From Verrucomicrobiota bacterium (lineage in GTDB: Bacteria; Verrucomicrobiota; Verrucomicrobiia; Opitutales; UBA953), in the NCBI GenBank assembly GCA_030830965.1, contig JAURLX010000004.1, forward strand, positions 310,001-374,000: a DNA stretch of 64,000 nucleotides, given 5' to 3'. Shown here one piece after another: positions 1 to 64,000 of the stretch. Every line of letters starts with the position of its first letter. Within the stretch, counting starts at the first letter, position 1. The notes under the pieces are model-generated. The model was not told the DNA's origin, searched no databases, and saw only the letters and a program-made list of their open reading frames with translations. The position numbers and the translations under genes are program-made.

Positions 1-327
<327 letters not shown>

Positions 328-342
328 CGGTGCTCCGTCAGG

Positions 343-801
343 TCACTTGGACTCGGCCTCGCCGCCGAGCAGGACGGCCTTGCCGCCGGCCGCCTCGATC
401 TTGGACTTGGCGGAAGCGGAAAAGGCGTGGGCGGAGACGGTGACGGCGCGGGCGATGTCGCCGGCGGCGAGCACCTTGAGGGGCCGGCCGTCGTCGCGAA
501 TCACACCGGCGGCCACGAGCTCGGCCGGTCCGAAGGCCTTGCCCTCCAGCTCCTGGAAGTCACGGACGTTGACGACCGTGAAAGCCACGCGGTTGACGTT
601 GCGGAAGCCGCGGTGCGGAAGACGGCGATAGAGGGGCATCTGGCCGCCTTCGAAGCCGGGACGGTGCCCGCCGCCGGACCGGGCCTTCATGCCCTTGTGT
701 CCGCGTCCGGAGGTCTTGCCATGTCCGGAGCCGCGGCCGCGGCCGAGGACCTTGTGACGGTGAGTGGAGCCCTTGATGGCGGGCAGTGCGTGGAGCTTCA
801 T
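343..801 (-). CDS. rplO: Ribosomal protein L15
   Basis: Large-subunit protein L15, a late assembly protein that binds 23S rRNA. The 152-residue product has the Gly/Arg-rich N-terminus (HKVLGRGRGSGHGKTSGRGHKG) and the GFEGGQMPLYRRLPHRGF motif of the family. It sits directly between rpsE (14-base gap) and secY. The usual rpmD (L30) gene is missing from that gap. Length is normal and the start at 801 is the only sensible one. Confidence 0.97.
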   Translation of the reverse strand: MKLHALPAIKGSTHRHKVLGRGRGSGHGKTSGRGHKGMKARSGGGHRPGFEGGQMPLYRRLPHRGFRNVNRVAFTVVNVRDFQELEGKAFGPAELVAAGVIRDDGRPLKVLAAGDIARAVTVSAHAFSASAKSKIEAAGGKAVLLGGEAESK

Positions 802-815
802 GACTGGTATGCCGC

Positions 816-1406
816 TCAGGAGCGGAGGTTCTTGATCTGTTCGAGGGTGCGGAGCCGGGAGAGCCCGTCGAGGGTCGCCTTGACGACGGCCTGCGGATTG
901 TTCGATCCCATGGACTTGGAAAGGACGTCCTTGTAACCGGCGACCTCAAGCACGGCGCGCACGCCGCCGCCGGCGATAAGCCCGGTGCCGGGAGCGGCCG
1001 GACGAAGCATCACCACGCCGCCGTCGGCATGGCCGACGACCTCGTGAGGGATGGTGTTTCCGCGAAGGTTGACGCGGACGAGCGCGCGATGGGCCCGGTC
1101 GGTGCCCTTGCGGATCGCATCAGGGACCTCCTTGGCCTTGCCGTAGCCGACCCCGACGCGGCCCTTACCATCGCCCGCCACGACGAGGGCGGCGAAGTTG
1201 AAGCGTCGTCCGCCCTTCACGACCTTGGAGCAGCGGTTGATGTGGACGACCTTGTCGTTGTACTCGGAGGGGGTGGCGTCGCGGTTGTCGCGGCGCGGGC
1301 CACGGGGGCCGCCAGGACCGCTGCGGCGCGGGCCGCGGCGTTCACCGGAAGGACGATCGGAGGGGGCGGGGGCCGCGGGGGCGGCGCTGGAGGCTGCTTC
1401 GCTCAT
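816..1406 (-). CDS. rpsE: Ribosomal protein S5 with an extended Arg/Gly/Pro N-terminus
   Basis: Small-subunit protein S5, which contributes to decoding accuracy and mRNA unwinding. The conserved core starts near residue 49 ([19 protein letters not shown]) and contains the double-stranded-RNA-binding S5 fold and the [19 protein letters not shown] motif. The product is 196 residues, about 30 longer than usual. The excess is a low-complexity N-terminal stretch rich in Ala, Pro, Arg and Gly, probably disordered. The gene is 7 bases downstream of rplR and 14 upstream of rplO. Confidence 0.97.
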
Positions 1407-1413
1407 GAAGTTG

Positions 1414-1776
1414 TCAGAAGTTGAGTCCGGCCTTGCGGGCGGCGTCGGCGAAGGACTTGACGGCCCCGTGATAACGCCGGCCGGCCCGGTCGAAGACGAC
1501 GGCGGTCACGCCGGCGGCCTTGGCCTTCGCCCCGAAGGCCTCGCCGAAGGCGGCGGCGCCGGCCACGTTGGGACGGAGCTTCTTGGCGCGGAGATCCTTG
1601 GACGTGGTGGCGAGGGATGCCACAGTCACGCGGCGGTCGTCGTCGATGGCCTGGGCGTAGAGGTGGAGATGGGTCAGCTTGAGGGCCAGACGGGGGCGCT
1701 CCGCGGTGCCGCGGACGGCCTTGCGGATGCGCCAGCGGCGCTTCTGGGCCAGGAGATTCTTCTTCTGCAGTTTCAT
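1414..1776 (-). CDS. rplR: Ribosomal protein L18
   Basis: Large-subunit protein L18, which binds 5S rRNA in the central protuberance with L5. The 120-residue product has the family pattern: a basic N-terminus ([20 protein letters not shown]), [20 protein letters not shown] and the C-terminal [23 protein letters not shown]. It lies between rplF and rpsE in normal spc order. The start at 1776 follows a pyrimidine-rich leader ending TTATTCCG, with no Shine-Dalgarno sequence. Confidence 0.97.
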
Positions 1777-1795
1777 CGGAATAAGGGGACGGGGC

Positions 1796-2332
1796 TTAGG
1801 CCGTCTTCTTGCCCTCCTTGCGGCGGACGTACTCGCCCTCGACGCGCACGCCCTTGCCCTTGTAGGGCTCGACCGGCTTGTAGAGCTTGATGGAGGAGGC
1901 CACTTGACCGACCATGTGGCGGTCCGGACCGGAGATGACCAGCTTGGTGCCGTCGGTGACCTCGACCTTCACGCCCTCGGGGATGGTGTACTGGATGGGG
2001 TGAGAATAGCCGAGCGCAAGGTCAAGGACCTTGCCCTTTAGCGCGGCCTTGAAGCCGACGCCCTCGATCAGGAGGGTCTTGGAGTAGCCGGAGGCGACGC
2101 CTTCGACCATGTTCCGGACGATGGCGCGCACGGTTCCGTGAAGGGCTCCGGCGGACTTGTCGGGAGTGAGGTCGGAGACGTTAACGACGGCCCCCTCGAC
2201 GACGACGCCGATCTGCGGGGGGAAGGGCTTGCTCAGCTTGCCCTTGGGACCCTCCACATGGACGACGTTGCCGGCCACGGAGACCTTGACGCCGGAGAGG
2301 ATGGTGACGGGCTGCTTGCCGATGCGACTCAT
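1796..2332 (-). CDS. rplF: Ribosomal protein L6
   Basis: Large-subunit protein L6, located near the factor-binding site. The start at 2332 (MSRIGKQPVTI) gives 178 residues, the usual length; the frame stays open further upstream but only overlaps rpsH. The two repeated L6 domains are visible, with the C-terminal signature PEPYKGKGVRVEGEYVRRKEGKK. The gene is 23 bases downstream of rpsH and 19 upstream of rplR. Confidence 0.97.
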   Translation of the reverse strand: MSRIGKQPVTILSGVKVSVAGNVVHVEGPKGKLSKPFPPQIGVVVEGAVVNVSDLTPDKSAGALHGTVRAIVRNMVEGVASGYSKTLLIEGVGFKAALKGKVLDLALGYSHPIQYTIPEGVKVEVTDGTKLVISGPDRHMVGQVASSIKLYKPVEPYKGKGVRVEGEYVRRKEGKKTA

Positions 2333-2355
2333 GGTGCGGGTGCTTGCGCGAGGGT

Positions 2356-2754
2356 TTACCAGACCTTGGCGAGGAGTTCGCCGCCCACCTTCTTCTGGCG
2401 GGCCTCGGCGTCGGTCATGACGCCGTGAGAAGTGGTGAGGATGGAGATGCCCATGCCGCCGATGACCTTGGGCACGGAGGAGTAGCCGGCGTAGACGCGC
2501 CGGCCGGGCTTCGAGACACGCTCGATGCTGGTGATGGCAGGGACGCCGGCCACGTACTTGAGGGTGAGCTCGAGCACAGGGAGCCCGTCGCGTTCGGCTT
2601 TGCGGAAGTCGGCGATGAAGCCGGACTGCTTGAGGATCCCCGCGACGCCCTCGCGGATGCGGGACCACTGCACGGTCACCGCAGGCTTGGAAGCCTGGGA
2701 TGCGTTGCGGAGGGAGGTGAGGAAGTCCCCGATGGTGTCGGTGGATGCGGACAT
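2356..2754 (-). CDS. rpsH: Ribosomal protein S8
   Basis: Small-subunit protein S8, a primary 16S rRNA binder that in Escherichia coli also represses the spc operon. The 132-residue sequence has the typical start (DTIGDFLTSLRNASQASKPAV) and the C-terminal GISILTTSHGVMTDAEARQKKVGGELLAKVW. It lies between rpsN and rplF. No Shine-Dalgarno sequence is evident before the ATG at 2754. Confidence 0.97.
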   Translation of the reverse strand: MSASTDTIGDFLTSLRNASQASKPAVTVQWSRIREGVAGILKQSGFIADFRKAERDGLPVLELTLKYVAGVPAITSIERVSKPGRRVYAGYSSVPKVIGGMGISILTTSHGVMTDAEARQKKVGGELLAKVW

Positions 2755-2776
2755 GTCAGTATAGGGTCGGGGAGGG

Positions 2777-3082
2777 TTACCAGGAGGCCTTGGTGACTCC
2801 GGGGATCTGGCCGCTGAGGGCGAGCTCGCGGAAGGTGATGCGGGAGAGGCCGAACTTGCGGATGAACGCGCGGGGACGGCCGGAGATGGAGCAGCGGTTC
2901 TTGTGGCGGACGCGCGAGGAGTTGCGCGGCAGTTTGGAGAGGCGGCGCTGGGCGTCGTAGAACGCCTCCTCCGACACGTTGGGGTCGGAGAGGACCTTCT
3001 TCAGTTCGGCGCGCTTGGCGGCGTACTTCTTGACGAGGCGACCGCGCTTGAGGGCGCGCTGGATGACGGACTTCTTGGCCAT
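2777..3082 (-). CDS. rpsN: Ribosomal protein S14, zinc-free long form
   Basis: Small-subunit protein S14. At 101 residues it is the long form without the CxxC zinc pairs of the short type. The conserved C-terminal block [20 protein letters not shown] followed by [23 protein letters not shown] is intact. It lies between rplE and rpsH. Spacing to both neighbours is about 20 bases, consistent with one transcript. Confidence 0.97.
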
Positions 3083-3103
3083 GCTGGTGTGAAGGTGCTG
3101 GGT

Positions 3104-3700
3104 TCAGGCCTTGGCGGCGGGCTCGGCCGTGGCCGTGGCGGCCGCGGCGGTGGAACGGCGGAAAGGCATTCCGAGCAGACGGAGCAGCTCACGCCCCTCG
3201 TCATCGGTCTCGGCGGAGGTCACGATGACGACGTCGAGCCCGATGTTGGACCGCTGAGAGCCGTCGGCCTGGGTCTCGGGGAAGATGGTGTGGTCCGTGA
3301 TGCCGAGGGAATAGTTGCCGCGTCCGTCGAGACGGTTGGAGGTGCCGCGGAAGTCGCGGATCATCGGGAGGGCCACCGCGGTGAGGCGGAGGAGGAACTC
3401 CCACATGCGAGCCCCGCGCAAGGTCACCATGCAGCCGAGGGGCATGCCCTGGCGGACCTTGAAGTTCGCGACGGACTTGGTGGCCTTGGTGATCACGGGC
3501 TTCTGGCCCGAGAGCTTGGTGAGCTCCTTGACGACCTCGGCCATGTGGCCCTTGTCGGCCTCGGCCTTGAAGGCGGAGTTGAGCACGATCTTCTTAAGAC
3601 CGGGCACTTCATGCACGTTCTTGTAGCCGCGGCTCTTGCGGAGCTCGGGGACGACCTTCTCGAGGTAGTGCTTCTTGAGGTAGGGGACGTTCTGGGACAT
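3104..3700 (-). CDS. rplE: Ribosomal protein L5 with a short Ala-rich tail
   Basis: Large-subunit protein L5, which contacts 5S rRNA and the P-site tRNA. I take the ATG at 3700 (MSQNVPYLKKHY) as the start; the upstream ATG at 3736 adds 12 residues unlike the family and overlaps rplX. The core ends at LLRLLGMPFRRS. About 17 Ala/Thr-rich residues follow, giving 198 residues against roughly 180 usually. The tail is probably disordered. Confidence 0.96.
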   Translation of the reverse strand: MSQNVPYLKKHYLEKVVPELRKSRGYKNVHEVPGLKKIVLNSAFKAEADKGHMAEVVKELTKLSGQKPVITKATKSVANFKVRQGMPLGCMVTLRGARMWEFLLRLTAVALPMIRDFRGTSNRLDGRGNYSLGITDHTIFPETQADGSQRSNIGLDVVIVTSAETDDEGRELLRLLGMPFRRSTAAAATATAEPAAKA

Positions 3701-3732
3701 CTGGGAAGTTCTCTCGGGTGGTTTCGTCTGGA

Positions 3733-3996
3733 TCACTTGCGCGCCGGCTTCTTGGCGCGACGAGCGTCGAAGAGCGACGCGAGCATGACGTTGGAGCGGT
3801 GGATGGGGGCCTCGCGCTCGGTGATGCCGCCCTGCCCGTCCTGGGTGCGCTTGAGGTGGCGCTTCACGAGGTTGAGCCCCTCGACGACGACGCGCTCCGC
3901 GGAGCGATCGTAGCTGGACACCTTGCCACGACGGCCCTTGGAGGCGCCGGCGATGACGACGACCTCGTCGCCTTTCTTAATGTCGGTCTTGGCCAT
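3733..3996 (-). CDS. rplX: Ribosomal protein L24
   Basis: Large-subunit protein L24, an assembly initiator that binds the 5' end of 23S rRNA. The start at 3996 ([17 protein letters not shown]) gives 87 residues. The KOW motif is clear: [18 protein letters not shown]. The C-terminus has the expected [17 protein letters not shown]. The start is 2 bases after the rplN stop. The same frame stays open upstream through rplN, but that part is a shadow. Confidence 0.96.
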
Positions 3997-3998
3997 GT

Positions 3999-4364
3999 TC
4001 AGAGGACCTCGGGGGCGAGGGAGATGATCTTCATGAAGTTCTTGCCGCGGAGCTCGCGGGCGACGGGGCCGAAGATGCGGGTGCCCTTGGGGTTGCCGTT
4101 CTCGTCGAGGATGACCACGGCGTTGGTGTCGAAACGGAGGTAGCTGCCGTCGCTCCGGCGGATGGGAGCGACGGTGCGCACGATGACCGCCCGGCAAACG
4201 GACCCCTTCTTGACCTGGGCGTCGGGCGTGGAGTCCTTGACGGAGCAGATGATGACGTCGCCGATGCCGGCGGTGTCGGTCATCTGTCCAAGGCGGCGGA
4301 TCATCCGCACCTTGCGGGCCCCGGTGTTGTCGGCTACTTCGAGCCGTGAAAGCATCTGGATCAT
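3999..4364 (-). CDS. rplN: Ribosomal protein L14
   Basis: Large-subunit protein L14, which lies at the subunit interface and forms an intersubunit bridge. The 121-residue product is highly conserved: [36 protein letters not shown], and [20 protein letters not shown]. It is one of the few genes in this operon with a recognisable Shine-Dalgarno sequence (AGGAG about 10 bases before the ATG). Confidence 0.98.
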
Positions 4365-4387
4365 GACGTTGGTCTCCTAGTCTTGGT

Positions 4388-4672
4388 TCATTCGTCAACC
4401 GACTGGGCGGCGATTTTGGCGGCCTCGACGACGCGGATGACGCGCCAGCGCTTCAGCTTCGAGAGGGGGCGGGTCTCCATGATTTCGACACGGTCGCCCG
4501 GCTTGCACTCGTTCTTCTCGTCGTGGGCGTGAAGCACGGTGCGGCGCTTGACCTCCTTGCCGTACATGGGATGGGGCACGGTATACTGGTAGGAGACCTT
4601 GACGGTCTTGTCGCCGGAGCGGGAGGCGACGACCCCCTGGAGGGCCTTTCGGTTGGAGCGGTTCTCGGACAT
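4388..4672 (-). CDS. rpsQ: Ribosomal protein S17
   Basis: Small-subunit protein S17, an OB-fold primary 16S rRNA binder. The 94-residue product carries the family's [20 protein letters not shown] start and the [20 protein letters not shown] signature. It lies between rpmC and rplN. The start codon follows the pyrimidine-rich sequence TTTTCCCG, a leader shared with rpmC and rpsJ, with no Shine-Dalgarno sequence. Confidence 0.97.
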
Positions 4673-4691
4673 CGGGAAAATCAGGACAGGT

Positions 4692-4910
4692 TCACTTCTT
4701 GGCGTTCTGGCCGAGGACGGTCAGGCAACGGGCCACCTCGCGGCGGAGGGCGCGGAAACGGGCGGGGTTCTCCACCGCGCCGGTGGCCTTCTTGAGGCGG
4801 AGGGCGAGCAGCTCCTCGCGGGCTTCGCGCACCCGCTTCTCGAGCTCGGCGGCCGCGAGCGGACGGAGGGAGGAGGCGGCGGAGGGCTTGTCTTTCCGGT
4901 AGTTGGACAT
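4692..4910 (-). CDS. rpmC: Ribosomal protein L29
   Basis: Large-subunit protein L29, found at the peptide exit tunnel, where it helps dock ribosome-associated factors. The 72-residue helical product contains the expected ELEKRVREAREELLALRLKK block and a C-terminal REVARCLTVLGQNAKK. Its position between rplP and rpsQ is canonical. The ATG follows CTTTTCCCG. Confidence 0.95.
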   Translation of the reverse strand: MSNYRKDKPSAASSLRPLAAAELEKRVREAREELLALRLKKATGAVENPARFRALRREVARCLTVLGQNAKK

Positions 4911-4951
4911 CGGGAAAAGGGGTCAGTTATGGGCTTCGGGCGCAGCGTACA

Positions 4952-5380
4952 TCAATACTTTTCGAGTTCTTCGCGGGCCACGAACCGGCAGCGGACCTGG
5001 AGCTTGGTGTCGGCGAGGCGCATGGCCTCCCGGGCGGTGCTGAGGGGGACGCCGGCCACCTCGAAGAGCATGGTGCCGGGCTTAATGACGGAGACGTAGA
5101 GCTCGACGCTGCCCTTTCCGGAACCCATGCGGACCTCGGCCGGCTTCTTGGTCACCGGGGTGTGGGGGAAGATGCGCATCCACATCTTGCCCTTGCGCTT
5201 GAGGGAGCGGGAGATCGCGATGCGCGCGGCCTCGATCTGGTTGGCGGGGACGCGGGCGCGATCCAGGGACTGGATGCCGAAGTCGCCGAAGGCGAGGGTG
5301 TTGCAGACCGTGGCGTTGCCGCGGATCTTGCCCTTGCGGTGTTTGCGCCACTTCGTGCGGGCTGGCTGGAGATTGGCCAT
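4952..5380 (-). CDS. rplP: Ribosomal protein L16
   Basis: Large-subunit protein L16, which helps form the A-site region of the peptidyl-transferase centre. The 142-residue product starts at 5380 (MANLQPARTKWRKHRKGKI). It has the conserved FGDFGIQSLDRARVPANQIEAARIAI, MWMRIFPHTPVTKKPAEVRMG and GKGSVELYVSVIKPGTMLFEV blocks. It follows rpsC by 39 bases and precedes rpmC. Confidence 0.98.
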   Translation of the reverse strand: MANLQPARTKWRKHRKGKIRGNATVCNTLAFGDFGIQSLDRARVPANQIEAARIAISRSLKRKGKMWMRIFPHTPVTKKPAEVRMGSGKGSVELYVSVIKPGTMLFEVAGVPLSTAREAMRLADTKLQVRCRFVAREELEKY

Positions 5381-5419
5381 GGTGTCGGTTCAGGTGGGTG
5401 GATGAGCGGGCGGCGGTGA

Positions 5420-6061
<642 letters not shown>

Positions 6062-6080
6062 GTGGAAAGGCGGCGGGGGG

Positions 6081-6425
6081 TCACTTGGTGGCGGAGCCGA
6101 GAGCCACGCGCACGTGGCTCAGCGACTTGTGGATGGGGTGCGCCGAGCCGCGGGCGGCCGGCATCGAACGCTTGATGACCGGGCCCTGGTTGACGGTGGC
6201 GGAGACCACGACGAGCTCGCTGCTCGAGAGGTTGTGGTTGTTCTCCGCGTTGGCGATGGCGCTGGCAAGGGTCTTGCCCAGGATGCGCGCGGACTTGCGC
6301 GGGATGAAACGCAGGAGCTGCACGGCCTCCTCGGCGGGCAGGCCCTGGATCTGGCGCGCGACTTCGCGGACCTTCTGGGGCGACATGCGGGCGAAACGGG
6401 TGGTGGCGTGGACTTGGGCGGACAT
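6081..6425 (-). CDS. rplV: Ribosomal protein L22
   Basis: Large-subunit protein L22, whose long hairpin lines the exit tunnel and can carry macrolide-resistance changes. The 114-residue product starts MSAQVHATTRFARMSPQKVR. It includes the ILGKTLASAIANAENNH helix and the tunnel hairpin near RSMPAARGSAHPIHKSLSHVRV. Its upstream neighbour is not rpsS directly but a small exported-protein gene. Confidence 0.97.
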   Translation of the reverse strand: MSAQVHATTRFARMSPQKVREVARQIQGLPAEEAVQLLRFIPRKSARILGKTLASAIANAENNHNLSSSELVVVSATVNQGPVIKRSMPAARGSAHPIHKSLSHVRVALGSATK

Positions 6426-6445
6426 GACTTGTGTGAAAGTGTTGG

Positions 6446-6793
6446 TCAGAGACGGGGGTTGGCGCGCACGGAGACGACGTCCCCGACGGCGATGGAGACG
6501 GCGGGCGCAAGCTCCAAGACCAGTGCGACGGCGCGGGACCGGGAGGATTCGGCGACGACGACGGCGCCGAGCGGGGCGCCCGCGCGGGAGACGGTGCAGA
6601 CCGAGCCCGGACGCAGGCCGCGCTCATAGCCTCCCTCGAGGACGAGCAGGTCGGCGGTCCGGCCGGCGACGACCGAGAGCACCGCGGCGCGCCCGTCGGA
6701 CTCCGCCGGCGCGGCCACGCGCGTCTCCGCGCCGGACGCGAAGACGGCGGCGAGGAGGAGGGCGGTGGCGAGGGCGCGGCGCACGGGGATCAC
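6446..6793 (-). CDS. Small exported protein of unknown function inserted between rpsS and rplV
   Basis: I do not recognise the family. The 115-residue product has a Sec-type signal peptide: [23 protein letters not shown], with two N-terminal arginines, a hydrophobic core and cleavage likely after about residue 20. The mature part is short and probably beta-rich, with the pattern [22 protein letters not shown] and a closing [10 protein letters not shown]. It loosely recalls small barrel domains such as the FlgT C-terminus; that resemblance is by eye only. Its GTG start overlaps the rpsS stop in GTGA, so translation should be coupled to S19. rplV begins 20 bases after its stop. An exported product inside the S10 operon is unusual. 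Confidence 0.8.
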
Positions 6794-7068
6794 TTGGCCT
6801 CCTTGCGGGAGGGCTGGGTGTGCTGACGGAAGGTGCGGGTGGGCGAGAACTCGCCGAGCTTGTGCCCGACCATGTTCTCGGTGACGTAGACGGGGACGAA
6901 GGCCTTGCCGTTGTGGACCTCAAGGTTGACGCCGATGAACTCAGGCGTGACGGTCGAACGACGGGACCAGGTCTTGATGGGCTTGCGGCTGTTCGCCTTC
7001 TGGGCGGCCTGCACCTTGTCGAGCAGGTGAGGGTCGACGAAGAAGCCTTTCTTGCGGGAGCGTGCCAT
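6790..7068 (-). CDS. rpsS: Ribosomal protein S19
   Basis: Small-subunit protein S19, in the head of the 30S subunit. The 92-residue product has the conserved [17 protein letters not shown] start, [13 protein letters not shown], and the signature [22 protein letters not shown]. Its TGA stop overlaps the GTG start of the small exported-protein gene by four bases. rplB lies 21 bases upstream. Confidence 0.98.
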
Positions 7069-7089
7069 GTTGCGAGGTGGCTGGAGGGG

Positions 7090-7950
7090 TTAGACCTGCT
7101 TCACCTTCCGGCCGTTGCGGCGGACGATGATCTGGTTGTTGGAGGGCTTGGCCTTGATGCGCGTCGGGAAGCCCTTCGCGAGCTGCCCCCAGGGGGACTT
7201 GAGCTGCTGGCGTCCGCCGCCGCCCTTCTTCTTGCCGCCGCCGCCACCGTTGGGGTGGTCGACGGGATTCATGGTCATGCCGCGCTGACGGGGACGCAGC
7301 CCCTTCCAGCGGTTACGGCCGGCCTTGCCCATGCTCGCGTTGTGGTGGTCGACGTTGCCCACCACGCCCACGGTGGCGCGGCAGTCGGCGTTGAGATAAC
7401 GCTGTTCGCCGGAAGGCATGCGGAGGATGGCCCGGTCAGCCTCGATGCCGAGGAGCTGGGCGTAGCCGCCGGCGGAACGGGCCAGCTGGCCGCCCTTGCC
7501 GGGCTCGATCTCGATGCAGTGAATGAAGGTCGAGGGAGGGATCAGCCGCAGGGGCAGGGAGAGCCCCGGGGTGAGCTGCTCTTGGGCGGTGTTGGTGCTG
7601 ACGAGCTTGTCGCCGACCTTGAGACCATCCGGAGCCAGGATGTAGGCGATGGACTTGTCGGCGTACTCGATGAGGGCGAGGTGCGCGGTGCGGTTCGGGT
7701 CGTACTCGAGACGGGTGACGGTCGCCACCTCGTCGATGCGCTCACGGCGGAAGTCGACCTTGCGGTAGAGCTTCTTGTGGCCCCCGCCACGGCGGCGGGA
7801 AGTGATGCGTCCGTAGCAGTTGCGACCGCGGGCGCGATGATTGCTCTCCGTGAGCGAGCGCTCGGGGCGGCCCGCATGGAGGCCCTCGGTCTTCACGCGG
7901 ACCAGGAAGCGCTGGCCGGGGGTGACGGGACGATGGGTGATGAGAGGCAT
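7090..7950 (-). CDS. rplB: Ribosomal protein L2
   Basis: Large-subunit protein L2, essential for subunit association and peptidyl transfer. The 286-residue product has the RNA-binding OB domain (RGRNCYGRITSRRRGGGHKKLYRKVDF) and the C-terminal loop with GMTMNPVDHPNGGGGGK, which contains the conserved active-centre histidine. Length is near normal. It lies between rplW and rpsS. Confidence 0.98.
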   Translation of the reverse strand: MPLITHRPVTPGQRFLVRVKTEGLHAGRPERSLTESNHRARGRNCYGRITSRRRGGGHKKLYRKVDFRRERIDEVATVTRLEYDPNRTAHLALIEYADKSIAYILAPDGLKVGDKLVSTNTAQEQLTPGLSLPLRLIPPSTFIHCIEIEPGKGGQLARSAGGYAQLLGIEADRAILRMPSGEQRYLNADCRATVGVVGNVDHHNASMGKAGRNRWKGLRPRQRGMTMNPVDHPNGGGGGKKKGGGGRQQLKSPWGQLAKGFPTRIKAKPSNNQIIVRRNGRKVKQV

Positions 7951-7970
7951 GGGATTGGTTTCCGCTTGAA

Positions 7971-8258
7971 TCAGGCGAGGGAGATGACGTCGCCCTTCTT
8001 CAGGGTGACGATGGCGCGGCGGGAGGAAGTCTCGGTGTAGATCGCGCCTCCTCCGAGGCGGCTGCGGCGCACCTTGCCCTTGCGGACGAGGACGTTGACC
8101 TTCTCGACGGTCACCTTGAAGGACGCCTCGACGGCGGCCTTGATCTGCCTGCGGTCGGCTCCGGGGAGCACCTCGAAGACGTACTTGTTGGCCTCGGCGA
8201 GGCCTGACGCCTTCTCGGTGAGTACCGGGCGGCTGATGATTTCAGAGGCGGGCTTCAT
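7971..8258 (-). CDS. rplW: Ribosomal protein L23
   Basis: Large-subunit protein L23, at the exit tunnel, the docking site for trigger factor and SRP in other bacteria. The 95-residue product contains ISRPVLTEKASGLAEANKYVFEV and VEKVNVLVRKGKVRR. It starts 10 bases after the rplD stop and ends 20 bases before rplB. Confidence 0.97.
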   Translation of the reverse strand: MKPASEIISRPVLTEKASGLAEANKYVFEVLPGADRRQIKAAVEASFKVTVEKVNVLVRKGKVRRSRLGGGAIYTETSSRRAIVTLKKGDVISLA

Positions 8259-8268
8259 GGGTGCGGCT

Positions 8269-8895
8269 TCAGTTCTTGGCGCGCTCGAGGACCTTCTGGA
8301 GTCCGGACTCGGAGATCAGCACACGGGGGGTGCGGACGAGGTCGAGGGCGTTGAGGTTGGAGGAGTTGGAGAAGACGGCGCGGCCGATGTTGCGGCTGGC
8401 GCGCAGGACGGGCTCGGACCAGGCGCTGTCGACGACGAGCAGCCTGCGCCCCTCGGGGCTCACGTTGCTGAGGACCTTGGCGAACAGACGGGTCTTGGGC
8501 TGGGCGACCTCGAACTTCTCGATGACCGACAGGCCGCCGTCCTTGGCGAGCTCGAAGAGGGCGCGGGCGAGAGCCACGCGGCGCGCCTTGGCCGTGATGG
8601 TCTTGGACCAGTCGCGGGGGCGGGGGCCGAAGACGACGCCGCCCTTATAGAGCTGGGGGGCGCGCTTGTCGCCGTGGCGGGAGCCACCAGAACCCTTCTG
8701 GGGCAGGATTTTCTTACCGGAGCCGGCGACTTCGCCGTAGTCCTTGGTCTTGGAGGTTCCCTGGCGCTTGTTGGCCTGGTAGGAGACGACGACCTGCTTG
8801 AGCAGGGCGACGCCGCGGCTTCCCTCGAAGGAGGGGATTTCAAACTCCTTCTCGGTGAAGGCGGAGCCGTCGGGCTTGTAGACTTTGAGCTTCAT
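8269..8895 (-). CDS. rplD: Ribosomal protein L4
   Basis: Large-subunit protein L4, which reaches into the exit tunnel; in E. coli it also autoregulates the S10 operon. The 208-residue product has the characteristic loop QGTSKTKDYGEVAGSGKKILPQKGSGGSRHGDKRAPQ and GGVVFGPRPRDWS. It is followed closely by rplW and preceded by rplC with a 22-base gap. Confidence 0.97.
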   Translation of the reverse strand: MKLKVYKPDGSAFTEKEFEIPSFEGSRGVALLKQVVVSYQANKRQGTSKTKDYGEVAGSGKKILPQKGSGGSRHGDKRAPQLYKGGVVFGPRPRDWSKTITAKARRVALARALFELAKDGGLSVIEKFEVAQPKTRLFAKVLSNVSPEGRRLLVVDSAWSEPVLRASRNIGRAVFSNSSNLNALDLVRTPRVLISESGLQKVLERAKN

Positions 8896-8917
8896 TTTAC
8901 TTCAGATGGCGGGGTGA

Positions 8918-9556
8918 TCACTTAGCGACGGCCTTCTTGGCCGGACGGACGACGACGACTTCGCCGTTGGCGCCGGGGAAGCTGCCCTTGATGAGCAGGA
9001 GGTTCTTTTCGGCTAGGACTTGGACGACCCGGAGGTTCTGCGCGGTGCGGCGCACGTCGCCCATGTGACCGGGCATGCGCTTTCCCTTGAAGACGTGACC
9101 AGGGGTCTGGCGCATGCCGATCGAGCCGATCCGTCGGTGCATCATGTGCCCGTGGGAATCCGGCTGGCCGGACATGTTATGACGCTTCATCACGCCCTGG
9201 AAGCCCCGGCCCTTCACCGTGCCGATGACGTCCACGAGCTGTCCGGGGGAGAATTTCTCGACGGTGATGACGTCGCCTACCTTGGCTTCAACCGCCACGC
9301 TCTGCCGGATCTCATGGAGATGGCTGTGGGCCGGGACGCCGGCCTTGCGGAGATGGCCCATCTCCCCGGCGGAGAGACGGCTCTCCTTCTGGGCGCCGAA
9401 GGCGATCTGGACGGCATGATAGCCGTCCTTCTCCTGCGTCTTGACCTGGGTCACGGGGCAGGGACCCGCCTGGATGACCGTCACGGGCACGAGGACGTTG
9501 TCCCCGTCGTAGACCTGGGTCATGCCGATTTTCTTTCCGAGTAGCTGGTGCTTCAT
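8918..9556 (-). CDS. rplC: Ribosomal protein L3
   Basis: Large-subunit protein L3, an early assembly protein whose extension approaches the peptidyl-transferase centre. The 212-residue product has LGKKIGMTQVYDGDNVLVPVTVI, the GVMKRHNMSGQPDSHGHMMHR loop (its glutamine is the residue methylated in other bacteria) and GKRMPGHMGDVRRTAQNL. A 139-base gap separates it from rpsJ, by far the largest gap inside the operon. That gap may hold a regulatory RNA. Confidence 0.98.
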   Translation of the reverse strand: MKHQLLGKKIGMTQVYDGDNVLVPVTVIQAGPCPVTQVKTQEKDGYHAVQIAFGAQKESRLSAGEMGHLRKAGVPAHSHLHEIRQSVAVEAKVGDVITVEKFSPGQLVDVIGTVKGRGFQGVMKRHNMSGQPDSHGHMMHRRIGSIGMRQTPGHVFKGKRMPGHMGDVRRTAQNLRVVQVLAEKNLLLIKGSFPGANGEVVVVRPAKKAVAK

Positions 9557-9695
9557 TTTCTAAGAGGCAGGTGGCCGGTGAGGGCCGTTTGGTCATCGCT
9601 GACCTGCGTTAGGCTTTGGTATTCCTTGCGGAAACTTGGTCCTGTACGTGGCGCGAGGCCTGCGTTGGGTTGGAGGTTGGTCGGAGGGTTGAGGG
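9557..9695 (-). promoter_or_regulatory. Possible structured RNA leader between rpsJ and rplC
   Basis: In transcript sense this interval has a hairpin closed by a GNRA tetraloop (9591-9604; 5-bp stem GGTCA/TGACC, loop GCGA). There is a smaller 4-bp TTCC-GCAA-GGAA hairpin (9622-9633) and a GGCC/GGCC stem with a 6-base loop (9573-9586). A 6-bp pair, GCAGGT/ACCTGC (9567-9572 with 9602-9607), could enclose or compete with the other stems. All other operon gaps are mostly under 40 bases. An L3/L4 leader or internal promoter region are both possible. No family match is claimed. Confidence 0.4.
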
Positions 9696-10007
9696 TTAGA
9701 CGGTGATGCTGATGTCGACGCCGGAGGGCATGTTCAGCTTCTTGAGCTCGTCCACGGTCTGCGCGTTGGGTTCGCGGATCTCGATGAGCCGCTTGTGGGT
9801 GCGGATCTCGAACTGGTCCATGGACTTCTTGTCGACGTGGGGGGAGCGGTTGACGGTTAGGCGCTGGATGACGACGGGCAGCGGCACGGGGCCGGAGACC
9901 TGGGCGCCGGTGCGCTTGGCGGTGTCGACGATCTCGTTGGCCGACTGATCGATCATGCGATAGTCGAAGCCCTTGAGCTTGATGCGGATTTTGGGGATGC
10001 GGGCCAT
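9696..10007 (-). CDS. rpsJ: Ribosomal protein S10
   Basis: Small-subunit protein S10, in the 30S head; in other bacteria it also works with NusB in antitermination. The start at 10007 ([20 protein letters not shown]) gives 103 residues; the frame extends upstream into fusA without similarity. Conserved blocks include [14 protein letters not shown] and [13 protein letters not shown]. fusA ends 16 bases upstream, so tuf is absent from its usual place. The ATG follows CCTTCCCG. Confidence 0.97.
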
Positions 10008-10023
10008 CGGGAAGGGGCGGGGT

Positions 10024-12174
10024 TCAGGTGCGGGCGGGGGCGCGGGAGGAGGTCTCCACGACCTGCTTGAGGATGTTGGCCGGAACCTGGGCGAAGTTGC
10101 TCGGCTCCATCGTGTAGGAGGCGCGCCCCTTGGAGAGGGAGCGGACGTCGGTGGCATAGCCGAACATCTCGGCGAGAGGGACGAGGGCGTTGATGTTGCA
10201 GGCCCCGGCCTTGGTCTCCATGCCCTGGATCTGCCCGCGGCGGCGGTTGAGGTCACCCATGATGTCCCCTTGGTACTCCTCGGGGGTCACGACCTCGACC
10301 TTCATGATGGGCTCGAGAAGGATGGGCTTGGCCTCCTTCATGGCCTCCTTGAAGGCGAAGATTCCGGCCATCTTGAAGGCCATCTCGTTCGAGTCGACCT
10401 CATGGAACGACCCGAAGACGATGCGCGCGGTGAAGTCGATCACGGGGTAGCCAGCCACGACGCCGTTGTTGGCGGCCTCGAGGATGCCCTCGGTGGTCGG
10501 CTTGATGTACTCCTTGGGGATCACGCCGCCCACGATCTCGTTGACGACTTCCTGGCCCTTGCCGGGGCTGGGCTCGAGCTTGATCTCGGCGTGGCCGTAC
10601 TGGCCGCGGCCACCCGACTGGCGGATGAACTTGCCCACGCCCTCGGAGGGGATGGTGATGGTCTCGCGGTAGGAGATCTGGGGCTTGCCCGACTTGGCCT
10701 CGACCTTGAACTCCCGCTTGAGACGGTCGACGATGATCTCGAGGTGGAGCTCGCCCATGCCCGAGATGATGGTCTGCCCGGTCTCGGGATTGGTGGAGAG
10801 GCGGAAGGTGGGGTCCTCCTGCGCGAGCCGCTGGAGACCGATGCCGAGGCGTTCCTGGTCGGCCTTGGAGTTGGGCTCGATGGACATCGAGATCACGGGG
10901 TCGGCGAAGGTCGGCGGCTCGAGCACGAGGTCGTCCTCGAGGGTCAGGGTGTCGCCGGTCACGACGTCCTTCGGGCCGACGACGGCGCAGATGTCGCCCG
11001 AGAAGGCGACGTCGATCTCCTCGCGATCCATCGCCCGGAGGAGCAGGAGCCGGGAGATGCGCTCGTTGCGGCGGGTGCGGGGATTGTAAAGGGAGTCGCC
11101 CTTCTTGAGCTGGCCGCGGTAGACGCGGAAGAAGACGAGCTGCCCGACGAACGGGTCGGACCAAAGCTTGAAGCAGAGCCCCGTGACCTTGGCGCCGTCG
11201 TCCGCGGCGATCTTAATCTCGCTGGCGCCGTCGTCCTTGAAGGCACGGATGGCGGAGGTCTCGTCGACGGGCGCGGGTAGGTAGTCCACGACGCAGTCCA
11301 GGAGCATCTGCACGCCCTTGTTCTTGAAGGCGGATCCGGGGATCACGCCGACGAAGTTCATGGAGAGAGTGGCCTTGCGGACGCCGGTGCGGATCTCGTC
11401 GACGGTGACCTCCTGGCCTTCGAGATACTTGGCGGCGAGGGCGTCGTCGAAGTCGGCGAGGGCCTCGATGAGCCCATCGCGCCACTTCTTCGCCTCGTCC
11501 TTCTGATCGGCGGGGATGTCGACCTGGTTGAACTTCATCCCCTTCGGGTCGGCCTCGTCGTAGACGTAGGCCACGTTCTTCACGAGGTCGATGAGGCCGC
11601 GGAAGGCCTCTCCCTGACCGATGGGGATGTAGAGCGGGTGGGCGTTGCCCTTGAGCTTCTGGCGGATGTCGTCGACGGCCCCGAAGAAGTCGGCGCCCGT
11701 GCGGTCCATCTTGTTGACGAAGGCGACGCGGGGCACGCTGTACTTGTTCATCTGGCGCCAGACGGTCTCCGACTGGGGCTGGACGCCGGCGACGGCGCAG
11801 AAGACGGCCACGGCGCCGTCAAGCACGCGAAGCGAGCGCTCCACCTCAGCCGTGAAGTCCACGTGACCGGGGGTGTCGATGATGTTGATGCGGTGATCGA
11901 TACCCGCGAAATGCCCCTCCTTGGTCTTCCAGCCGGCCGAGATCGCGGCGGCGGTGATGGTGATGCCGCGCTCACGCTCCTGCTCCATCCAGTCGGTGGT
12001 GGCGTTGCCGTCATGGACCTCGCCCATCTTGTGGACCACGCCGGTGTAGAAGAGGATGCGCTCGGTGGTGGTGGTCTTGCCGGCGTCGATGTGCGCAGCG
12101 ATGCCGATGTTGCGCGTGTGTTCCAGGGGGAACTTGCGGTTCGGCGAATTGAGCGTGGAAAGGGTGGCGGACAT
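10024..12174 (-). CDS. fusA: Translation elongation factor G
   Basis: EF-G, the GTPase that drives translocation and, with RRF, ribosome recycling. The 716-residue product has the G domain P-loop [15 protein letters not shown] (from about residue 27), [17 protein letters not shown] and the C-terminal domains IV/V ([28 protein letters not shown]). Length is normal. It sits between rpsG and rpsJ, joining the str and S10 operons. A GAGG about 9 bases before the ATG may serve as a Shine-Dalgarno sequence. Confidence 0.98.
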
Positions 12175-12210
12175 TGTCGGGGCCTCGGTGCGAGCTTACG
12201 GAGCGGACGC

Positions 12211-12684
12211 TTACCAGCGAAGGTGGGCGAAGGCGCGGTTCGCCTGGGCCATCTTGTGGGTCTCCTCGCGCTTCTTCACCACGTTGCCGGTGTTGTTGTA
12301 GGCGTCGACGACCTCGGCGGCCAGCGCCTCGGACATGGGTGAGCCCTTGCGGCCCGCAGCGGCGGCGACGACCCAGCGGAGCGCGATGCTGTTCTGACGT
12401 TCGTGGCTCACCTCGACAGGCACCTGGTAGGTGGCGCCGCCGACGCGGCGGCTCTTCACCTCAAGCTTGGGACGGCAGTTCTCAAGGGCCCCGAGAAGGA
12501 GCTCGACGGGGTTACCCTTCATGAGCTTCTCGCTGACCTTCTCGATCGCCCCATAGACGATGGATTGGGCGACGGACTTCTTGCCGGACTTCATCACGAT
12601 GTTGATGAGCTGGCTGACGAGGGCGCTGCCGTAACGGGCGTCAGGGAGATGGGCGCGCTTGGCTGCTTTGCGACGACGGGACAT
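12211..12684 (-). CDS. rpsG: Ribosomal protein S7
   Basis: Small-subunit protein S7, a primary 16S rRNA binder in the head; in E. coli it represses str operon translation. The 157-residue product starts MSRRRKAAKRAHLPDARYGS. It contains LINIVMKSGKKSVAQSIVYGA, GNPVELLLGALENCRPKLEVKSRRVGGATYQVP and the C-terminal KKREETHKMAQANRAFAHLRW. It is 24 bases downstream of rpsL. Confidence 0.98.
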   Translation of the reverse strand: MSRRRKAAKRAHLPDARYGSALVSQLINIVMKSGKKSVAQSIVYGAIEKVSEKLMKGNPVELLLGALENCRPKLEVKSRRVGGATYQVPVEVSHERQNSIALRWVVAAAAGRKGSPMSEALAAEVVDAYNNTGNVVKKREETHKMAQANRAFAHLRW

Positions 12685-12708
12685 GGCGGGACGTAAAGGG
12701 GTCGGTGA

Positions 12709-13092
12709 TCAGGCCTTCTTCTCCTTCGGGCGCTTGACCCCGTACTTGGAGCGTGAGCGGCGGCGCTTCTCGACGCCGGAGCAATCGAGGGGCCCGCGGA
12801 CGATGTGGTAACGGACGCCGGGAAGGTCCTTCACGCGGCCGCCACGTACGAGCACCACCGAGTGCTCCTGAAGCTTGTGACCCTCGTCGGGGATGTAGGA
12901 GATGACTTCCTCGCCGTTCGTGAGCCGCACCTTAGCGACCTTGCGCTGGGCCGAGTTGGGCTTCTTGGGAGTACGGATCATCACCTGCACGCAGACCCCG
13001 CGGCGGAACGGAGAATTGTTGAGGGCCGGAGACTTGGACTTGGTCTTCGGCTGGATGCGCGGGTTGCGCACGAGCTGGTTGATGGTGGGCAT
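12709..13092 (-). CDS. rpsL: Ribosomal protein S12
   Basis: Small-subunit protein S12, at the decoding centre; changes in it give streptomycin resistance in other bacteria. The 127-residue product has [17 protein letters not shown] with the wild-type lysine, [30 protein letters not shown] and an [15 protein letters not shown] end. It is the first gene of the str-S10-spc cluster. The GAGG before its ATG lies inside the stem of a predicted leader hairpin. Confidence 0.98.
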
Positions 13093-13260
13093 GGGCCTCG
13101 GTTAAGTAGGGAAAAGAGCGTTTGGGCATACAAACCGAGGTTCCTCATGCAAGAGGAATCTTGGGGCTTTTTAAGGTTTCTTTACGTCCGTCCGCCTGCG
13201 CGCCCCAGGTTACCATTTTGGGCGAGACAAGCACTGGGGCTGAGGCAAGATGTGGCCCCC
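13093..13260 (-). promoter_or_regulatory. Divergent intergenic region with a two-hairpin leader before rpsL
   Basis: This 168-base gap must hold the promoter of the ribosomal cluster (minus) and of the TPR gene (plus). In the rpsL transcript two perfect stems follow each other with no gap: TTCCTC-TTGCAT-GAGGAA (13158-13141), then CCTCGGTT paired with AACCGAGG (13140-13133 with 13103-13096, 29-base loop). The second stem ends 3 bases before the ATG and buries the only GAGG ribosome-binding candidate. This suggests translational autoregulation. No convincing -35/-10 pair could be fixed on either strand. Confidence 0.5.
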
Positions 13261-15072
13261 ATGCTAAAAGGGCCGTATTCTGGTATCCTAATGGTCCTGA
13301 TAGGACTGATTTGGGCCTCCTCGTCGGCCGCACAGACGGGCGCGGCACCGGCGACCCCCGTTCTAGCACCTAAAAGCCCTGAAAAACCCCTGGATTCTGG
13401 TCGGATTGAGCAAGCTGATGCTGAGATTATCCTCCTTGCCGGGCTTCCCTTAGGTAAGCCCGAAAGCGAGTTGATCAGTTACGCCCGCCGTAGCTACCTC
13501 TTCACCGATTTGATAGTGGATCCGGGTCTACAGCAGATGACCCGCATGGCGCTCACCAAAATCGAGGAAAACCCCAAGAATTCAGAGCAAATCAAGGCGG
13601 ATCACCTAGGTCTGGTCTCGAATCATTTCCTCAACCAAGCCTTCGAGGGACAGGCTCGGAACATGGGACTGGCCGACGTCCTCAATCTGGCCCAGATCGC
13701 GGTCCGTTGCCAGCCCTCGAATGCAAAGGCTAAGTTGTTCTATTCAAACGTTTTACATTCAAATCTTGGGCGTACAGACGATGCCATTCTGACACTTCAG
13801 CACGGTTTGGAATTCCTTGCGGTGGATGACCCGCTGGCGAGGGATTACCTGGAGCGCTACTTCCAGCTGCTCCAGATCCAAGAGAGGGACGGAGAGGTGG
13901 TCGCCCAGGGGTTCAAGCTCATGCAGTCCGGCAAGACCCTGCCCCTGCCCGTCCGTGAGGCCACTGCGCTGGGGGTCGCGACCTCCCTCTACTGGACCGG
14001 CCAGTACCCCGAGGCGGTCGCCACCATCGACGCCAGTTCACTCGACCGCCAGATCGGCGGACTGCTCCTGAAGGCACGCTCGCTGTTCGACGGAGGCCGC
14101 ACGCGCGACGCCATCACCCTGCTCGAGGGACGCACGGCATCCTTTAGCGGCGCGGCCAAGGACGCCATCCTCGCCCAGCTCGGACGCTTCCACCTGCTGC
14201 TCGGCCAGCCCAAGGTGGCGCTCACCATCGCCGAGGAACGCGTCTCGGACGAACCCCGGGCCCCCTTCCCCCGCCTGCAACGGCTGCACGCCCTCGACCG
14301 GCTCGGCCTGCGCGAGGAATACGAGAAGGAGCTGCGCACCATTCTCGAGAAATTCGCCGACAGCGCCCCCGCGATGATCGCGCTCGCCAACTTCGCCGCA
14401 GAACGCGGGTACGACGGGCTCACGCTCACCGTCGCCAACCAGTCCGCCGCCCGCGGCTTCGAGAAGGCCATGTTCGCGGCCCTGCACCTGGAAGCGCTCA
14501 TCAACGCCAAGGGCTACGACGAGGTCATCAACCAGCATCGGCAGGTCACGGCCGCCGACCGCGCCTTCTTCAAGTCGAACGAGCCGCTGGTCCAGGCCCT
14601 GCTCGGCATCGCCCACCACGCCCGGATGAAGAAGGACGAGGTGGCCGCGAAGCGCGACCGCGACGTGGGCGACCGCTACCTCCAGGAGTTCCTGAAGGCG
14701 CCCGACCTGGGGCCCGAGGCCTACCGCTCCGTGGGCCGGCACCTCCGCACGGTGCGGGCCTCGGAGGCCGCGGTGCGCGTGCTCGAGGCCGGCTGCAGGG
14801 CCCATCCGCGCTACTCCCAGCTTCGCGCCGAACTGATCGGCGCCCGGATCCTGGCGGGACTGACGGACGGATACGGTGACCGCCGGCCGCTCGCCGACGA
14901 CATCGAGGCGCTGCTCGCGATGCGCCGCCCCTCCCCGCTCGTCTGGCAGGAGTGCCTGGGCTGGCTCCGCGCCGAGGCGAAGATTCCGGATGAGCGCCGA
15001 CGCAAGCTGGAGCGCGAGATCGCCCCGCTCACCAGGCCCAACCTCGACCAGCAGGCGCTCGCCGGCCGCTGA
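13261..15072 (+). CDS. Exported TPR-repeat protein, role unknown
   Basis: The start at 13261 (MLKGPYSGILMVLIGLIWASSSAAQ) gives 603 residues with a Sec signal peptide cleaved near residue 25. The frame is open upstream but only as a shadow of rpsL. The mature protein is almost entirely helical, with degenerate tetratricopeptide-like units, for example around NAKAKLFYSNVLHSNLGRTDDAI and QYPEAVATI. It probably acts as a periplasmic or outer-membrane scaffold; no enzymatic motif is seen. The first 590 or so bases are clearly less GC-rich than the rest of the gene. sufE follows after 3 bases. Confidence 0.8.
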   Translation: MLKGPYSGILMVLIGLIWASSSAAQTGAAPATPVLAPKSPEKPLDSGRIEQADAEIILLAGLPLGKPESELISYARRSYLFTDLIVDPGLQQMTRMALTKIEENPKNSEQIKADHLGLVSNHFLNQAFEGQARNMGLADVLNLAQIAVRCQPSNAKAKLFYSNVLHSNLGRTDDAILTLQHGLEFLAVDDPLARDYLERYFQLLQIQERDGEVVAQGFKLMQSGKTLPLPVREATALGVATSLYWTGQYPEAVATIDASSLDRQIGGLLLKARSLFDGGRTRDAITLLEGRTASFSGAAKDAILAQLGRFHLLLGQPKVALTIAEERVSDEPRAPFPRLQRLHALDRLGLREEYEKELRTILEKFADSAPAMIALANFAAERGYDGLTLTVANQSAARGFEKAMFAALHLEALINAKGYDEVINQHRQVTAADRAFFKSNEPLVQALLGIAHHARMKKDEVAAKRDRDVGDRYLQEFLKAPDLGPEAYRSVGRHLRTVRASEAAVRVLEAGCRAHPRYSQLRAELIGARILAGLTDGYGDRRPLADDIEALLAMRRPSPLVWQECLGWLRAEAKIPDERRRKLEREIAPLTRPNLDQQALAGR

Positions 15073-15075
15073 ACC

Positions 15076-15498
15076 ATGGACCTTGCTTCGCGCCGCGCGG
15101 CGCTGCTCTCCGAGCTGGAGCCATTCGCCGACCATCACGAGCGCTTCCAGTACGTGATCGACCGGGCCAGGGGGGCGCCCTCGCTCCCCGCCGAACTGCG
15201 CCTGGACCAGTTCCTCGTGGAAGGCTGCACCTCCAACCTCTGGCTGGTGCCCTCGCTCGAGGACGGCGTCTGCCGCTTCCGCTGCGACGCCGACTCGCTC
15301 ATCACCAAGGGCGTGGCCACGCTGGTCTGCGAGCTGTACGACGGCGCAAGCCCGGGCGAGGTCGCCGGGACGGACGCCGACTTCCTCTCCAAGGCCGGCA
15401 TCACCCAGCATCTCTCGCCCAACCGCCGCAACGGGCTGTCCAACCTCGTCGGACGCATCCGCGGATTCGGACGGGCCGCCCTGGGGCCCTCGTCATGA
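15076..15498 (+). CDS. sufE: SufE-family sulfur acceptor
   Basis: SufE takes persulfide sulfur from the SufS cysteine desulfurase and passes it to the Fe-S scaffold. The 140-residue product has the active-site cysteine at position 51 in LVEGCTSNLWL, the same number as in E. coli SufE, followed by the family's ITKGVATLVCELYDG and the C-terminal RRNGLSNLVGRI. No sufS, sufBCD or isc genes lie in the window. Its stop overlaps the ctaA start (ATGA), so the two are probably cotranslated. Confidence 0.92.
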   Translation: MDLASRRAALLSELEPFADHHERFQYVIDRARGAPSLPAELRLDQFLVEGCTSNLWLVPSLEDGVCRFRCDADSLITKGVATLVCELYDGASPGEVAGTDADFLSKAGITQHLSPNRRNGLSNLVGRIRGFGRAALGPSS

Positions 15499-16427
15499 AC
15501 GCGGACCGCGGAGACGCCCTGCTGCGCTGGCTGTGCCTCGGCACGCTGGCCTGGGCGGCCCTCGTCCTGCAGGCGGGCGGCTTCACCACCAGCATCCACG
15601 CGGGGATGGCCTTCCTCGACTGGCCGCTCTCGAACGGCTCGGTCAATCCGCCCGGATGGCTCACCGAGATCGACAAGTTCGCCGAGCACTCGCACCGGCT
15701 GGCGGCCGCCGGGCTCGGCCTGCTCTGCGTCGCGATCGCCTGGGCGCACGCGGCGCGCGAACAGCGGCGAACGCCGCGCCTCGCCGCCTACGCGCTGCTG
15801 GGTCTGGTGGCGGCCCAAGGCATGCTCGGAGGCCTCCGAGTGCTGCTCGACCAGCTCAACATCGGCGGCGAGGGGAACGCCAAGGCGCTGACGTTCGCGG
15901 TCATGCACGGCGTGAACGCCCAGCTGACGATCGCGCTGCTGTCGGGCCTCGCCGTCTGCCACCTCGCGGTCTGGCGCGTAGCGCGGTCATGCACGCCCGC
16001 GCTACGCTCGGCCGGACGCGTCGCGTTCGTCGCCATCCTCGCCGTCATCATCGCCGGCGCCCTGATGCGCCAGAGCCGTAGCACCTTGTGGGTCGCGGAG
16101 CCGACAGTCACGGGACTCTTCGTGCCCTCCGCCGGCGAGGGGGCCGCCTGGTGGCTCAACCTGCTCCATCGCTCGGGCGCGGTCCTGGCCGGACTCCTCG
16201 TCCTGCGCTTCGCCTACGGGCTCGCCCGAGAAGGGCGGCGCGGGCTCGCGGCCTCGATCGCAGTGCTCTTGGGACTCCAGACGGCCTTGGGCGCGCTGGG
16301 CCTGACGCTGCCGCTCAACCCGCACGTGCGCACGGTGCACGTGGTGACGGCCGCGGCGTTGCTCTCGCTGCTGACCGTCGGGGTGCTGCTCGCCCATCGG
16401 CACGAGGGCCCGCTGCGGGAAGCCTGA
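15495..16427 (+). CDS. ctaA: Heme A synthase
   Basis: Membrane enzyme that oxidises the C8 methyl group of heme O to the formyl group of heme A for aa3-type cytochrome oxidase. The 310-residue product has about eight hydrophobic helices in two similar halves. Family histidines are present: H65/H67 (EHSHRL), H139 (MHGVNAQ), H226 (LLHRSG) and H283 (RTVHVV). The start overlaps the sufE stop. ctaB follows after 46 bases. No oxidase subunit genes are in the window, so the respiratory operon must be elsewhere. Confidence 0.92.
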   Translation: MNADRGDALLRWLCLGTLAWAALVLQAGGFTTSIHAGMAFLDWPLSNGSVNPPGWLTEIDKFAEHSHRLAAAGLGLLCVAIAWAHAAREQRRTPRLAAYALLGLVAAQGMLGGLRVLLDQLNIGGEGNAKALTFAVMHGVNAQLTIALLSGLAVCHLAVWRVARSCTPALRSAGRVAFVAILAVIIAGALMRQSRSTLWVAEPTVTGLFVPSAGEGAAWWLNLLHRSGAVLAGLLVLRFAYGLAREGRRGLAASIAVLLGLQTALGALGLTLPLNPHVRTVHVVTAAALLSLLTVGVLLAHRHEGPLREA

Positions 16428-16473
16428 GGCGTTTTGCCTTGGACAGAGGTCATAAAGACTCCAGCACAGGGAC

Positions 16474-17361
16474 GTGAGCGATCGAGCCGGTAGTCTGCCC
16501 GCCGCCCTCTGGGAGTTGACCAAGCCCCGGCTGTCGGCGCTCTCCGCACTGACCGCGCTGGCGGGCTACTTCTGCAGCGAGCCGGAGAGCCGGGCCGACG
16601 CGCGCACGCTGGTCTCCCTCGCGCTCGGCACGGCGCTCGCCGCCGGCGCCTGCGGCGCGCTCAACATGTGGTGGGACCGCGCAGCCGACGCGCGCATGGA
16701 ACGCACGCGCGAGCGCCCGATCCCCGCCGGCACGGTCACGCCCGGGACGGCCCTGGCCTTCGGGCTCGCGCTGCTCGTCGCCGGGGTCGCGCTGGTCTGG
16801 TCCGGCGCGGATCCGCTGGCAGGCCTGCTCACCGCCGCCACGGCCGCCTCCTACCTGCTCCTCTACACGCCTCTCAAGTCGCGCACCTCCTGGTGCACGC
16901 TCGTGGGGTCGCTCCCGGGCGCACTGCCCCCGCTCATCGGCACGGCCGCCAAGCTCGGCGGACGCATCGACGAGATGGGCTGGCTGCTCTTCGCCCTGCT
17001 CTTCTTCTGGCAAGTGCCGCACTTCATGGCGCTGGCGATGCTGTGGCGCGCCGACTACGCCCGCGGCGGCTTCAAGATGGCCACGGTCGAGGACCCTGCC
17101 GGCGGCTCCGCCGCACGCTGGGCCGCGGTCTTCACGGTCCCCATGGTCGCCACGTCGGCGCTCATCGCCGTCCGTTTCACCCCGGTCTGGAGCAGTCCGT
17201 TCACCTGGGTCGCCGCCGCGGCCGGAACCTGGTTCATCAAGCTGACGATCGACTTCGTCCGTCCCGACAGCCGGGAGGCGGCCGCCCGGCCCTACTTCAT
17301 CGCGTCGATACTGTACCTGCCTGCGGTGATCCTGACGCTCACGCTCTGCAGGCTTTTCTGA
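16474..17361 (+). CDS. ctaB: Protoheme IX farnesyltransferase (heme O synthase)
   Basis: UbiA-superfamily membrane prenyltransferase that adds farnesyl to heme B to make heme O, the substrate of the neighbouring CtaA. The 295-residue product uses a GTG start. It shows the metal-diphosphate motif N64-x3-D68-x3-D72 (NMWWDRAADARMERTRERPI) and the YTPLKSR motif, with about eight hydrophobic helices. A 5-formyl-THF cyclo-ligase gene follows after 8 bases. Confidence 0.94.
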   Translation: MSDRAGSLPAALWELTKPRLSALSALTALAGYFCSEPESRADARTLVSLALGTALAAGACGALNMWWDRAADARMERTRERPIPAGTVTPGTALAFGLALLVAGVALVWSGADPLAGLLTAATAASYLLLYTPLKSRTSWCTLVGSLPGALPPLIGTAAKLGGRIDEMGWLLFALLFFWQVPHFMALAMLWRADYARGGFKMATVEDPAGGSAARWAAVFTVPMVATSALIAVRFTPVWSSPFTWVAAAAGTWFIKLTIDFVRPDSREAAARPYFIASILYLPAVILTLTLCRLF

Positions 17362-17369
17362 GGACGGAG

Positions 17370-17951
17370 ATGGCGACCCGGCTCGACAAGGAAAGGATGC
17401 GCGAGGCGATGTCCGCCCGCGCCGCGGTCCTCACCCGGCGGGAGCTCGAGGCCGCGGGACGCGCCGCCGAGGCGCTCGTCGCGCAGCTTCCGGAATGGAA
17501 GCAGGCGCGCACGGTGTGCCTCTACGCCTCCTTCGGACAGGAACCTGTCACGGACGGCCTGCTGCGACTGGCGCTCGACCAGGGCAAGACGCTGCTGCTG
17601 CCCCGGATGGCCCCCGACCGGTCCGCCTCGGTGCGCAAGGTCGCGGCGCTGGAGTCGCTCCAGGTCTCGCGCTTCGGCATCCGGGAACCGGCCGACGATG
17701 CACCCGTCGCCGCGGCCCGGGACGCCGACCTGTTCCTCGTGCCGGGGCTCGCCTTCGACCGACGCGGCCGCCGGCTTGGACGTGGGGCGGGCTTCTACGA
17801 CCGGCTCCTCCGCGGACTGCCCCGCAAGGCCTTCCTTCTCGGACACGCCCACGGCTTCCAGCTGACGGGGGCGGTCCCCTCCGAGGAGCACGACGTGCGG
17901 ATGCGGGCCGTGGTCACGCCGCAGGGGACGATACGCTGCCGGCTGCGCTGA
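17370..17951 (+). CDS. 5-formyltetrahydrofolate cyclo-ligase family protein
   Basis: The enzyme converts 5-formyl-THF to 5,10-methenyl-THF using ATP. The ATG at 17370 (MATRLDKERMREAMSARA) gives 193 residues, normal for the family. The substrate/ATP-binding motif GRLGRGAGFYDRLL matches the usual GxGxGYYDR, with F replacing the first Y. LFLVPGLAFDRRG precedes it, as expected. The frame stays open upstream as a shadow of ctaB. It ends 44 bases before the uvrA-like gene. Confidence 0.9.
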   Translation: MATRLDKERMREAMSARAAVLTRRELEAAGRAAEALVAQLPEWKQARTVCLYASFGQEPVTDGLLRLALDQGKTLLLPRMAPDRSASVRKVAALESLQVSRFGIREPADDAPVAAARDADLFLVPGLAFDRRGRRLGRGAGFYDRLLRGLPRKAFLLGHAHGFQLTGAVPSEEHDVRMRAVVTPQGTIRCRLR

Positions 17952-17995
17952 TCGGATTTGCCAATCGCGGGGTTCTGGCTCCGCTGGAAGGTCCG

Positions 17996-23506
<5,511 letters not shown>

Positions 23507-23557
23507 GGATTCGTTTTTGACCCCGCGGGCGCACCCGCTCAGCGTGGGCGGCCACCG

Positions 23558-24319
23558 ATGACGGACCAACCGCGAGCCGACGTCCTGCTCGGCGTGAACG
23601 TCGACCACGCGGCCACGCTGCGCCAGGCCCGCTACCGCGGCCGACACGGCTCGGCGCACGCGGAACCCTCCCCCGCAGCCTTCGCCCGCGAGGCCCTCGC
23701 GGCCGGAGCCGATGGCATCACGGTCCACCTGCGGGAGGACCGCCGGCACATCCAGGAGGAGGACGTGCACGCGATCGCCGCCCTCCCCGGCGTGCGGCTC
23801 AACTTCGAGATGGCCTGCGGGCCCGCGATGGTCGCCTTCGCCCGGGCGCTACGCCCCGCCGCCGCGTGCCTCGTGCCCGAGTCCCGCGAGGAGGTCACCA
23901 CGGAGGGCGGGCTCGACGTGGCGGGCCAGCTGACGAAGGTGGCCGGCACGGTGGCCGCGCTCGCCGGCGCCGGCGTGGAGGTCTCGCTCTTCATCGGGCC
24001 GGACGAGACCCAGGTCGAGGCCGCGCGCGCGGCCGGGGCGCCGGTCGTCGAGCTCCACACCGGCGCGTTCGCGGAGGCGTGGGGCACCGACGCGGCCGCA
24101 GAGGAGCTGGAACGCCTGCGGAGGGCCTGCATACGCGCGCACGCCCTCGGCCTGGTCGTCAACGCGGGGCACGGGATCAACTACGCGAACGTCGCGGCGG
24201 TCATGACACTCCCGCATCTCCATGAGCTCAACATCGGCCACGCGATCGTGAGCCGCTCCCTCGTCCGGGGAGCCCGCGCCGCGGTGGCGGAGATGAAGTC
24301 GCTGCTCCGCCGGTCATGA
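23558..24319 (+). CDS. pdxJ: Pyridoxine 5'-phosphate synthase
   Basis: PdxJ condenses 1-deoxyxylulose 5-phosphate with 3-amino-2-oxopropyl phosphate to give pyridoxine 5'-phosphate, the last ring-forming step of the DXP-dependent vitamin B6 pathway. The 253-residue TIM barrel has GVNVDHAATLRQAR (residues 12-25), ADGITVHLREDRRHIQ with H57 and R59, and NFEMA with the catalytic E84. The C-terminal HELNIGHAIVSRSL phosphate site is intact. The stop overlaps acpS (ATGA). Confidence 0.96.
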   Translation: MTDQPRADVLLGVNVDHAATLRQARYRGRHGSAHAEPSPAAFAREALAAGADGITVHLREDRRHIQEEDVHAIAALPGVRLNFEMACGPAMVAFARALRPAAACLVPESREEVTTEGGLDVAGQLTKVAGTVAALAGAGVEVSLFIGPDETQVEAARAAGAPVVELHTGAFAEAWGTDAAAEELERLRRACIRAHALGLVVNAGHGINYANVAAVMTLPHLHELNIGHAIVSRSLVRGARAAVAEMKSLLRRS

Positions 24320-24711
24320 ACCTGGAAGGTGGCAACGTGGTGGGCGTGGGGGTGGACCTCGCCGAGATCGCACGGATCCGTGAGGCCCACCGGCGCCACG
24401 GCGACGCCTTCCTCGATAAGGTGTTCACGAAGGAGGAGCAGGCGCTCTGCTTCGCGAAGCCCGACCCCTACCCTTCGCTGGCGGCCCGCTTCGCCGCCAA
24501 GGAGGCGGTGAGCAAGGCGTTGGGGACCGGCTTCGGGGAGGAGCTCTCGCTGCGCGGGGTCAGCGTGCTCGCGGACGAGGCGGGCGCCCCGGTGCCCAGG
24601 CTCGACGCGGCGGCCGGCGCCCTGCTCGCCCGGCGTGGAGCGACGCGCGTGCTGGTCTCGCTGACCCACACCGACGAGCTTGCGCAGGCGTTCGCCGTGC
24701 TGGTGCGCTGA
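24316..24711 (+). CDS. acpS: Holo-[acyl-carrier-protein] synthase
   Basis: AcpS transfers phosphopantetheine from CoA to apo-ACP. The 131-residue product has the metal-binding GVGVDLAEIARI (D14) and RFAAKEAVSKALG (E63), then the family's VLVSLTHTDELAQAFAVL end. It is translationally coupled to pdxJ, an arrangement known in many bacteria, and followed directly by nnr, also a common acpS partner. Confidence 0.95.
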   Translation: MNLEGGNVVGVGVDLAEIARIREAHRRHGDAFLDKVFTKEEQALCFAKPDPYPSLAARFAAKEAVSKALGTGFGEELSLRGVSVLADEAGAPVPRLDAAAGALLARRGATRVLVSLTHTDELAQAFAVLVR

Positions 24712-24712
24712 C

Positions 24713-26230
24713 ATGGAAGGACGCGGTCGGCTTCCCGTGCTCTCCTGCGCCGAGGCGGCCGCGGCCGAGTCCGCCCACCTCGGCGGCGACGCACGCGCAA
24801 CCTGGAGGCTGATGCTGCTCGCGGCGAAGGCGGTGGCGGACCATGCGCGCGGGCTGCTCGCCGGTCCGCCGCGCCGGACGCTCGTGGTCGCCGGAAAAGG
24901 CTGCAATGGTGCGGACGCCTTCCTCGCGGCCCTGCGGCTGGCCCCACGCGGAGGCATCGTCGACTGCCTGCTCGCCGAGGGGGCTCCGCGCGGCGCGGCG
25001 GCGCGGCGGGCATGGCGCTCGCGCAAGGACGGCGTGAAGGTCAGGCTGTTCAACCGGAGGAAGCCGGAGGCGGCCTGCGCCGGCGGGCACGAGCTGGTGA
25101 TCGACGGGCTGTTCGGCCAAGGCTTCCGTCCGCCGCTCAGCCGCGAGCACGCCCGTATCCTGCGGCTCGCGGAGAAGTCCGGCGCCGTGCGCGTGGCGGT
25201 CGACCTGCCCAGCGGCGTCGGCGACGTGGGCGGCGGCCTCGCCGCGGCCTTCCGGGCGGACCTGACGGTCTCGATCGGATGCCTGAAACGTCCGCTGCTC
25301 TCGCGCGGCGCGAGCCGCGCGGCCGGCCGGGTGCGGGTGGCGGACCTCGGCCTTCCCCTCGGCGAGACCGAGGAGTCCGCCGCCCAGCCGGCGCTGCTGC
25401 GCCCGCTCGGGCGCCCCCGCGCCGCCGGCACCGACAAGCGTCATCAGGGCCGCGCGCTGGTCATCGGCGGTTCGGACGGGATGCCGGGCGCGGCGCTGAT
25501 GAACGTCCGCGCGGCGCTGCAGGCCGGCGCCGCGCTCGTGACGGCCGTCGTGCCCGCCTCCGTCCGCGCGACCGCCGCGACCACGACGCCGGAGGCCATG
25601 TGGGACGCCTTCCGCACGTCCCGCACGGGAGCCCTCGCCACGGGCGAAGCGGCGCGTCTGCGCTCGCTCTGCCGAGGCCAGGACGCCGTGCTGGCGGGGT
25701 CCGGGATGACCGCGGACGCGACGCCCGCGTTGCGCCGCGCGCTCGCGGGGTTCGGCGGCGACCTGGTGCTCGACGCCGACGCGCTACGTCCGGAGCTGCT
25801 GCGCGCGCTGCGCGGCTTCGGCACCCTCACGCTGCTGCCGCATGCGGGCGAGTTCCGTCGTCTCACCGGGACCGCCCCGAGCGCAGAGACCGGACGTCGC
25901 TGGGCGCGCAGGCTCGGCGCGGTGATCGTGCTCAAAGGGCCGCTGACCGCGGTGACGGATGGACGACGCACGACCTTCGTGCCCTTCGGTGGCCCGGTAC
26001 TCGCGCGCGGCGGCTCCGGCGACCTGCTCGCCGGCATGGTCGTATCGCTGCTTTCGCGGCGGCGCGCGCTCGGCCTCGGCCACTTCGAGGCCGTCGAGGC
26101 GGCTGTGACCTGGCACGCCCTGGCGGCGGACCACCTAGGAAAGACGCGGGGCGAGGAGGCGGTGAGAACCACCGAGCTCCTGGCTGGGCTCTCCCCCGCG
26201 TTGCGGTCGGCGCTTCGTTTAAGTCGATGA
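24713..26230 (+). CDS. nnr: Bifunctional NAD(P)HX repair enzyme (epimerase plus ADP-dependent dehydratase)
   Basis: The protein repairs hydrated NAD(P)H: the N-terminal YjeF domain epimerises NAD(P)HX and the C-terminal kinase-like domain dehydrates it using ADP. The 505-residue product starts at 24713. The N-terminal domain (about 1-225) has the degenerate loop GKGCNGADA at 61-69, where GxGNNGGDG is usual. The C-terminal domain has LVIGGSDGMPGAALMNVRAAL, LLPHAGEFRRLTG and the GSGD motif at 434-437. It follows acpS by one base. Confidence 0.92.
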   Translation: MEGRGRLPVLSCAEAAAAESAHLGGDARATWRLMLLAAKAVADHARGLLAGPPRRTLVVAGKGCNGADAFLAALRLAPRGGIVDCLLAEGAPRGAAARRAWRSRKDGVKVRLFNRRKPEAACAGGHELVIDGLFGQGFRPPLSREHARILRLAEKSGAVRVAVDLPSGVGDVGGGLAAAFRADLTVSIGCLKRPLLSRGASRAAGRVRVADLGLPLGETEESAAQPALLRPLGRPRAAGTDKRHQGRALVIGGSDGMPGAALMNVRAALQAGAALVTAVVPASVRATAATTTPEAMWDAFRTSRTGALATGEAARLRSLCRGQDAVLAGSGMTADATPALRRALAGFGGDLVLDADALRPELLRALRGFGTLTLLPHAGEFRRLTGTAPSAETGRRWARRLGAVIVLKGPLTAVTDGRRTTFVPFGGPVLARGGSGDLLAGMVVSLLSRRRALGLGHFEAVEAAVTWHALAADHLGKTRGEEAVRTTELLAGLSPALRSALRLSR

Positions 26231-26234
26231 GGGC

Positions 26235-27320
26235 GTGCCGCCCCTCCCGTCGGACCCTCGCGCGCAGCGCGTGCTGCTCAACGGCCTGACCGGAGTCGGG
26301 CCGGCGACGGTGCGCCGTCTGCTCGAGGCGTTCGGATCCGACCTCGGCCGGGCCCTCGAATCGCCGGTCGAGCGACTCCGCCAGGTGCGCGGCGTCTCCG
26401 CCGGGGCGGCCGGGGCGATCGCCGACCGCGCGTTCGACTGGCGCAGGGAGATGGATGACGCGGCGGCGCGCGGTTTCCGCGTCGTCACGCCCGACGACGA
26501 CGACTGGCCCGGGGAGCTGACGCGACTCTGGGATCCGCCGCTGCTGCTCTACGCGGAGGGAGCCGCGCTCCCAGCTTCGCGGTCGGTGGCGATCGTCGGC
26601 TCGCGCCGCTGCACCCCCTACGGGGCCGCGCTGGCCAGGATTCTCGCCCGGGACCTCGCGAAGGCCGGCTGGTGGGTCGTGAGCGGACTGGCCAGGGGCG
26701 TCGACATGGCGGCGCACGAGGGCGCGCTCGAAGGCGGAGGACGCACGGCCGCCGTCCTCGGGCACGGGCTCGACCTGACTTATCCGCCCGAGGCCGCGAC
26801 GCTGCGACGGAGGATGGCGGAGACGGGCTGCGTGCTCTCCGAGTTCCCGCTCGGTCGGCCCGCGGACCGGCGGAGCTTCCCCCAGCGCAACCGGCTCGTC
26901 GCCGGACTCTGCAAGGCCGTGGTGGTCGTCGAGACCGACGTCGACGGCGGCAGCATGATCACCGCGCGGTTCGCGGTGGAACTCGGTCGGACGGTGTGCG
27001 CCGTGCCTGGCCGCGCCGACAGCCCCTCGAGCCGTGGCTGCCATGCGCTCATCCGCGACGGCGCGGTGCTCGTCTCCTCCGTGGACGAGGTCCTGGAGGA
27101 GCTGGGCGAACGGTGCGTGCAGCCGGAGCTCACGCGGACCGAAGACCCGCCCGAGCACGCGCGCTGGCTGCGTCCTTTCGGCGGAGGCACGGCGCACGAC
27201 GCGGACAGTCTCGCCGAGGCGGCGTGCTGCCCCGCCCCCGAAGCCGCGGTCATGCTTACGCTGCTCGAGATCCGCGGCGTGCTGCGGCGGCGCCCGGACG
27301 GGCGTCACGAACGCGCCTGA
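26235..27320 (+). CDS. dprA: DNA-processing protein DprA (Smf)
   Basis: DprA binds incoming single-stranded DNA during natural transformation and loads RecA. The 361-residue product has an N-terminal helix-hairpin-helix-like region (LTGVGPATVRRLLEAFG), a Rossmann core with VAIVGSRRCTPYG (118-130), SGLARGVDMAAHEGAL (150-164) and FPQRNRLVAGL, and a C-terminal winged-helix segment of about 60 residues. The start is GTG at 26235, 4 bases after nnr. No other competence genes are nearby. Confidence 0.94.
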   Translation: MPPLPSDPRAQRVLLNGLTGVGPATVRRLLEAFGSDLGRALESPVERLRQVRGVSAGAAGAIADRAFDWRREMDDAAARGFRVVTPDDDDWPGELTRLWDPPLLLYAEGAALPASRSVAIVGSRRCTPYGAALARILARDLAKAGWWVVSGLARGVDMAAHEGALEGGGRTAAVLGHGLDLTYPPEAATLRRRMAETGCVLSEFPLGRPADRRSFPQRNRLVAGLCKAVVVVETDVDGGSMITARFAVELGRTVCAVPGRADSPSSRGCHALIRDGAVLVSSVDEVLEELGERCVQPELTRTEDPPEHARWLRPFGGGTAHDADSLAEAACCPAPEAAVMLTLLEIRGVLRRRPDGRHERA

Positions 27321-27321
27321 C

Positions 27322-27975
27322 TCAGCGGGCCGGCACGTTGCCCTGGTCGACCGGCAGGGGCGAACTGGGCCGCGAGCCGAGGACCCAGTCGATCACGGCC
27401 TTGGGCTTGGCCAGCACGTCGCGCGCGGCGGACACATGGGCGTCGAAGCCGTCGCCGTATTCGCAAGGGGCCGCGACGGCGGCGACGCCGAGCCGGTCGG
27501 CCCACCAGAGGGCCCGGGTGCAATGCCACCCCTGCGAGACGAACACGAGCGTGCGGCCGGAATGCTGGGCCTTGGCGCGCAGCACGGAGTCCAGCGTCCG
27601 CCAGCCGTAAGGATCCAGCTCAACCGGCGTCAGGCAGCCCTGGGACTTAAGCGCCTTCGCCATCGCCGCGGCCTGCTCGCCGGTGCCGGAGGAGATCACC
27701 AGCGCGGCGCGCCCTCCCCGCGCCGCCTCGACCGTGCGCGTGATGCGCTGCCGGTAGGTCGCGGTGGGCGTGACGCCGTCCCGGAAGAATTCGTTGGTAC
27801 CAAGGAGCACGATGACCGAGCCCTCGGGGACCTCCCCTCCCATCCGCCCCACGGCAGCGGACCAGATCCAGAGATTACTGAGGACCGCAAAGCCTAGGAG
27901 AGGAAATCCCATCCAGCAGAGCAGCCGTTTCGCGATGCGTGCCACGGTCCCATCTTTCTCCCGACGAATAGCCAT
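27322..27975 (-). CDS. SanA/YdcF-like (DUF218) membrane protein
   Basis: This family of membrane-anchored proteins is linked to envelope integrity (SanA, ElyC, YdcF); the reaction is unknown. From the ATG at 27975 it is 217 residues. One membrane helix lies near residues 16-40 (LLCWMGFPLLGFAVLSNLWIW). The DUF218 core follows: GSVIVLLGTNEFF, ALVISSGTGEQAAAMAKAL and LVFVSQGWHCTRALWWADRLG. A TTG at 28005 would add 10 residues. It converges on dprA with one base between the stops. Confidence 0.8.
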   Translation of the reverse strand: MAIRREKDGTVARIAKRLLCWMGFPLLGFAVLSNLWIWSAAVGRMGGEVPEGSVIVLLGTNEFFRDGVTPTATYRQRITRTVEAARGGRAALVISSGTGEQAAAMAKALKSQGCLTPVELDPYGWRTLDSVLRAKAQHSGRTLVFVSQGWHCTRALWWADRLGVAAVAAPCEYGDGFDAHVSAARDVLAKPKAVIDWVLGSRPSSPLPVDQGNVPAR

Positions 27976-28065
27976 GCAACATAGGTCTGACTCTATTTTG
28001 CGCAAAAATAAGCACTTGCAGGTTGATTGTGTTTATTTTTAGACAATAACCAAAGGTGAATCCGA
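27976..28065. promoter_or_regulatory. AT-rich divergent promoter interval
   Basis: This short gap between the SanA-like gene (minus) and the response-regulator gene (plus) is strikingly AT-rich against its surroundings, so promoters for both are likely here. On the plus strand AAAGGTGA (about 28049-28056) is a clear ribosome-binding site 9-10 bases before the ATG at 28066. On the minus strand TTGCGC and TATGTT are spaced 16 bases apart but fall too close to the start codon to be trusted. Confidence 0.45.
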
Positions 28066-29580
28066 ATGGCACACCTACTGCCTACTTTTAGTCAAATGAA
28101 TGCTCCCGCAACCAGCAAAGTGCTCGTGATCGATGACGACAAGGACCTCCGCTACTCCCTCCGCAGAGCCCTTGCCGGCCTAGGTCACACTGTGATCGAA
28201 GCGGACAGCGGGGAGGCCGGGGTCGGCCTCGCCAAGCGCGAGCAGCCGGACGTCATACTCCTCGACAACCGCATGAGCGGAATGACGGGCATCGAGACGC
28301 TGCAGATGCTCCGCGGCGCCCAGCCCCAGGCCATGGTCATCCTGATGACCGCCTACGGCACGACCCAGACCGCGATCGAGGCGATGAAGTTCGGCGCCTT
28401 CGACTATGTCATGAAGCCCTTCGACCAAGCGAAGCTGATCGCGCTCGTCGAGAAGGCCATGTCGGCCCGGCGGGACCTCGTCAGCGCCGGCAGGCAACCC
28501 CGGGCGCTCGTCAATCCCGCCGATTACAAGGAAGGCATCATCGGCAACTCCGAACCCATGCAGGACGTGCTCAAGTCGGTCGGTCAGGTCGCGGCGTCCG
28601 ACGCCACCGTCCTCATCACCGGGGAGAGCGGCACGGGCAAGGAGCTCGTCGCGCGCTGCATACACCAGCATTCCCTACGCTCCAAAGGGCCTTTCATCGC
28701 GGTGAACTGCGCCGCCATCCCCGAGAACCTCATCGAGTCCGAACTCTTCGGCCATGAGAAGGGCGCCTTCACCGGGGCCATCGGCCAGAAGCCCGGCAAG
28801 TTCGAACTCTGCGACGGCGGGACGATCTTCCTGGACGAGATTGGGGACATGTCCCTTCCGACCCAGACCAAGGTGCTGCGCGCCATCCAAGAGGGGGAAG
28901 TGCAGCGCGTGGGGGGCACCTCGACGCTGAAGGTAAGCGTGCGCGTGGTCGCCGCGACGAACAAGGACCTCGAGGCCATGGTGGTCGCCCGGCAGTTCCG
29001 CGAGGACCTCTACTACCGGCTCAACGTCTTCCGTATCCGGCTACCCGCCCTCCGGGATCGCAAGTCCGACGTGCCCCTGCTCGTGGACTACATGCTCCAG
29101 CGGCAGGCCGCGGTGCGCAAGTCGCGCCCGAAGCGCCTGTCCGCCGAGGCGCTCGAGGCGATGCTGTCCTACGACTGGCCCGGCAATGTTCGTGAGCTGG
29201 AGAACGTGGTGCAGCGAGCCAACGTGCTCGCCAAGGGCGAGACGATCCTGAGCAAGGACCTGCCTTCCGACGTCCTCTCACCCAGGCGCCTCGCCCCCGC
29301 GGCGGTCGCGGCCACGCCGGTCGCCTCCGCGTCCGCGCCCGGCCCGGGCGCGCCAGCCGAAGCCGGACTGGCCGGCGCCTACGACGCCATCTACCGCGGC
29401 TGCCGCGACGGCGACGGGCGGGCCATCCTCGGCACCATCGAGACGGAGATGATCAAGCGCGCGATGGAGGAGACGCGGGGGAACCAGCTGCGCGCCGCCC
29501 TGATCCTCGGCATCAACCGGTCCACGCTCAAGAAAAGGCTCGGGGAGATGCGCGAGGCAGGCGTCAGGGTCTTCACTTAA
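28066..29580 (+). CDS. Sigma-54-dependent response regulator (NtrC type)
   Basis: A two-component transcription activator working with RNA polymerase sigma-54. Domains in order: a receiver (about 18-135) with acidic pocket DDD, phosphoacceptor D67, T95 and K117; an AAA+ ATPase (about 160-395) with Walker A GESGTGKE (186-193), the sigma-54 contact loop GAFTGA (233-238) and Walker [13 protein letters not shown]; an Ala/Pro linker; and a Fis-type helix-turn-helix at the C-terminus ([17 protein letters not shown]). The start at 28066 has a good AAAGGTGA site; the ATG at 28096 is the alternative. No histidine kinase is encoded nearby, so its signal is unknown. Confidence 0.95.
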
Positions 29581-29620
29581 TCTTTGCCAGCGGGTCCGGC
29601 GGCGCTTGGATGGTGCGGTC

Positions 29621-30268
29621 ATGAACCGCCCCGCCCTGTTCCGCCTGCCCCTGATCGCGGCGCTCGCGACCGCCGTCGTCGCCTGCGCCCAGAACGCATC
29701 CCCCGCCGAAGTCCTCTTTGACGGCAAGTCGCTCGCCGGCTGGAAGGCCTCGTCCGAGGACCCCGGCAGCTTCAAGGTCGCCGACGGCGTGCTCCAGGTG
29801 CGCGGAGGCAAGGGGCACCTCTTCTACGTCGGCAAGGACGGCGCGGCTGACTTCCGCAACTTCGACTTCAGCGCCAAGGTCCGCACCTACGAGGGCGCCA
29901 ACTCGGGCCTCTATTTCCACACGAAGTTCGAGGACAAGGGCTGGCCTTACGCCGGCTATGAGTGCCAGGTGAACGCCACCCACAAGGACAACAAGAAGAC
30001 CGGCGGCCTCTACGCGGTGCAGGACGTGCTGAACACGCCCGCCGCGCCGGACGGCGAGTGGTTCGACTACCGGATCCGCGTCGAGGGCAAGCGGGTGCAG
30101 ATCTGGATCAACGGACGTCAGACGGTCGACTTCACCGAGCCCACCGACTGGACCCCGCCCAAGGGCATGCCCGGACGGCGCTTGGGCTCCGGCACCTTCG
30201 CGATCCAGGCCCACGACCCCGGCTGCCGGGTGGACTTCAAGGACATCCGCGTGACGCGCCTGCGCTGA
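29621..30268 (+). CDS. DUF1080 (3-keto-disaccharide hydrolase type) lipoprotein
   Basis: The 215-residue product starts at 29621 with a lipoprotein signal: hydrophobic core LIAALATAVV and lipobox VVAC with the cysteine at 22. The rest is one concanavalin-like DUF1080 domain with the usual LFDGKSLAGW start, SGLYFHTKF, EWFDYRIRVEGKRVQIWINGR and GTFAIQAHDPGCRVDFKDIRV. Such proteins are abundant in planctomycetes and verrucomicrobia and are tied to glycan breakdown. The precise substrate cannot be told. It converges on the gene ending at 30273. Confidence 0.9.
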   Translation: MNRPALFRLPLIAALATAVVACAQNASPAEVLFDGKSLAGWKASSEDPGSFKVADGVLQVRGGKGHLFYVGKDGAADFRNFDFSAKVRTYEGANSGLYFHTKFEDKGWPYAGYECQVNATHKDNKKTGGLYAVQDVLNTPAAPDGEWFDYRIRVEGKRVQIWINGRQTVDFTEPTDWTPPKGMPGRRLGSGTFAIQAHDPGCRVDFKDIRVTRLR

Positions 30269-30272
30269 GCGC

Positions 30273-31142
30273 TCAGGCGAGGGCCCTCTCGAGGGCCCTG
30301 ATGAGGCGGAGTCGCAGCGGCTCCGCCTTCTTCATGACCGCGCGCTGCGCGGCCTCGTATTCGGCCCGGCCCTCGGCAGTCTCGATCCGCAACGGTTCGA
30401 CGCCGGCCGCGCTGAAGTCATAGGGGCTGGCCCGCATGTCGAGCAGGCGCGCCTCGGCGGCGAGTTCGAAGCAGTCGGCGGCGAGGTCGGAAGGCGTCCA
30501 AGGAGCCGCTTTCATCGCCCACTTGTAAAGGTCCATGTTGGCGTGCACGCAGCCGGGCTGCTCGTTTTCGGCGCGTGCCTCGAGGGTCGGCTCCTGCTGG
30601 TTGAGCGGGCGGGCGGACGGGGTGAAGAACCGGTAGGCGTCGTAGTGGGTGCACCGCAGCGGCAGGGCACGGACCACCGCATCCGTGCCCTCGGCGCCAA
30701 GCCGCAGGGGCCAGGCGCGGTGACGGCGACCGTCGGCGGCACCGAAAACCATCGCCCATTCATGGAGACCAAAGCAGGCGTGCCGGGCCTCCCGCCCCGC
30801 GACGGCCCGGCACAGCCGGAGGCTGAAGTCGAGCCGGTCGCGCTCCTTGGCGTCCGGCGCGGCAAGCACGGCGCTACCGTCGGGCCGGAGCGAGAATCGC
30901 CCGTCCCCGGCGAGCTCTTGCGCGCCTTCGAGCGCCACGCCGGCGCCCGGACTCCAGCGCCGGAGCGCGGCGGGGCGGAAAGGGTAGTAGGTGAAGAGGA
31001 AGTCCTCGACCGGGTCGGCCAGGCCGCGGGCCGTCCTGCCGCGCCGCGGCGCAGTCAGCACCTCGGCCCGCGCCTCATGGGCGCGACGCGCCTCCCGCCA
31101 CGCCGCGGCGGAAAGCCGCACCTCCCCCTCCACGGACGCCAT
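30273..31142 (-). CDS. Conserved protein of unknown function, coupled to a gamma-carbonic-anhydrase-like gene
   Basis: The 289-residue soluble product starts at 31142 in a TGATG overlap with the upstream gene. Motifs that look highly conserved are DPVEDFLFTYYPFRP, CFGLHEWAMVF, LRCTHYDAYRFFTPSARPLN, EQPGCVHANMDLYKWA and CFELAAEARLLDMRASPYDF. They recall a family often labelled 3-methyladenine DNA glycosylase in actinobacteria, but I see no basis in the sequence for that function. The many His, Asp, Glu and Cys in short motifs suggest a metal or nucleotide enzyme. A frame extension upstream to 31193 is possible but less likely. Confidence 0.75.
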   Translation of the reverse strand: MASVEGEVRLSAAAWREARRAHEARAEVLTAPRRGRTARGLADPVEDFLFTYYPFRPAALRRWSPGAGVALEGAQELAGDGRFSLRPDGSAVLAAPDAKERDRLDFSLRLCRAVAGREARHACFGLHEWAMVFGAADGRRHRAWPLRLGAEGTDAVVRALPLRCTHYDAYRFFTPSARPLNQQEPTLEARAENEQPGCVHANMDLYKWAMKAAPWTPSDLAADCFELAAEARLLDMRASPYDFSAAGVEPLRIETAEGRAEYEAAQRAVMKKAEPLRLRLIRALERALA

Positions 31143-31708
31143 CAATCGAATCGACGGTGGTGAGCCGCGACCTTCACGTACTTCTCCGCCCAACCCCGGA
31201 GCGATTGCTGCTCAGCGGAGGTGAGAGCGCGCACGACCCGGGCGGGCGAGCCGAGTACCAGCGAGCCGGGCGGGATGACGGTGTCCTTGGTCACCAGCGC
31301 CCCGGCTCCGACGATCGAGCGCCGGCCGATCACCGCCCCGTCGAGCACGGTGGCATGCATCCCGATGAGGCATTCGTCCTCCACCGTGCAAGCGTGCAGG
31401 ACGGCGAGATGGCCGACGGTCACCCAGGAGCCGATGACCGCGGGCATGCCGTCGGCCACGTGGACGACCGCGCCGTCCTGGACATTGCTGCCCTCTCCGA
31501 CCTCGATCGGGGCGATGTCGCCGCGGAGCACGGCGCACGGCCAGACGCTCGACCGGGCCTGCAGGACGACGTTGCCGACGACCACCGATCGGGAGTGGAC
31601 GAAGGCCGTGGCGTGGGCCGAGGGCCCCCGGGCGAGGTTGCGACCGAGCTCCTGCGAAAGCGCCTCATCGGAAAGACCTTGGTCTCCGGGCGGCTGAAAA
31701 GGGTTCAT
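31142..31708 (-). CDS. Gamma-carbonic-anhydrase-like hexapeptide-repeat protein
   Basis: A left-handed beta-helix protein of the YrdA/CaiE/gamma-CA group. The ATG at 31708 ([10 protein letters not shown]) gives 188 residues. Hexapeptide turns run from about residue 40 to 155. The three zinc-type histidines are H83 (VVHVAD), H100 and H105 (VGHLAVLH). Spacing fits the YrdA-type site rather than classical Cam; activity is unproven. Its stop overlaps the next gene's start. It is divergent from rplU. Confidence 0.85.
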
Positions 31709-31853
31709 GTCCCCACTATTGGCCCGAAGCCCGGACAGAAAAGCCCTAAGACCCCAGGCGGGCGGCACTTACGCCGCCTCAGGGTCCGGGAAAAAGCCCA
31801 AAATCCCCTTGCCAACCCCCCTGCCCTGCCTTTGCTCCGACCTTCCGACAGCC
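31709..31853. promoter_or_regulatory. Divergent interval upstream of rplU with a GC hairpin
   Basis: This 145-base gap separates the gamma-CA-like gene (minus) from rplU (plus). It contains a perfect 6-bp inverted repeat with a 6-base loop, GGCGGC-ACTTAC-GCCGCC, at 31761-31778, followed by an A/C-rich stretch up to the rplU ATG. It could be part of an L21 leader; the role is unproven. No promoter could be fixed. Confidence 0.3.
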
Positions 31854-32168
31854 ATGAAGGCCACGTTCATCACCTCCGGTCGCCAGTTCACCGTCAAGCA
31901 GGGCGACATCCTCATCGTCAACCAGTACCCCGGTAAGACGAAGGGCGACACCCTCACTTTCGACCAGGTCCTCCTCGTCGGCGAAGGCGCGTCCGCGAAG
32001 GTGGGCACCCCCACCGTCGCCGGCGCCAAGGTCACCGCCAAGATCCTCGAGAACAAGCGCGGCGAGAAGATCGACATCTTCAAGCACCGTCGCCGTAAGG
32101 GCTACTACCGCCGCCGCGGACACCGCCAGGAGCTGTCCGTGATCAAGGTCGAATCCATCTCCGCTTAA
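31854..32168 (+). CDS. rplU: Ribosomal protein L21
   Basis: Large-subunit protein L21. The start at 31854 ([20 protein letters not shown]) gives 104 residues. The family signature is present: [42 protein letters not shown]. The frame is open upstream but without similarity. rpmA follows after 19 bases, the usual pair, though no obg follows here. Confidence 0.97.
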
Positions 32169-32187
32169 CCCCAGCGCGCTCACCACC

Positions 32188-32457
32188 ATGGCAACAAAGA
32201 AAGGCGGCGGCACTTCCAAGAACGGCCGCGACTCCAACTCGAAGCGCCTCGGCGTCAAGCTCTACGGCGGCGAGTTCGCCACCGCGGGCTCAATCCTCTT
32301 CCGCCAGCGCGGCACCGTCGTGCGCCCCGGACGCAACGTCGGCATGGGCCGCGACCACACCCTCTTCGCCCTGGCCGACGGCCTGGTGAAGTGGGACCGC
32401 GAGCACCGCAAGGTCGAGGTCGTCCCGACCGAGTCGTCCTCCTGCTCAGTCCGCTGA
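32188..32457 (+). CDS. rpmA: Ribosomal protein L27
   Basis: Large-subunit protein L27, whose N-terminal tail reaches the peptidyl-transferase centre. The 89-residue product starts [20 protein letters not shown], without the cleaved extension found in Firmicutes, and has [29 protein letters not shown]. It is followed by a strong terminator. Confidence 0.98.
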
Positions 32458-32479
32458 ACGGATCCGTCCGTCCGCCCTT

Positions 32480-32513
32480 GGAAGCCGGCCGCAGGCCGGC
32501 TTCCTTGTTTTCC
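32480..32513 (+). terminator. Rho-independent terminator after rpmA
   Basis: A perfect 11-bp stem (GGAAGCCGGCC / GGCCGGCTTCC, 32480-32490 with 32494-32504) with a 3-base loop is followed by TTGTTTT. It lies 23 bases after the rpmA stop and before the convergent MATE gene. Confidence 0.85.
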
Positions 32514-32572
32514 AGGGGGACTCGCGCCCACGGAACATGCCGAGACCGGCCGCCCGCAGGCGGGGGAGCCCT

Positions 32573-33907
32573 TCACCTCCGTGCCGCGGGAAAAACGCCC
32601 GTCGCTCGCCAGAACTTCCATCCGAGGGCGAGCGCGACAAGCACGAGGCCCGAGGCCAAGGCGATCCAGATGCCCTCCGCCCCGAGGCCCAACGGGAAGG
32701 CCAGCATGAGGGCGAGGGGCAGCGTCACGGCCCAGTAGACGATGGCGACGCCCCAGGAGGCCCATGCGGCCTGGTTGATGGAGCGCAGGAGGTGCGCGGC
32801 GACGACCTGCACGCCGTCGAAAGGAGCCCAGACGGCGGCCCACACCAGCAGGGCGAAGGCCAGGTCGCCGGTGGGCGTGCCCGCGACGTCATAAAGCCCG
32901 AGCAGCCAGACGCGCAACGCCACCATGCCGGCCCCGTAAAAGGCCATCATCGCCCCGCCGGCCAGCAGCGCGCCCCAGCCCACGGCCCGGACACGCGCGG
33001 CATCCTGCGCGCCGAAAGCCTCGCCCACGCGGATGCCGGCGGCGATGCCCAGGCCCAGCGGCAGCATGAACGCCGCGCTCGCCGTGCTCACGGCGACCTG
33101 ATGGGCGGCCTGGGCGGTCGGCGAGATCCAGCCGGCCAGGATAGGGACGATGGCGAAGATGCCGACCTCGCTGATGCTGTGCAGGCCGGCGGGCAGGCCC
33201 GTGCGCAGGAGACGGGCGAAGACCGCGCGCTGAAGCCCCTCGGCCCAGCGGACCTCGCCGCGCCCGGGATGCAGCCAGAGCCCCGCGAACATCGCCAAGC
33301 GGGAGACCATCGTCGCCCATCCGGCCCCGGCCAGGCCGAGCTCGGGGAAACCCCAGTTGCCGTACATCCAGAGCCAGTTGAACAGGACGTTGAGCGCGAG
33401 GCCGAAGGTCAGCCAACCGAGGGAGACCCAGGGCTGGTGCTGGGTGTCCCGGTAGGATCGTAGCCCGTGGAAGGCGAGGCCGGGCACCATGGCCCAGGTC
33501 ATGATGACGTAGAAGTCATGGGCCTCGGCGGCCACCTCGGGCGCCGACCCGAGACAGGGGATGAGGGGCGCGAAGGCGTGGGTCAGCAGGGCGAGGACGA
33601 CGCCGGCGAAGAGTCCAAGCACGGTGCCGTGACGGAGCACGGCGGGCGCCGACTCGCCCTGCCCCGCCCCGTTCTCCTGGGACTGGTAGACCGTGACGGC
33701 ACCGACGAGCCCGATGCCGAATACGTACGGGATGTAGGTGATGTTGGCGGCGAGCGCCGAGGCCGCGAGGGGCACTTCGCCGAGCCGGCCGGCCATGGCG
33801 ACGTCGATGACGAACATCAGGCCGTAGCCGAGCATCCCGAGCATGATCGGGACGGCCAGGCGGAAGGTAGGCCCGAGTTCCGAACGGATGGTGGGCGCGC
33901 TCGACAA
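32573..33907 (-). CDS. MATE-family efflux transporter
   Basis: A multidrug and toxin extrusion transporter of the inner membrane, driven by Na+ or H+. The 444-residue product shows about 12 hydrophobic helices in two related halves. It starts with the typical [29 protein letters not shown], and [16 protein letters not shown] follows. The second half contains [32 protein letters not shown], a MATE hallmark. The substrate cannot be inferred. It is transcribed alone towards the rpmA terminator. Confidence 0.92.
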
Positions 33908-33943
33908 GCCCCCAAGAGGAGAGGAACGACCCGCGGTGGCGAG

Positions 33944-35428
33944 TCAGTTCTGCGGGATGTGGTTCAGGGTGTAGTAGGCGTCCGCATGGTCGAGCGGCTC
34001 GCCCGCGGCGGACCTCAGGCCGTCGGCGTGCAGTTCGTGGATGTGTAGCTCCCGGAGGCCCCCGACCTTCAGGCGTACGCTCAGCCCGTCGGCGGCCACG
34101 ACGGCGGACGCCACGGGATTGGGCCCGGTCAGGATCTCGTCGCTGCCGTAGGCGCCGGAGTAGAGCAGCGTGTAGCTACTCATGCGGTAGGAGGCAGGGT
34201 CGGCGGCGCGCACACGGTCGACGGGCTTGGTGAAGACGAGTTCGAAGCCGTCGGGACGGGCCCGCATCTCCTTGATCGCGAAGGGGACGTTGCCGTTGAA
34301 GCGGAGCCGCTGGAGTCCGTAGGCCTTGGTGCCGAGGGAGGACCAGCCCCGGCTGGTCATGCCGACCATCAACGAGCCGTCCGGCGCGAACGTCAGGCGG
34401 ACGATGCCGGAGGCGAAGCCGCCGACGAACGGGAAGCAGGCGCCCTGGTACTCGCCGCCGACCTTCTCCATGAAGACGCGGCTGATCTTGGCGTCCGTGA
34501 ACTCCGCGACGAACATCTGCCCGTCGAAGGGGCCGAACTTGCCTCCGGCATCGCACACGGCGAGGTCGGTGCCGCTCCGCCCCATCTTGTTGTAGGGCAT
34601 CCAGACGGCGGGCGGGCGCATCTCGGGCAGGGCCCGGACGGCTTCAGGATACGGGCGCTTCTCCGGAATCTTGGCGGAAAGCCTCAACGGGGACTCCGGA
34701 AGTTTCTCGGAGGCGATGCCCTCGGGGTTGAGGAAGAAGGCCCCCTTGCGGAGATGGTAGATGGGGGTGGTGGGGATCCAGGTGCCCTGCTGGTCGACGC
34801 AGAACATGTCGCCGTCGCGGTTCGCCCCGAGTCCGCAGGGGGAGCGCATGCCGGCCGCCATCGGCACGAACCGCCCGTCCCGACCGATCACGCCGGCCCA
34901 GCCGCGCCAGGGCGCCTTGTTGTCGGCATGGTCGCCCATGTCGACGTTGAGGGTGACCCAGAGGTCGCCCCGGCCGTCACGCTTGGGTCCGTAGGCGTAG
35001 CCGTGATAGGAACCGGAGACGTTCCAGCCCGCGCCCGCGGTCAGATACTCGTCGGCGACGCCGTCGCCGTCGGTATCGCGCAGGCGGGTGGTCTCGGTGC
35101 GCTGGGTGACAAGGAGGTCCCTGCCGTCGCGGAGAAGCCCAAGGGGCTCATGCAGACCGGAGGCGAACAGCTTGAAGCCGACCTTGTCGGGCTTGGGCGC
35201 CAGCACGCCGTCGAGGAGCCAGACCTCGCCCTTGCGGATGCAGAGCGCGAGACGGCCGTCGGCGGTCCAGTCCATGCCGCTGACCTCCAACGCGAGGCCC
35301 TGGCCGGGCTTCCAGTCCTTGGCGCGCGTATCGGCCACGGTGCTCGCGGTCAGGATGTCGGCGATCTCATAGGAAGGCCCGGCATCGAGCGCGGCCGCGG
35401 CGAGGAGGGCGATGGCGACGGCTTTCAT
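33944..35428 (-). CDS. Exported beta-propeller protein paired with the pentaheme cytochrome
   Basis: A secreted propeller of the PQQ/sorbosone-dehydrogenase-like type common in planctomycetes and verrucomicrobia. The ATG at 35428 overlaps the upstream cytochrome stop (ATGA), giving 494 residues with a signal peptide (MKAVAIALLAAAALDAG). Visible blocks include EPLGLLRDGRDLLVTQR, the calcium-type loop DTDGDGVAD, APWRGWAGVIGRDGRF, GMRSPCGLGANRDGDMFCVD and a C-terminal Ig-like part (GFELVFTKPVDRVRAADPASY) ending YYTLNHIPQN. Probably a dehydrogenase or glycan-binding partner of the cytochrome. It is paralogous to the product of the gene at 46280-47812. Confidence 0.85.
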   Translation of the reverse strand: MKAVAIALLAAAALDAGPSYEIADILTASTVADTRAKDWKPGQGLALEVSGMDWTADGRLALCIRKGEVWLLDGVLAPKPDKVGFKLFASGLHEPLGLLRDGRDLLVTQRTETTRLRDTDGDGVADEYLTAGAGWNVSGSYHGYAYGPKRDGRGDLWVTLNVDMGDHADNKAPWRGWAGVIGRDGRFVPMAAGMRSPCGLGANRDGDMFCVDQQGTWIPTTPIYHLRKGAFFLNPEGIASEKLPESPLRLSAKIPEKRPYPEAVRALPEMRPPAVWMPYNKMGRSGTDLAVCDAGGKFGPFDGQMFVAEFTDAKISRVFMEKVGGEYQGACFPFVGGFASGIVRLTFAPDGSLMVGMTSRGWSSLGTKAYGLQRLRFNGNVPFAIKEMRARPDGFELVFTKPVDRVRAADPASYRMSSYTLLYSGAYGSDEILTGPNPVASAVVAADGLSVRLKVGGLRELHIHELHADGLRSAAGEPLDHADAYYTLNHIPQN

Positions 35429-37482
35429 TTCCAGAGGTAGGTGAAGACGCGGCGGCCTTCCGGTGAACCGGAGACTTCGGTCCGCTCGAGGCCGAGGGGA
35501 TGATGAATGACCGGGGCGAAGTCCGGCGTCGGCTTCCAGACCACGGTCCGGCGCAGTCCGTCGCCGACGCCCTCGAAGGTCTCCTCGACGCGGACGCCGG
35601 CCTGTTCGTTGATGAAAGTAGGGGCGCCCTTGGCGTCGAGCCGGTAGCCAAGGAAGCGACCCGAGGGCTTCGGCCAGTCCACGACCTGCTCGCCGAGCGG
35701 CTTCTCGAAGATCGGGAAACGCGAGAACCAGGTGAGGTAGGCGTCGAAGAAGCGGCCCTTCCAGGCGCGGGCCGGACCGCCCTTGTCGCCGTCGTAGGCG
35801 AGATGCACGCCGGTCGGGAAGCCGACGAGGATGGCGCGCACGCCGACGTCCTCCATGAAGGCGCGCTGCACGACCGGACGATCCTTGGGCACGATCTCGA
35901 ACTCGCCGTTGCGGTTCCTGGGGAAGCCCTCGGGCTCGCCGTTGGCGCTCTCCGCGAACTTGAAGATCGCGGCAATCTGTCGGTCGGTGTCGCCGCCGAG
36001 GACGGCGGGGTTGAAGGATTTCCCGCCGGGCCAGAAGGAGGGCATCAACGTGCCGGGGCGGTATCCGGCGGGATTGATGAGGTAGTCGTGGAGCCAGCCC
36101 TCCTGCAGGCGCGCCGCCATGTTGCTGATGTCCGGACCTTGGATGCCGAGCGAAGGCCGGTCGCCCCAGCGGTGGCAGGTGATGCAGCCGGCGCCGCCCT
36201 CGGTTCCCAGCAGCTTCCTTCCGGCGGAGTCGTCGCCGCCCTCGAACTTCAAGGCGGGGCGCGCGTCGGCGACCGCAAGCAGAGGCCCGAGGCCGTCGGT
36301 CGCCTTGCCGTAGACGGGCATGCGCGTGCGGAGGTAGGGGCGGACACGGTTCTCCCCCGCGAGCACCTTGGCCAGCCACTCGGGCCGCAGCTTGCCGCCG
36401 GCGCCGGTGAGGGGCGGTGGATAACGGCCGGTGTCGCCGAGGTTGTGATCACCCTCGAAGAACGCCTTGCGGGCGGCGTCAGGACCGCCCTTGCCGTCGC
36501 GCTCGTGACAGGCGACGCAGTTTAACGCGTGGAGGGAGAGGTCGGCGGCGAGCTTGGGCGAAGGGGACTCGGCAACGGCGGCGAGGAACAGCTTCAGTGA
36601 GGCGCGCTGGGCTTCGGAAAGGGCGTAACGCGGCCCCTTGGCGTGGTCGGCGTCCAGACAACCGCCTTCCTTCTTCGTTAGGGCCACGGGCTTGGCGGCG
36701 GCGTCCTTCGGCAGCTCGTGGCAGGCCGCGCAACGGGCGGCGATGACCGCCTTGCGCCCGGCCATGGCCAGCTGGCTGTCGACCGAGACCGGGACGACCC
36801 GCGAGCCCACGCGGCCGTCACTGCCCTCGAAGGCCAGCAGATGACCGGCGATGTCGATCGCGTCCTGCTTGTCCATCACGATGCGCGGCATACGCCCGTC
36901 CGGCCTGGCCTTGAGCGGATCCTGCAGGAAGGCGCTGAGCGACTCCAGGGAGTACTTGGACTTGAGCTCGGGGAAAGGCACCGAGGGGTGCGTGAACTCG
37001 GAATCCTTCGGGGCGCCGGCTTCGGGCACGAAGGCCTTGTCCGGCGCATGGCAGGCGACGCAGCCGAGCGCATGGTAGAGCCCGCTGCCACGCGAGGCGT
37101 TCACATGCCGGATGTCCGCCGGCTTCGCCTTCGCCTTAGACCCGAGCGAGGCGAGGTAGTGCTCGATGGCGGCGAGGGTCCCCTCGTCCGTCCTCGCCAG
37201 GACCTGCGGCATGACGGCGCCGGGATGGACCGACTGGGGGTCGACGATGAACTTGCGCAGCCATTCTCCCTGGACGCGCTGGGAGACCGTCGCCAGTGCC
37301 GGCCCGCGCCGCGCGGGCAGGCCCGCCTCGCCGCCGTGGCAGTTCACGCAACCCAGCTCATTGTAGAGCAGCCGGCCGCCCTCGGCCGTCGGCGTCGCCG
37401 CGTGGAAACGCTCGAAGCCCGTGACGACGGGCGCGGCGGCGGCCGTAGCGGCGGCGAGCAGGATGAGTGCGACGGCGCGCAC
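35425..37482 (-). CDS. Exported pentaheme c-type cytochrome
   Basis: The 685-residue product has a signal peptide (MRAVALILLAAATAAAA) and five CxxCH heme sites at residues 45-49, 141-145, 251-255, 322-326 and 433-437, in several cytochrome c modules. Residues about 535-685 form a heme-free C-terminal region containing RAILVGFPTGVHLAYDGDK. That region is clearly related to the C-terminal half of the monoheme cytochrome at 47835-49415. It probably carries electrons from the propeller partner in the periplasm. Electron acceptor unknown. The stop overlaps the propeller start; the isomerase-like gene ends 3 bases upstream. Confidence 0.9.
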   Translation of the reverse strand: MRAVALILLAAATAAAAPVVTGFERFHAATPTAEGGRLLYNELGCVNCHGGEAGLPARRGPALATVSQRVQGEWLRKFIVDPQSVHPGAVMPQVLARTDEGTLAAIEHYLASLGSKAKAKPADIRHVNASRGSGLYHALGCVACHAPDKAFVPEAGAPKDSEFTHPSVPFPELKSKYSLESLSAFLQDPLKARPDGRMPRIVMDKQDAIDIAGHLLAFEGSDGRVGSRVVPVSVDSQLAMAGRKAVIAARCAACHELPKDAAAKPVALTKKEGGCLDADHAKGPRYALSEAQRASLKLFLAAVAESPSPKLAADLSLHALNCVACHERDGKGGPDAARKAFFEGDHNLGDTGRYPPPLTGAGGKLRPEWLAKVLAGENRVRPYLRTRMPVYGKATDGLGPLLAVADARPALKFEGGDDSAGRKLLGTEGGAGCITCHRWGDRPSLGIQGPDISNMAARLQEGWLHDYLINPAGYRPGTLMPSFWPGGKSFNPAVLGGDTDRQIAAIFKFAESANGEPEGFPRNRNGEFEIVPKDRPVVQRAFMEDVGVRAILVGFPTGVHLAYDGDKGGPARAWKGRFFDAYLTWFSRFPIFEKPLGEQVVDWPKPSGRFLGYRLDAKGAPTFINEQAGVRVEETFEGVGDGLRRTVVWKPTPDFAPVIHHPLGLERTEVSGSPEGRRVFTYLWK

Positions 37483-37485
37483 GGT

Positions 37486-38415
37486 TCAGGCCGTCTCGCG
37501 CAGGCACTTCTCCACGTAGGCCCGCGACGCGTTGATGAGCGCGGTGATCTCGGGCGTGGTGGGAAGGACAGGGATGCCGCGCGGGGTCGGGTGCATGAAG
37601 AGCTCGACGAGGCCGTCGAAGCGGATATCGCGCAGTGCCTTCACGATCGGACGGTAGTCCAGCTTGCCGCGCCCGGCCATCTGGCGGAGCTCCTCCTCCT
37701 TGGAGGCCTTCTTGAAGATGCCCTCGGAGTGCTCCTGGAAATACATGAACGGCAGGTTCTTCGCCCCGAGGTCACGCAGGAGCGCGGGGATCTGGTCCGC
37801 CCACTCATGGAGGTGGTGAGGGGCGAAGGCTACGCCGAGGGCGGGCGACTTGTTGAGTTCGGCGAAGGCGCGCAGGGAGTCGGGGTGATGCAGCGCCTGG
37901 TTCGAATGGTTCTCGATGGCGATGCGCAGGCCAAGCTCCTCGGCCTTGGCCGCGTGCGGCTTCATCTCCTCGAGGAACTTGGCGATCGCGGCCCGCGCCG
38001 CGGCGCCGGACGGGTTCTTGGGGCCGGTGCTGCCGCAGACGAGCGTGCTGCCGCCGAGCTTCTTCACCCAGGCCATCTCTTCCTGGAGCTTGAACGGACC
38101 GAGCGGGTAGCGCGTGCTCACGCCAAGCCGCACGTCGTGCTTCTTCAGCAGCGCGGCGAAGGCCTCGTCGCCGAGGGCGGCGGCCTGCTCGCGCTGGTCG
38201 CCGTGGACCTTGCACCAGATGTCGATCGACTCGCTGCCGGTCCTAGCCACCTCGGGCAAGACCTCCGCGAGCGGAGCGTAGCCGTACATGGCCGAGGAGA
38301 GCACGTAGCGCAGGCGGAACTTGTCGTCGGCTGCGCAGGCGGCGGGCGAGGCGGCCGCCGCGGCGGCGAGGGCCGCCGTGCGCAGGAAGTCGCGCCGGGA
38401 GGTCAGGGCGCTCAT
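37486..38415 (-). CDS. Tat-exported sugar phosphate isomerase/epimerase-like TIM barrel
   Basis: The 309-residue product begins with a twin-arginine signal (SRRDFLRTAAL, arginines 7-8) and then an Ala-rich hydrophobic stretch ending near C27. The rest is an AP-endonuclease-family-2 type barrel, as in xylose-isomerase-like and IolE/IolI proteins: IENH at 167-170 with the metal-type glutamate E168, MYFQEHSEGIF, and LVELFMHPTPRG near the end. Its stop is 3 bases before the pentaheme cytochrome start. Its ATG overlaps the DJ-1 stop. The substrate is likely a sugar or inositol. Confidence 0.88.
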   Translation of the reverse strand: MSALTSRRDFLRTAALAAAAAASPAACAADDKFRLRYVLSSAMYGYAPLAEVLPEVARTGSESIDIWCKVHGDQREQAAALGDEAFAALLKKHDVRLGVSTRYPLGPFKLQEEMAWVKKLGGSTLVCGSTGPKNPSGAAARAAIAKFLEEMKPHAAKAEELGLRIAIENHSNQALHHPDSLRAFAELNKSPALGVAFAPHHLHEWADQIPALLRDLGAKNLPFMYFQEHSEGIFKKASKEEELRQMAGRGKLDYRPIVKALRDIRFDGLVELFMHPTPRGIPVLPTTPEITALINASRAYVEKCLRETA

Positions 38416-39095
38416 CGGCGGACCGACGCCTCCAGCATCTTGATCCAGGGGCCGACGAAGTGGCCGTTGTCGTGGAAGGTGCGGCCGCTGACCATGTGGC
38501 GGTCGATCACGCAGGGCTCATTGACGAAGACGCCGCCGCAGACTTCGAGGTCGAACTTGCACTTGGGCACCGTGGCCATGCGCAGGCCCTTCACGATGCC
38601 GGCGCGGGCGGGGATCTCGACGCCGTGGCAGACGCTGGCCATCGGCCGGCCGTGCTCCCACATCCAGCGCGTGACGCGGAGCAGGTCCTCGTCCTCGCGG
38701 AGGTATTCCGGCGCCCGGCCGCCGCTGAAGAAGATGCCGGCGTAGTCCTCGGGCCGGATGTCCTTGAAGGCGACGTCGGCGTTAATCGAGTAGCCCTCCC
38801 ATTCCTTGGTGATTGTCCAGCCGGGCTTCACCTCGTGCATCACCATGTTGTAGGGACGCACAGTGGGCGCGGCCACCACGGGCTGGAAGCCGGCCTCGAT
38901 CAGCCGGTAGAACGGATAGAGCGTGTCGACCGTCTCCGCGGCGTCCCCGATGACCACGAGCACCTTGGGCTTGCCGGCGCTGGCGGGCAGGTGGGCGCCT
39001 GAGGAGATCGAGCCCTGATTGCGGTTGTCGATGAGTCCGCCGGCGCCCCTAGGGGCTTCCTGGGCGGACCTCGGGTGCGGGGCGAGAGGGTCCAT
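38412..39095 (-). CDS. DJ-1/PfpI-family protein
   Basis: A class-I glutamine-amidotransferase-like domain protein of the DJ-1/PfpI superfamily, which includes proteases, glyoxalases and chaperones. The 227-residue product has KPKVLVVIGDAAETVDTLYPFY, the GIFFSGGRAPEYLR motif and the nucleophile elbow MASVCHGVE with C156-H157. The first 40 residues have no family similarity, so the true start may be internal. It heads a four-gene operon with the Tat isomerase, pentaheme cytochrome and propeller. Confidence 0.88.
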   Translation of the reverse strand: MDPLAPHPRSAQEAPRGAGGLIDNRNQGSISSGAHLPASAGKPKVLVVIGDAAETVDTLYPFYRLIEAGFQPVVAAPTVRPYNMVMHEVKPGWTITKEWEGYSINADVAFKDIRPEDYAGIFFSGGRAPEYLREDEDLLRVTRWMWEHGRPMASVCHGVEIPARAGIVKGLRMATVPKCKFDLEVCGGVFVNEPCVIDRHMVSGRTFHDNGHFVGPWIKMLEASVRR

Positions 39096-39222
39096 GCCTT
39101 TTGACTATTCACCCACGCGGGGGATTGGAAGTTATTTGGAGGCCGGACGCTGTGAACAACCCGAACGTCGGACGTTCGGCACGCTTGCCACGGCGGGACT
39201 TTGGGGCACGCTGGGCTCTCCC
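39096..39222. promoter_or_regulatory. Divergent region with a perfect 9-bp palindrome upstream of clpP
   Basis: The gap between the DJ-1 operon (minus) and clpP (plus) contains CCGAACGTC-G-GACGTTCGG at 39161-39179, a perfect inverted repeat with one central base. It resembles a repressor operator. It is not followed by a T-run, so it is not a typical terminator. The inner GAAC/GTTC halves are 7 bases apart, not 4 as in Gram-positive LexA boxes. It could control either gene set. Confidence 0.5.
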
Positions 39223-39831
39223 ATGCCCACCGACGACGAAGAAGAGGACGAGAAGACCCCGGAGGCCGCCAAGGAAGCGTCCCCGAGCGCCGCGCTCATC
39301 CAGAAGAAGTTCCTGGAGCAGCGTAAGATCTTCCTCTGGGGCGGCGTCGACGACGCCTCCGCCAAGGACATCGTCGAAAAACTCCTGTATCTGGAGTCCG
39401 ACGCCCCGGGCAAGGAGATCACCTTCTACATCAACACCCCCGGCGGTTCCATCACGGCCGGCATGGCGGTCTACGACACCATCCGCCTCATCTCCTCGCC
39501 CGTGAAGGTCGTGGTCACGGGCATGGCCGCCTCGATGGGCTCCATCCTGCTCCAGGCTCCCAAGCAGAAGGGCGGCCGGCTGGTCTTCCCCCACGCCCGC
39601 GTGATGATCCATCAGCCCCTGATCATGGGCCGCATCCAGGCCCCGGCGGTCGACATCCACATCCAGGCGCAGGAGATGGAGCGTCTCCGCGCCGAACTCA
39701 ACGAGATCCTCGCCAAGGCCTCCGGCCAGAAGCTGGACAAGGTGGTCAAGGACACGGACCGCGACTTCTACATGACCGCGGAGGAGGCCATCGAGTACGG
39801 CCTCGCCGACGCGATCGTGAAGAAGCTCTGA
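39223..39831 (+). CDS. clpP: ATP-dependent Clp protease proteolytic subunit
   Basis: The cytoplasmic serine peptidase of the Clp machine. The ATG at 39223 (MPTDDEEEDEKT) gives 202 residues with an acidic N-terminus. The catalytic triad is S104 (GMAASMGSILL), H130 (ARVMIHQP) and D181 (DTDRDFYM); the D-R-D oligomerisation residues are present. No clpX or clpA gene is adjacent. A rhomboid protease gene follows by 11 bases. Upstream in-frame sequence to 39019 has no family similarity. Confidence 0.96.
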   Translation: MPTDDEEEDEKTPEAAKEASPSAALIQKKFLEQRKIFLWGGVDDASAKDIVEKLLYLESDAPGKEITFYINTPGGSITAGMAVYDTIRLISSPVKVVVTGMAASMGSILLQAPKQKGGRLVFPHARVMIHQPLIMGRIQAPAVDIHIQAQEMERLRAELNEILAKASGQKLDKVVKDTDRDFYMTAEEAIEYGLADAIVKKL

Positions 39832-39842
39832 CTTTCGGGCGC

Positions 39843-40739
39843 ATGGGCGTCGGCGACCGGACGTACATGCGCGGCCCCCGCCCGGCCGCCGAACCACGGC
39901 CCCTCGCCCAGTGGGCGGTGGGCGCGCTGGTCCTCTTCTTCATCGTCGGTCTGGTCGGGGACTCCGCACGCTCCGACCTGCTCGGATGGGCCGAGCTGCG
40001 TACGCCCGGCGCACGACCCTGGCAGTGGTTCACCTACGCCTTCGTGCACGACGGCTTCTGGCACCTGCTGGGCAACGGGCTGCTGCTCTGGTGGACGGGC
40101 GCCATCGTCGAACGCGAGCGGGGGACGCGCGTCTTCGTCGGCGTGCTGACGGCGGGCACGGCGGTCGGCGCGCTGGCCTGGTGGGCCACGGGCCTCGGCG
40201 GCTCTGGACGCGGCGTCCTGATCGGGGCTTCCGCCGCGACGCATGCGACGATACTGGTCGCGCTGCTCGGGCGGCTCGAGGACCGCATCACGGTGCTGCT
40301 CTTCTTCTTCCTGCCGGTCAACATGAAGGTCCGCTGGGTGGTCGCGCTCACGGCGGCCTTCGCCGTCGCGGGCTGGATTTTCTCCGAGCTGCCGATGCGC
40401 AACGACTGGCGGGCCTGGCGGCCCGCCTGGGAATCCTCGGTGGCCCATTCGGCCCACCTCGGTGGCCTCCTGGTGGGCCTGCTGGCCTGGCGCCGGGGCC
40501 GACAGACGGAAACGGCGCCCGGCTACGCTCAGAGGGAGATGCCGGACGGACGCACAGCCTATTCCGATCACCCCGAGTTCGCCCACGCGGGCGAGGAGGA
40601 GGCCCCGGAAGGGCTCAGCCGAGCCAGGGCTCGGGCCGAGCTGGACGCCCTCCTCGACAAGATCTCGGCCCGGGGATTCGGCTCGCTCACCCCCGAGGAG
40701 AAACGCAGACTTGAAGAACTCAGCGCGAGACTGCGCTGA
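39843..40739 (+). CDS. Rhomboid-family intramembrane serine protease
   Basis: A six-helix membrane protease. The 298-residue product has AFVHDGFWHLLGNGLLLWWTGAIVE (the HxxxN-type helix 2), the active serine S130 in GASA (a GxSx variant) and H205 in AHSAHLGGLLVG. A soluble C-terminal tail of about 80 residues ends in LLDKISARGFGSLTPEEKRRLEELS, a short helical module seen on rhomboids of Bacteroidetes and Verrucomicrobia. The gene follows clpP closely, with prc 10 bases downstream. Confidence 0.9.
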   Translation: MGVGDRTYMRGPRPAAEPRPLAQWAVGALVLFFIVGLVGDSARSDLLGWAELRTPGARPWQWFTYAFVHDGFWHLLGNGLLLWWTGAIVERERGTRVFVGVLTAGTAVGALAWWATGLGGSGRGVLIGASAATHATILVALLGRLEDRITVLLFFFLPVNMKVRWVVALTAAFAVAGWIFSELPMRNDWRAWRPAWESSVAHSAHLGGLLVGLLAWRRGRQTETAPGYAQREMPDGRTAYSDHPEFAHAGEEEAPEGLSRARARAELDALLDKISARGFGSLTPEEKRRLEELSARLR

Positions 40740-40749
40740 AACCCCGACC

Positions 40750-42963
40750 ATGCGCCCGTTCCTGACGCTACTCCTCGCCGTTGCCCTCTGCGCGGCGGCC
40801 GAACAGCCCGCCTTCACGACCACCGAGTCGATCCAAAAGGAGACGCGCGCCACCGCCATGCTCCTCGAGCGGCTGCACATCACCCGACGCGCCATGTCCA
40901 CGATCGACATGCGCGAGGTGCTGCTCACCTACTGCGAGAACCTCGACCGGATGAAGATGTACTTCACCCAGGCCGAGGTGGATGAATTCGTGGAGCGCTA
41001 TGCCAAGTCGCTCGACCTCTACATGGAGCGGGGCAACCTCACCCCAGCCTTCGAGATCTACGCCCTCTTCAGCCGCAAGGCCGAGGAACGCGGCCGCCTG
41101 GTGAAGGAGGCGCTCAGCCGCCCGATCGACCTGGCCCGTGAGGGCACCTTCCCCGCCGACCGACGCAAGGCGGGCTGGCCCAAGTCCGACGTCGAGGCCG
41201 ACGACCTCTGGGTGCGGCGGCTGCAGTTCGACCTGCTGGGCGAGCTGCTCGGCGACGACAAGTCCGGCGCCAAGGACCCCGCAGCCAAGGAGCAGAACAG
41301 CAGGCCCGACCTCTCCGCGGCCAAGGTTGCCGAAGCCGTCGAGCGCCTCCGCAAGCGCTACGAGAAGGCGCACTCCTACCTCCGCCTGGAGCAGCACGAG
41401 GTCGAGGAAGCCTTCCTCAACGCCTACACGCAGCAGTATGACCCGCACTCGACCTTCATGTCGGGCCAGACGCTCGAGGAGTTCGAGATCGCGATGCGCA
41501 ACTCGCTCTGCGGCATCGGCGCCACGCTCTCCGACGAGGATGGCTACTGCGTCATCAAGGACATCCTTCCGGGCGGCCCGCTCGACCAATCGGGCAAGGC
41601 CAAGCCGGGCGACAAGATCATCGCGGTCAGCCAGGGCGACGGAGCCCCCGAGGACATCGTGGGCATGCGCCTCGACCGCGCCATCACCCGCATCCGCGGC
41701 AAGCAGGGCACGACGGTCCGGCTGACGCTCGACAAGGCCGCCGGCGGCCGCGAGACGATCGCCCTCAAGCGCGACCAGATCAAGCTGGTGGGCCAGCTCG
41801 CCTCCGCCCGATTCTTCGAGATGCCCGCGGGCAAGGACTTCGTCTCGGTCGGGGTCGTCGACCTCCCCTCCTTCTACGGCAAGAACCCCGACGGCACGGG
41901 CTCGAGCCCCACCGCCGACGTCGAGGAGCTCATCGGTAAGCTCAAGAAGATGGGCATGCAGGCGCTCATCATGGACCTGCGTCGCAACGGGGGCGGGCTG
42001 CTCACCGAGGCGGTCGACCTCTCCGGACTCTTCATCCCCAAGGGCTCGGTGCTCCAAGTCCGCGACAGCCAGGGGCGGCAGGAGGACTACCGCGACGAGA
42101 ACGAGAAGGTCGCCTGGGACGGCCCGCTCATCGTCCTCACCTCCAAGCGATCGGCCTCGGCCTCCGAGATCTTCGCGGGAGCGATGCACGACCACCGTCG
42201 CGCCATCGTGGTCGGGGACCAGACGACCCACGGCAAGGGCTCCGTCCAGAACATCATCGAGCTAAGCCGCTTCGACCGGAAGCTGAAGTCGGCGGTCAAG
42301 GTGACGATCCAGAAGTGGTACGCGCCCAGCGGCTCATCGATCCAGCTCAAGGGCGTGCCCGCCGACATCGTGGTGCCCTCGGTCTGGTCGGTCCTGCCCA
42401 ACGCCGAGTCCGACCTGGAGCGCCCGCTGCCCTGGGATTCGGTCAAGCCCTCGCTGACCGAGCCTGACCTGGGCCCATGGCTCAAGGCCAAGGTATCCGA
42501 CGACCTCATCGCCCAGCTCGCCGCCGCCAGCGAACGCCGCCGTGCGGAGCTGCCGGAGTTCCTCACGCAGGGACGCCTGATCGAATGGACGCGCAGCCGG
42601 CAGGAACGGCAGGAGCTGCCCATCTCGCTCGAGGCCCGTCAGCGGGAGAAGGCCGATGACGCGGCCTTCCGTGAGCAGGTCCGCAAGGAGCTGTCCTCTT
42701 ATGCCGCCTCCCGGTCGATCAAGATCAGCGAAGTGAAGGTCGAGGCCGCCCTCGAGCAGGAGAAGAAGGACGCCGCCTCGCCCTACGGCAAGAACCGCAA
42801 GGGCAAGGGCCGCGACCCGCTCTCGGACGACGAGGAATGGCCCGACTACGACGTGCAGCTCAACGAGGCGGTCCGCATCGCGACCGACTGGACGACCCGG
42901 CTCGGCGGCGCCACGGTGGCCGCGGCCCCGGACGCGCGAAAGAAGCCGGTCGAGGCCAAGTGA
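40750..42963 (+). CDS. prc: Tail-specific periplasmic protease (Prc/Tsp)
   Basis: A periplasmic S41 peptidase that degrades proteins from their C-terminal ends. The ATG at 40750 gives 737 residues with a signal peptide (MRPFLTLLLAVALCAAAE). Order: helical N-terminal region, a PDZ domain near 240-330 (GGPLDQSGKAKPGDKIIAV), the S41 core with MDLRRNGGGLLTEAVDL, the Ser-Lys dyad S470 (SASASEIFAG) and K496 (THGKGSVQ), and a long C-terminal helical domain like Tsp DUF3340. Length is near that of E. coli Prc. It is the third protease gene in a row. Confidence 0.94.
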   Translation: MRPFLTLLLAVALCAAAEQPAFTTTESIQKETRATAMLLERLHITRRAMSTIDMREVLLTYCENLDRMKMYFTQAEVDEFVERYAKSLDLYMERGNLTPAFEIYALFSRKAEERGRLVKEALSRPIDLAREGTFPADRRKAGWPKSDVEADDLWVRRLQFDLLGELLGDDKSGAKDPAAKEQNSRPDLSAAKVAEAVERLRKRYEKAHSYLRLEQHEVEEAFLNAYTQQYDPHSTFMSGQTLEEFEIAMRNSLCGIGATLSDEDGYCVIKDILPGGPLDQSGKAKPGDKIIAVSQGDGAPEDIVGMRLDRAITRIRGKQGTTVRLTLDKAAGGRETIALKRDQIKLVGQLASARFFEMPAGKDFVSVGVVDLPSFYGKNPDGTGSSPTADVEELIGKLKKMGMQALIMDLRRNGGGLLTEAVDLSGLFIPKGSVLQVRDSQGRQEDYRDENEKVAWDGPLIVLTSKRSASASEIFAGAMHDHRRAIVVGDQTTHGKGSVQNIIELSRFDRKLKSAVKVTIQKWYAPSGSSIQLKGVPADIVVPSVWSVLPNAESDLERPLPWDSVKPSLTEPDLGPWLKAKVSDDLIAQLAAASERRRAELPEFLTQGRLIEWTRSRQERQELPISLEARQREKADDAAFREQVRKELSSYAASRSIKISEVKVEAALEQEKKDAASPYGKNRKGKGRDPLSDDEEWPDYDVQLNEAVRIATDWTTRLGGATVAAAPDARKKPVEAK

Positions 42964-43011
42964 CGCGGGGTTAGGCTTGGCGGCGACGGCCACGGCCGCA
43001 CATTCCGCGGC

Positions 43012-44163
43012 ATGGAAGCCTCCGCCCTGGTCTTGAGCCTCCTGTCGTGCTGCGCCGCCGGACTCGCCGTCGCCCTCCTCCGTCGACACCGCCCCGGCAG
43101 CCACCTGACGCTCACGCAGACTCTCTCGGACGGACGCACGGTCCGGCTCCACACGCTCACGAACGCCCGCGGGATGTCCGTCTCCGTCAGCGCCCTCGGG
43201 GCCACGCTGACCTCGGTCCGGGTTCCCGATGTCCACGGCGAGATCGGGGAGGTCACGCTGGGGCTCGACACGGCGGAAGCCCTGCGCCGCCACCGGGCGT
43301 TCCTGGGCAGCACGGTCGGACGCTACGCCAACCGTCTCGCGGGCGGACGGCTCAAGGTGGACGACGCGACCCACACGCTGGACCGCAACGACGGACCGAA
43401 CCACCTGCACGGAGGCGCGCACGGCCTTGACGCCAAAATCTGGGAGTCATCGTCCGCCCGTCGCGACGGCGCAGGCGAAGTGACGTTGAGGGTGACGAGC
43501 CCGGCCGGCGAAGGAGGCTACCCCGGGGAGCTCAGGGTCACGGTCACCTACTCGCTGAGCGATGAGCGCGACGAACTAACCATCCGGTTCGAGGCCGAAT
43601 GCGACGCCCCCACCGCCTGCAACCTCACCAACCACGTCTTCCTGAACCTCGCCGGCGGCGGAGCGGTCACCGACCATCGTCTGCGCATCGCGGCCGAGCG
43701 CTTCGTGCCGATCGACGCCAGCCTCATCCCCACGGGAGAGCTGGCCTCGGTGGAAGGAACCCCTTTCGACTTCCGACGGGAGACCGCCATCGGCGCCCGG
43801 ATCTCGGACCCCCACGAGCAACTGCGCCTCGGACGCGGCTACGACCACTGCTACGTGCTCGGCCCACGCGGCGTCATGCGCCTCGCGGTCGAGGTGCGCG
43901 AACCTTCATCCGGCCGCACGATGCAGCTGCTCACCGATGCGCCGGGCGTCCAGCTCTACACCGGTAATTTCCTGGACGGCACGGTGCAGGGCCGCTGGCC
44001 GGCGCCCTACGGCTTCCGCCAGGGCTTCTGCCTCGAGCCCGGACTCTTCCCGGACTCGCCGAACCAACCCGCGTTTCATCGCCTCGGCTACCCCGGGGGC
44101 ATCCTGCGCCCCGGCGAACCGTACGCGCAGAAACTCGTCTTCCGGTTCGGCGTGATGTGTTAG
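43012..44163 (+). CDS. Membrane-anchored or exported aldose 1-epimerase (galactose mutarotase)
   Basis: A mutarotase that interconverts alpha and beta anomers of aldoses. The 383-residue product begins with a hydrophobic segment (ALVLSLLSCCAAGLAVALL), suggesting membrane anchoring or lipidation at a cysteine. The GalM fold follows: FLGSTVGRYANRLAGGR, NHLHGGAHGLDAKIW, NLTNHVFLNL, GYDHCYVLG and the general-base region QLYTGNFLDG with CLEPGLFPDSPNQPAF. It converges on a Na+/solute symporter gene, so the pair may serve sugar uptake. Confidence 0.92.
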   Translation: MEASALVLSLLSCCAAGLAVALLRRHRPGSHLTLTQTLSDGRTVRLHTLTNARGMSVSVSALGATLTSVRVPDVHGEIGEVTLGLDTAEALRRHRAFLGSTVGRYANRLAGGRLKVDDATHTLDRNDGPNHLHGGAHGLDAKIWESSSARRDGAGEVTLRVTSPAGEGGYPGELRVTVTYSLSDERDELTIRFEAECDAPTACNLTNHVFLNLAGGGAVTDHRLRIAAERFVPIDASLIPTGELASVEGTPFDFRRETAIGARISDPHEQLRLGRGYDHCYVLGPRGVMRLAVEVREPSSGRTMQLLTDAPGVQLYTGNFLDGTVQGRWPAPYGFRQGFCLEPGLFPDSPNQPAFHRLGYPGGILRPGEPYAQKLVFRFGVMC

Positions 44164-44192
44164 GGCCAGAGCCGCTCCCCAAGCGCCTTCTT

Positions 44193-46073
44193 TTACGCGT
44201 CCGAACGGTCCGTCCAGAGCTGACGGGTCACCTTCAGCAACACATAGCCGCTCACGAGCGTGACGGCGGTGAGGATCCAGGCGTCGGTCAGTCGGCTGGG
44301 GTCGCCCGCGGCGTAGAGGAAACTGCCGATGGCGAAGAGCGCGCCCCAGATCAGCGCGCAGCCGGCGATCCAGCCCACGAAGGCGGAACCGACACGGTTC
44401 TCCCGGGCGGTCTCGGCATCGCCGATGCCAGCCTCGGCGCGGATGTCCGTCCAGCCCGGACCGGCGGGCTTCACCTTGCGGCAGAAAGCGACGAGGGTCG
44501 CGCGCTCCGTCTGCGGGCCCACGTAGGCGGTGATGAGCCAAGCGACGGTGGTGAGGCCGACCTGCCAGAGGGTCGTCGTGGCGAAATCGGCCTGCGGCAT
44601 GGCCAGCGGGACGCCCACGGCGGTCACGAGCGACATGACCATGGCAACGACCTCGCACCAGGCGGAGACGCGCCACCAGAACCAGCGGGCGATGTAGAGC
44701 AGGCCGGTGCCGGCACCGATTGACAGCAGGACCTGGAAGGCCTGCTGGGCGGAAGTCATGTAGAGGCTGAGCACCGCGGCGACCACGTAAAGGAACACGG
44801 TCGAGAGGCGCCCGACGTTCACATAGTGGGCCTCGGAGGCGTCCTTCTTCATGAAGCGGCGGTAGAAATCATGGACGAGGTATGAAGAGCCCCAGTTGAG
44901 GTGCGTCAGGATCGTCGAAGAGTTGGCGGCGACGAGGCCGCCGATCATCAGGCCGACGAACCCGACCGGCAGGAACATGAGCATCGCCGGGAAGGCGGAG
45001 TCATGGCCGATGAGCGCCGGCTCGGCGTTCGGGAAGGCCTTCTGGATGGAAGCCAGGTCCGGGTAGACGATGATCGAGCACAGGGCGGTGATGATCCACG
45101 GCCACGGGCGGAGCACGTAATGGGCGATGTTGAAGAAGAGCGTGCCGCCGAGGGAGTCCTTCTCGGACTTCGACGCCAGCATGCGCTGGGCGATGTACGA
45201 GCCGCCGCCGGGCTCCGCGCCGGGATACCAGTTGGCCCACCAGCTGATGGCGATGGGCAGGATGAAGACCATCAGCGCCAGCTCCGACATCGAGAAGTTC
45301 GGCAGCATGTCCAACAGCGGCTGGCCCTTGCCGTCGGCGGCCGACATCGCCGGCACGCCGGCGGTCGTCACGACCTGCTGCGTCGAGAGCTGGGCGACGA
45401 GAGCCTTCAGTCCTGCCCAACCGCCCGCACCCTTGCCGACCAGCCGCTCGCCGACCTCGACGAGCGAGAACCACGCCGCGGCGAAGACGGCGGTCATCTT
45501 GATGAAGAACTGCACCATATCGATGACCAGCACGCCCCAGAGGCCGGAGTGGGCGGCGAAGACGACGTTCAGGATGCCGCAGACGACGATCGTCTGCCAG
45601 GCCGGCATGCCGAAGAGGATGTTGGCGATCTTGCACGCGGCGAGGGTCACCATCCCCATGATGAAGCAGTTGAAGAACAGCCCGAGGTAGATGGCGCGGA
45701 AGCCGCGCACGACCGAGGCGGCGGTGCCGGAGTAGCGGTGCTCGTAGAACTCGAGGTCGGTCATGACGCCCGAGCGGCGCCAGAGGCGGGCGAAGAAGAA
45801 GACCGTGGCCACGCCGGTGAGCACGAAAGCCCACCACTGCCAGTTGCCGGCGACGCCGTATTTGCGCACCTGCTCGGTCACCCAGTTCGGGGTGTCCGAC
45901 GAGAACGTCGTCGCCACCATCGAGAGGCCGGCGAGCCACCACGGCACCGAGCGGCCGGAGGCGAAGAACTCGGCGGTGCTGCCGCCCGAGCGCTTCGCGA
46001 GGAAGAGCGCAGGGACGAAACAGATCAGGATCGAAGCCGCGACGATGACCCAATCAATCCAGGTGATATGCAT
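44193..46073 (-). CDS. Sodium:solute symporter (SSS family)
   Basis: A Na+-coupled inner-membrane transporter of the SSS/SGLT group. The ATG at 46073 (MHITWIDWVIVAASILICFVP) gives 626 residues; in-frame sequence upstream is not membrane-like. More than a dozen hydrophobic helices are visible, with the early SSS block SGGSTAEFFASGRSVPWWLAGLSMVATTFSSDTPNWV and ATVFFFARLWRRSGVMTDLEFYEHRY. The substrate (sugar, amino acid or other) cannot be told. Confidence 0.9.
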   Translation of the reverse strand: MHITWIDWVIVAASILICFVPALFLAKRSGGSTAEFFASGRSVPWWLAGLSMVATTFSSDTPNWVTEQVRKYGVAGNWQWWAFVLTGVATVFFFARLWRRSGVMTDLEFYEHRYSGTAASVVRGFRAIYLGLFFNCFIMGMVTLAACKIANILFGMPAWQTIVVCGILNVVFAAHSGLWGVLVIDMVQFFIKMTAVFAAAWFSLVEVGERLVGKGAGGWAGLKALVAQLSTQQVVTTAGVPAMSAADGKGQPLLDMLPNFSMSELALMVFILPIAISWWANWYPGAEPGGGSYIAQRMLASKSEKDSLGGTLFFNIAHYVLRPWPWIITALCSIIVYPDLASIQKAFPNAEPALIGHDSAFPAMLMFLPVGFVGLMIGGLVAANSSTILTHLNWGSSYLVHDFYRRFMKKDASEAHYVNVGRLSTVFLYVVAAVLSLYMTSAQQAFQVLLSIGAGTGLLYIARWFWWRVSAWCEVVAMVMSLVTAVGVPLAMPQADFATTTLWQVGLTTVAWLITAYVGPQTERATLVAFCRKVKPAGPGWTDIRAEAGIGDAETARENRVGSAFVGWIAGCALIWGALFAIGSFLYAAGDPSRLTDAWILTAVTLVSGYVLLKVTRQLWTDRSDA

Positions 46074-46230
46074 GGCAGGGGTAAGGGGTTGCTTGTTTCT
46101 CTTTCGACCCGGCCTCCGTGGCAACCGCGTTCCCCCGCCCTGTTCGAACAACCGGGGGCATGCTGGGCCAAGGCGGCCCTCGCCCCGCCCGGCCGCAGGC
46201 GGATGCGCCGTCTTCGCACCCCTGCCCGAA

Positions 46231-46257
46231 TAAAAAAAGGGCGCCCTATGGCGCCCC
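46231..46257 (-). terminator. Rho-independent terminator of the second cytochrome/propeller operon
   Basis: In minus-strand sense a 7-bp stem (GGGCGCC / GGCGCCC) with a 4-base loop is followed by seven T residues (plus-strand A-run 46232-46238). It lies about 25 bases after the stop of the propeller gene that ends at 46280. Confidence 0.88.
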
Positions 46258-46279
46258 TGTCTTGATTTGCGGCCCTCGC

Positions 46280-47812
46280 TTACTTGGCCGGAATCTCGTT
46301 CAGCGTATACCAGCCTTCGCTGTGCCAGAGGGTGTCGCCGGCCTTCGACTTGATGTCGCCGAGGGCCAGGTGATGGATGTGGCCGCGGACGAGACCGTCG
46401 ACGACGAGACGCACCTTGAGGCCGTCGGCGGAGACGGTGGCCGACTTGACGGTCGGCGTGGTCTGGTCGACCTCGGGGCTGCCGTAGCTCGACTGGTAGA
46501 TGTAGGTGAAGGTATCGAGGGCGTAGTTCGCGAGGTCGGCGGCCGCGGCGGCGTCGACCGGCTGCGTGAAGGTCACTTCGAAGCCGTCATGCCGCGCGGA
46601 GATGTCATGCATTTCGAACGGCACCTTACCCTTGAAACGCACGCGCTCGAAGGTGAACGGCTTCGAGCCACGCGAGCCCCAGCCGCGGTTGGAGCCGCCG
46701 ACGAAGAGCGTGCCGTCCTCCTGGTCCATGCGGACCGGGATCAGGCCGGCCTCGAACCCGCCGAGGAAGTGGAACACGGCGCCCTGGTAGAGGCCGTTGA
46801 CGTACTCGAGGTTGACGCGCTGAACCTGCGACGCGGTCTGCTCACCGACGAGCATCTGCCCCTCCCATGGGCCGAACTTCCCCTTGGTCATGTCGCAGGC
46901 GATGCCGGAGGGCGAGTTGCCCACTTTGCCGTGCGGCAGGATCACCGCCGGAGGCACGAAGGCGGGGAACTTCAGGCGCTCGGTCAGGATGCGCGAGCCG
47001 CTGGCGGGCTCCGGCGGAGCGGGGAAGTCGGCCAGCGCGGAGGACTTGTTGCCGGTGGGGTTGCCCTGGAAGGAGCCGGGGCGCAGCCACTTGAGCGAGG
47101 AGGATCCGTTCCAGACGCCCTGATTGTCGGTGTAGAACATGTCGCCCTTGGCGTTGGCGCCGATGCCGCCCGGCGAACGGATGCCCGAGGCGGTGGGGAC
47201 AAACCTGCCGTCCGGGGTGATGCGCGCGCACCAACCGCGCCAAGGGGTGTGGGCGTGGAAGGAGCCGGTCAGGCAGAGCACCATCCAGACGTCGCCGTTC
47301 GGGTCAGGGTCGGAGCCGAAAGCGTATTCGTGGTAGTCGCCGCTCACGCCCCACTTGGAGCACACCGAGTCGAAGCTGTCGGCCCGTCCGTCGCCGTCCT
47401 GGTCCGTCAGGCGAGAGAGTTCCGGTCGCTGCATGGCGTAAAGCGAGCCCTCCTTCCAGAACATGCCGAGGGGCTCATGCTGGTTGGAGGCGAACTTGGT
47501 CCACTTGATCTTGGAGAGGTCGTCGCCGTAGGCACCCTCGGCGACCCAGATGTCGCCGCGGCGCGTGCCGATGGCGACCTTCTTGCCGGGCAGGACGGCG
47601 ATGGACGAGACTTCTGTCACCTCGCCCGCAGGGGTGGGGATCTCGACGCGTTCGTAGAACTCAGGCTGGCGGGCTTCGGCGGCGCGGACGGAGTCCGCGG
47701 CGGCCAACTTGCCGGCCTTGGCCGCCTTGGCCGCCTTGGGGGTCTTGGCCGCCGGCGCGGCGGACGCCCCCGCGACGGAGGCGAGCAGGGCGAGGAGGAC
47801 GAGGTTCTTCAT
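46280..47812 (-). CDS. Second exported beta-propeller protein, paired with the PA14 cytochrome
   Basis: The 510-residue product has a signal peptide (MKNLVLLALLASVAGASAA) followed by a Lys/Ala-rich linker. The propeller has EPLGMFWKEGSLYAMQR, the calcium-type loop DQDGDGRADSF, PWRGWCARITPDGRF and GIRSPGGIGANAKGDMFYTDNQG. The end resembles its paralogue at 33944-35428 (FEVTFTQPVDAAAAADLANY, WYTLNEIPAK). The probable role is a periplasmic dehydrogenase-like or sugar-binding partner of the cytochrome encoded 22 bases upstream. A terminator follows. Confidence 0.85.
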   Translation of the reverse strand: MKNLVLLALLASVAGASAAPAAKTPKAAKAAKAGKLAAADSVRAAEARQPEFYERVEIPTPAGEVTEVSSIAVLPGKKVAIGTRRGDIWVAEGAYGDDLSKIKWTKFASNQHEPLGMFWKEGSLYAMQRPELSRLTDQDGDGRADSFDSVCSKWGVSGDYHEYAFGSDPDPNGDVWMVLCLTGSFHAHTPWRGWCARITPDGRFVPTASGIRSPGGIGANAKGDMFYTDNQGVWNGSSSLKWLRPGSFQGNPTGNKSSALADFPAPPEPASGSRILTERLKFPAFVPPAVILPHGKVGNSPSGIACDMTKGKFGPWEGQMLVGEQTASQVQRVNLEYVNGLYQGAVFHFLGGFEAGLIPVRMDQEDGTLFVGGSNRGWGSRGSKPFTFERVRFKGKVPFEMHDISARHDGFEVTFTQPVDAAAAADLANYALDTFTYIYQSSYGSPEVDQTTPTVKSATVSADGLKVRLVVDGLVRGHIHHLALGDIKSKAGDTLWHSEGWYTLNEIPAK

Positions 47813-47834
47813 GGGAGGGGTTCGGCCGAGGAGT

Positions 47835-49415
47835 TCAGCGGAAAGAATAGCCGAGGACGGCGGTCTCGCCGGGCTTCAGGGTGACCGTGAGGGTCTTCGC
47901 CTCGGGGTCGGCCTTGGGCGAAGGCCCGCCGAGGGAACGCACCCGCAGGCCGCCGGGGAGGTCGGTGACGCCGTCGGACGGGCCGTTCACGGCGAGTCCG
48001 CGCGCGAGCACGACGACAAGCGGCTTGTCGCCGGCGGCCTTGAGCGTGCGGGTGAGCGAAGGCTTGCCGGAGCTCTCCTCCGGCAGCCAAGCGTCGGTGA
48101 GCGCGCAGCCTTCGCCGGCGGAGCGGAAGGTCGGATTGCCCGCCTTGTCGAGGTCGTAGCCCTTGAACTCGGCGGCGACGTTGACCGTGGAGAACTTCCA
48201 CTCGTTGCCCTCCTTTTCGCGAATGTAGCGCACGACTTCGCCGGAGGCGCCTTCGAGCAGCACGCCCTGGCCGTCGGACAGCTTGATGATGTTGGTGCCG
48301 GCGGGCGGCTCGTTGCCCTGGCCGCGGTTGGTCCAGTGCCGGCCGCCGTCCATGAACTTACCGGTCCAGATCAGCTCGGCGGCGAGGTTGTCCGCGCTGT
48401 AGGCGATGTTGAGGCCGTTGGGGAAGCCGATGCCGATCGCGCGGGGAGCGGTGTTGTCGATGAAGTTGCGGTAGATCGCGGCGACGCCGTCGACCGGCTG
48501 GATCGGGATCGACACCCTCTCCTGGGCGGGCTTGCCGGCCTTGCCGCCCCTGGCCTTGGAGAGCCACTTGTAATCCCGATCCTTCGGCCCCTTGTAGCCG
48601 AGCACGACGACCTCCTGGCCGGCGACCTCGACGTACTCCACGCGCAGCGGGGTCGGGCCCTTCTTGAGCATGACGGGCACCTCCTTGGCGCGGCCGCCGA
48701 TGGGACCGATGCCCTTGACCTCGGCGATGCGCTCGCCGCCGACGTAGAGCGCGCCGAAGTCGTCGCAGTCGAAGAGGAAGGTGTACTTGCCATCCTCCGG
48801 CACCTCGAACTGACCGGTCCAGACCATCGCGAAATGATCCTTCTGGCCGGACTGGGCCGGGTCGATCACGCCGAGGTTGAAGTCCTCCATGAGCGCGGGC
48901 TTGAGCGCGGAGAAGTCAGGCAGGGTCTTCCATTCGCCCTTGTACATCATGCCCACGAGGCTCTTCAGCGCGGTCCGCGCGGGCGGGAACGGATGATCCT
49001 TGAGGAGTTCGGCGGCGGTCCACGGGGTGGCGCGGCCGGCGGTCGCGGCCCGCACGGCCTTCACTTCATCGACGGAGACGGGGCCGGCGCCGCCGGCGAA
49101 GGTCCTGCGGACGTACGTCAGGGCGGCGGCGATCTTCTCATCGCTGAGGACGGCGCCCTGCGGGGGCATCTCGATGTTATAGGGCTTGCCGGCGACTTCG
49201 ACCGGACCGGTCATCCCATTGAGGACGATCTTGATCGAACGCGCGGCGGGACCCTTGGGCCAGTCGCTGCCGACCAGAGGCGGCAGACCGTTGAGGCCCT
49301 TGCCGTCGGGCCCGTGGCAGGCGACGCAGAGGGTACCGTAGACCTGAGCGCCGTCCTCCGCGGCGGAGACGAGGATAGCCGAGGCCAGCAGGGCGAGAAG
49401 CGGGGCGGAGCGCAT
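47835..49415 (-). CDS. Exported monoheme cytochrome c with a PA14 domain
   Basis: The ATG at 49415 gives 526 residues with a signal peptide (MRSAPLLALLASAILVSAAE). The N-terminal cytochrome module carries CVACH at 30-34 and a methionine ligand region near IEMPPQG. A PA14-type carbohydrate-binding domain spans about 150-275 (GQFEVPEDGKYTFLFDCDD, GALYVGGERIAE). Residues about 305-526 are related to the heme-free C-terminus of the pentaheme cytochrome at 35425-37482 (RAIGIGFPNGLNIAYSADN). It forms an operon with the propeller gene. Confidence 0.88.
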   Translation of the reverse strand: MRSAPLLALLASAILVSAAEDGAQVYGTLCVACHGPDGKGLNGLPPLVGSDWPKGPAARSIKIVLNGMTGPVEVAGKPYNIEMPPQGAVLSDEKIAAALTYVRRTFAGGAGPVSVDEVKAVRAATAGRATPWTAAELLKDHPFPPARTALKSLVGMMYKGEWKTLPDFSALKPALMEDFNLGVIDPAQSGQKDHFAMVWTGQFEVPEDGKYTFLFDCDDFGALYVGGERIAEVKGIGPIGGRAKEVPVMLKKGPTPLRVEYVEVAGQEVVVLGYKGPKDRDYKWLSKARGGKAGKPAQERVSIPIQPVDGVAAIYRNFIDNTAPRAIGIGFPNGLNIAYSADNLAAELIWTGKFMDGGRHWTNRGQGNEPPAGTNIIKLSDGQGVLLEGASGEVVRYIREKEGNEWKFSTVNVAAEFKGYDLDKAGNPTFRSAGEGCALTDAWLPEESSGKPSLTRTLKAAGDKPLVVVLARGLAVNGPSDGVTDLPGGLRVRSLGGPSPKADPEAKTLTVTLKPGETAVLGYSFR

Positions 49416-49521
49416 GGGGGTCCGCCTAATCAAGCATCCGGACCGGCATTGGGCAAGAGGCATGGTGGGGCCGGCCCTGCTCCGGATCCGCCCCATCGGC
49501 ACCCCTCCTGCCGAACGCTAC

Positions 49522-50817
49522 TCAGCGGGCCCGATAAAGCCCGTGGGGGTCGTAAATCCACCAGGCGTCGAACGGGTTGGAAAGCGGGGGCAGCTCGTAA
49601 TAGGGACGGCCCTTGTCGTCGACCTTGGCCGTCACGCCGCTGATTTCGGTCTGGGGCGGACGGATGACCGGGGGCGTGGGCGCGGCGGGCGGCGGGATGA
49701 TGTCGAGGATGGCCGTCTCCTCGATGCGCTCCACGGTCGTGTCGACCCACTTCAGCTCGCGGGCTTTCTCGCCGAAGGCCTGCCAGTCGCCGGTCGAGTC
49801 GTTGGCGTACATCTGCTTCACGAACTCCTCGAGGCTGATGCCCATCTTCTTGGCGACCGGCGTGCCGAGGCGGTCGAACCACTCGGTGGTGAAGCGGATC
49901 TGCTCCTTGAGCACGGTCATGTTGCCGCGCAGGTTGTTGGAGACCTGGTGATGCAGGATGATGCTGTTGGGGTAGCAGAAGGAGCGCTCGGCCAGGGTCG
50001 TGATCACCGCGGTCATCGAGGCGGCGAAGCCCTTCACGACGACGTACACGGGCGCCTTGGAGGCGGCCATGGCCTTCTGGATCTGGTAGCCAGCCGAGAC
50101 GGAGCCGCCCGGGCTGCTGTCGACCACGATGAAGATCGGGAACTCGGTGGACTGGTTGTTATAGAAGTTGATGCGCTGGACGACGTAGTCGGCGAGCTGG
50201 TCGGTGACGGCGCCGTTGAAGGGGATGCGACGGTCGCTGATGTACAGCACCCCGTCGATGAGCGGGTCCTTGACGTAGCGGGGCTTGGCCCGGGTGGCCA
50301 CCTTGCGCGACTCCTCCTCCTTCTGGAAACGGTTGAGCTCGTTGGTCAGGCGGGCGACGGTGTTGCCGGCCTCGAGCTGGAGTTGCTTGGCCTCGGCCTC
50401 GAGCTCGCGGATACGGTTCATGCGGTCGGCGAGACGGGCGGAGGAGCGGGCGGCCTCCAGGGAGGTCTGCCGTTCGAGCCTGGCCTTCTCGTCCTCGAGC
50501 GCGGCGGCCTCGGCGGCGGCCTTCGCGAGACGGAGGGCGCGCTCGGCGGAGAGCTTGGCGGTCTCCGCGGCGAGGGGCGCGAGCTCCTCGGCGCGACGGG
50601 CCTCGGCGAGCGCGACCTGGGCGTCGATGCGGGCCTTCTCGCCGCGCATGCGTTCGACCTCCTTCATCAGTTCCTTCTGCTCGGGGGTGAGCTCGGGGCC
50701 GGTGCGCTGGGCGGCCGGGACGGCCGGGGCGGCCGGCGCGGCGGGGGCCGCCTGCTGGGCGACGAGAGGCGCGACGGCGAGCGCGAGAAGCGCGGGGAGG
50801 ATGCGGTGCATGTTCAT
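49522..50817 (-). CDS. Exported coiled-coil protein with a ClpP-like protease domain, copy 2
   Basis: The 431-residue product starts with a signal peptide (MHRILPALLALAVAPLVAQ), then an Ala/Pro linker, then a long charged coiled coil (about 45-175). The C-terminal domain, from about residue 185, is ClpP-like. The triad is S267 (GFAASMTAVITT), H290 (IILHHQ) and D344 (STGDW). ClpP's D-R oligomerisation residues before the Asp are T-G here. The domain ends in a Pro-rich linker and PFDAWWIYDPHGLYRAR. It lies 17 bases downstream of its paralogue. An ATP-independent envelope protease is the natural guess; the substrate is unknown. Confidence 0.85.
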   Translation of the reverse strand: MNMHRILPALLALAVAPLVAQQAAPAAPAAPAVPAAQRTGPELTPEQKELMKEVERMRGEKARIDAQVALAEARRAEELAPLAAETAKLSAERALRLAKAAAEAAALEDEKARLERQTSLEAARSSARLADRMNRIRELEAEAKQLQLEAGNTVARLTNELNRFQKEEESRKVATRAKPRYVKDPLIDGVLYISDRRIPFNGAVTDQLADYVVQRINFYNNQSTEFPIFIVVDSSPGGSVSAGYQIQKAMAASKAPVYVVVKGFAASMTAVITTLAERSFCYPNSIILHHQVSNNLRGNMTVLKEQIRFTTEWFDRLGTPVAKKMGISLEEFVKQMYANDSTGDWQAFGEKARELKWVDTTVERIEETAILDIIPPPAAPTPPVIRPPQTEISGVTAKVDDKGRPYYELPPLSNPFDAWWIYDPHGLYRAR

Positions 50818-50834
50818 GGAACGGAGGAAGGGGT

Positions 50835-52025
50835 TCAGCGGAGGACGAACTCGACGGAGGGGTCGTGGATCCACCAGGCGTCGCCGGCCTCGGCGGGGGG
50901 AAGGAACTCGCGGACACGCCCGTCGGACGCGGGGCGCGCGTTGCCGAACACGTCGGGGTCGAGGGGCGCGGGCGGCGGGACGACGCCGGCGACGTTGAAG
51001 GACTCTTCCTTGATCTGCTGGACGACGTCCGTGGCCCAGCGACGGCGCACGGCCTCGTCGCCCAGCACCTTCCAGTCGCCGGTCGAGGCGTTGGCGTACA
51101 TCTGCTTCACGAAGTCGTCGAGCGGCACGCCGACGCGGTCGGCCACCTTGACGAAGATGCGTTCGACCCAGAGCTTGCTCCACTTGAGCTGCTCGTTGAG
51201 CTGGGTGAGGTTGCCGCCGAGGCCGGACGAGGCCTGGTGGTGCAGGACGATGGCCTGGGGGTACACGAAGGAGCGCTTGGCGAGGGTGGTGATGATGGCG
51301 GCCATCGAGGCGGCGTAGCCCTTCACGACGACGTACACGGGCGCCTTGGACGCCTCCATGGCCTGCAGGATCTGGTAGCCGGACATGACGGAGCCGCCGG
51401 GATTGCGGTCGATGATGAGGAAGATGGGCGCCTTGGGGTCGACGGCGTTGTAGAACGCGATGCGCGCGCAGACGTATTCGGCCAGCTGGGAGGTCACGCG
51501 TCCGTTGAAGGGGATGCGGCGGTCGCTCACACGGAGGACGCCGTCGACGAAGGGCTCCTCCGGATGCTCGGTACGGGCGCCGGCCGCGACCTCCGCGACC
51601 TTCTTCTCGAGCATGACGATCTGCGCCGCGGAGGCGACCTTGGCGAGTTCGACGGAGGCCTCGGCGGCCGCCAGACGGGCCTCGACCTCGAGTTCAGCCC
51701 GGGCCCGGTCCTTGTCCACGGAGGCTGCGGCGGCGCGGGCGGCGGAGGCGCCGAGCTCGAGCTTGATGCGATCCTTCTCGGCGTCGTCGCCGGTGGCGAC
51801 GGCGTCGGCACGGGCCTTGCGCAGGAGCGCCTCGGCCTCGAGACCGCGCAGTTCAAGCGAACCGGGCAGCGACTCGAGACGGCGCTTGGCCGCGGCGAGG
51901 TCGAGCCGCGCGCGGATGGCCTCAGTCTCCAGCTCGGCCTTGACGACCTCGGGCGGACGGGGGGACTGCTGGGCGCTCAGGCCCATGGAAAGAAGAAGCA
52001 GGACGGGCAGGACCGGGCGTCGCAT
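50835..52025 (-). CDS. Exported coiled-coil protein with a ClpP-like protease domain, copy 1
   Basis: Starting at 52025 (MRRPVLPVLLLLSMGLSAQQ), the 396-residue product has a signal peptide, a helical Ala/Glu/Arg-rich coiled coil (about 25-150) and a ClpP-like domain. The triad S240 (GYAASMAAIITT), H263 (IVLHHQ) and D317 (NASTGDW) is present. The tail ends DAWWIHDPSVEFVLR, a C-terminal W-W-I-x-D-P motif shared with the next gene. Clearly a tandem duplicate. It is divergent from psd by about 66 bases. Confidence 0.85.
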   Translation of the reverse strand: MRRPVLPVLLLLSMGLSAQQSPRPPEVVKAELETEAIRARLDLAAAKRRLESLPGSLELRGLEAEALLRKARADAVATGDDAEKDRIKLELGASAARAAAASVDKDRARAELEVEARLAAAEASVELAKVASAAQIVMLEKKVAEVAAGARTEHPEEPFVDGVLRVSDRRIPFNGRVTSQLAEYVCARIAFYNAVDPKAPIFLIIDRNPGGSVMSGYQILQAMEASKAPVYVVVKGYAASMAAIITTLAKRSFVYPQAIVLHHQASSGLGGNLTQLNEQLKWSKLWVERIFVKVADRVGVPLDDFVKQMYANASTGDWKVLGDEAVRRRWATDVVQQIKEESFNVAGVVPPPAPLDPDVFGNARPASDGRVREFLPPAEAGDAWWIHDPSVEFVLR

Positions 52026-52091
52026 CGGGGGGTGTTTCTTTCTGTCAGATAAATGGTTCCAAAGAAGCCCAATCTTGGCAAATTTACCCAC

Positions 52092-52997
52092 ATGTCCGCC
52101 GACGCCCCCATCACCCTCCGCAACCGCCACACGGGCGGCACGGAGGTCGAAAAGGTCTACGGCGAGGCCTGGCTCCGGCGCATCTACGGCAACCCCTTGG
52201 GGCTGGCCGCCCTGCACCTGCTGGTGAAACGGGCGGTCTTCTCCTCCTTTTACGGCCGGGCGATGGACCGTCCCTCCAGTTCAGGTCGCGTCGCCCCCTT
52301 CGTGAAGGCGTACGGGCTGGATGTGCGGGAGTTCGCCGAGGAGGACCTGGCATCCTACCGGACTTTCAACGAGTTCTTCTACCGCCGGCTCAAACCCTCG
52401 GCCCGGCCGGTGGATCCGCGGCCCGACATGGCCGTGCTACCGGCCGATGGACGGCATCTCGGCTTCCAGGACGCGGGCGCGGTGAAGGGCATCTTCGCCA
52501 AAGGGCAGTCCTTCGACATCCCGTCGCTGGTGGCCGACCGGGCGCTCGGCGAGAAGTATGCGCGCGGGACGGTCGTGTGCTCACGGCTATGCCCGGTCGA
52601 CTACCATCGCTTCCACTTTCCCGTCGGCGGGACGCCCGGCGCGCCCGTCCTCACCGATGGGCCACTGTTTTCGGTCAACCCGATCGCCCTGCGCCGCCGC
52701 GTCTCCTACCTCTGGGAGAACAAGCGGCGGCGCGTGAGCGTCGACGCGGGGCCGTTCGGTCTCGTGACCATCATGGCCGTCGGCGCGACCAACGTGGGCT
52801 CGATTGTCGATACCTACGAGCCCGGGCGCACCGTCGCGAAGGGCGAGGAGAACGGCTACTTCCGTTTCGGCGGTTCCTTCCTCGCGACCCTCTTCGAGCC
52901 CGGTCGCATCCGGCTCGAGCCCGACCTCGTCGAGGCCGGCGAGACCGCCGTCGAACTGTACGCCAAGGTCGGCTCGCCCCTCGGCCGTCTCGCCTAA
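52092..52997 (+). CDS. psd: Phosphatidylserine decarboxylase
   Basis: Makes phosphatidylethanolamine from phosphatidylserine at the inner membrane, using a pyruvoyl group made by self-cleavage. The ATG at 52092 (MSADAPITLRNRHTGG) gives 301 residues. The catalytic aspartate and histidine regions PADGRH (D119) and DYHRFHFP (H172) are present. The cleavage site is FRFGGSFLATLF, with the precursor serine at 262. The sequence resembles chlamydial Psd. An upstream in-frame ATG at 52053 is less family-like. No pssA is adjacent. Confidence 0.92.
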   Translation: MSADAPITLRNRHTGGTEVEKVYGEAWLRRIYGNPLGLAALHLLVKRAVFSSFYGRAMDRPSSSGRVAPFVKAYGLDVREFAEEDLASYRTFNEFFYRRLKPSARPVDPRPDMAVLPADGRHLGFQDAGAVKGIFAKGQSFDIPSLVADRALGEKYARGTVVCSRLCPVDYHRFHFPVGGTPGAPVLTDGPLFSVNPIALRRRVSYLWENKRRRVSVDAGPFGLVTIMAVGATNVGSIVDTYEPGRTVAKGEENGYFRFGGSFLATLFEPGRIRLEPDLVEAGETAVELYAKVGSPLGRLA

Positions 52998-53044
52998 TCG
53001 CTTGCCTGCCGCGCGACGTTCGGCGAGCGTATGAGCTCGCCGCG

Positions 53045-53125
53045 GCTCGGGTGGTGGAATGGCAGACACACCAGATTTAGGTTCTGGCGCCGCAAGGTGT
53101 GCGGGTTCGACCCCCGCCCCGAGCA
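53045..53125 (+). tRNA. tRNA-Leu (anticodon UAG)
   Basis: A class II tRNA with full cloverleaf: acceptor GCTCGGG (53045-53051) pairs with CCCGAGC (53118-53124). The anticodon stem CCAGA/TCTGG encloses the loop TTTAGGT with anticodon TAG at 53078-53080. There is a long variable arm and a T-arm GCGGG-TTCGACC-CCCGC. The discriminator is A at 53125. The 3' CCA is not encoded (the next bases are CCC). It reads CUA and other CUN codons. Confidence 0.95.
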
Positions 53126-53255
53126 CCCGGCGATTTGGCGTCTTCTTTGCGCACCCCGATCGAAAGGGCCATTCGTCGCTTTAGGATGACCGGTCCTGTC
53201 CGTCCGGACGCCTTAGCCGCTTGTCACCAAGGCGCGGGCGCGACAAGGTTGCGAG

Positions 53256-53774
53256 GTGCTCTCCTGGCTTCGCAGGCTGTTCGCCACCGGCGCCCCGGAC
53301 CTCTCCAAGGCGCCGCCGGAGCCCGTGCCCGAGGAACGGCAGCCCGACACGCAGCCCCCGGACGCCCGGCCCTGGATCGGCGTCGACCTCGACGGCACGC
53401 TCGCCGAGGCGACGGACTGGAAGGGGATGTCCCACATCGGGCCGCCGGTGCCGCTCATGATGCGGCGCGTGCAGCTCTGGATCGAGAAGGGCGCACGGGT
53501 CAAGATCGTCACCGCCCGCGCCGGCGACCCCGAAGGCCTCAAGGCCGCCCAGGCCTGGCTCAAGGCCAACGGACTGCCCGACCTCGAGGTGACGGACCGC
53601 AAGGACTTCGGGATGATCGAACTCTGGGACGACCGCGCGATCCAGGTCGTCCAGAATTCCGGCATCTGCTTCCTCGGCACGTCCGTCTTCGCCCGCCCCA
53701 AGGCGCCCATCCTGCCGGATGAGGCCGCGGGACGGACGTTCATCCATGTCGACGGCGGGCCGAAGCCCGAATGA
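53256..53774 (+). CDS. HAD-like hydrolase domain protein
   Basis: The 172-residue product starts with GTG at 53256 and has a Pro-rich N-terminus (about 1-38). Then comes the HAD motif I WIGVDLDGTLAE with D44 and D46. Motif II is ARVKIVTARAG. DFGMIELWDDRAIQVV is the likely acidic motif IV. Such small HAD proteins are often phosphatases of unknown substrate. The start is not certain. An Rrf2 regulator gene follows 16 bases later. Confidence 0.8.
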   Translation: MLSWLRRLFATGAPDLSKAPPEPVPEERQPDTQPPDARPWIGVDLDGTLAEATDWKGMSHIGPPVPLMMRRVQLWIEKGARVKIVTARAGDPEGLKAAQAWLKANGLPDLEVTDRKDFGMIELWDDRAIQVVQNSGICFLGTSVFARPKAPILPDEAAGRTFIHVDGGPKPE

Positions 53775-53790
53775 TCTTCCCGCACTCCCG

Positions 53791-54204
53791 ATGAAAGCCT
53801 CCCTCAAGCTCGAATACTCACTCCGGGTGCTCGCCCAGCTGGCGAGACGCAGCAAGGGCGCGGCGGTCACGCGCATCGAGGAGCTGGCCAAGGCGGAGAC
53901 GATCCCCTCCAACTACCTCGTGCAGCTGCTCAACGAGCTCCGCGAGGGCGGGCTGGTCGACTCCAAGCGGGGTAAGACCGGCGGCTACCGCCTCGCCCGG
54001 CCGGCCGACGAGATCACCCTCCGGCAGGTGCTCGCGGTGGTGGAGCCGGACCTGGTGCAGACGAAGATCACGCTCAAGGGCGACTCGGGGCCCGCGGTCG
54101 CCACGCTCTGGCGCGAGGTCTCCCGACGTTTCGAGAAGTCGCTGACGGGCTTCACGGTCGCGCAGCTCGCCGCCGACGGCGAGGGGGCCGACTGGGAAAT
54201 CTGA
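53791..54204 (+). CDS. Rrf2-family transcriptional regulator without Fe-S cysteines
   Basis: The 137-residue product starts at 53791 (MKASLKLEYSLRVLAQLARR). It has the Rrf2 winged helix-turn-helix (IEELAKAETIPSNYLVQLLNELREGGLVDSKRGKTGGYRLARP) and a short C-terminal helix. There is no cysteine at all, so it cannot hold the 2Fe-2S cluster of IscR or NsrR and would sense by another route or act constitutively. It precedes two sulfatase genes by 59 bases, so it might control them; this is inference. Confidence 0.88.
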   Translation: MKASLKLEYSLRVLAQLARRSKGAAVTRIEELAKAETIPSNYLVQLLNELREGGLVDSKRGKTGGYRLARPADEITLRQVLAVVEPDLVQTKITLKGDSGPAVATLWREVSRRFEKSLTGFTVAQLAADGEGADWEI

Positions 54205-54263
54205 ACGGGCCGTCGTTTTGCGGGTGCGGAGGCGCCGCCCCCCTGCTTGACTGACGCCGCCCC

Positions 54264-55736
54264 ATGAGACTCCTGCTCCTGCTCCTGGCCGCCCTGCCCC
54301 TCTGCGCGCGCCAGCCCAACATCGTGCTCATCATGGCCGACGACCTCGGCTGGACCGACCTCGGCTGCTTCGGCTCGAAATATTATGAGACGCCCGCCAT
54401 CGACCGGCTCGCCGCCGAAGGGATGCGCCTCACGAACCATCACCACTGCCAGAACTGCACGCCGACGCGCGCGGCGCTGCTCAGCGGACAGTATGGCGCC
54501 CGCACCGGCGTCTACACGGTGGGCGGCATCGACCGGTTCGACTGGGGCAAGCGCCCGCTGCGTCCGGTCGACAATGTCACCAGCCTGCCGCTCGACCGCG
54601 ACACGTTCGCGGACCAGCTGAAGAAGGCGGGTTATGCGACGGGGATGTTCGGCAAGTGGCACATCGGCGAGAGCGGCGCGTTCCATCCCTCGAAGCGCGG
54701 CTTCGACGAGGCGCTGGTCTCGATGGGCACGCACTTCGGCTTCAAGGTCAACCCGACCACGGACCATCCGGCCGACGCCTACCTGGCGGACTGGCTGACG
54801 GACCGCGCGGTGGACTTCATCGGCCGGAACAAGGACCATCCGTTCCTGCTCTACCTGCCCCACTTCGGCGTGCACTCGCCCTTCCAGGCGAAGCAGGACC
54901 TGGCGGCTCGCTTCAAGGATAAGCCCGGCGTGGGCGGCCACAGAAGCGCGACCTACGCGGCGATGATCGCAAGCGTCGACGAAAGCGTCGGCCGCGTGAT
55001 GGCCAAGCTCAAGGAGGTCGGCGTCGCGGACGACACGCTGGTGGTCTTCATGAGCGACAACGGCGGCGTGGGCGGCTACGACCGCCCCGACGGACTCATC
55101 CGCGAGCCGGGCAAGGAGGCGAAGACGAAGAAGGCCAAGGCCGGCGGCGCCGAGGCCGGGGGCGGCATCACCGACAACGCCCCGCTGCGCAGCGGCAAGG
55201 GCTCGCTTTACGAGGGCGGCACGCGCGTGCCCTTCATCGTCAGCTGGCCGGGCCGCACACGGGCGGGCTCCTCGGCCGACGTCCCCACGGCGCACGTGGA
55301 CCTCTTCCCGACGTTGCTCGAGCTGGCGGGCGCGCCCAAGCCCAGGCAGACGCTCGATGGCGCGAGCCTGGCCGGGCTTTTCAAGGACCCCGGGGCCACG
55401 CTGGGCCGCCAGGCGATCTTCCAGCACTTCCCGGGCTACCTCGGCTCCGGTCCCGGCCTCTGGCGCACGACGCCCGTCAGCCTCATCCACGCGGGCGACT
55501 GGAAGCTGATGGAGTATCTCGAGGACGGCCGGTTGGAGCTCTACAACCTGAAGGACGACCTGGGTGAGACGAAGAACCTCGCCGCATCGATGCCCGACAA
55601 GGCCAAGGAGCTGCACCAACGGCTGGTCGCCTGGCGCAAGGAGGTGAACGCGCCGATGCCACAGCCCAACCAACCCTCCGCGGAAACCGCCCCCGCCAAG
55701 AAGGGCAAGGGGAAGAAGAAGGACGGAGGCAAGTGA
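54264..55736 (+). CDS. Exported sulfatase (formylglycine type)
   Basis: A type I sulfatase that removes sulfate esters, likely from polysaccharides. The 490-residue product has a signal peptide (MRLLLLLLAALPLCAR) and the metal residues in NIVLIMADDLGW (D26, D27). The formylglycine cysteine is C65 in CTPTRAALLSG (CxPxR motif), followed by GMFGKWHIGE and DNGG. The C-terminus is Lys/Gly-rich. No sulfatase-maturing enzyme is in the window. Its stop overlaps the start of the next sulfatase in GTGATG. Confidence 0.95.
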   Translation: MRLLLLLLAALPLCARQPNIVLIMADDLGWTDLGCFGSKYYETPAIDRLAAEGMRLTNHHHCQNCTPTRAALLSGQYGARTGVYTVGGIDRFDWGKRPLRPVDNVTSLPLDRDTFADQLKKAGYATGMFGKWHIGESGAFHPSKRGFDEALVSMGTHFGFKVNPTTDHPADAYLADWLTDRAVDFIGRNKDHPFLLYLPHFGVHSPFQAKQDLAARFKDKPGVGGHRSATYAAMIASVDESVGRVMAKLKEVGVADDTLVVFMSDNGGVGGYDRPDGLIREPGKEAKTKKAKAGGAEAGGGITDNAPLRSGKGSLYEGGTRVPFIVSWPGRTRAGSSADVPTAHVDLFPTLLELAGAPKPRQTLDGASLAGLFKDPGATLGRQAIFQHFPGYLGSGPGLWRTTPVSLIHAGDWKLMEYLEDGRLELYNLKDDLGETKNLAASMPDKAKELHQRLVAWRKEVNAPMPQPNQPSAETAPAKKGKGKKKDGGK

Positions 55737-57172
55737 TGCGCGCCGCGCTCCTGTTGCTGGCCGCGCTCGCCGGCGCCGCCCCGCGCACCAACGTCCTGCT
55801 CATCATGGCGGACGACTTCAGGGTCGAGGCCTCGCCCTGGGGCTCGAGCGCCCTGACCCCGAACCTCGACCGGCTCGCCGCCCGGGCGACCCGCTTCGAC
55901 GCGGCCTACTGCCAGCAGGCGGTCTGCAATCCGTCCCGCTCCTCGATGCTCACGGGCCTGCGGCCGGACACGCTTGGGCTCTGGAACAACTCGGTGCACT
56001 TCCGCCAGCTCCGGCCCGACGTGGTCACCCTGCCCCACCGCTTCAAGCTGGAGGGCTACGAGACCCGCTGCACGGGCAAGATCTTCCACAACTGGCATAC
56101 CGCGGAGAAGGGAGACGCCCGCGCCTGGAGCGCCCCGGAGTTCCTGCACTACGCGAACCACGGGGACGACGTCGCCGTGACCGCGGGCGCCCCGCCACCG
56201 AACCTGGTGACCGGGGTCGAAGGGCTCCGCAGATACGGCAAGGTGGCGATGACTGAATGCCGCGAAGTGCCCGACGAAGCTTACTATGACGGGCGCGTGG
56301 CCGCTGAGGCGGTGCGCACGATCCAAGAGCTCAAGGACCGGCCTTTCTTCCTGGCGGTGGGCTTCTGGAAGCCGCACGCGCCCTTCAATGCCCCCGCCAA
56401 GTATTGGTCGCTGTACCGGCGGGAGCAGTTCACGGACTTCGACGGAAGGCGGCCGGCCGGCGCGCCGGAGCAGGCCTTCCACGAGAGCACCGAGATCCTC
56501 GGCGGCAAAGGCAGGGCGCCGACGCGGGAGGAGGCCGCCGAGATGCGGCACGGCTATTTCGCCAACATCTCCTACCTCGACGCCCAGGTAGGCAAGGTGC
56601 TCGACGCACTGGAGAAGTCGGGGGCAGGCGGGCGCACCACGGTCGTCTTCGTCGCCGACCATGGCTACCACGTCGGCGAACACACGCTCTGGGGCAAGAC
56701 CTCCAACTTCGAGTACGACGCCCGGGTGCCGCTGCTCATCTCGCTCCCGGGCCAGACGCGCGCGGCCCGGAGCGGCTCGCTGGCCGAGCTCATCGACCTC
56801 TACCCCACCCTGCTGGACATCTGCGACATCAGGGCGGAAGGGAGGCTCGAGGGGGCGAGCCTCGTCCCCGTGCTGCGCGACCCCGGGAAAACGGTCAAGG
56901 CCGCCGCCTTCACGCAGCATCCGCGGCCCGCCTACTACGACCGCACGCCCAGCGGCAAGCCGGCCACGATGGGCTACTCGGTCCGGACGAAGGCGGGGCG
57001 CTACACCGAATGGCGCGACTGGCAGACTGGACAGCCGGTGGCCCGGGAATTCTACGCCGCCGCGGATGAACCGGCCGAGACCGTGAATCGCGTGGACGAC
57101 CCGGGGCTGGCCGGGCCCGTGGCCGAGGCGGAACGCGCGCTGCTGGCCATGCATCCCCGGAGCGCGCGATGA
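55736..57172 (+). CDS. Exported sulfatase, iduronate-2-sulfatase-like
   Basis: The 478-residue product (ATG at 55736; GTG at 55733 is an alternative) has a signal peptide and NVLLIMADDFR. The formylglycine site is C64 in CNPSRSSMLTGLRPDT, followed by GKIFHNW, FFLAVGFWKPHAPFNAP and ADHGYHVGEHTLWGKT. These are typical of the iduronate-2-sulfatase-like branch. The substrate is probably a sulfated uronic-acid polymer, but that is inferred. It is coupled to a small gene downstream (ATGA). Confidence 0.93.
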   Translation: MRAALLLLAALAGAAPRTNVLLIMADDFRVEASPWGSSALTPNLDRLAARATRFDAAYCQQAVCNPSRSSMLTGLRPDTLGLWNNSVHFRQLRPDVVTLPHRFKLEGYETRCTGKIFHNWHTAEKGDARAWSAPEFLHYANHGDDVAVTAGAPPPNLVTGVEGLRRYGKVAMTECREVPDEAYYDGRVAAEAVRTIQELKDRPFFLAVGFWKPHAPFNAPAKYWSLYRREQFTDFDGRRPAGAPEQAFHESTEILGGKGRAPTREEAAEMRHGYFANISYLDAQVGKVLDALEKSGAGGRTTVVFVADHGYHVGEHTLWGKTSNFEYDARVPLLISLPGQTRAARSGSLAELIDLYPTLLDICDIRAEGRLEGASLVPVLRDPGKTVKAAAFTQHPRPAYYDRTPSGKPATMGYSVRTKAGRYTEWRDWQTGQPVAREFYAAADEPAETVNRVDDPGLAGPVAEAERALLAMHPRSAR

Positions 57173-57468
57173 CGCCGGCGCAGCTGCGAGAGTCGGCTAA
57201 GGCGCAGGATGCGCCTCCCGCCAAGCTCACCCCGGCCGCCGAGGCGCTCTGGTGGATCGCCCGGGGCGACTGGGAACGCGCCCACGCCATCGCGCAGGAT
57301 GACGAGACGCCGCACGGCTCCTGGGTGCACGCCCTCCTGCACCTCATCGAGGGCGACCTCTCCAACGCGCGCTACTGGTTCTCCGAGGCCGGCCGGCGCC
57401 CCGTCTCGCCCGACCGCATCGACGCCCTCTGGGACGAGATCGCCGCCGAGGCGCTCAAGGGGAGCTGA
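57169..57468 (+). CDS. Small conserved protein of unknown function
   Basis: The 99-residue soluble product overlaps the sulfatase stop by four bases (ATGA). It contains LTPAAEALWWIARGDWERAHAIAQDD and SWVHALLHLIEGDLSNARYWFSEAGRRP, a TPR-like helical pair that looks like a small widespread family of uncharacterised proteins. Its last 14 bases overlap the convergent gene ending at 57455. No function is suggested beyond its position behind the sulfatases. Confidence 0.75.
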   Translation: MTPAQLRESAKAQDAPPAKLTPAAEALWWIARGDWERAHAIAQDDETPHGSWVHALLHLIEGDLSNARYWFSEAGRRPVSPDRIDALWDEIAAEALKGS

Positions 57469-58423
57469 TCTCGCAGCGGATCCGCTCCAGCACGTCCGCG
57501 TCCTTGCCGGGCCGCTGGAGATTGCGGGATGTGTCGAATTCGAGTCGGCGGTCGTTCGGGACCGGGTTGAAGTAGTACTGGAAGGCGAATCCTCCGGGGC
57601 TGATGAGGGGCGTGCCGTAGATCTTGGCGTAGTGTGCGGAGACAATGTTGCCGGCCTTGTCCTTGACGGTGCGTACGCGCAGGAAGAAGCCCCTGTCCTT
57701 CCGGGCATAGACCTTGTTGTCCAAGGCCAGCGTTCGGCCATAACCTGACACCGGGGCCTTCGAGGGCAGCTTCATGGAAGCATAGGCGGCGTAGGGCGAC
57801 TCGAGGATGCCGTCGCCGTCGTTGGGAAAGAGAAGTTCGAGCGTCAGTTCCCATTTGCCGTGAACGGCCAGGAAGTCGGCCCTCGCTTTGGGATCTTTCT
57901 CGCCGGCGAGGATCGACTCGATTTTATCAGGCGTCTTCATCCGGTGCCATCCCAGCTGTTTTGCGGAGAGGCGGACCAGGATGTCCGGGCTCGACCCCTT
58001 GCGGCCGGGCGCGACCAGGTCTCCTCTCTCGAAATCATACGACACGACGCCCGAAAAAACATGTCCTGGCAGGTCGACGTTGGCCTTTCTGGCATGCAAG
58101 GGGACGGCCTCTCCTTTCCTCGGAAGGATGACCTCGCGACTGGACGTCTGAGGCACCTTCAGTCCCTCCATGCGCACCTCATGGTGGCCCGCCTTGTCGA
58201 CATGGACGCGGGAGACATGATGGTCACCCGGCCTGAAATCCCAACGGCCGTCCCGGTCCGTCGCACCCGACAAAAGCCACGAGCCGTCAGGAAAGGGGTA
58301 GTTGCGGCGGACGAGGAGGACGCGGACCGCCGCATCAGGGACGGGACGGCCCTCAAAATCGCGGACGACAATCTGGTCGGCGAAGGCGAAGACCGGCAGC
58401 AGGCAGACGAATGTGAATTTCAT
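57455..58423 (-). CDS. Exported protein of unknown function with an N-terminal Ig-like domain
   Basis: From the ATG at 58423 the product is 322 residues with a signal peptide (MKFTFVCLLPVFAFA). Residues about 17-115 resemble a carboxypeptidase-regulatory/CnaB-type beta-sandwich (VVRDFEGRPVPDAAVRVLLV, GATDRDGRWDF). The remainder is unrecognised and ends ERIRCEISSP. It overlaps the upstream hydrolase gene (ATGA), so the two form an operon. Base composition is less GC-rich than the neighbours. Confidence 0.7.
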   Translation of the reverse strand: MKFTFVCLLPVFAFADQIVVRDFEGRPVPDAAVRVLLVRRNYPFPDGSWLLSGATDRDGRWDFRPGDHHVSRVHVDKAGHHEVRMEGLKVPQTSSREVILPRKGEAVPLHARKANVDLPGHVFSGVVSYDFERGDLVAPGRKGSSPDILVRLSAKQLGWHRMKTPDKIESILAGEKDPKARADFLAVHGKWELTLELLFPNDGDGILESPYAAYASMKLPSKAPVSGYGRTLALDNKVYARKDRGFFLRVRTVKDKAGNIVSAHYAKIYGTPLISPGGFAFQYYFNPVPNDRRLEFDTSRNLQRPGKDADVLERIRCEISSP

Positions 58424-60330
58424 TGGGAAAGTCTTTTGAAGAATGGGTGGACATAAGGGAGGGCCACGTTGCGGAAATCGCTGTGCAGCCAACGGCCGGA
58501 CTTCCTGCCGTCCTCATGGCCGGCCCGGGGCCATCCCATCGCCTGAAGACGCCCATCGGACTCCAGATTGAAATCGGCGAGCTGCCTCAAGTCCAAGGCA
58601 TGACAGCCCGCCGCATAGCTCCTGGCGGGAACGCCCCGGGCCAGGACGTCGGCGAACATTGCGCGCTCCTGCAACGACGTGTTGGATCGGCGCGGACGAG
58701 AATCGTGCAACCTGTCCCAGAGAAAACGGCCGAAGAAGGGCTGGGCGCGAAGCTGCTCGTCCGTGAGGCGGGCGGCCTCATCCGGAGTCATTCGCAGATA
58801 ATACCCGCCGGGTTCGCGGATACCGTTCGGGACGTAACGCCCCTTCCATCGTTCATTGAACCCCCATCCTGCCTGGCCGCGGCGCATGAAAAGCGTCCCC
58901 AGTGAACGCATCATGGAGACGCCCTTCAGCAGCTCCTGCGTCTTCCAGACGCCGTTTCCGTAATCCCGGCCGTTGATCAATGCGGAGAGCAGGGAGGCGG
59001 AATCGACATCCTCAGGACAGTTGGTCACGTCCTCGCCTTCCGAATAAGCGTTGATGACCTCGACTGCCTTCGGAATGCCGCCGAAGGCTCCGGACCATCC
59101 GAACTGGCTGCGGTAGTCGTGCCCCGGGAAAAGCGCATGCCAGGAAGATGCGTGCAGCCTGCGCTGATAGCCCCGCCAGCGCACGTCGGTCATGTGGAAG
59201 GCATGGGATGGGTCCGTATCCTCAGCCGTATAGGCCTCCGCCGGCACGGCCGCGTTGACCATGTAATACTTGTCTGGCCTCCACCCGCCACGCTCCAAGG
59301 CTTCGCCGGCGACGACATTGCCGAGGCTGTGGGCGATGAGAACGACCGTCCCGCCCCTGATGGATGAGGAAGCCCTCACTCCCAGCGCCCGTCCCGCGAA
59401 GAAGGCGTTCCGCACCGCGGCGTGGTAATCCAGACCCGTGGCGCCGTTCCACAGCACGCCGACGAACTTCCTGCCGCATCCCGTCACGTGCAGTCGCTTG
59501 AACATCTCGGCGTTCCACCCCCTTGCGGCGCCCGCCGGCACGTTGTAGCCGTGCACGAACACGGTCCAGCCCTCCGTCAGGTCGGCGTCGGGCAGAGCAC
59601 GAGGCTCCGACATGCGGGACGGCGAAGGGCCGACCGTCAGCATCCGGTACATGTCTTCCACGGACGAGAGGGCGATCTCGCGGTGAGCGAGGAAGATCCC
59701 GCCCGAAGAAGTCCTCACTCTCAGCTCGATCCGGTGCAGGCCCGCCTTGAGGCCTTCACAGAGTAGCACGGCCTGCCCGACACCCCCCTCGCGCCCCATG
59801 CTCGAGAGGAGCGTGCGTGGCAGGGCGACCCAACCGCCTTTCGCAAGCCCGACCGGTTCAGCCGCCTCAATGCCGCTTGCGAGGTCATGGCCGAAGGCCT
59901 TGAGCCCGACTTGGCGGTGCAGGGCGCCCACATCGTACGGTGGAATCGCCGCAGGGTAGGCCTCCAGGCCTCCGGTGGCACAACGCACCTCATAGACCGC
60001 GTCGTCATGGCCGTGGGCGGCGAACAGCGCCTCGAGCCCAAGCCGGACGGGGAAAAAATCCACCAAATCCCTCTGTCCGTCGATTCCAGGCGTCGACCAG
60101 TCAGGCTTGCCCAGGCCCGGCGTATCCCTCCCCGCCTGCCAATCCCCCTCGTCATCGTCGTCATTGACCCACCATCTAAACGGCTGGCCGTCGGCGCGGC
60201 CCTCCCCCTCCGCGATGTGCCCGCTGCGATTCTCGTCCAGCCAGATCCCGAAAGCCGTGTCCGCCTCCTGCGCCAGGAGTCCGGCCACCATGAAGACCGA
60301 AGCGAAGGCGTATCGCATGATGTTGTTCAT
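58420..60330 (-). CDS. Exported alpha/beta-hydrolase-like protein of unknown substrate
   Basis: The ATG at 60330 (MNNIMRYAFASVFMVAGLLAQ) gives 636 residues with a signal peptide; the open frame upstream to 60507 lacks signal-peptide character. The N-terminal region contains the acidic run NDDDDEGDW. Around 255-340 the alpha/beta hydrolase core shows TVFVHGYN (oxyanion strand) and the nucleophile elbow AHSLGN with S335. The C-terminal 250 residues are unrecognised. It is followed by the Ig-like protein gene through an ATGA overlap. GC content is lower than in the flanking genes, so recent acquisition is possible. Confidence 0.75.
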   Translation of the reverse strand: MNNIMRYAFASVFMVAGLLAQEADTAFGIWLDENRSGHIAEGEGRADGQPFRWWVNDDDDEGDWQAGRDTPGLGKPDWSTPGIDGQRDLVDFFPVRLGLEALFAAHGHDDAVYEVRCATGGLEAYPAAIPPYDVGALHRQVGLKAFGHDLASGIEAAEPVGLAKGGWVALPRTLLSSMGREGGVGQAVLLCEGLKAGLHRIELRVRTSSGGIFLAHREIALSSVEDMYRMLTVGPSPSRMSEPRALPDADLTEGWTVFVHGYNVPAGAARGWNAEMFKRLHVTGCGRKFVGVLWNGATGLDYHAAVRNAFFAGRALGVRASSSIRGGTVVLIAHSLGNVVAGEALERGGWRPDKYYMVNAAVPAEAYTAEDTDPSHAFHMTDVRWRGYQRRLHASSWHALFPGHDYRSQFGWSGAFGGIPKAVEVINAYSEGEDVTNCPEDVDSASLLSALINGRDYGNGVWKTQELLKGVSMMRSLGTLFMRRGQAGWGFNERWKGRYVPNGIREPGGYYLRMTPDEAARLTDEQLRAQPFFGRFLWDRLHDSRPRRSNTSLQERAMFADVLARGVPARSYAAGCHALDLRQLADFNLESDGRLQAMGWPRAGHEDGRKSGRWLHSDFRNVALPYVHPFFKRLSQ

Positions 60331-60472
60331 GGATCCGATGCGGACAGCGGGCCCGTGCATGCACAAGGCGGCCCTGATGATATCCGCACCATGCGGACCC
60401 GCCCGGGTCGGCCCATGAGGCGAGCCCCCCTGACGCTTGCGCTTGACCGGGCGCATGTCTGAATGACGCGCG

Positions 60473-61399
60473 ATGGAGATCCTCTTCAGCGCCGTCGCGG
60501 CGGTCATGCTCTACCTGCACAGCCTGCGCGACTTCGCGCGGGAGGTGACGACCCTGGGCGGCGAACGGCTGCGCGGCTGGCTGCGCACGCTCACGGGCAA
60601 CCGCTTCATGGGCGCGCTCACGGGGGCGACCTTCGCCGCGCTCGTGCAGTCCTCCTCGGTCGTGAACTTCGTCACGATGGGACTCGCCGAGCGGCGCGCC
60701 CTGCCCATGCGCTCCGCCTGGACGGTCATGATCGGGGCCAACGTGGGCACGACGGTCACGGCCTGGCTCATCGCGTTCAAACTAACGGCGCTCGGTCCGG
60801 TGCTGATGACGGCCGGCGGCTTCTGGTCGCTGCTCGCGCCACAGCGGCTACGGCCCTACGGGAAGCCCATCTTCCACTTCGGGCTGATCTTCCTGGCCTT
60901 GGAGCTGATCCGCTCGACGCTGCTGCCGCTCGCGCAGACGCCCGAGGTGCTCGCCTGGCGCGACAACCTGTCGACGCCCCCGCTGGCCCTGGCCTTCGGG
61001 GCCTGCCTGACGATGCTGGTGCAGTCCTCCTCGGTGGTGGTGGGGATGACGGTCCTTTCGGTGGCGGGCGGGCTGCTCGCCCCGGAGCTCTCCATCTGGG
61101 TGGTGGTCGGGGCCAACCTCGGCACGGGCTGGGTCGCGCTCGCGACGGCGTGGTCGCTCGGGCCCTTCGCACGGCGGCTGGCCACCTTCAACGCCGGGCT
61201 GGACCTCTGCGGGCTGGCGCTGTTCGCCGTGGCGATGCAACACGCGGTCCTGCCGCTGCTGGGCATGGTGGCCGAGCCGGGCCGCAAGGTGGCGCTCGCC
61301 CACTCGGCCTTCAACCTTTCGGCCTCCGGGCTCGCGCTCCTCCTGCTGCCCTGGATCTGGAGCAGACTGGAGAAGTTCGTGCCGCGGGAGGCCCGCTGA
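60473..61399 (+). CDS. Na+/phosphate cotransporter-like membrane protein
   Basis: A PNaS-family transporter. The 308-residue product has two inverted-repeat-like halves, each carrying the QSSSVV motif: FAALVQSSSVVNFVTMGL and LTMLVQSSSVVVGMTVLSV. Each motif is followed by IGANVGT / VGANLGTG. About eight to nine hydrophobic helices are visible. The cytoplasmic PhoU-like tail seen on many relatives is missing, so it is a short form. Phosphate is the likely substrate. It is divergent from the hydrolase operon and convergent with the surface-protein gene. Confidence 0.88.
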   Translation: MEILFSAVAAVMLYLHSLRDFAREVTTLGGERLRGWLRTLTGNRFMGALTGATFAALVQSSSVVNFVTMGLAERRALPMRSAWTVMIGANVGTTVTAWLIAFKLTALGPVLMTAGGFWSLLAPQRLRPYGKPIFHFGLIFLALELIRSTLLPLAQTPEVLAWRDNLSTPPLALAFGACLTMLVQSSSVVVGMTVLSVAGGLLAPELSIWVVVGANLGTGWVALATAWSLGPFARRLATFNAGLDLCGLALFAVAMQHAVLPLLGMVAEPGRKVALAHSAFNLSASGLALLLLPWIWSRLEKFVPREAR

Positions 61400-61404
61400 G
61401 GGAC

Positions 61405-64000
61405 TCAGGCCTTCTTCCTGCGGCGGCGCACCGCGGCGGCGGCGAGGGCCAGCGCACCGAGGCCGAACCCGTAGGTCGAAGGCTCGGGCACGGCCGTGAG
61501 CGTGATCAGGCCGTTGCCGTCATAGGAGATCGACCAGAGGTCGTAGTTCGCGGCCGTCGCGTCGGTATGCTGGAATTCGCTGAAATCCAGGGTGAAGACG
61601 TCGGCGATGTTGGTCACGCCCCCGGGGAGGACCACGCCGCCCACGTAGGCGAATTCGAAGGAGCGGGGGGCATCCGAGTTGAAGTTGAGCGGCGCCGCGC
61701 CCCTGACATTGAGGGCGTTGAGCGAGACGATGCGCAGGATGACGCGATTCGAAGAGGAGGCGCCGCTCAGGTCCATGTTGCCGGTCAGCTCGATGGAGTC
61801 GTAGCCGACGCCGGCCGCCAGCAGCGGGTTGAAGACCTCCCAGTCGAGCACGGAGCCCCCGACGAGGGTCATGCCGATTCCGTAGAGGGTGTCGGGCGAG
61901 TTGCCGGGCGCCACGACGCCTCCGGAACCCACGGTGACGTTGCCGACGCTGCCGCCGCCGCCGAGGGTGGCCCCGGATGCGATGGCGACGTCGCCCACGG
62001 ACCCGTTGACGACGAGACGTCCGGAGGAGAGGGTCACGTCGTAGGACCCGGTGCTGGCCGCGCCGATGACGAGGACTCCCGAACCCTGCTTCACGAGGGA
62101 GCCGTCGGTGCCGACGGAGGGCGTGGCGGCGAAGGACACGGTGTTGGACCCGACGTCCAGGACCGCGGCGGCCAAGGCGGGCACGGTGAGGCGGGCCGAG
62201 ATATCATCGGTGTTGCCGGACTCCCACCGGAGCCTGGCCCCGTCGGCGACCGTGACCGCACCGGTGTAGCCGGAGCCGCCGAGCGCGCCGGCCGTGAAGG
62301 CAAGCGTACCGCCCGTGACCGTGGTCTCGAGGCCCGACTTGAACCTGACGGAGGATCCGGCGATGACCCAGGTCCCCGCGCCGTCCACCTCAAGGACGGA
62401 GATTCCGCGAGACGCGTTGAGGTCGTCCTGGGAAAGGACGGCCTCGAAGCGGTTCACCGCGGCGTTGTTGGCGACCAATTTGAGCGCCGGCGTGGCGAAG
62501 GCCGGGTCGAGCGCCACGATGGCGGCCGAGCCGAACGTGAGCGAGGAGGCGGAGCCGGAGGCGGCCAGGACGGCCGAGCCGTTGATCGTGAAGCTGCGCG
62601 AGGTCGTGGTGGCGGTCGTGCCGGTGAAGTTGAGCGTCGCGCCGTTGCCGAGCACGAGCTTGGTCGGGTCGGTCAGCGCCGAGGCTCCGAGGGAGCTGCT
62701 GTCGTCCGCGAGGTAAGCCGCCGAGATGACGGCCCCGGCGTTCGTGGCCGTGACGGCCCCGGTGAAGAAGTGCGGGGTCGCGAGGACGAGCTCCCCGGCG
62801 TCGGCCTTCCCCAAGCCGTCGGCGCCGGTGAGCACGGTCGAGACCGTGGAGGTTCCGGTGGTCGCGACGGTGGCCACGTCGATGCCGCCGACGATCGTGC
62901 CGCCGGTCGCGACGGCGATGGCGTTGGAGATGCCGAGGCTGTTCAGGTTGAGCGTCGCGCCCGCTCCCACCGAGACGGCGCCGCTGCCGAGCGCGCCGGC
63001 GTCCTGGATGACGAGCTGGCCTCCGTTGATGATTGTGGCGCCGCTGAACGATCCGTTCGCGCCGGCGAGGGTCAGGATGCCGGCCGTGGCCTTGACCAGC
63101 GTGCCGCTGCCGAGGAGGCTTCCGGCGAAGGTTCCGCCGTCGACGGTCAGCGAAGTCGCGGCGGAGAGATTGACCGTGCCGGCCGTGAGCGTGCCGATGG
63201 ACGCCGTGGCGCCGTTGAGGTTCAACGTGCCGCCGCTGAGGGTCGTCACGGTCGCGGCGCCGACCACGGTGACCGTGCCGGCGGAGATGCCGCCCGTGAT
63301 TTCGGCGTCGGCCCCGAAGCGGGTCTTGCCGGCGCCGGCCAGGCTGGTGAGGGTGATCTTGCCCGTCGCGGCGGTGAAGTTGAGCGCGTCGGCGGTCGTG
63401 CCCGCATTGGAGATCGCGCCCGTGATGGTGAGGTCCGCGGCCGAGATGCTCGCGGTGGCGGCGGCGTCCAACGTCAGCGTGGCGGCGAGGTTGTAATCCG
63501 TGGCGGCGAGAATCGCGCCGTTGACGGTGATGCCGGAGGTGCCCGCGAGGGCGCCCGCGCCGGCGGTCAGCGTGCCGGCCGAGACAAGCGTGGCGCCCGT
63601 GAAAGTGTTCGCCCCGCTCAGCTCGAGCGTGCCGGAGCCGCCCTGCGTCACCGCGCCCCCGCCGCTGATGACTCCGCTGATCGTCTGGGCGGCGCTGCTG
63701 ACATACCGGAAGGTCCCTTCGTTGGTGATCGCCGCCGTGAACGTACCCCCGTTGAGGCTCGAGGCGCCGCCGACCTCCAGGACGCCGGCGACGATGTCCA
63801 GGGCGTAGTTGCCGCCGTGGACCCCCGTGATCGCCATCGTTCCCAGGCCCTGCTTGCTCAGGGTCCCGTTCGACCAGCGCACGGAAAGCTCGAGGTCCAC
63901 GCCATCGGTGCCGTCGGCCACGTCGAAGACGGTGTTCCCGGACCCCTGGTTGTTGATAAAGCCGTCGTTGGTCTGGGAAATGGTGTTCTTCGAGCCACCC
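61405..64000 (-). CDS. Autotransporter-repeat surface protein with PEP-CTERM signal, 3' part
   Basis: The frame is open to the window edge, so the N-terminus is missing; about 865 residues are visible. They consist of many Gly/Ala/Thr/Ser-rich beta-strand repeats with motifs such as GSGTLELSGANTFTGATLVSAG and GTLNLNG, the autotransporter-associated beta-helix type. The end is a PEP-CTERM sorting signal: VPEPSTYGFGLGALALAAAAVRRRRKKA (PEP motif, membrane helix, basic tail), which an exosortase would process. No exosortase gene is in the window. A GTG at 63921 is not the true start. Confidence 0.9.
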   Translation of the reverse strand, partial: GGSKNTISQTNDGFINNQGSGNTVFDVADGTDGVDLELSVRWSNGTLSKQGLGTMAITGVHGGNYALDIVAGVLEVGGASSLNGGTFTAAITNEGTFRYVSSAAQTISGVISGGGAVTQGGSGTLELSGANTFTGATLVSAGTLTAGAGALAGTSGITVNGAILAATDYNLAATLTLDAAATASISAADLTITGAISNAGTTADALNFTAATGKITLTSLAGAGKTRFGADAEITGGISAGTVTVVGAATVTTLSGGTLNLNGATASIGTLTAGTVNLSAATSLTVDGGTFAGSLLGSGTLVKATAGILTLAGANGSFSGATIINGGQLVIQDAGALGSGAVSVGAGATLNLNSLGISNAIAVATGGTIVGGIDVATVATTGTSTVSTVLTGADGLGKADAGELVLATPHFFTGAVTATNAGAVISAAYLADDSSSLGASALTDPTKLVLGNGATLNFTGTTATTTSRSFTINGSAVLAASGSASSLTFGSAAIVALDPAFATPALKLVANNAAVNRFEAVLSQDDLNASRGISVLEVDGAGTWVIAGSSVRFKSGLETTVTGGTLAFTAGALGGSGYTGAVTVADGARLRWESGNTDDISARLTVPALAAAVLDVGSNTVSFAATPSVGTDGSLVKQGSGVLVIGAASTGSYDVTLSSGRLVVNGSVGDVAIASGATLGGGGSVGNVTVGSGGVVAPGNSPDTLYGIGMTLVGGSVLDWEVFNPLLAAGVGYDSIELTGNMDLSGASSSNRVILRIVSLNALNVRGAAPLNFNSDAPRSFEFAYVGGVVLPGGVTNIADVFTLDFSEFQHTDATAANYDLWSISYDGNGLITLTAVPEPSTYGFGLGALALAAAAVRRRRKKA

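Follow-up and report, generated by a model that had tools for sequence, protein, structure and literature searches.

Introduction

ClpP is the textbook proteolytic core of an ATP-dependent protease, and the well-studied ClpPs need an AAA+ partner for the degradation of folded proteins. The cell envelope, outside the cytoplasm, contains no ATP. The signal-peptide peptidase SppA has the ClpP fold, acts in the envelope and uses a Ser-Lys dyad; the NfeD1b-type (1510-N) membrane proteases carry a signal peptide and a ClpP-like domain. In a 2008 survey of prokaryotic serine proteases, Clp-NfeD was the sole multidomain form of the S14 family (PMC2605481). The ClpP/ClpR cores of chloroplasts are assembled from paralogous subunits, some of them devoid of the triad (PMC6508832), and in Listeria ClpP2 the docking site for the ATPase, if free of an IGF loop, is filled by the C-terminus (PMC9035409). 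Nothing on an exported ClpP in Verrucomicrobiota was found in the open-access literature, including metagenome secretome papers. A pair of genes for predicted proteins of this kind is described here; it lies in a stretch of 64,000 nucleotides (the window, meaning the whole of this stretch) from a genome of 1.8 Mb that is 87% complete.

Gene arrangement and selection

The two genes are arranged in tandem on the minus strand, with 17 bp between them. The upstream member (50835-52025) codes for P0002, of 396 aa, and the downstream member (49522-50817) for P0001, of 431 aa, with an alternative ATG at 50811. As paralogues, the two products share 44% identity over 384 columns. Whole-gene dN/dS against the closest relatives was 0.10-0.16 for P0001 and P0002, and about 0.06 for the helical arm of P0001 (described below); chance open reading frames are excluded for both genes by this purifying selection. 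The same genome also encodes a canonical cytoplasmic ClpP, found at 39.0-39.8 kb of the window (39019-39831, plus strand, start uncertain; domain at 39292-39825).

The catalytic domain

The ClpP domain was located with Pfam and Foldseek at aa 190-370 of P0001 (49708-50250, minus strand), and its counterpart in P0002 covers aa 163-343 (50997-51539, minus strand). Both proteins were assigned to peptidase S14 by the Pfam CLP_protease model (PF00574), at 73.4 bits for P0001 and 74.1 bits for P0002 against a cut-off of 20.2. The triad residues are S267, H290 and D344 in P0001 (the Ser267 codon, in the motif GFAASM, is at 50017-50019, minus strand) and S240, H263 and D317 in P0002. In an alignment of 76 representatives of the family, Ser267, His290 and Asp344 were retained in 74, and the oxyanion glycines Gly237-Gly238 were invariant. 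AlphaFold2 modelled the domain confidently in both proteins (block pLDDT mostly 86-98). Foldseek comparison of the P0001 domain with ClpP chains gave TM scores mostly of 0.81-0.87 at 25-32% identity, with the ClpP of E. faecium ranking first. That a ClpP-type catalytic machinery is maintained under selection is well supported, and activity is predicted.

By sequence and by fold alike, the nearest solved structures were ClpPs and not SppA or NfeD. The pair could in principle substitute for SppA, which is established to have the same fold and the same site of action. That reading is hardly credible: SppA itself (PF01343) is present in the genome of the window and in nearly all relatives with an exported ClpP, and replacement was rejected on account of this coexistence.

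Export signals

The predicted leaders are signal peptides of the Sec type. That of P0001 (aa 1-20; 50758-50817, minus strand), identified from the sequence and the family rule test, reads MNMHRILPALLALAVAPLVA, with QQ following the cleavage site (VA before it); that of P0002 (aa 1-18; 51972-52025, minus strand) reads MRRPVLPVLLLLSMGLSA, again followed by QQ (SA before the site). Signal peptides were scored with a rule that combined a hydrophobic core, a basic n-region and a cleavage site; 72 of the 76 family members fitted it, as against 33% of neighbouring control genes, to which the rule was applied loosely. One of the four exceptions is truncated by the end of its contig, and the other three have a strong hydrophobic core with no basic residue before it, so that every one of the 75 members whose N-terminus is complete has a hydrophobic leader. 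A canonical lipobox was found in three members (Spyradosoma L089, L081 and G082), and several relatives from the gut show the near-lipobox MFAGC; both kinds of leader belong to the downstream gene of the pair. With signal peptides in essentially every member and the three lipoboxes, it is well supported that this ClpP-like family is exported. The original prediction, which had read signal peptides on both proteins and a ClpP-like domain retaining Ser, His and Asp, was borne out on both counts by the family-wide rule test, the Pfam scores and the conservation of the triad.

The database labels are those of ClpP: 'Clp protease' in Pfam and, for the nearest NCBIfam models, 'ATP-dependent Clp protease proteolytic subunit'. 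Taken at face value, the PF00574 match and these model names would suit an ordinary cytoplasmic ClpP paralogue with a misread N-terminus, partnered with ClpX or ClpA. The leaders in 75 of 75 complete N-termini, the three canonical lipoboxes, the replaced pore loop, the altered docking groove (see below) and the separate canonical ClpP in the genome make such a paralogue very improbable, and the label 'ATP-dependent' is probably wrong for an exported protein.

The helical arm

A low-complexity linker rich in Pro and Ala joins the signal peptide to a long predicted helical arm. In the AlphaFold2 model of P0001 the arm is a single helix of 130 residues (aa 45-174; 50296-50685, minus strand; pLDDT about 80-92), rich in Ala, Glu and Arg; in P0002 it is formed by two helices, residues 25-77 and 82-149 (51579-51953, minus strand). 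The sequence match to ClpP begins at about ClpP residue 24-25, and the arm stands in the region of the N-terminal pore loops. It is no filler, since its dN/dS in P0001 is about 0.06.

Long N-terminal coiled coils had been predicted for both proteins. A long and constrained helical arm was indeed recovered; the coiled coil was not. Fourier analysis, carried out per sequence, per sequence window and on family-averaged columns, detected heptad or hendecad periodicity in none of the 76 arms at p<0.05, while the positive controls, tropomyosin and Lpp (typed-in sequences), gave a period of 3.5 at p<0.01. A classical coiled coil was therefore rejected. The arrangement of the arms is ambiguous, because there is no heptad seam and the models differ (one helix in P0001, two in P0002); the arms could pack as a sheet or tube of helices, form a hairpin back on themselves or bind a partner. 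That they provide a new gating principle, as originally suggested, is plausible.

Alternatively, the arms may be tethers and not gates. The proteins would then be peptidases anchored in the envelope, a long helix would hold the catalytic head away from a membrane, from the peptidoglycan or from some partner, and the ClpP head alone would govern the entry of substrates. The P0001 helix, of 130 residues and with no heptad seam, would, if straight, reach about 19 nm at most; it is preceded by the Pro/Ala linker, and a lipobox is present on the downstream gene in Spyradosoma, in an AH.B6_3 relative and in G082, all of which would suit a tether. Most members, however, have a leader of the signal-peptidase-I type and no anchor, the constraint on the P0001 arm is stronger than a plain spacer requires, and the two predicted helices of the P0002 arm could fold back. 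Arms that are tethers and nothing more are considered unlikely; arms at the ring entrance in place of an unfoldase are preferred.

Sensor segment, docking groove and C-terminal tail

The sensor segment reads D-S-T-G-D or A-S-T-G-D in the pair and D-T-D-R-D in the canonical ClpP of the same genome; across the family the Asp-Arg pair is changed to x-Gly, with Gly at the Arg position in 74 of 76 members. In ClpP the Asp-Arg pair links assembly to activity; as it is missing here, tetradecamers may not form in the way that they do in ClpP. Lys262, invariant in the family, falls in the sequence-alignment register at Met92 of E. coli ClpP, a position of the ATPase-docking groove. Phe229, in the same region, is likewise invariant, and some aromatic positions of the groove are retained. 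The loss of the pore loop and the Lys in the docking groove strengthen the suggestion, itself reasonable, that there would be no ATPase partner. The handle helix of the AlphaFold2 model bears N-x-T (N in 75 and T in 71 of 76 members) where ClpP has Q-x-T, a motif that in ClpP stabilises the ring-ring interface (PMC9035409).

Both proteins end in an aromatic tail. The motif is D-A-W-W-I-Y-D-P in P0001 (aa 417-424; 49546-49569, minus strand) and D-A-W-W-I-H-D-P in P0002 (aa 382-389; 50859-50882, minus strand), and a motif of the type D-x-W-W-I-x-D-P was found phylum-wide, in 72 of 76 members, with the family consensus D-x-[WY]-[WFYM]-[ILM]-Y-[DN]-P ... [YF]-R. Two further statements of the original prediction, that the oligomer-sensing D-R pair is missing and that W-W-I-x-D-P stands near both C-termini, were confirmed.

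Distribution in Verrucomicrobiota

A survey of homologues had been proposed with the original prediction. By profile search, the full-length architecture was found in 33 of 388 Verrucomicrobiota genomes (a count taken from the search table), and the E-values set the full-length form (1e-100 or better) clearly apart from canonical ClpP (6e-23 or worse). The family is called a Verrucomicrobiota family in the sense that it was found there by a search within that phylum, and confinement to the phylum is not implied. Within the order, 177 genomes were compared: the exported form was present in every sampled member of the family of the window and in two others, and the remaining genomes gave weak ClpP matches. 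In the wider survey it reaches several families of this order, occurs elsewhere in the class in two families, f29 and f33, and outside the class in two more; it was absent from the densely sampled genus g84 of f29, the other genera of f29 being mostly positive. Searches of plasmids and phages recovered canonical or phage ClpP domains only, and no match over the full length.

The tandem pair is typical of the Opitutales family of the window (f1). Outside that family there is usually a single gene, the exceptions being G422, with an independent tandem copy, and G347, with two distant copies. Named loci with a pair or a single gene are from Opitutales, Opitutae, Puniceicoccales and Candidatus Spyradosoma MAGs, several of which come from lakes or from animal rectum or colon, going by their titles. 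The pair on the MAG contig L037 (CALQLO010000043.1), which is titled Akkermansia muciniphila, falls with those of Opitutales lake MAGs, and its score against the query equals those of L036 and L038; the title probably misnames the organism. In a tree of catalytic domains, support for the split between the exported family and the canonical ClpPs was 100/100, and the branch that separates them is very long.

Triad-less copies

Two of the 76 representatives lack all three triad residues (G082, L018:65-1462, minus strand; G146, L155:7403-8722, minus strand), and each adjoins a tandem paralogue with an intact triad. The triad was lost from the downstream gene in G082 and from the upstream gene in G146, so that two separate losses are likely; the tree joins the two long branches, a join that was flagged. 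From their sequences, these copies would be pseudo-protease subunits, and loss beside an intact neighbour is as expected for mixed rings.

The original prediction had also proposed a hetero-oligomer of the two proteins. This is indirectly supported by the retention of tandem pairs across the family and by the two pairs with a triad-less member. Together these two features render mixed rings likely in the family of the window, comparable to the ClpP/R cores of chloroplasts (PMC6508832). A mixed ring is not needed for the basic function, since the family is phylum-wide and usually single-copy; mixed rings would be confined, at most, to some lineages.

The two triad-less members, in which the architecture is retained, would also suit a role as a scaffold, or as a processing protease for one dedicated envelope substrate, in place of a general peptidase. 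An envelope protein that could be such a substrate (A2) is encoded directly upstream in 11 Verrucomicrobiales-type loci. The triad is intact, however, in the other 74 members, and A2 is missing from the tested Opitutales and present in some protease-free genomes; this role is judged improbable, and a general peptidase is preferred.

Genomic neighbourhood

A2 is a family of conserved membrane-anchored envelope proteins, encoded in the same orientation as the protease gene and usually directly upstream of it in 11 loci of families f29 and f33 (L126, L127, L128, L131, L132, L133, L135, L136, L140, L143 and L145). No relative was found in Pfam or among solved structures. A2 was rejected as an obligate partner or substrate: it occurs without the protease in four f29/f33 relatives and is absent from the tested Opitutales.

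No SPFH (Band_7) protein was found in the genome of the window (87% complete), and a strong SPFH protein was present in four of 14 members of its family, as against 14 of 14 control genomes. A consistent exclusion between SPFH proteins and the exported ClpP was rejected, since other protease-bearing genomes have several of them.

Further genes on the minus strand lie downstream of the pair: 47835-49412 codes for a cytochrome c/PA14 protein, 46280-47812 for a DUF7133-like protein whose leader resembles a signal peptide, and 44193-46073 for a sodium:solute symporter. The cytochrome c/PA14 and DUF7133-like genes come after the pair in some close relatives and not in others. Elsewhere in the window (39019-42963, plus strand), the canonical ClpP appears to have as neighbours a membrane protein of the rhomboid type and a C-terminal processing protease of the PDZ type that carries a signal peptide, an apparent small protease cluster as read from the sequence.

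Proposed mechanism

The preferred reading, to which we give an even chance, is that the pair forms an exported, ATP-independent and self-compartmentalised envelope peptidase with arms at its entrance, a tail over the docking groove and subunits that mix. The ClpP domains would assemble into ClpP-like single or double rings that enclose the active sites, located in the periplasm or, for the lipoprotein versions, at the membrane. The arms are placed at the entrance of the ring because they replace the N-terminal pore loops of ClpP, and there they would act as a fixed helical funnel, a gate or a tether in place of an AAA+ unfoldase. By analogy with the C-terminus of Listeria ClpP2 (PMC9035409), the aromatic tail would cover the groove that ClpX or ClpA uses. 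Substrates would be peptides and envelope proteins that are already unfolded or damaged, degraded without ATP, as the envelope has none. Subunits from the tandem genes would probably mix in one particle.

More tentative, and possible rather than probable, is the extension of this scheme to motor-free extracytoplasmic ClpP barrels throughout the phylum, in which a ring of non-heptad arms gates the pore, the tails plug the docking sites and a triad-less subunit is present in some lineages. If the preferred reading is true, the exported lineage, under selection across the Verrucomicrobiota, would show that gating of a ClpP compartment does not require a motor and would add a kind of envelope protease; the triad-less partners provide a natural test of mixed rings.

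Comparison with known systems

With SppA and the S49 peptidases the pair shares the ClpP fold and, as predicted features, a site at the outer face of the inner membrane and the lack of an ATPase. The exported family differs in conserving the triad His and Asp where SppA has a Ser-Lys dyad; neither protein matched Peptidase_S49 in Pfam, and the best score with the NCBIfam SppA models was 22.7 bits against a cut-off of 155.45. The NfeD1b-type (1510-N) proteases are alike in the combination of signal peptide and ClpP-like domain, whereas the pair is without an NfeD domain and has a His-Asp triad, not Ser-Lys (NfeD1b_N, 21.3 and 17.8 bits; cut-off 40). SDH models also scored below their cut-off. 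The ClpP-like head maturation proteases of phages have the ClpP fold and a divergent N-terminus, and their model gave 48.6 bits against a cut-off of 120. The mixed ClpR and ClpP1P2 cores of chloroplasts, cyanobacteria and Listeria resemble the pair in their paralogous and in part triad-less subunits, and Listeria ClpP2 also in a C-terminal tail over the docking site, but these cores are cytoplasmic or stromal and driven by an ATPase. Cytoplasmic ClpP itself (S14, PF00574) has the same catalytic fold, the same order of Ser, His and Asp and the oxyanion Gly-Gly, and a handle helix that bears Q-x-T where that of the pair has N-x-T; the pair is unlike it in its predicted export, in the arm that replaces the pore loop, in the lack of an Asp-Arg sensor, in the groove Lys and in the aromatic C-terminal extension. 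With the clpP equivalog model TIGR00493, P0001 and P0002 scored 53.6 and 50.1 bits against a cut-off of 308.6. By fold and triad the pair is peptidase S14, yet it belongs to a clade apart from canonical ClpP.
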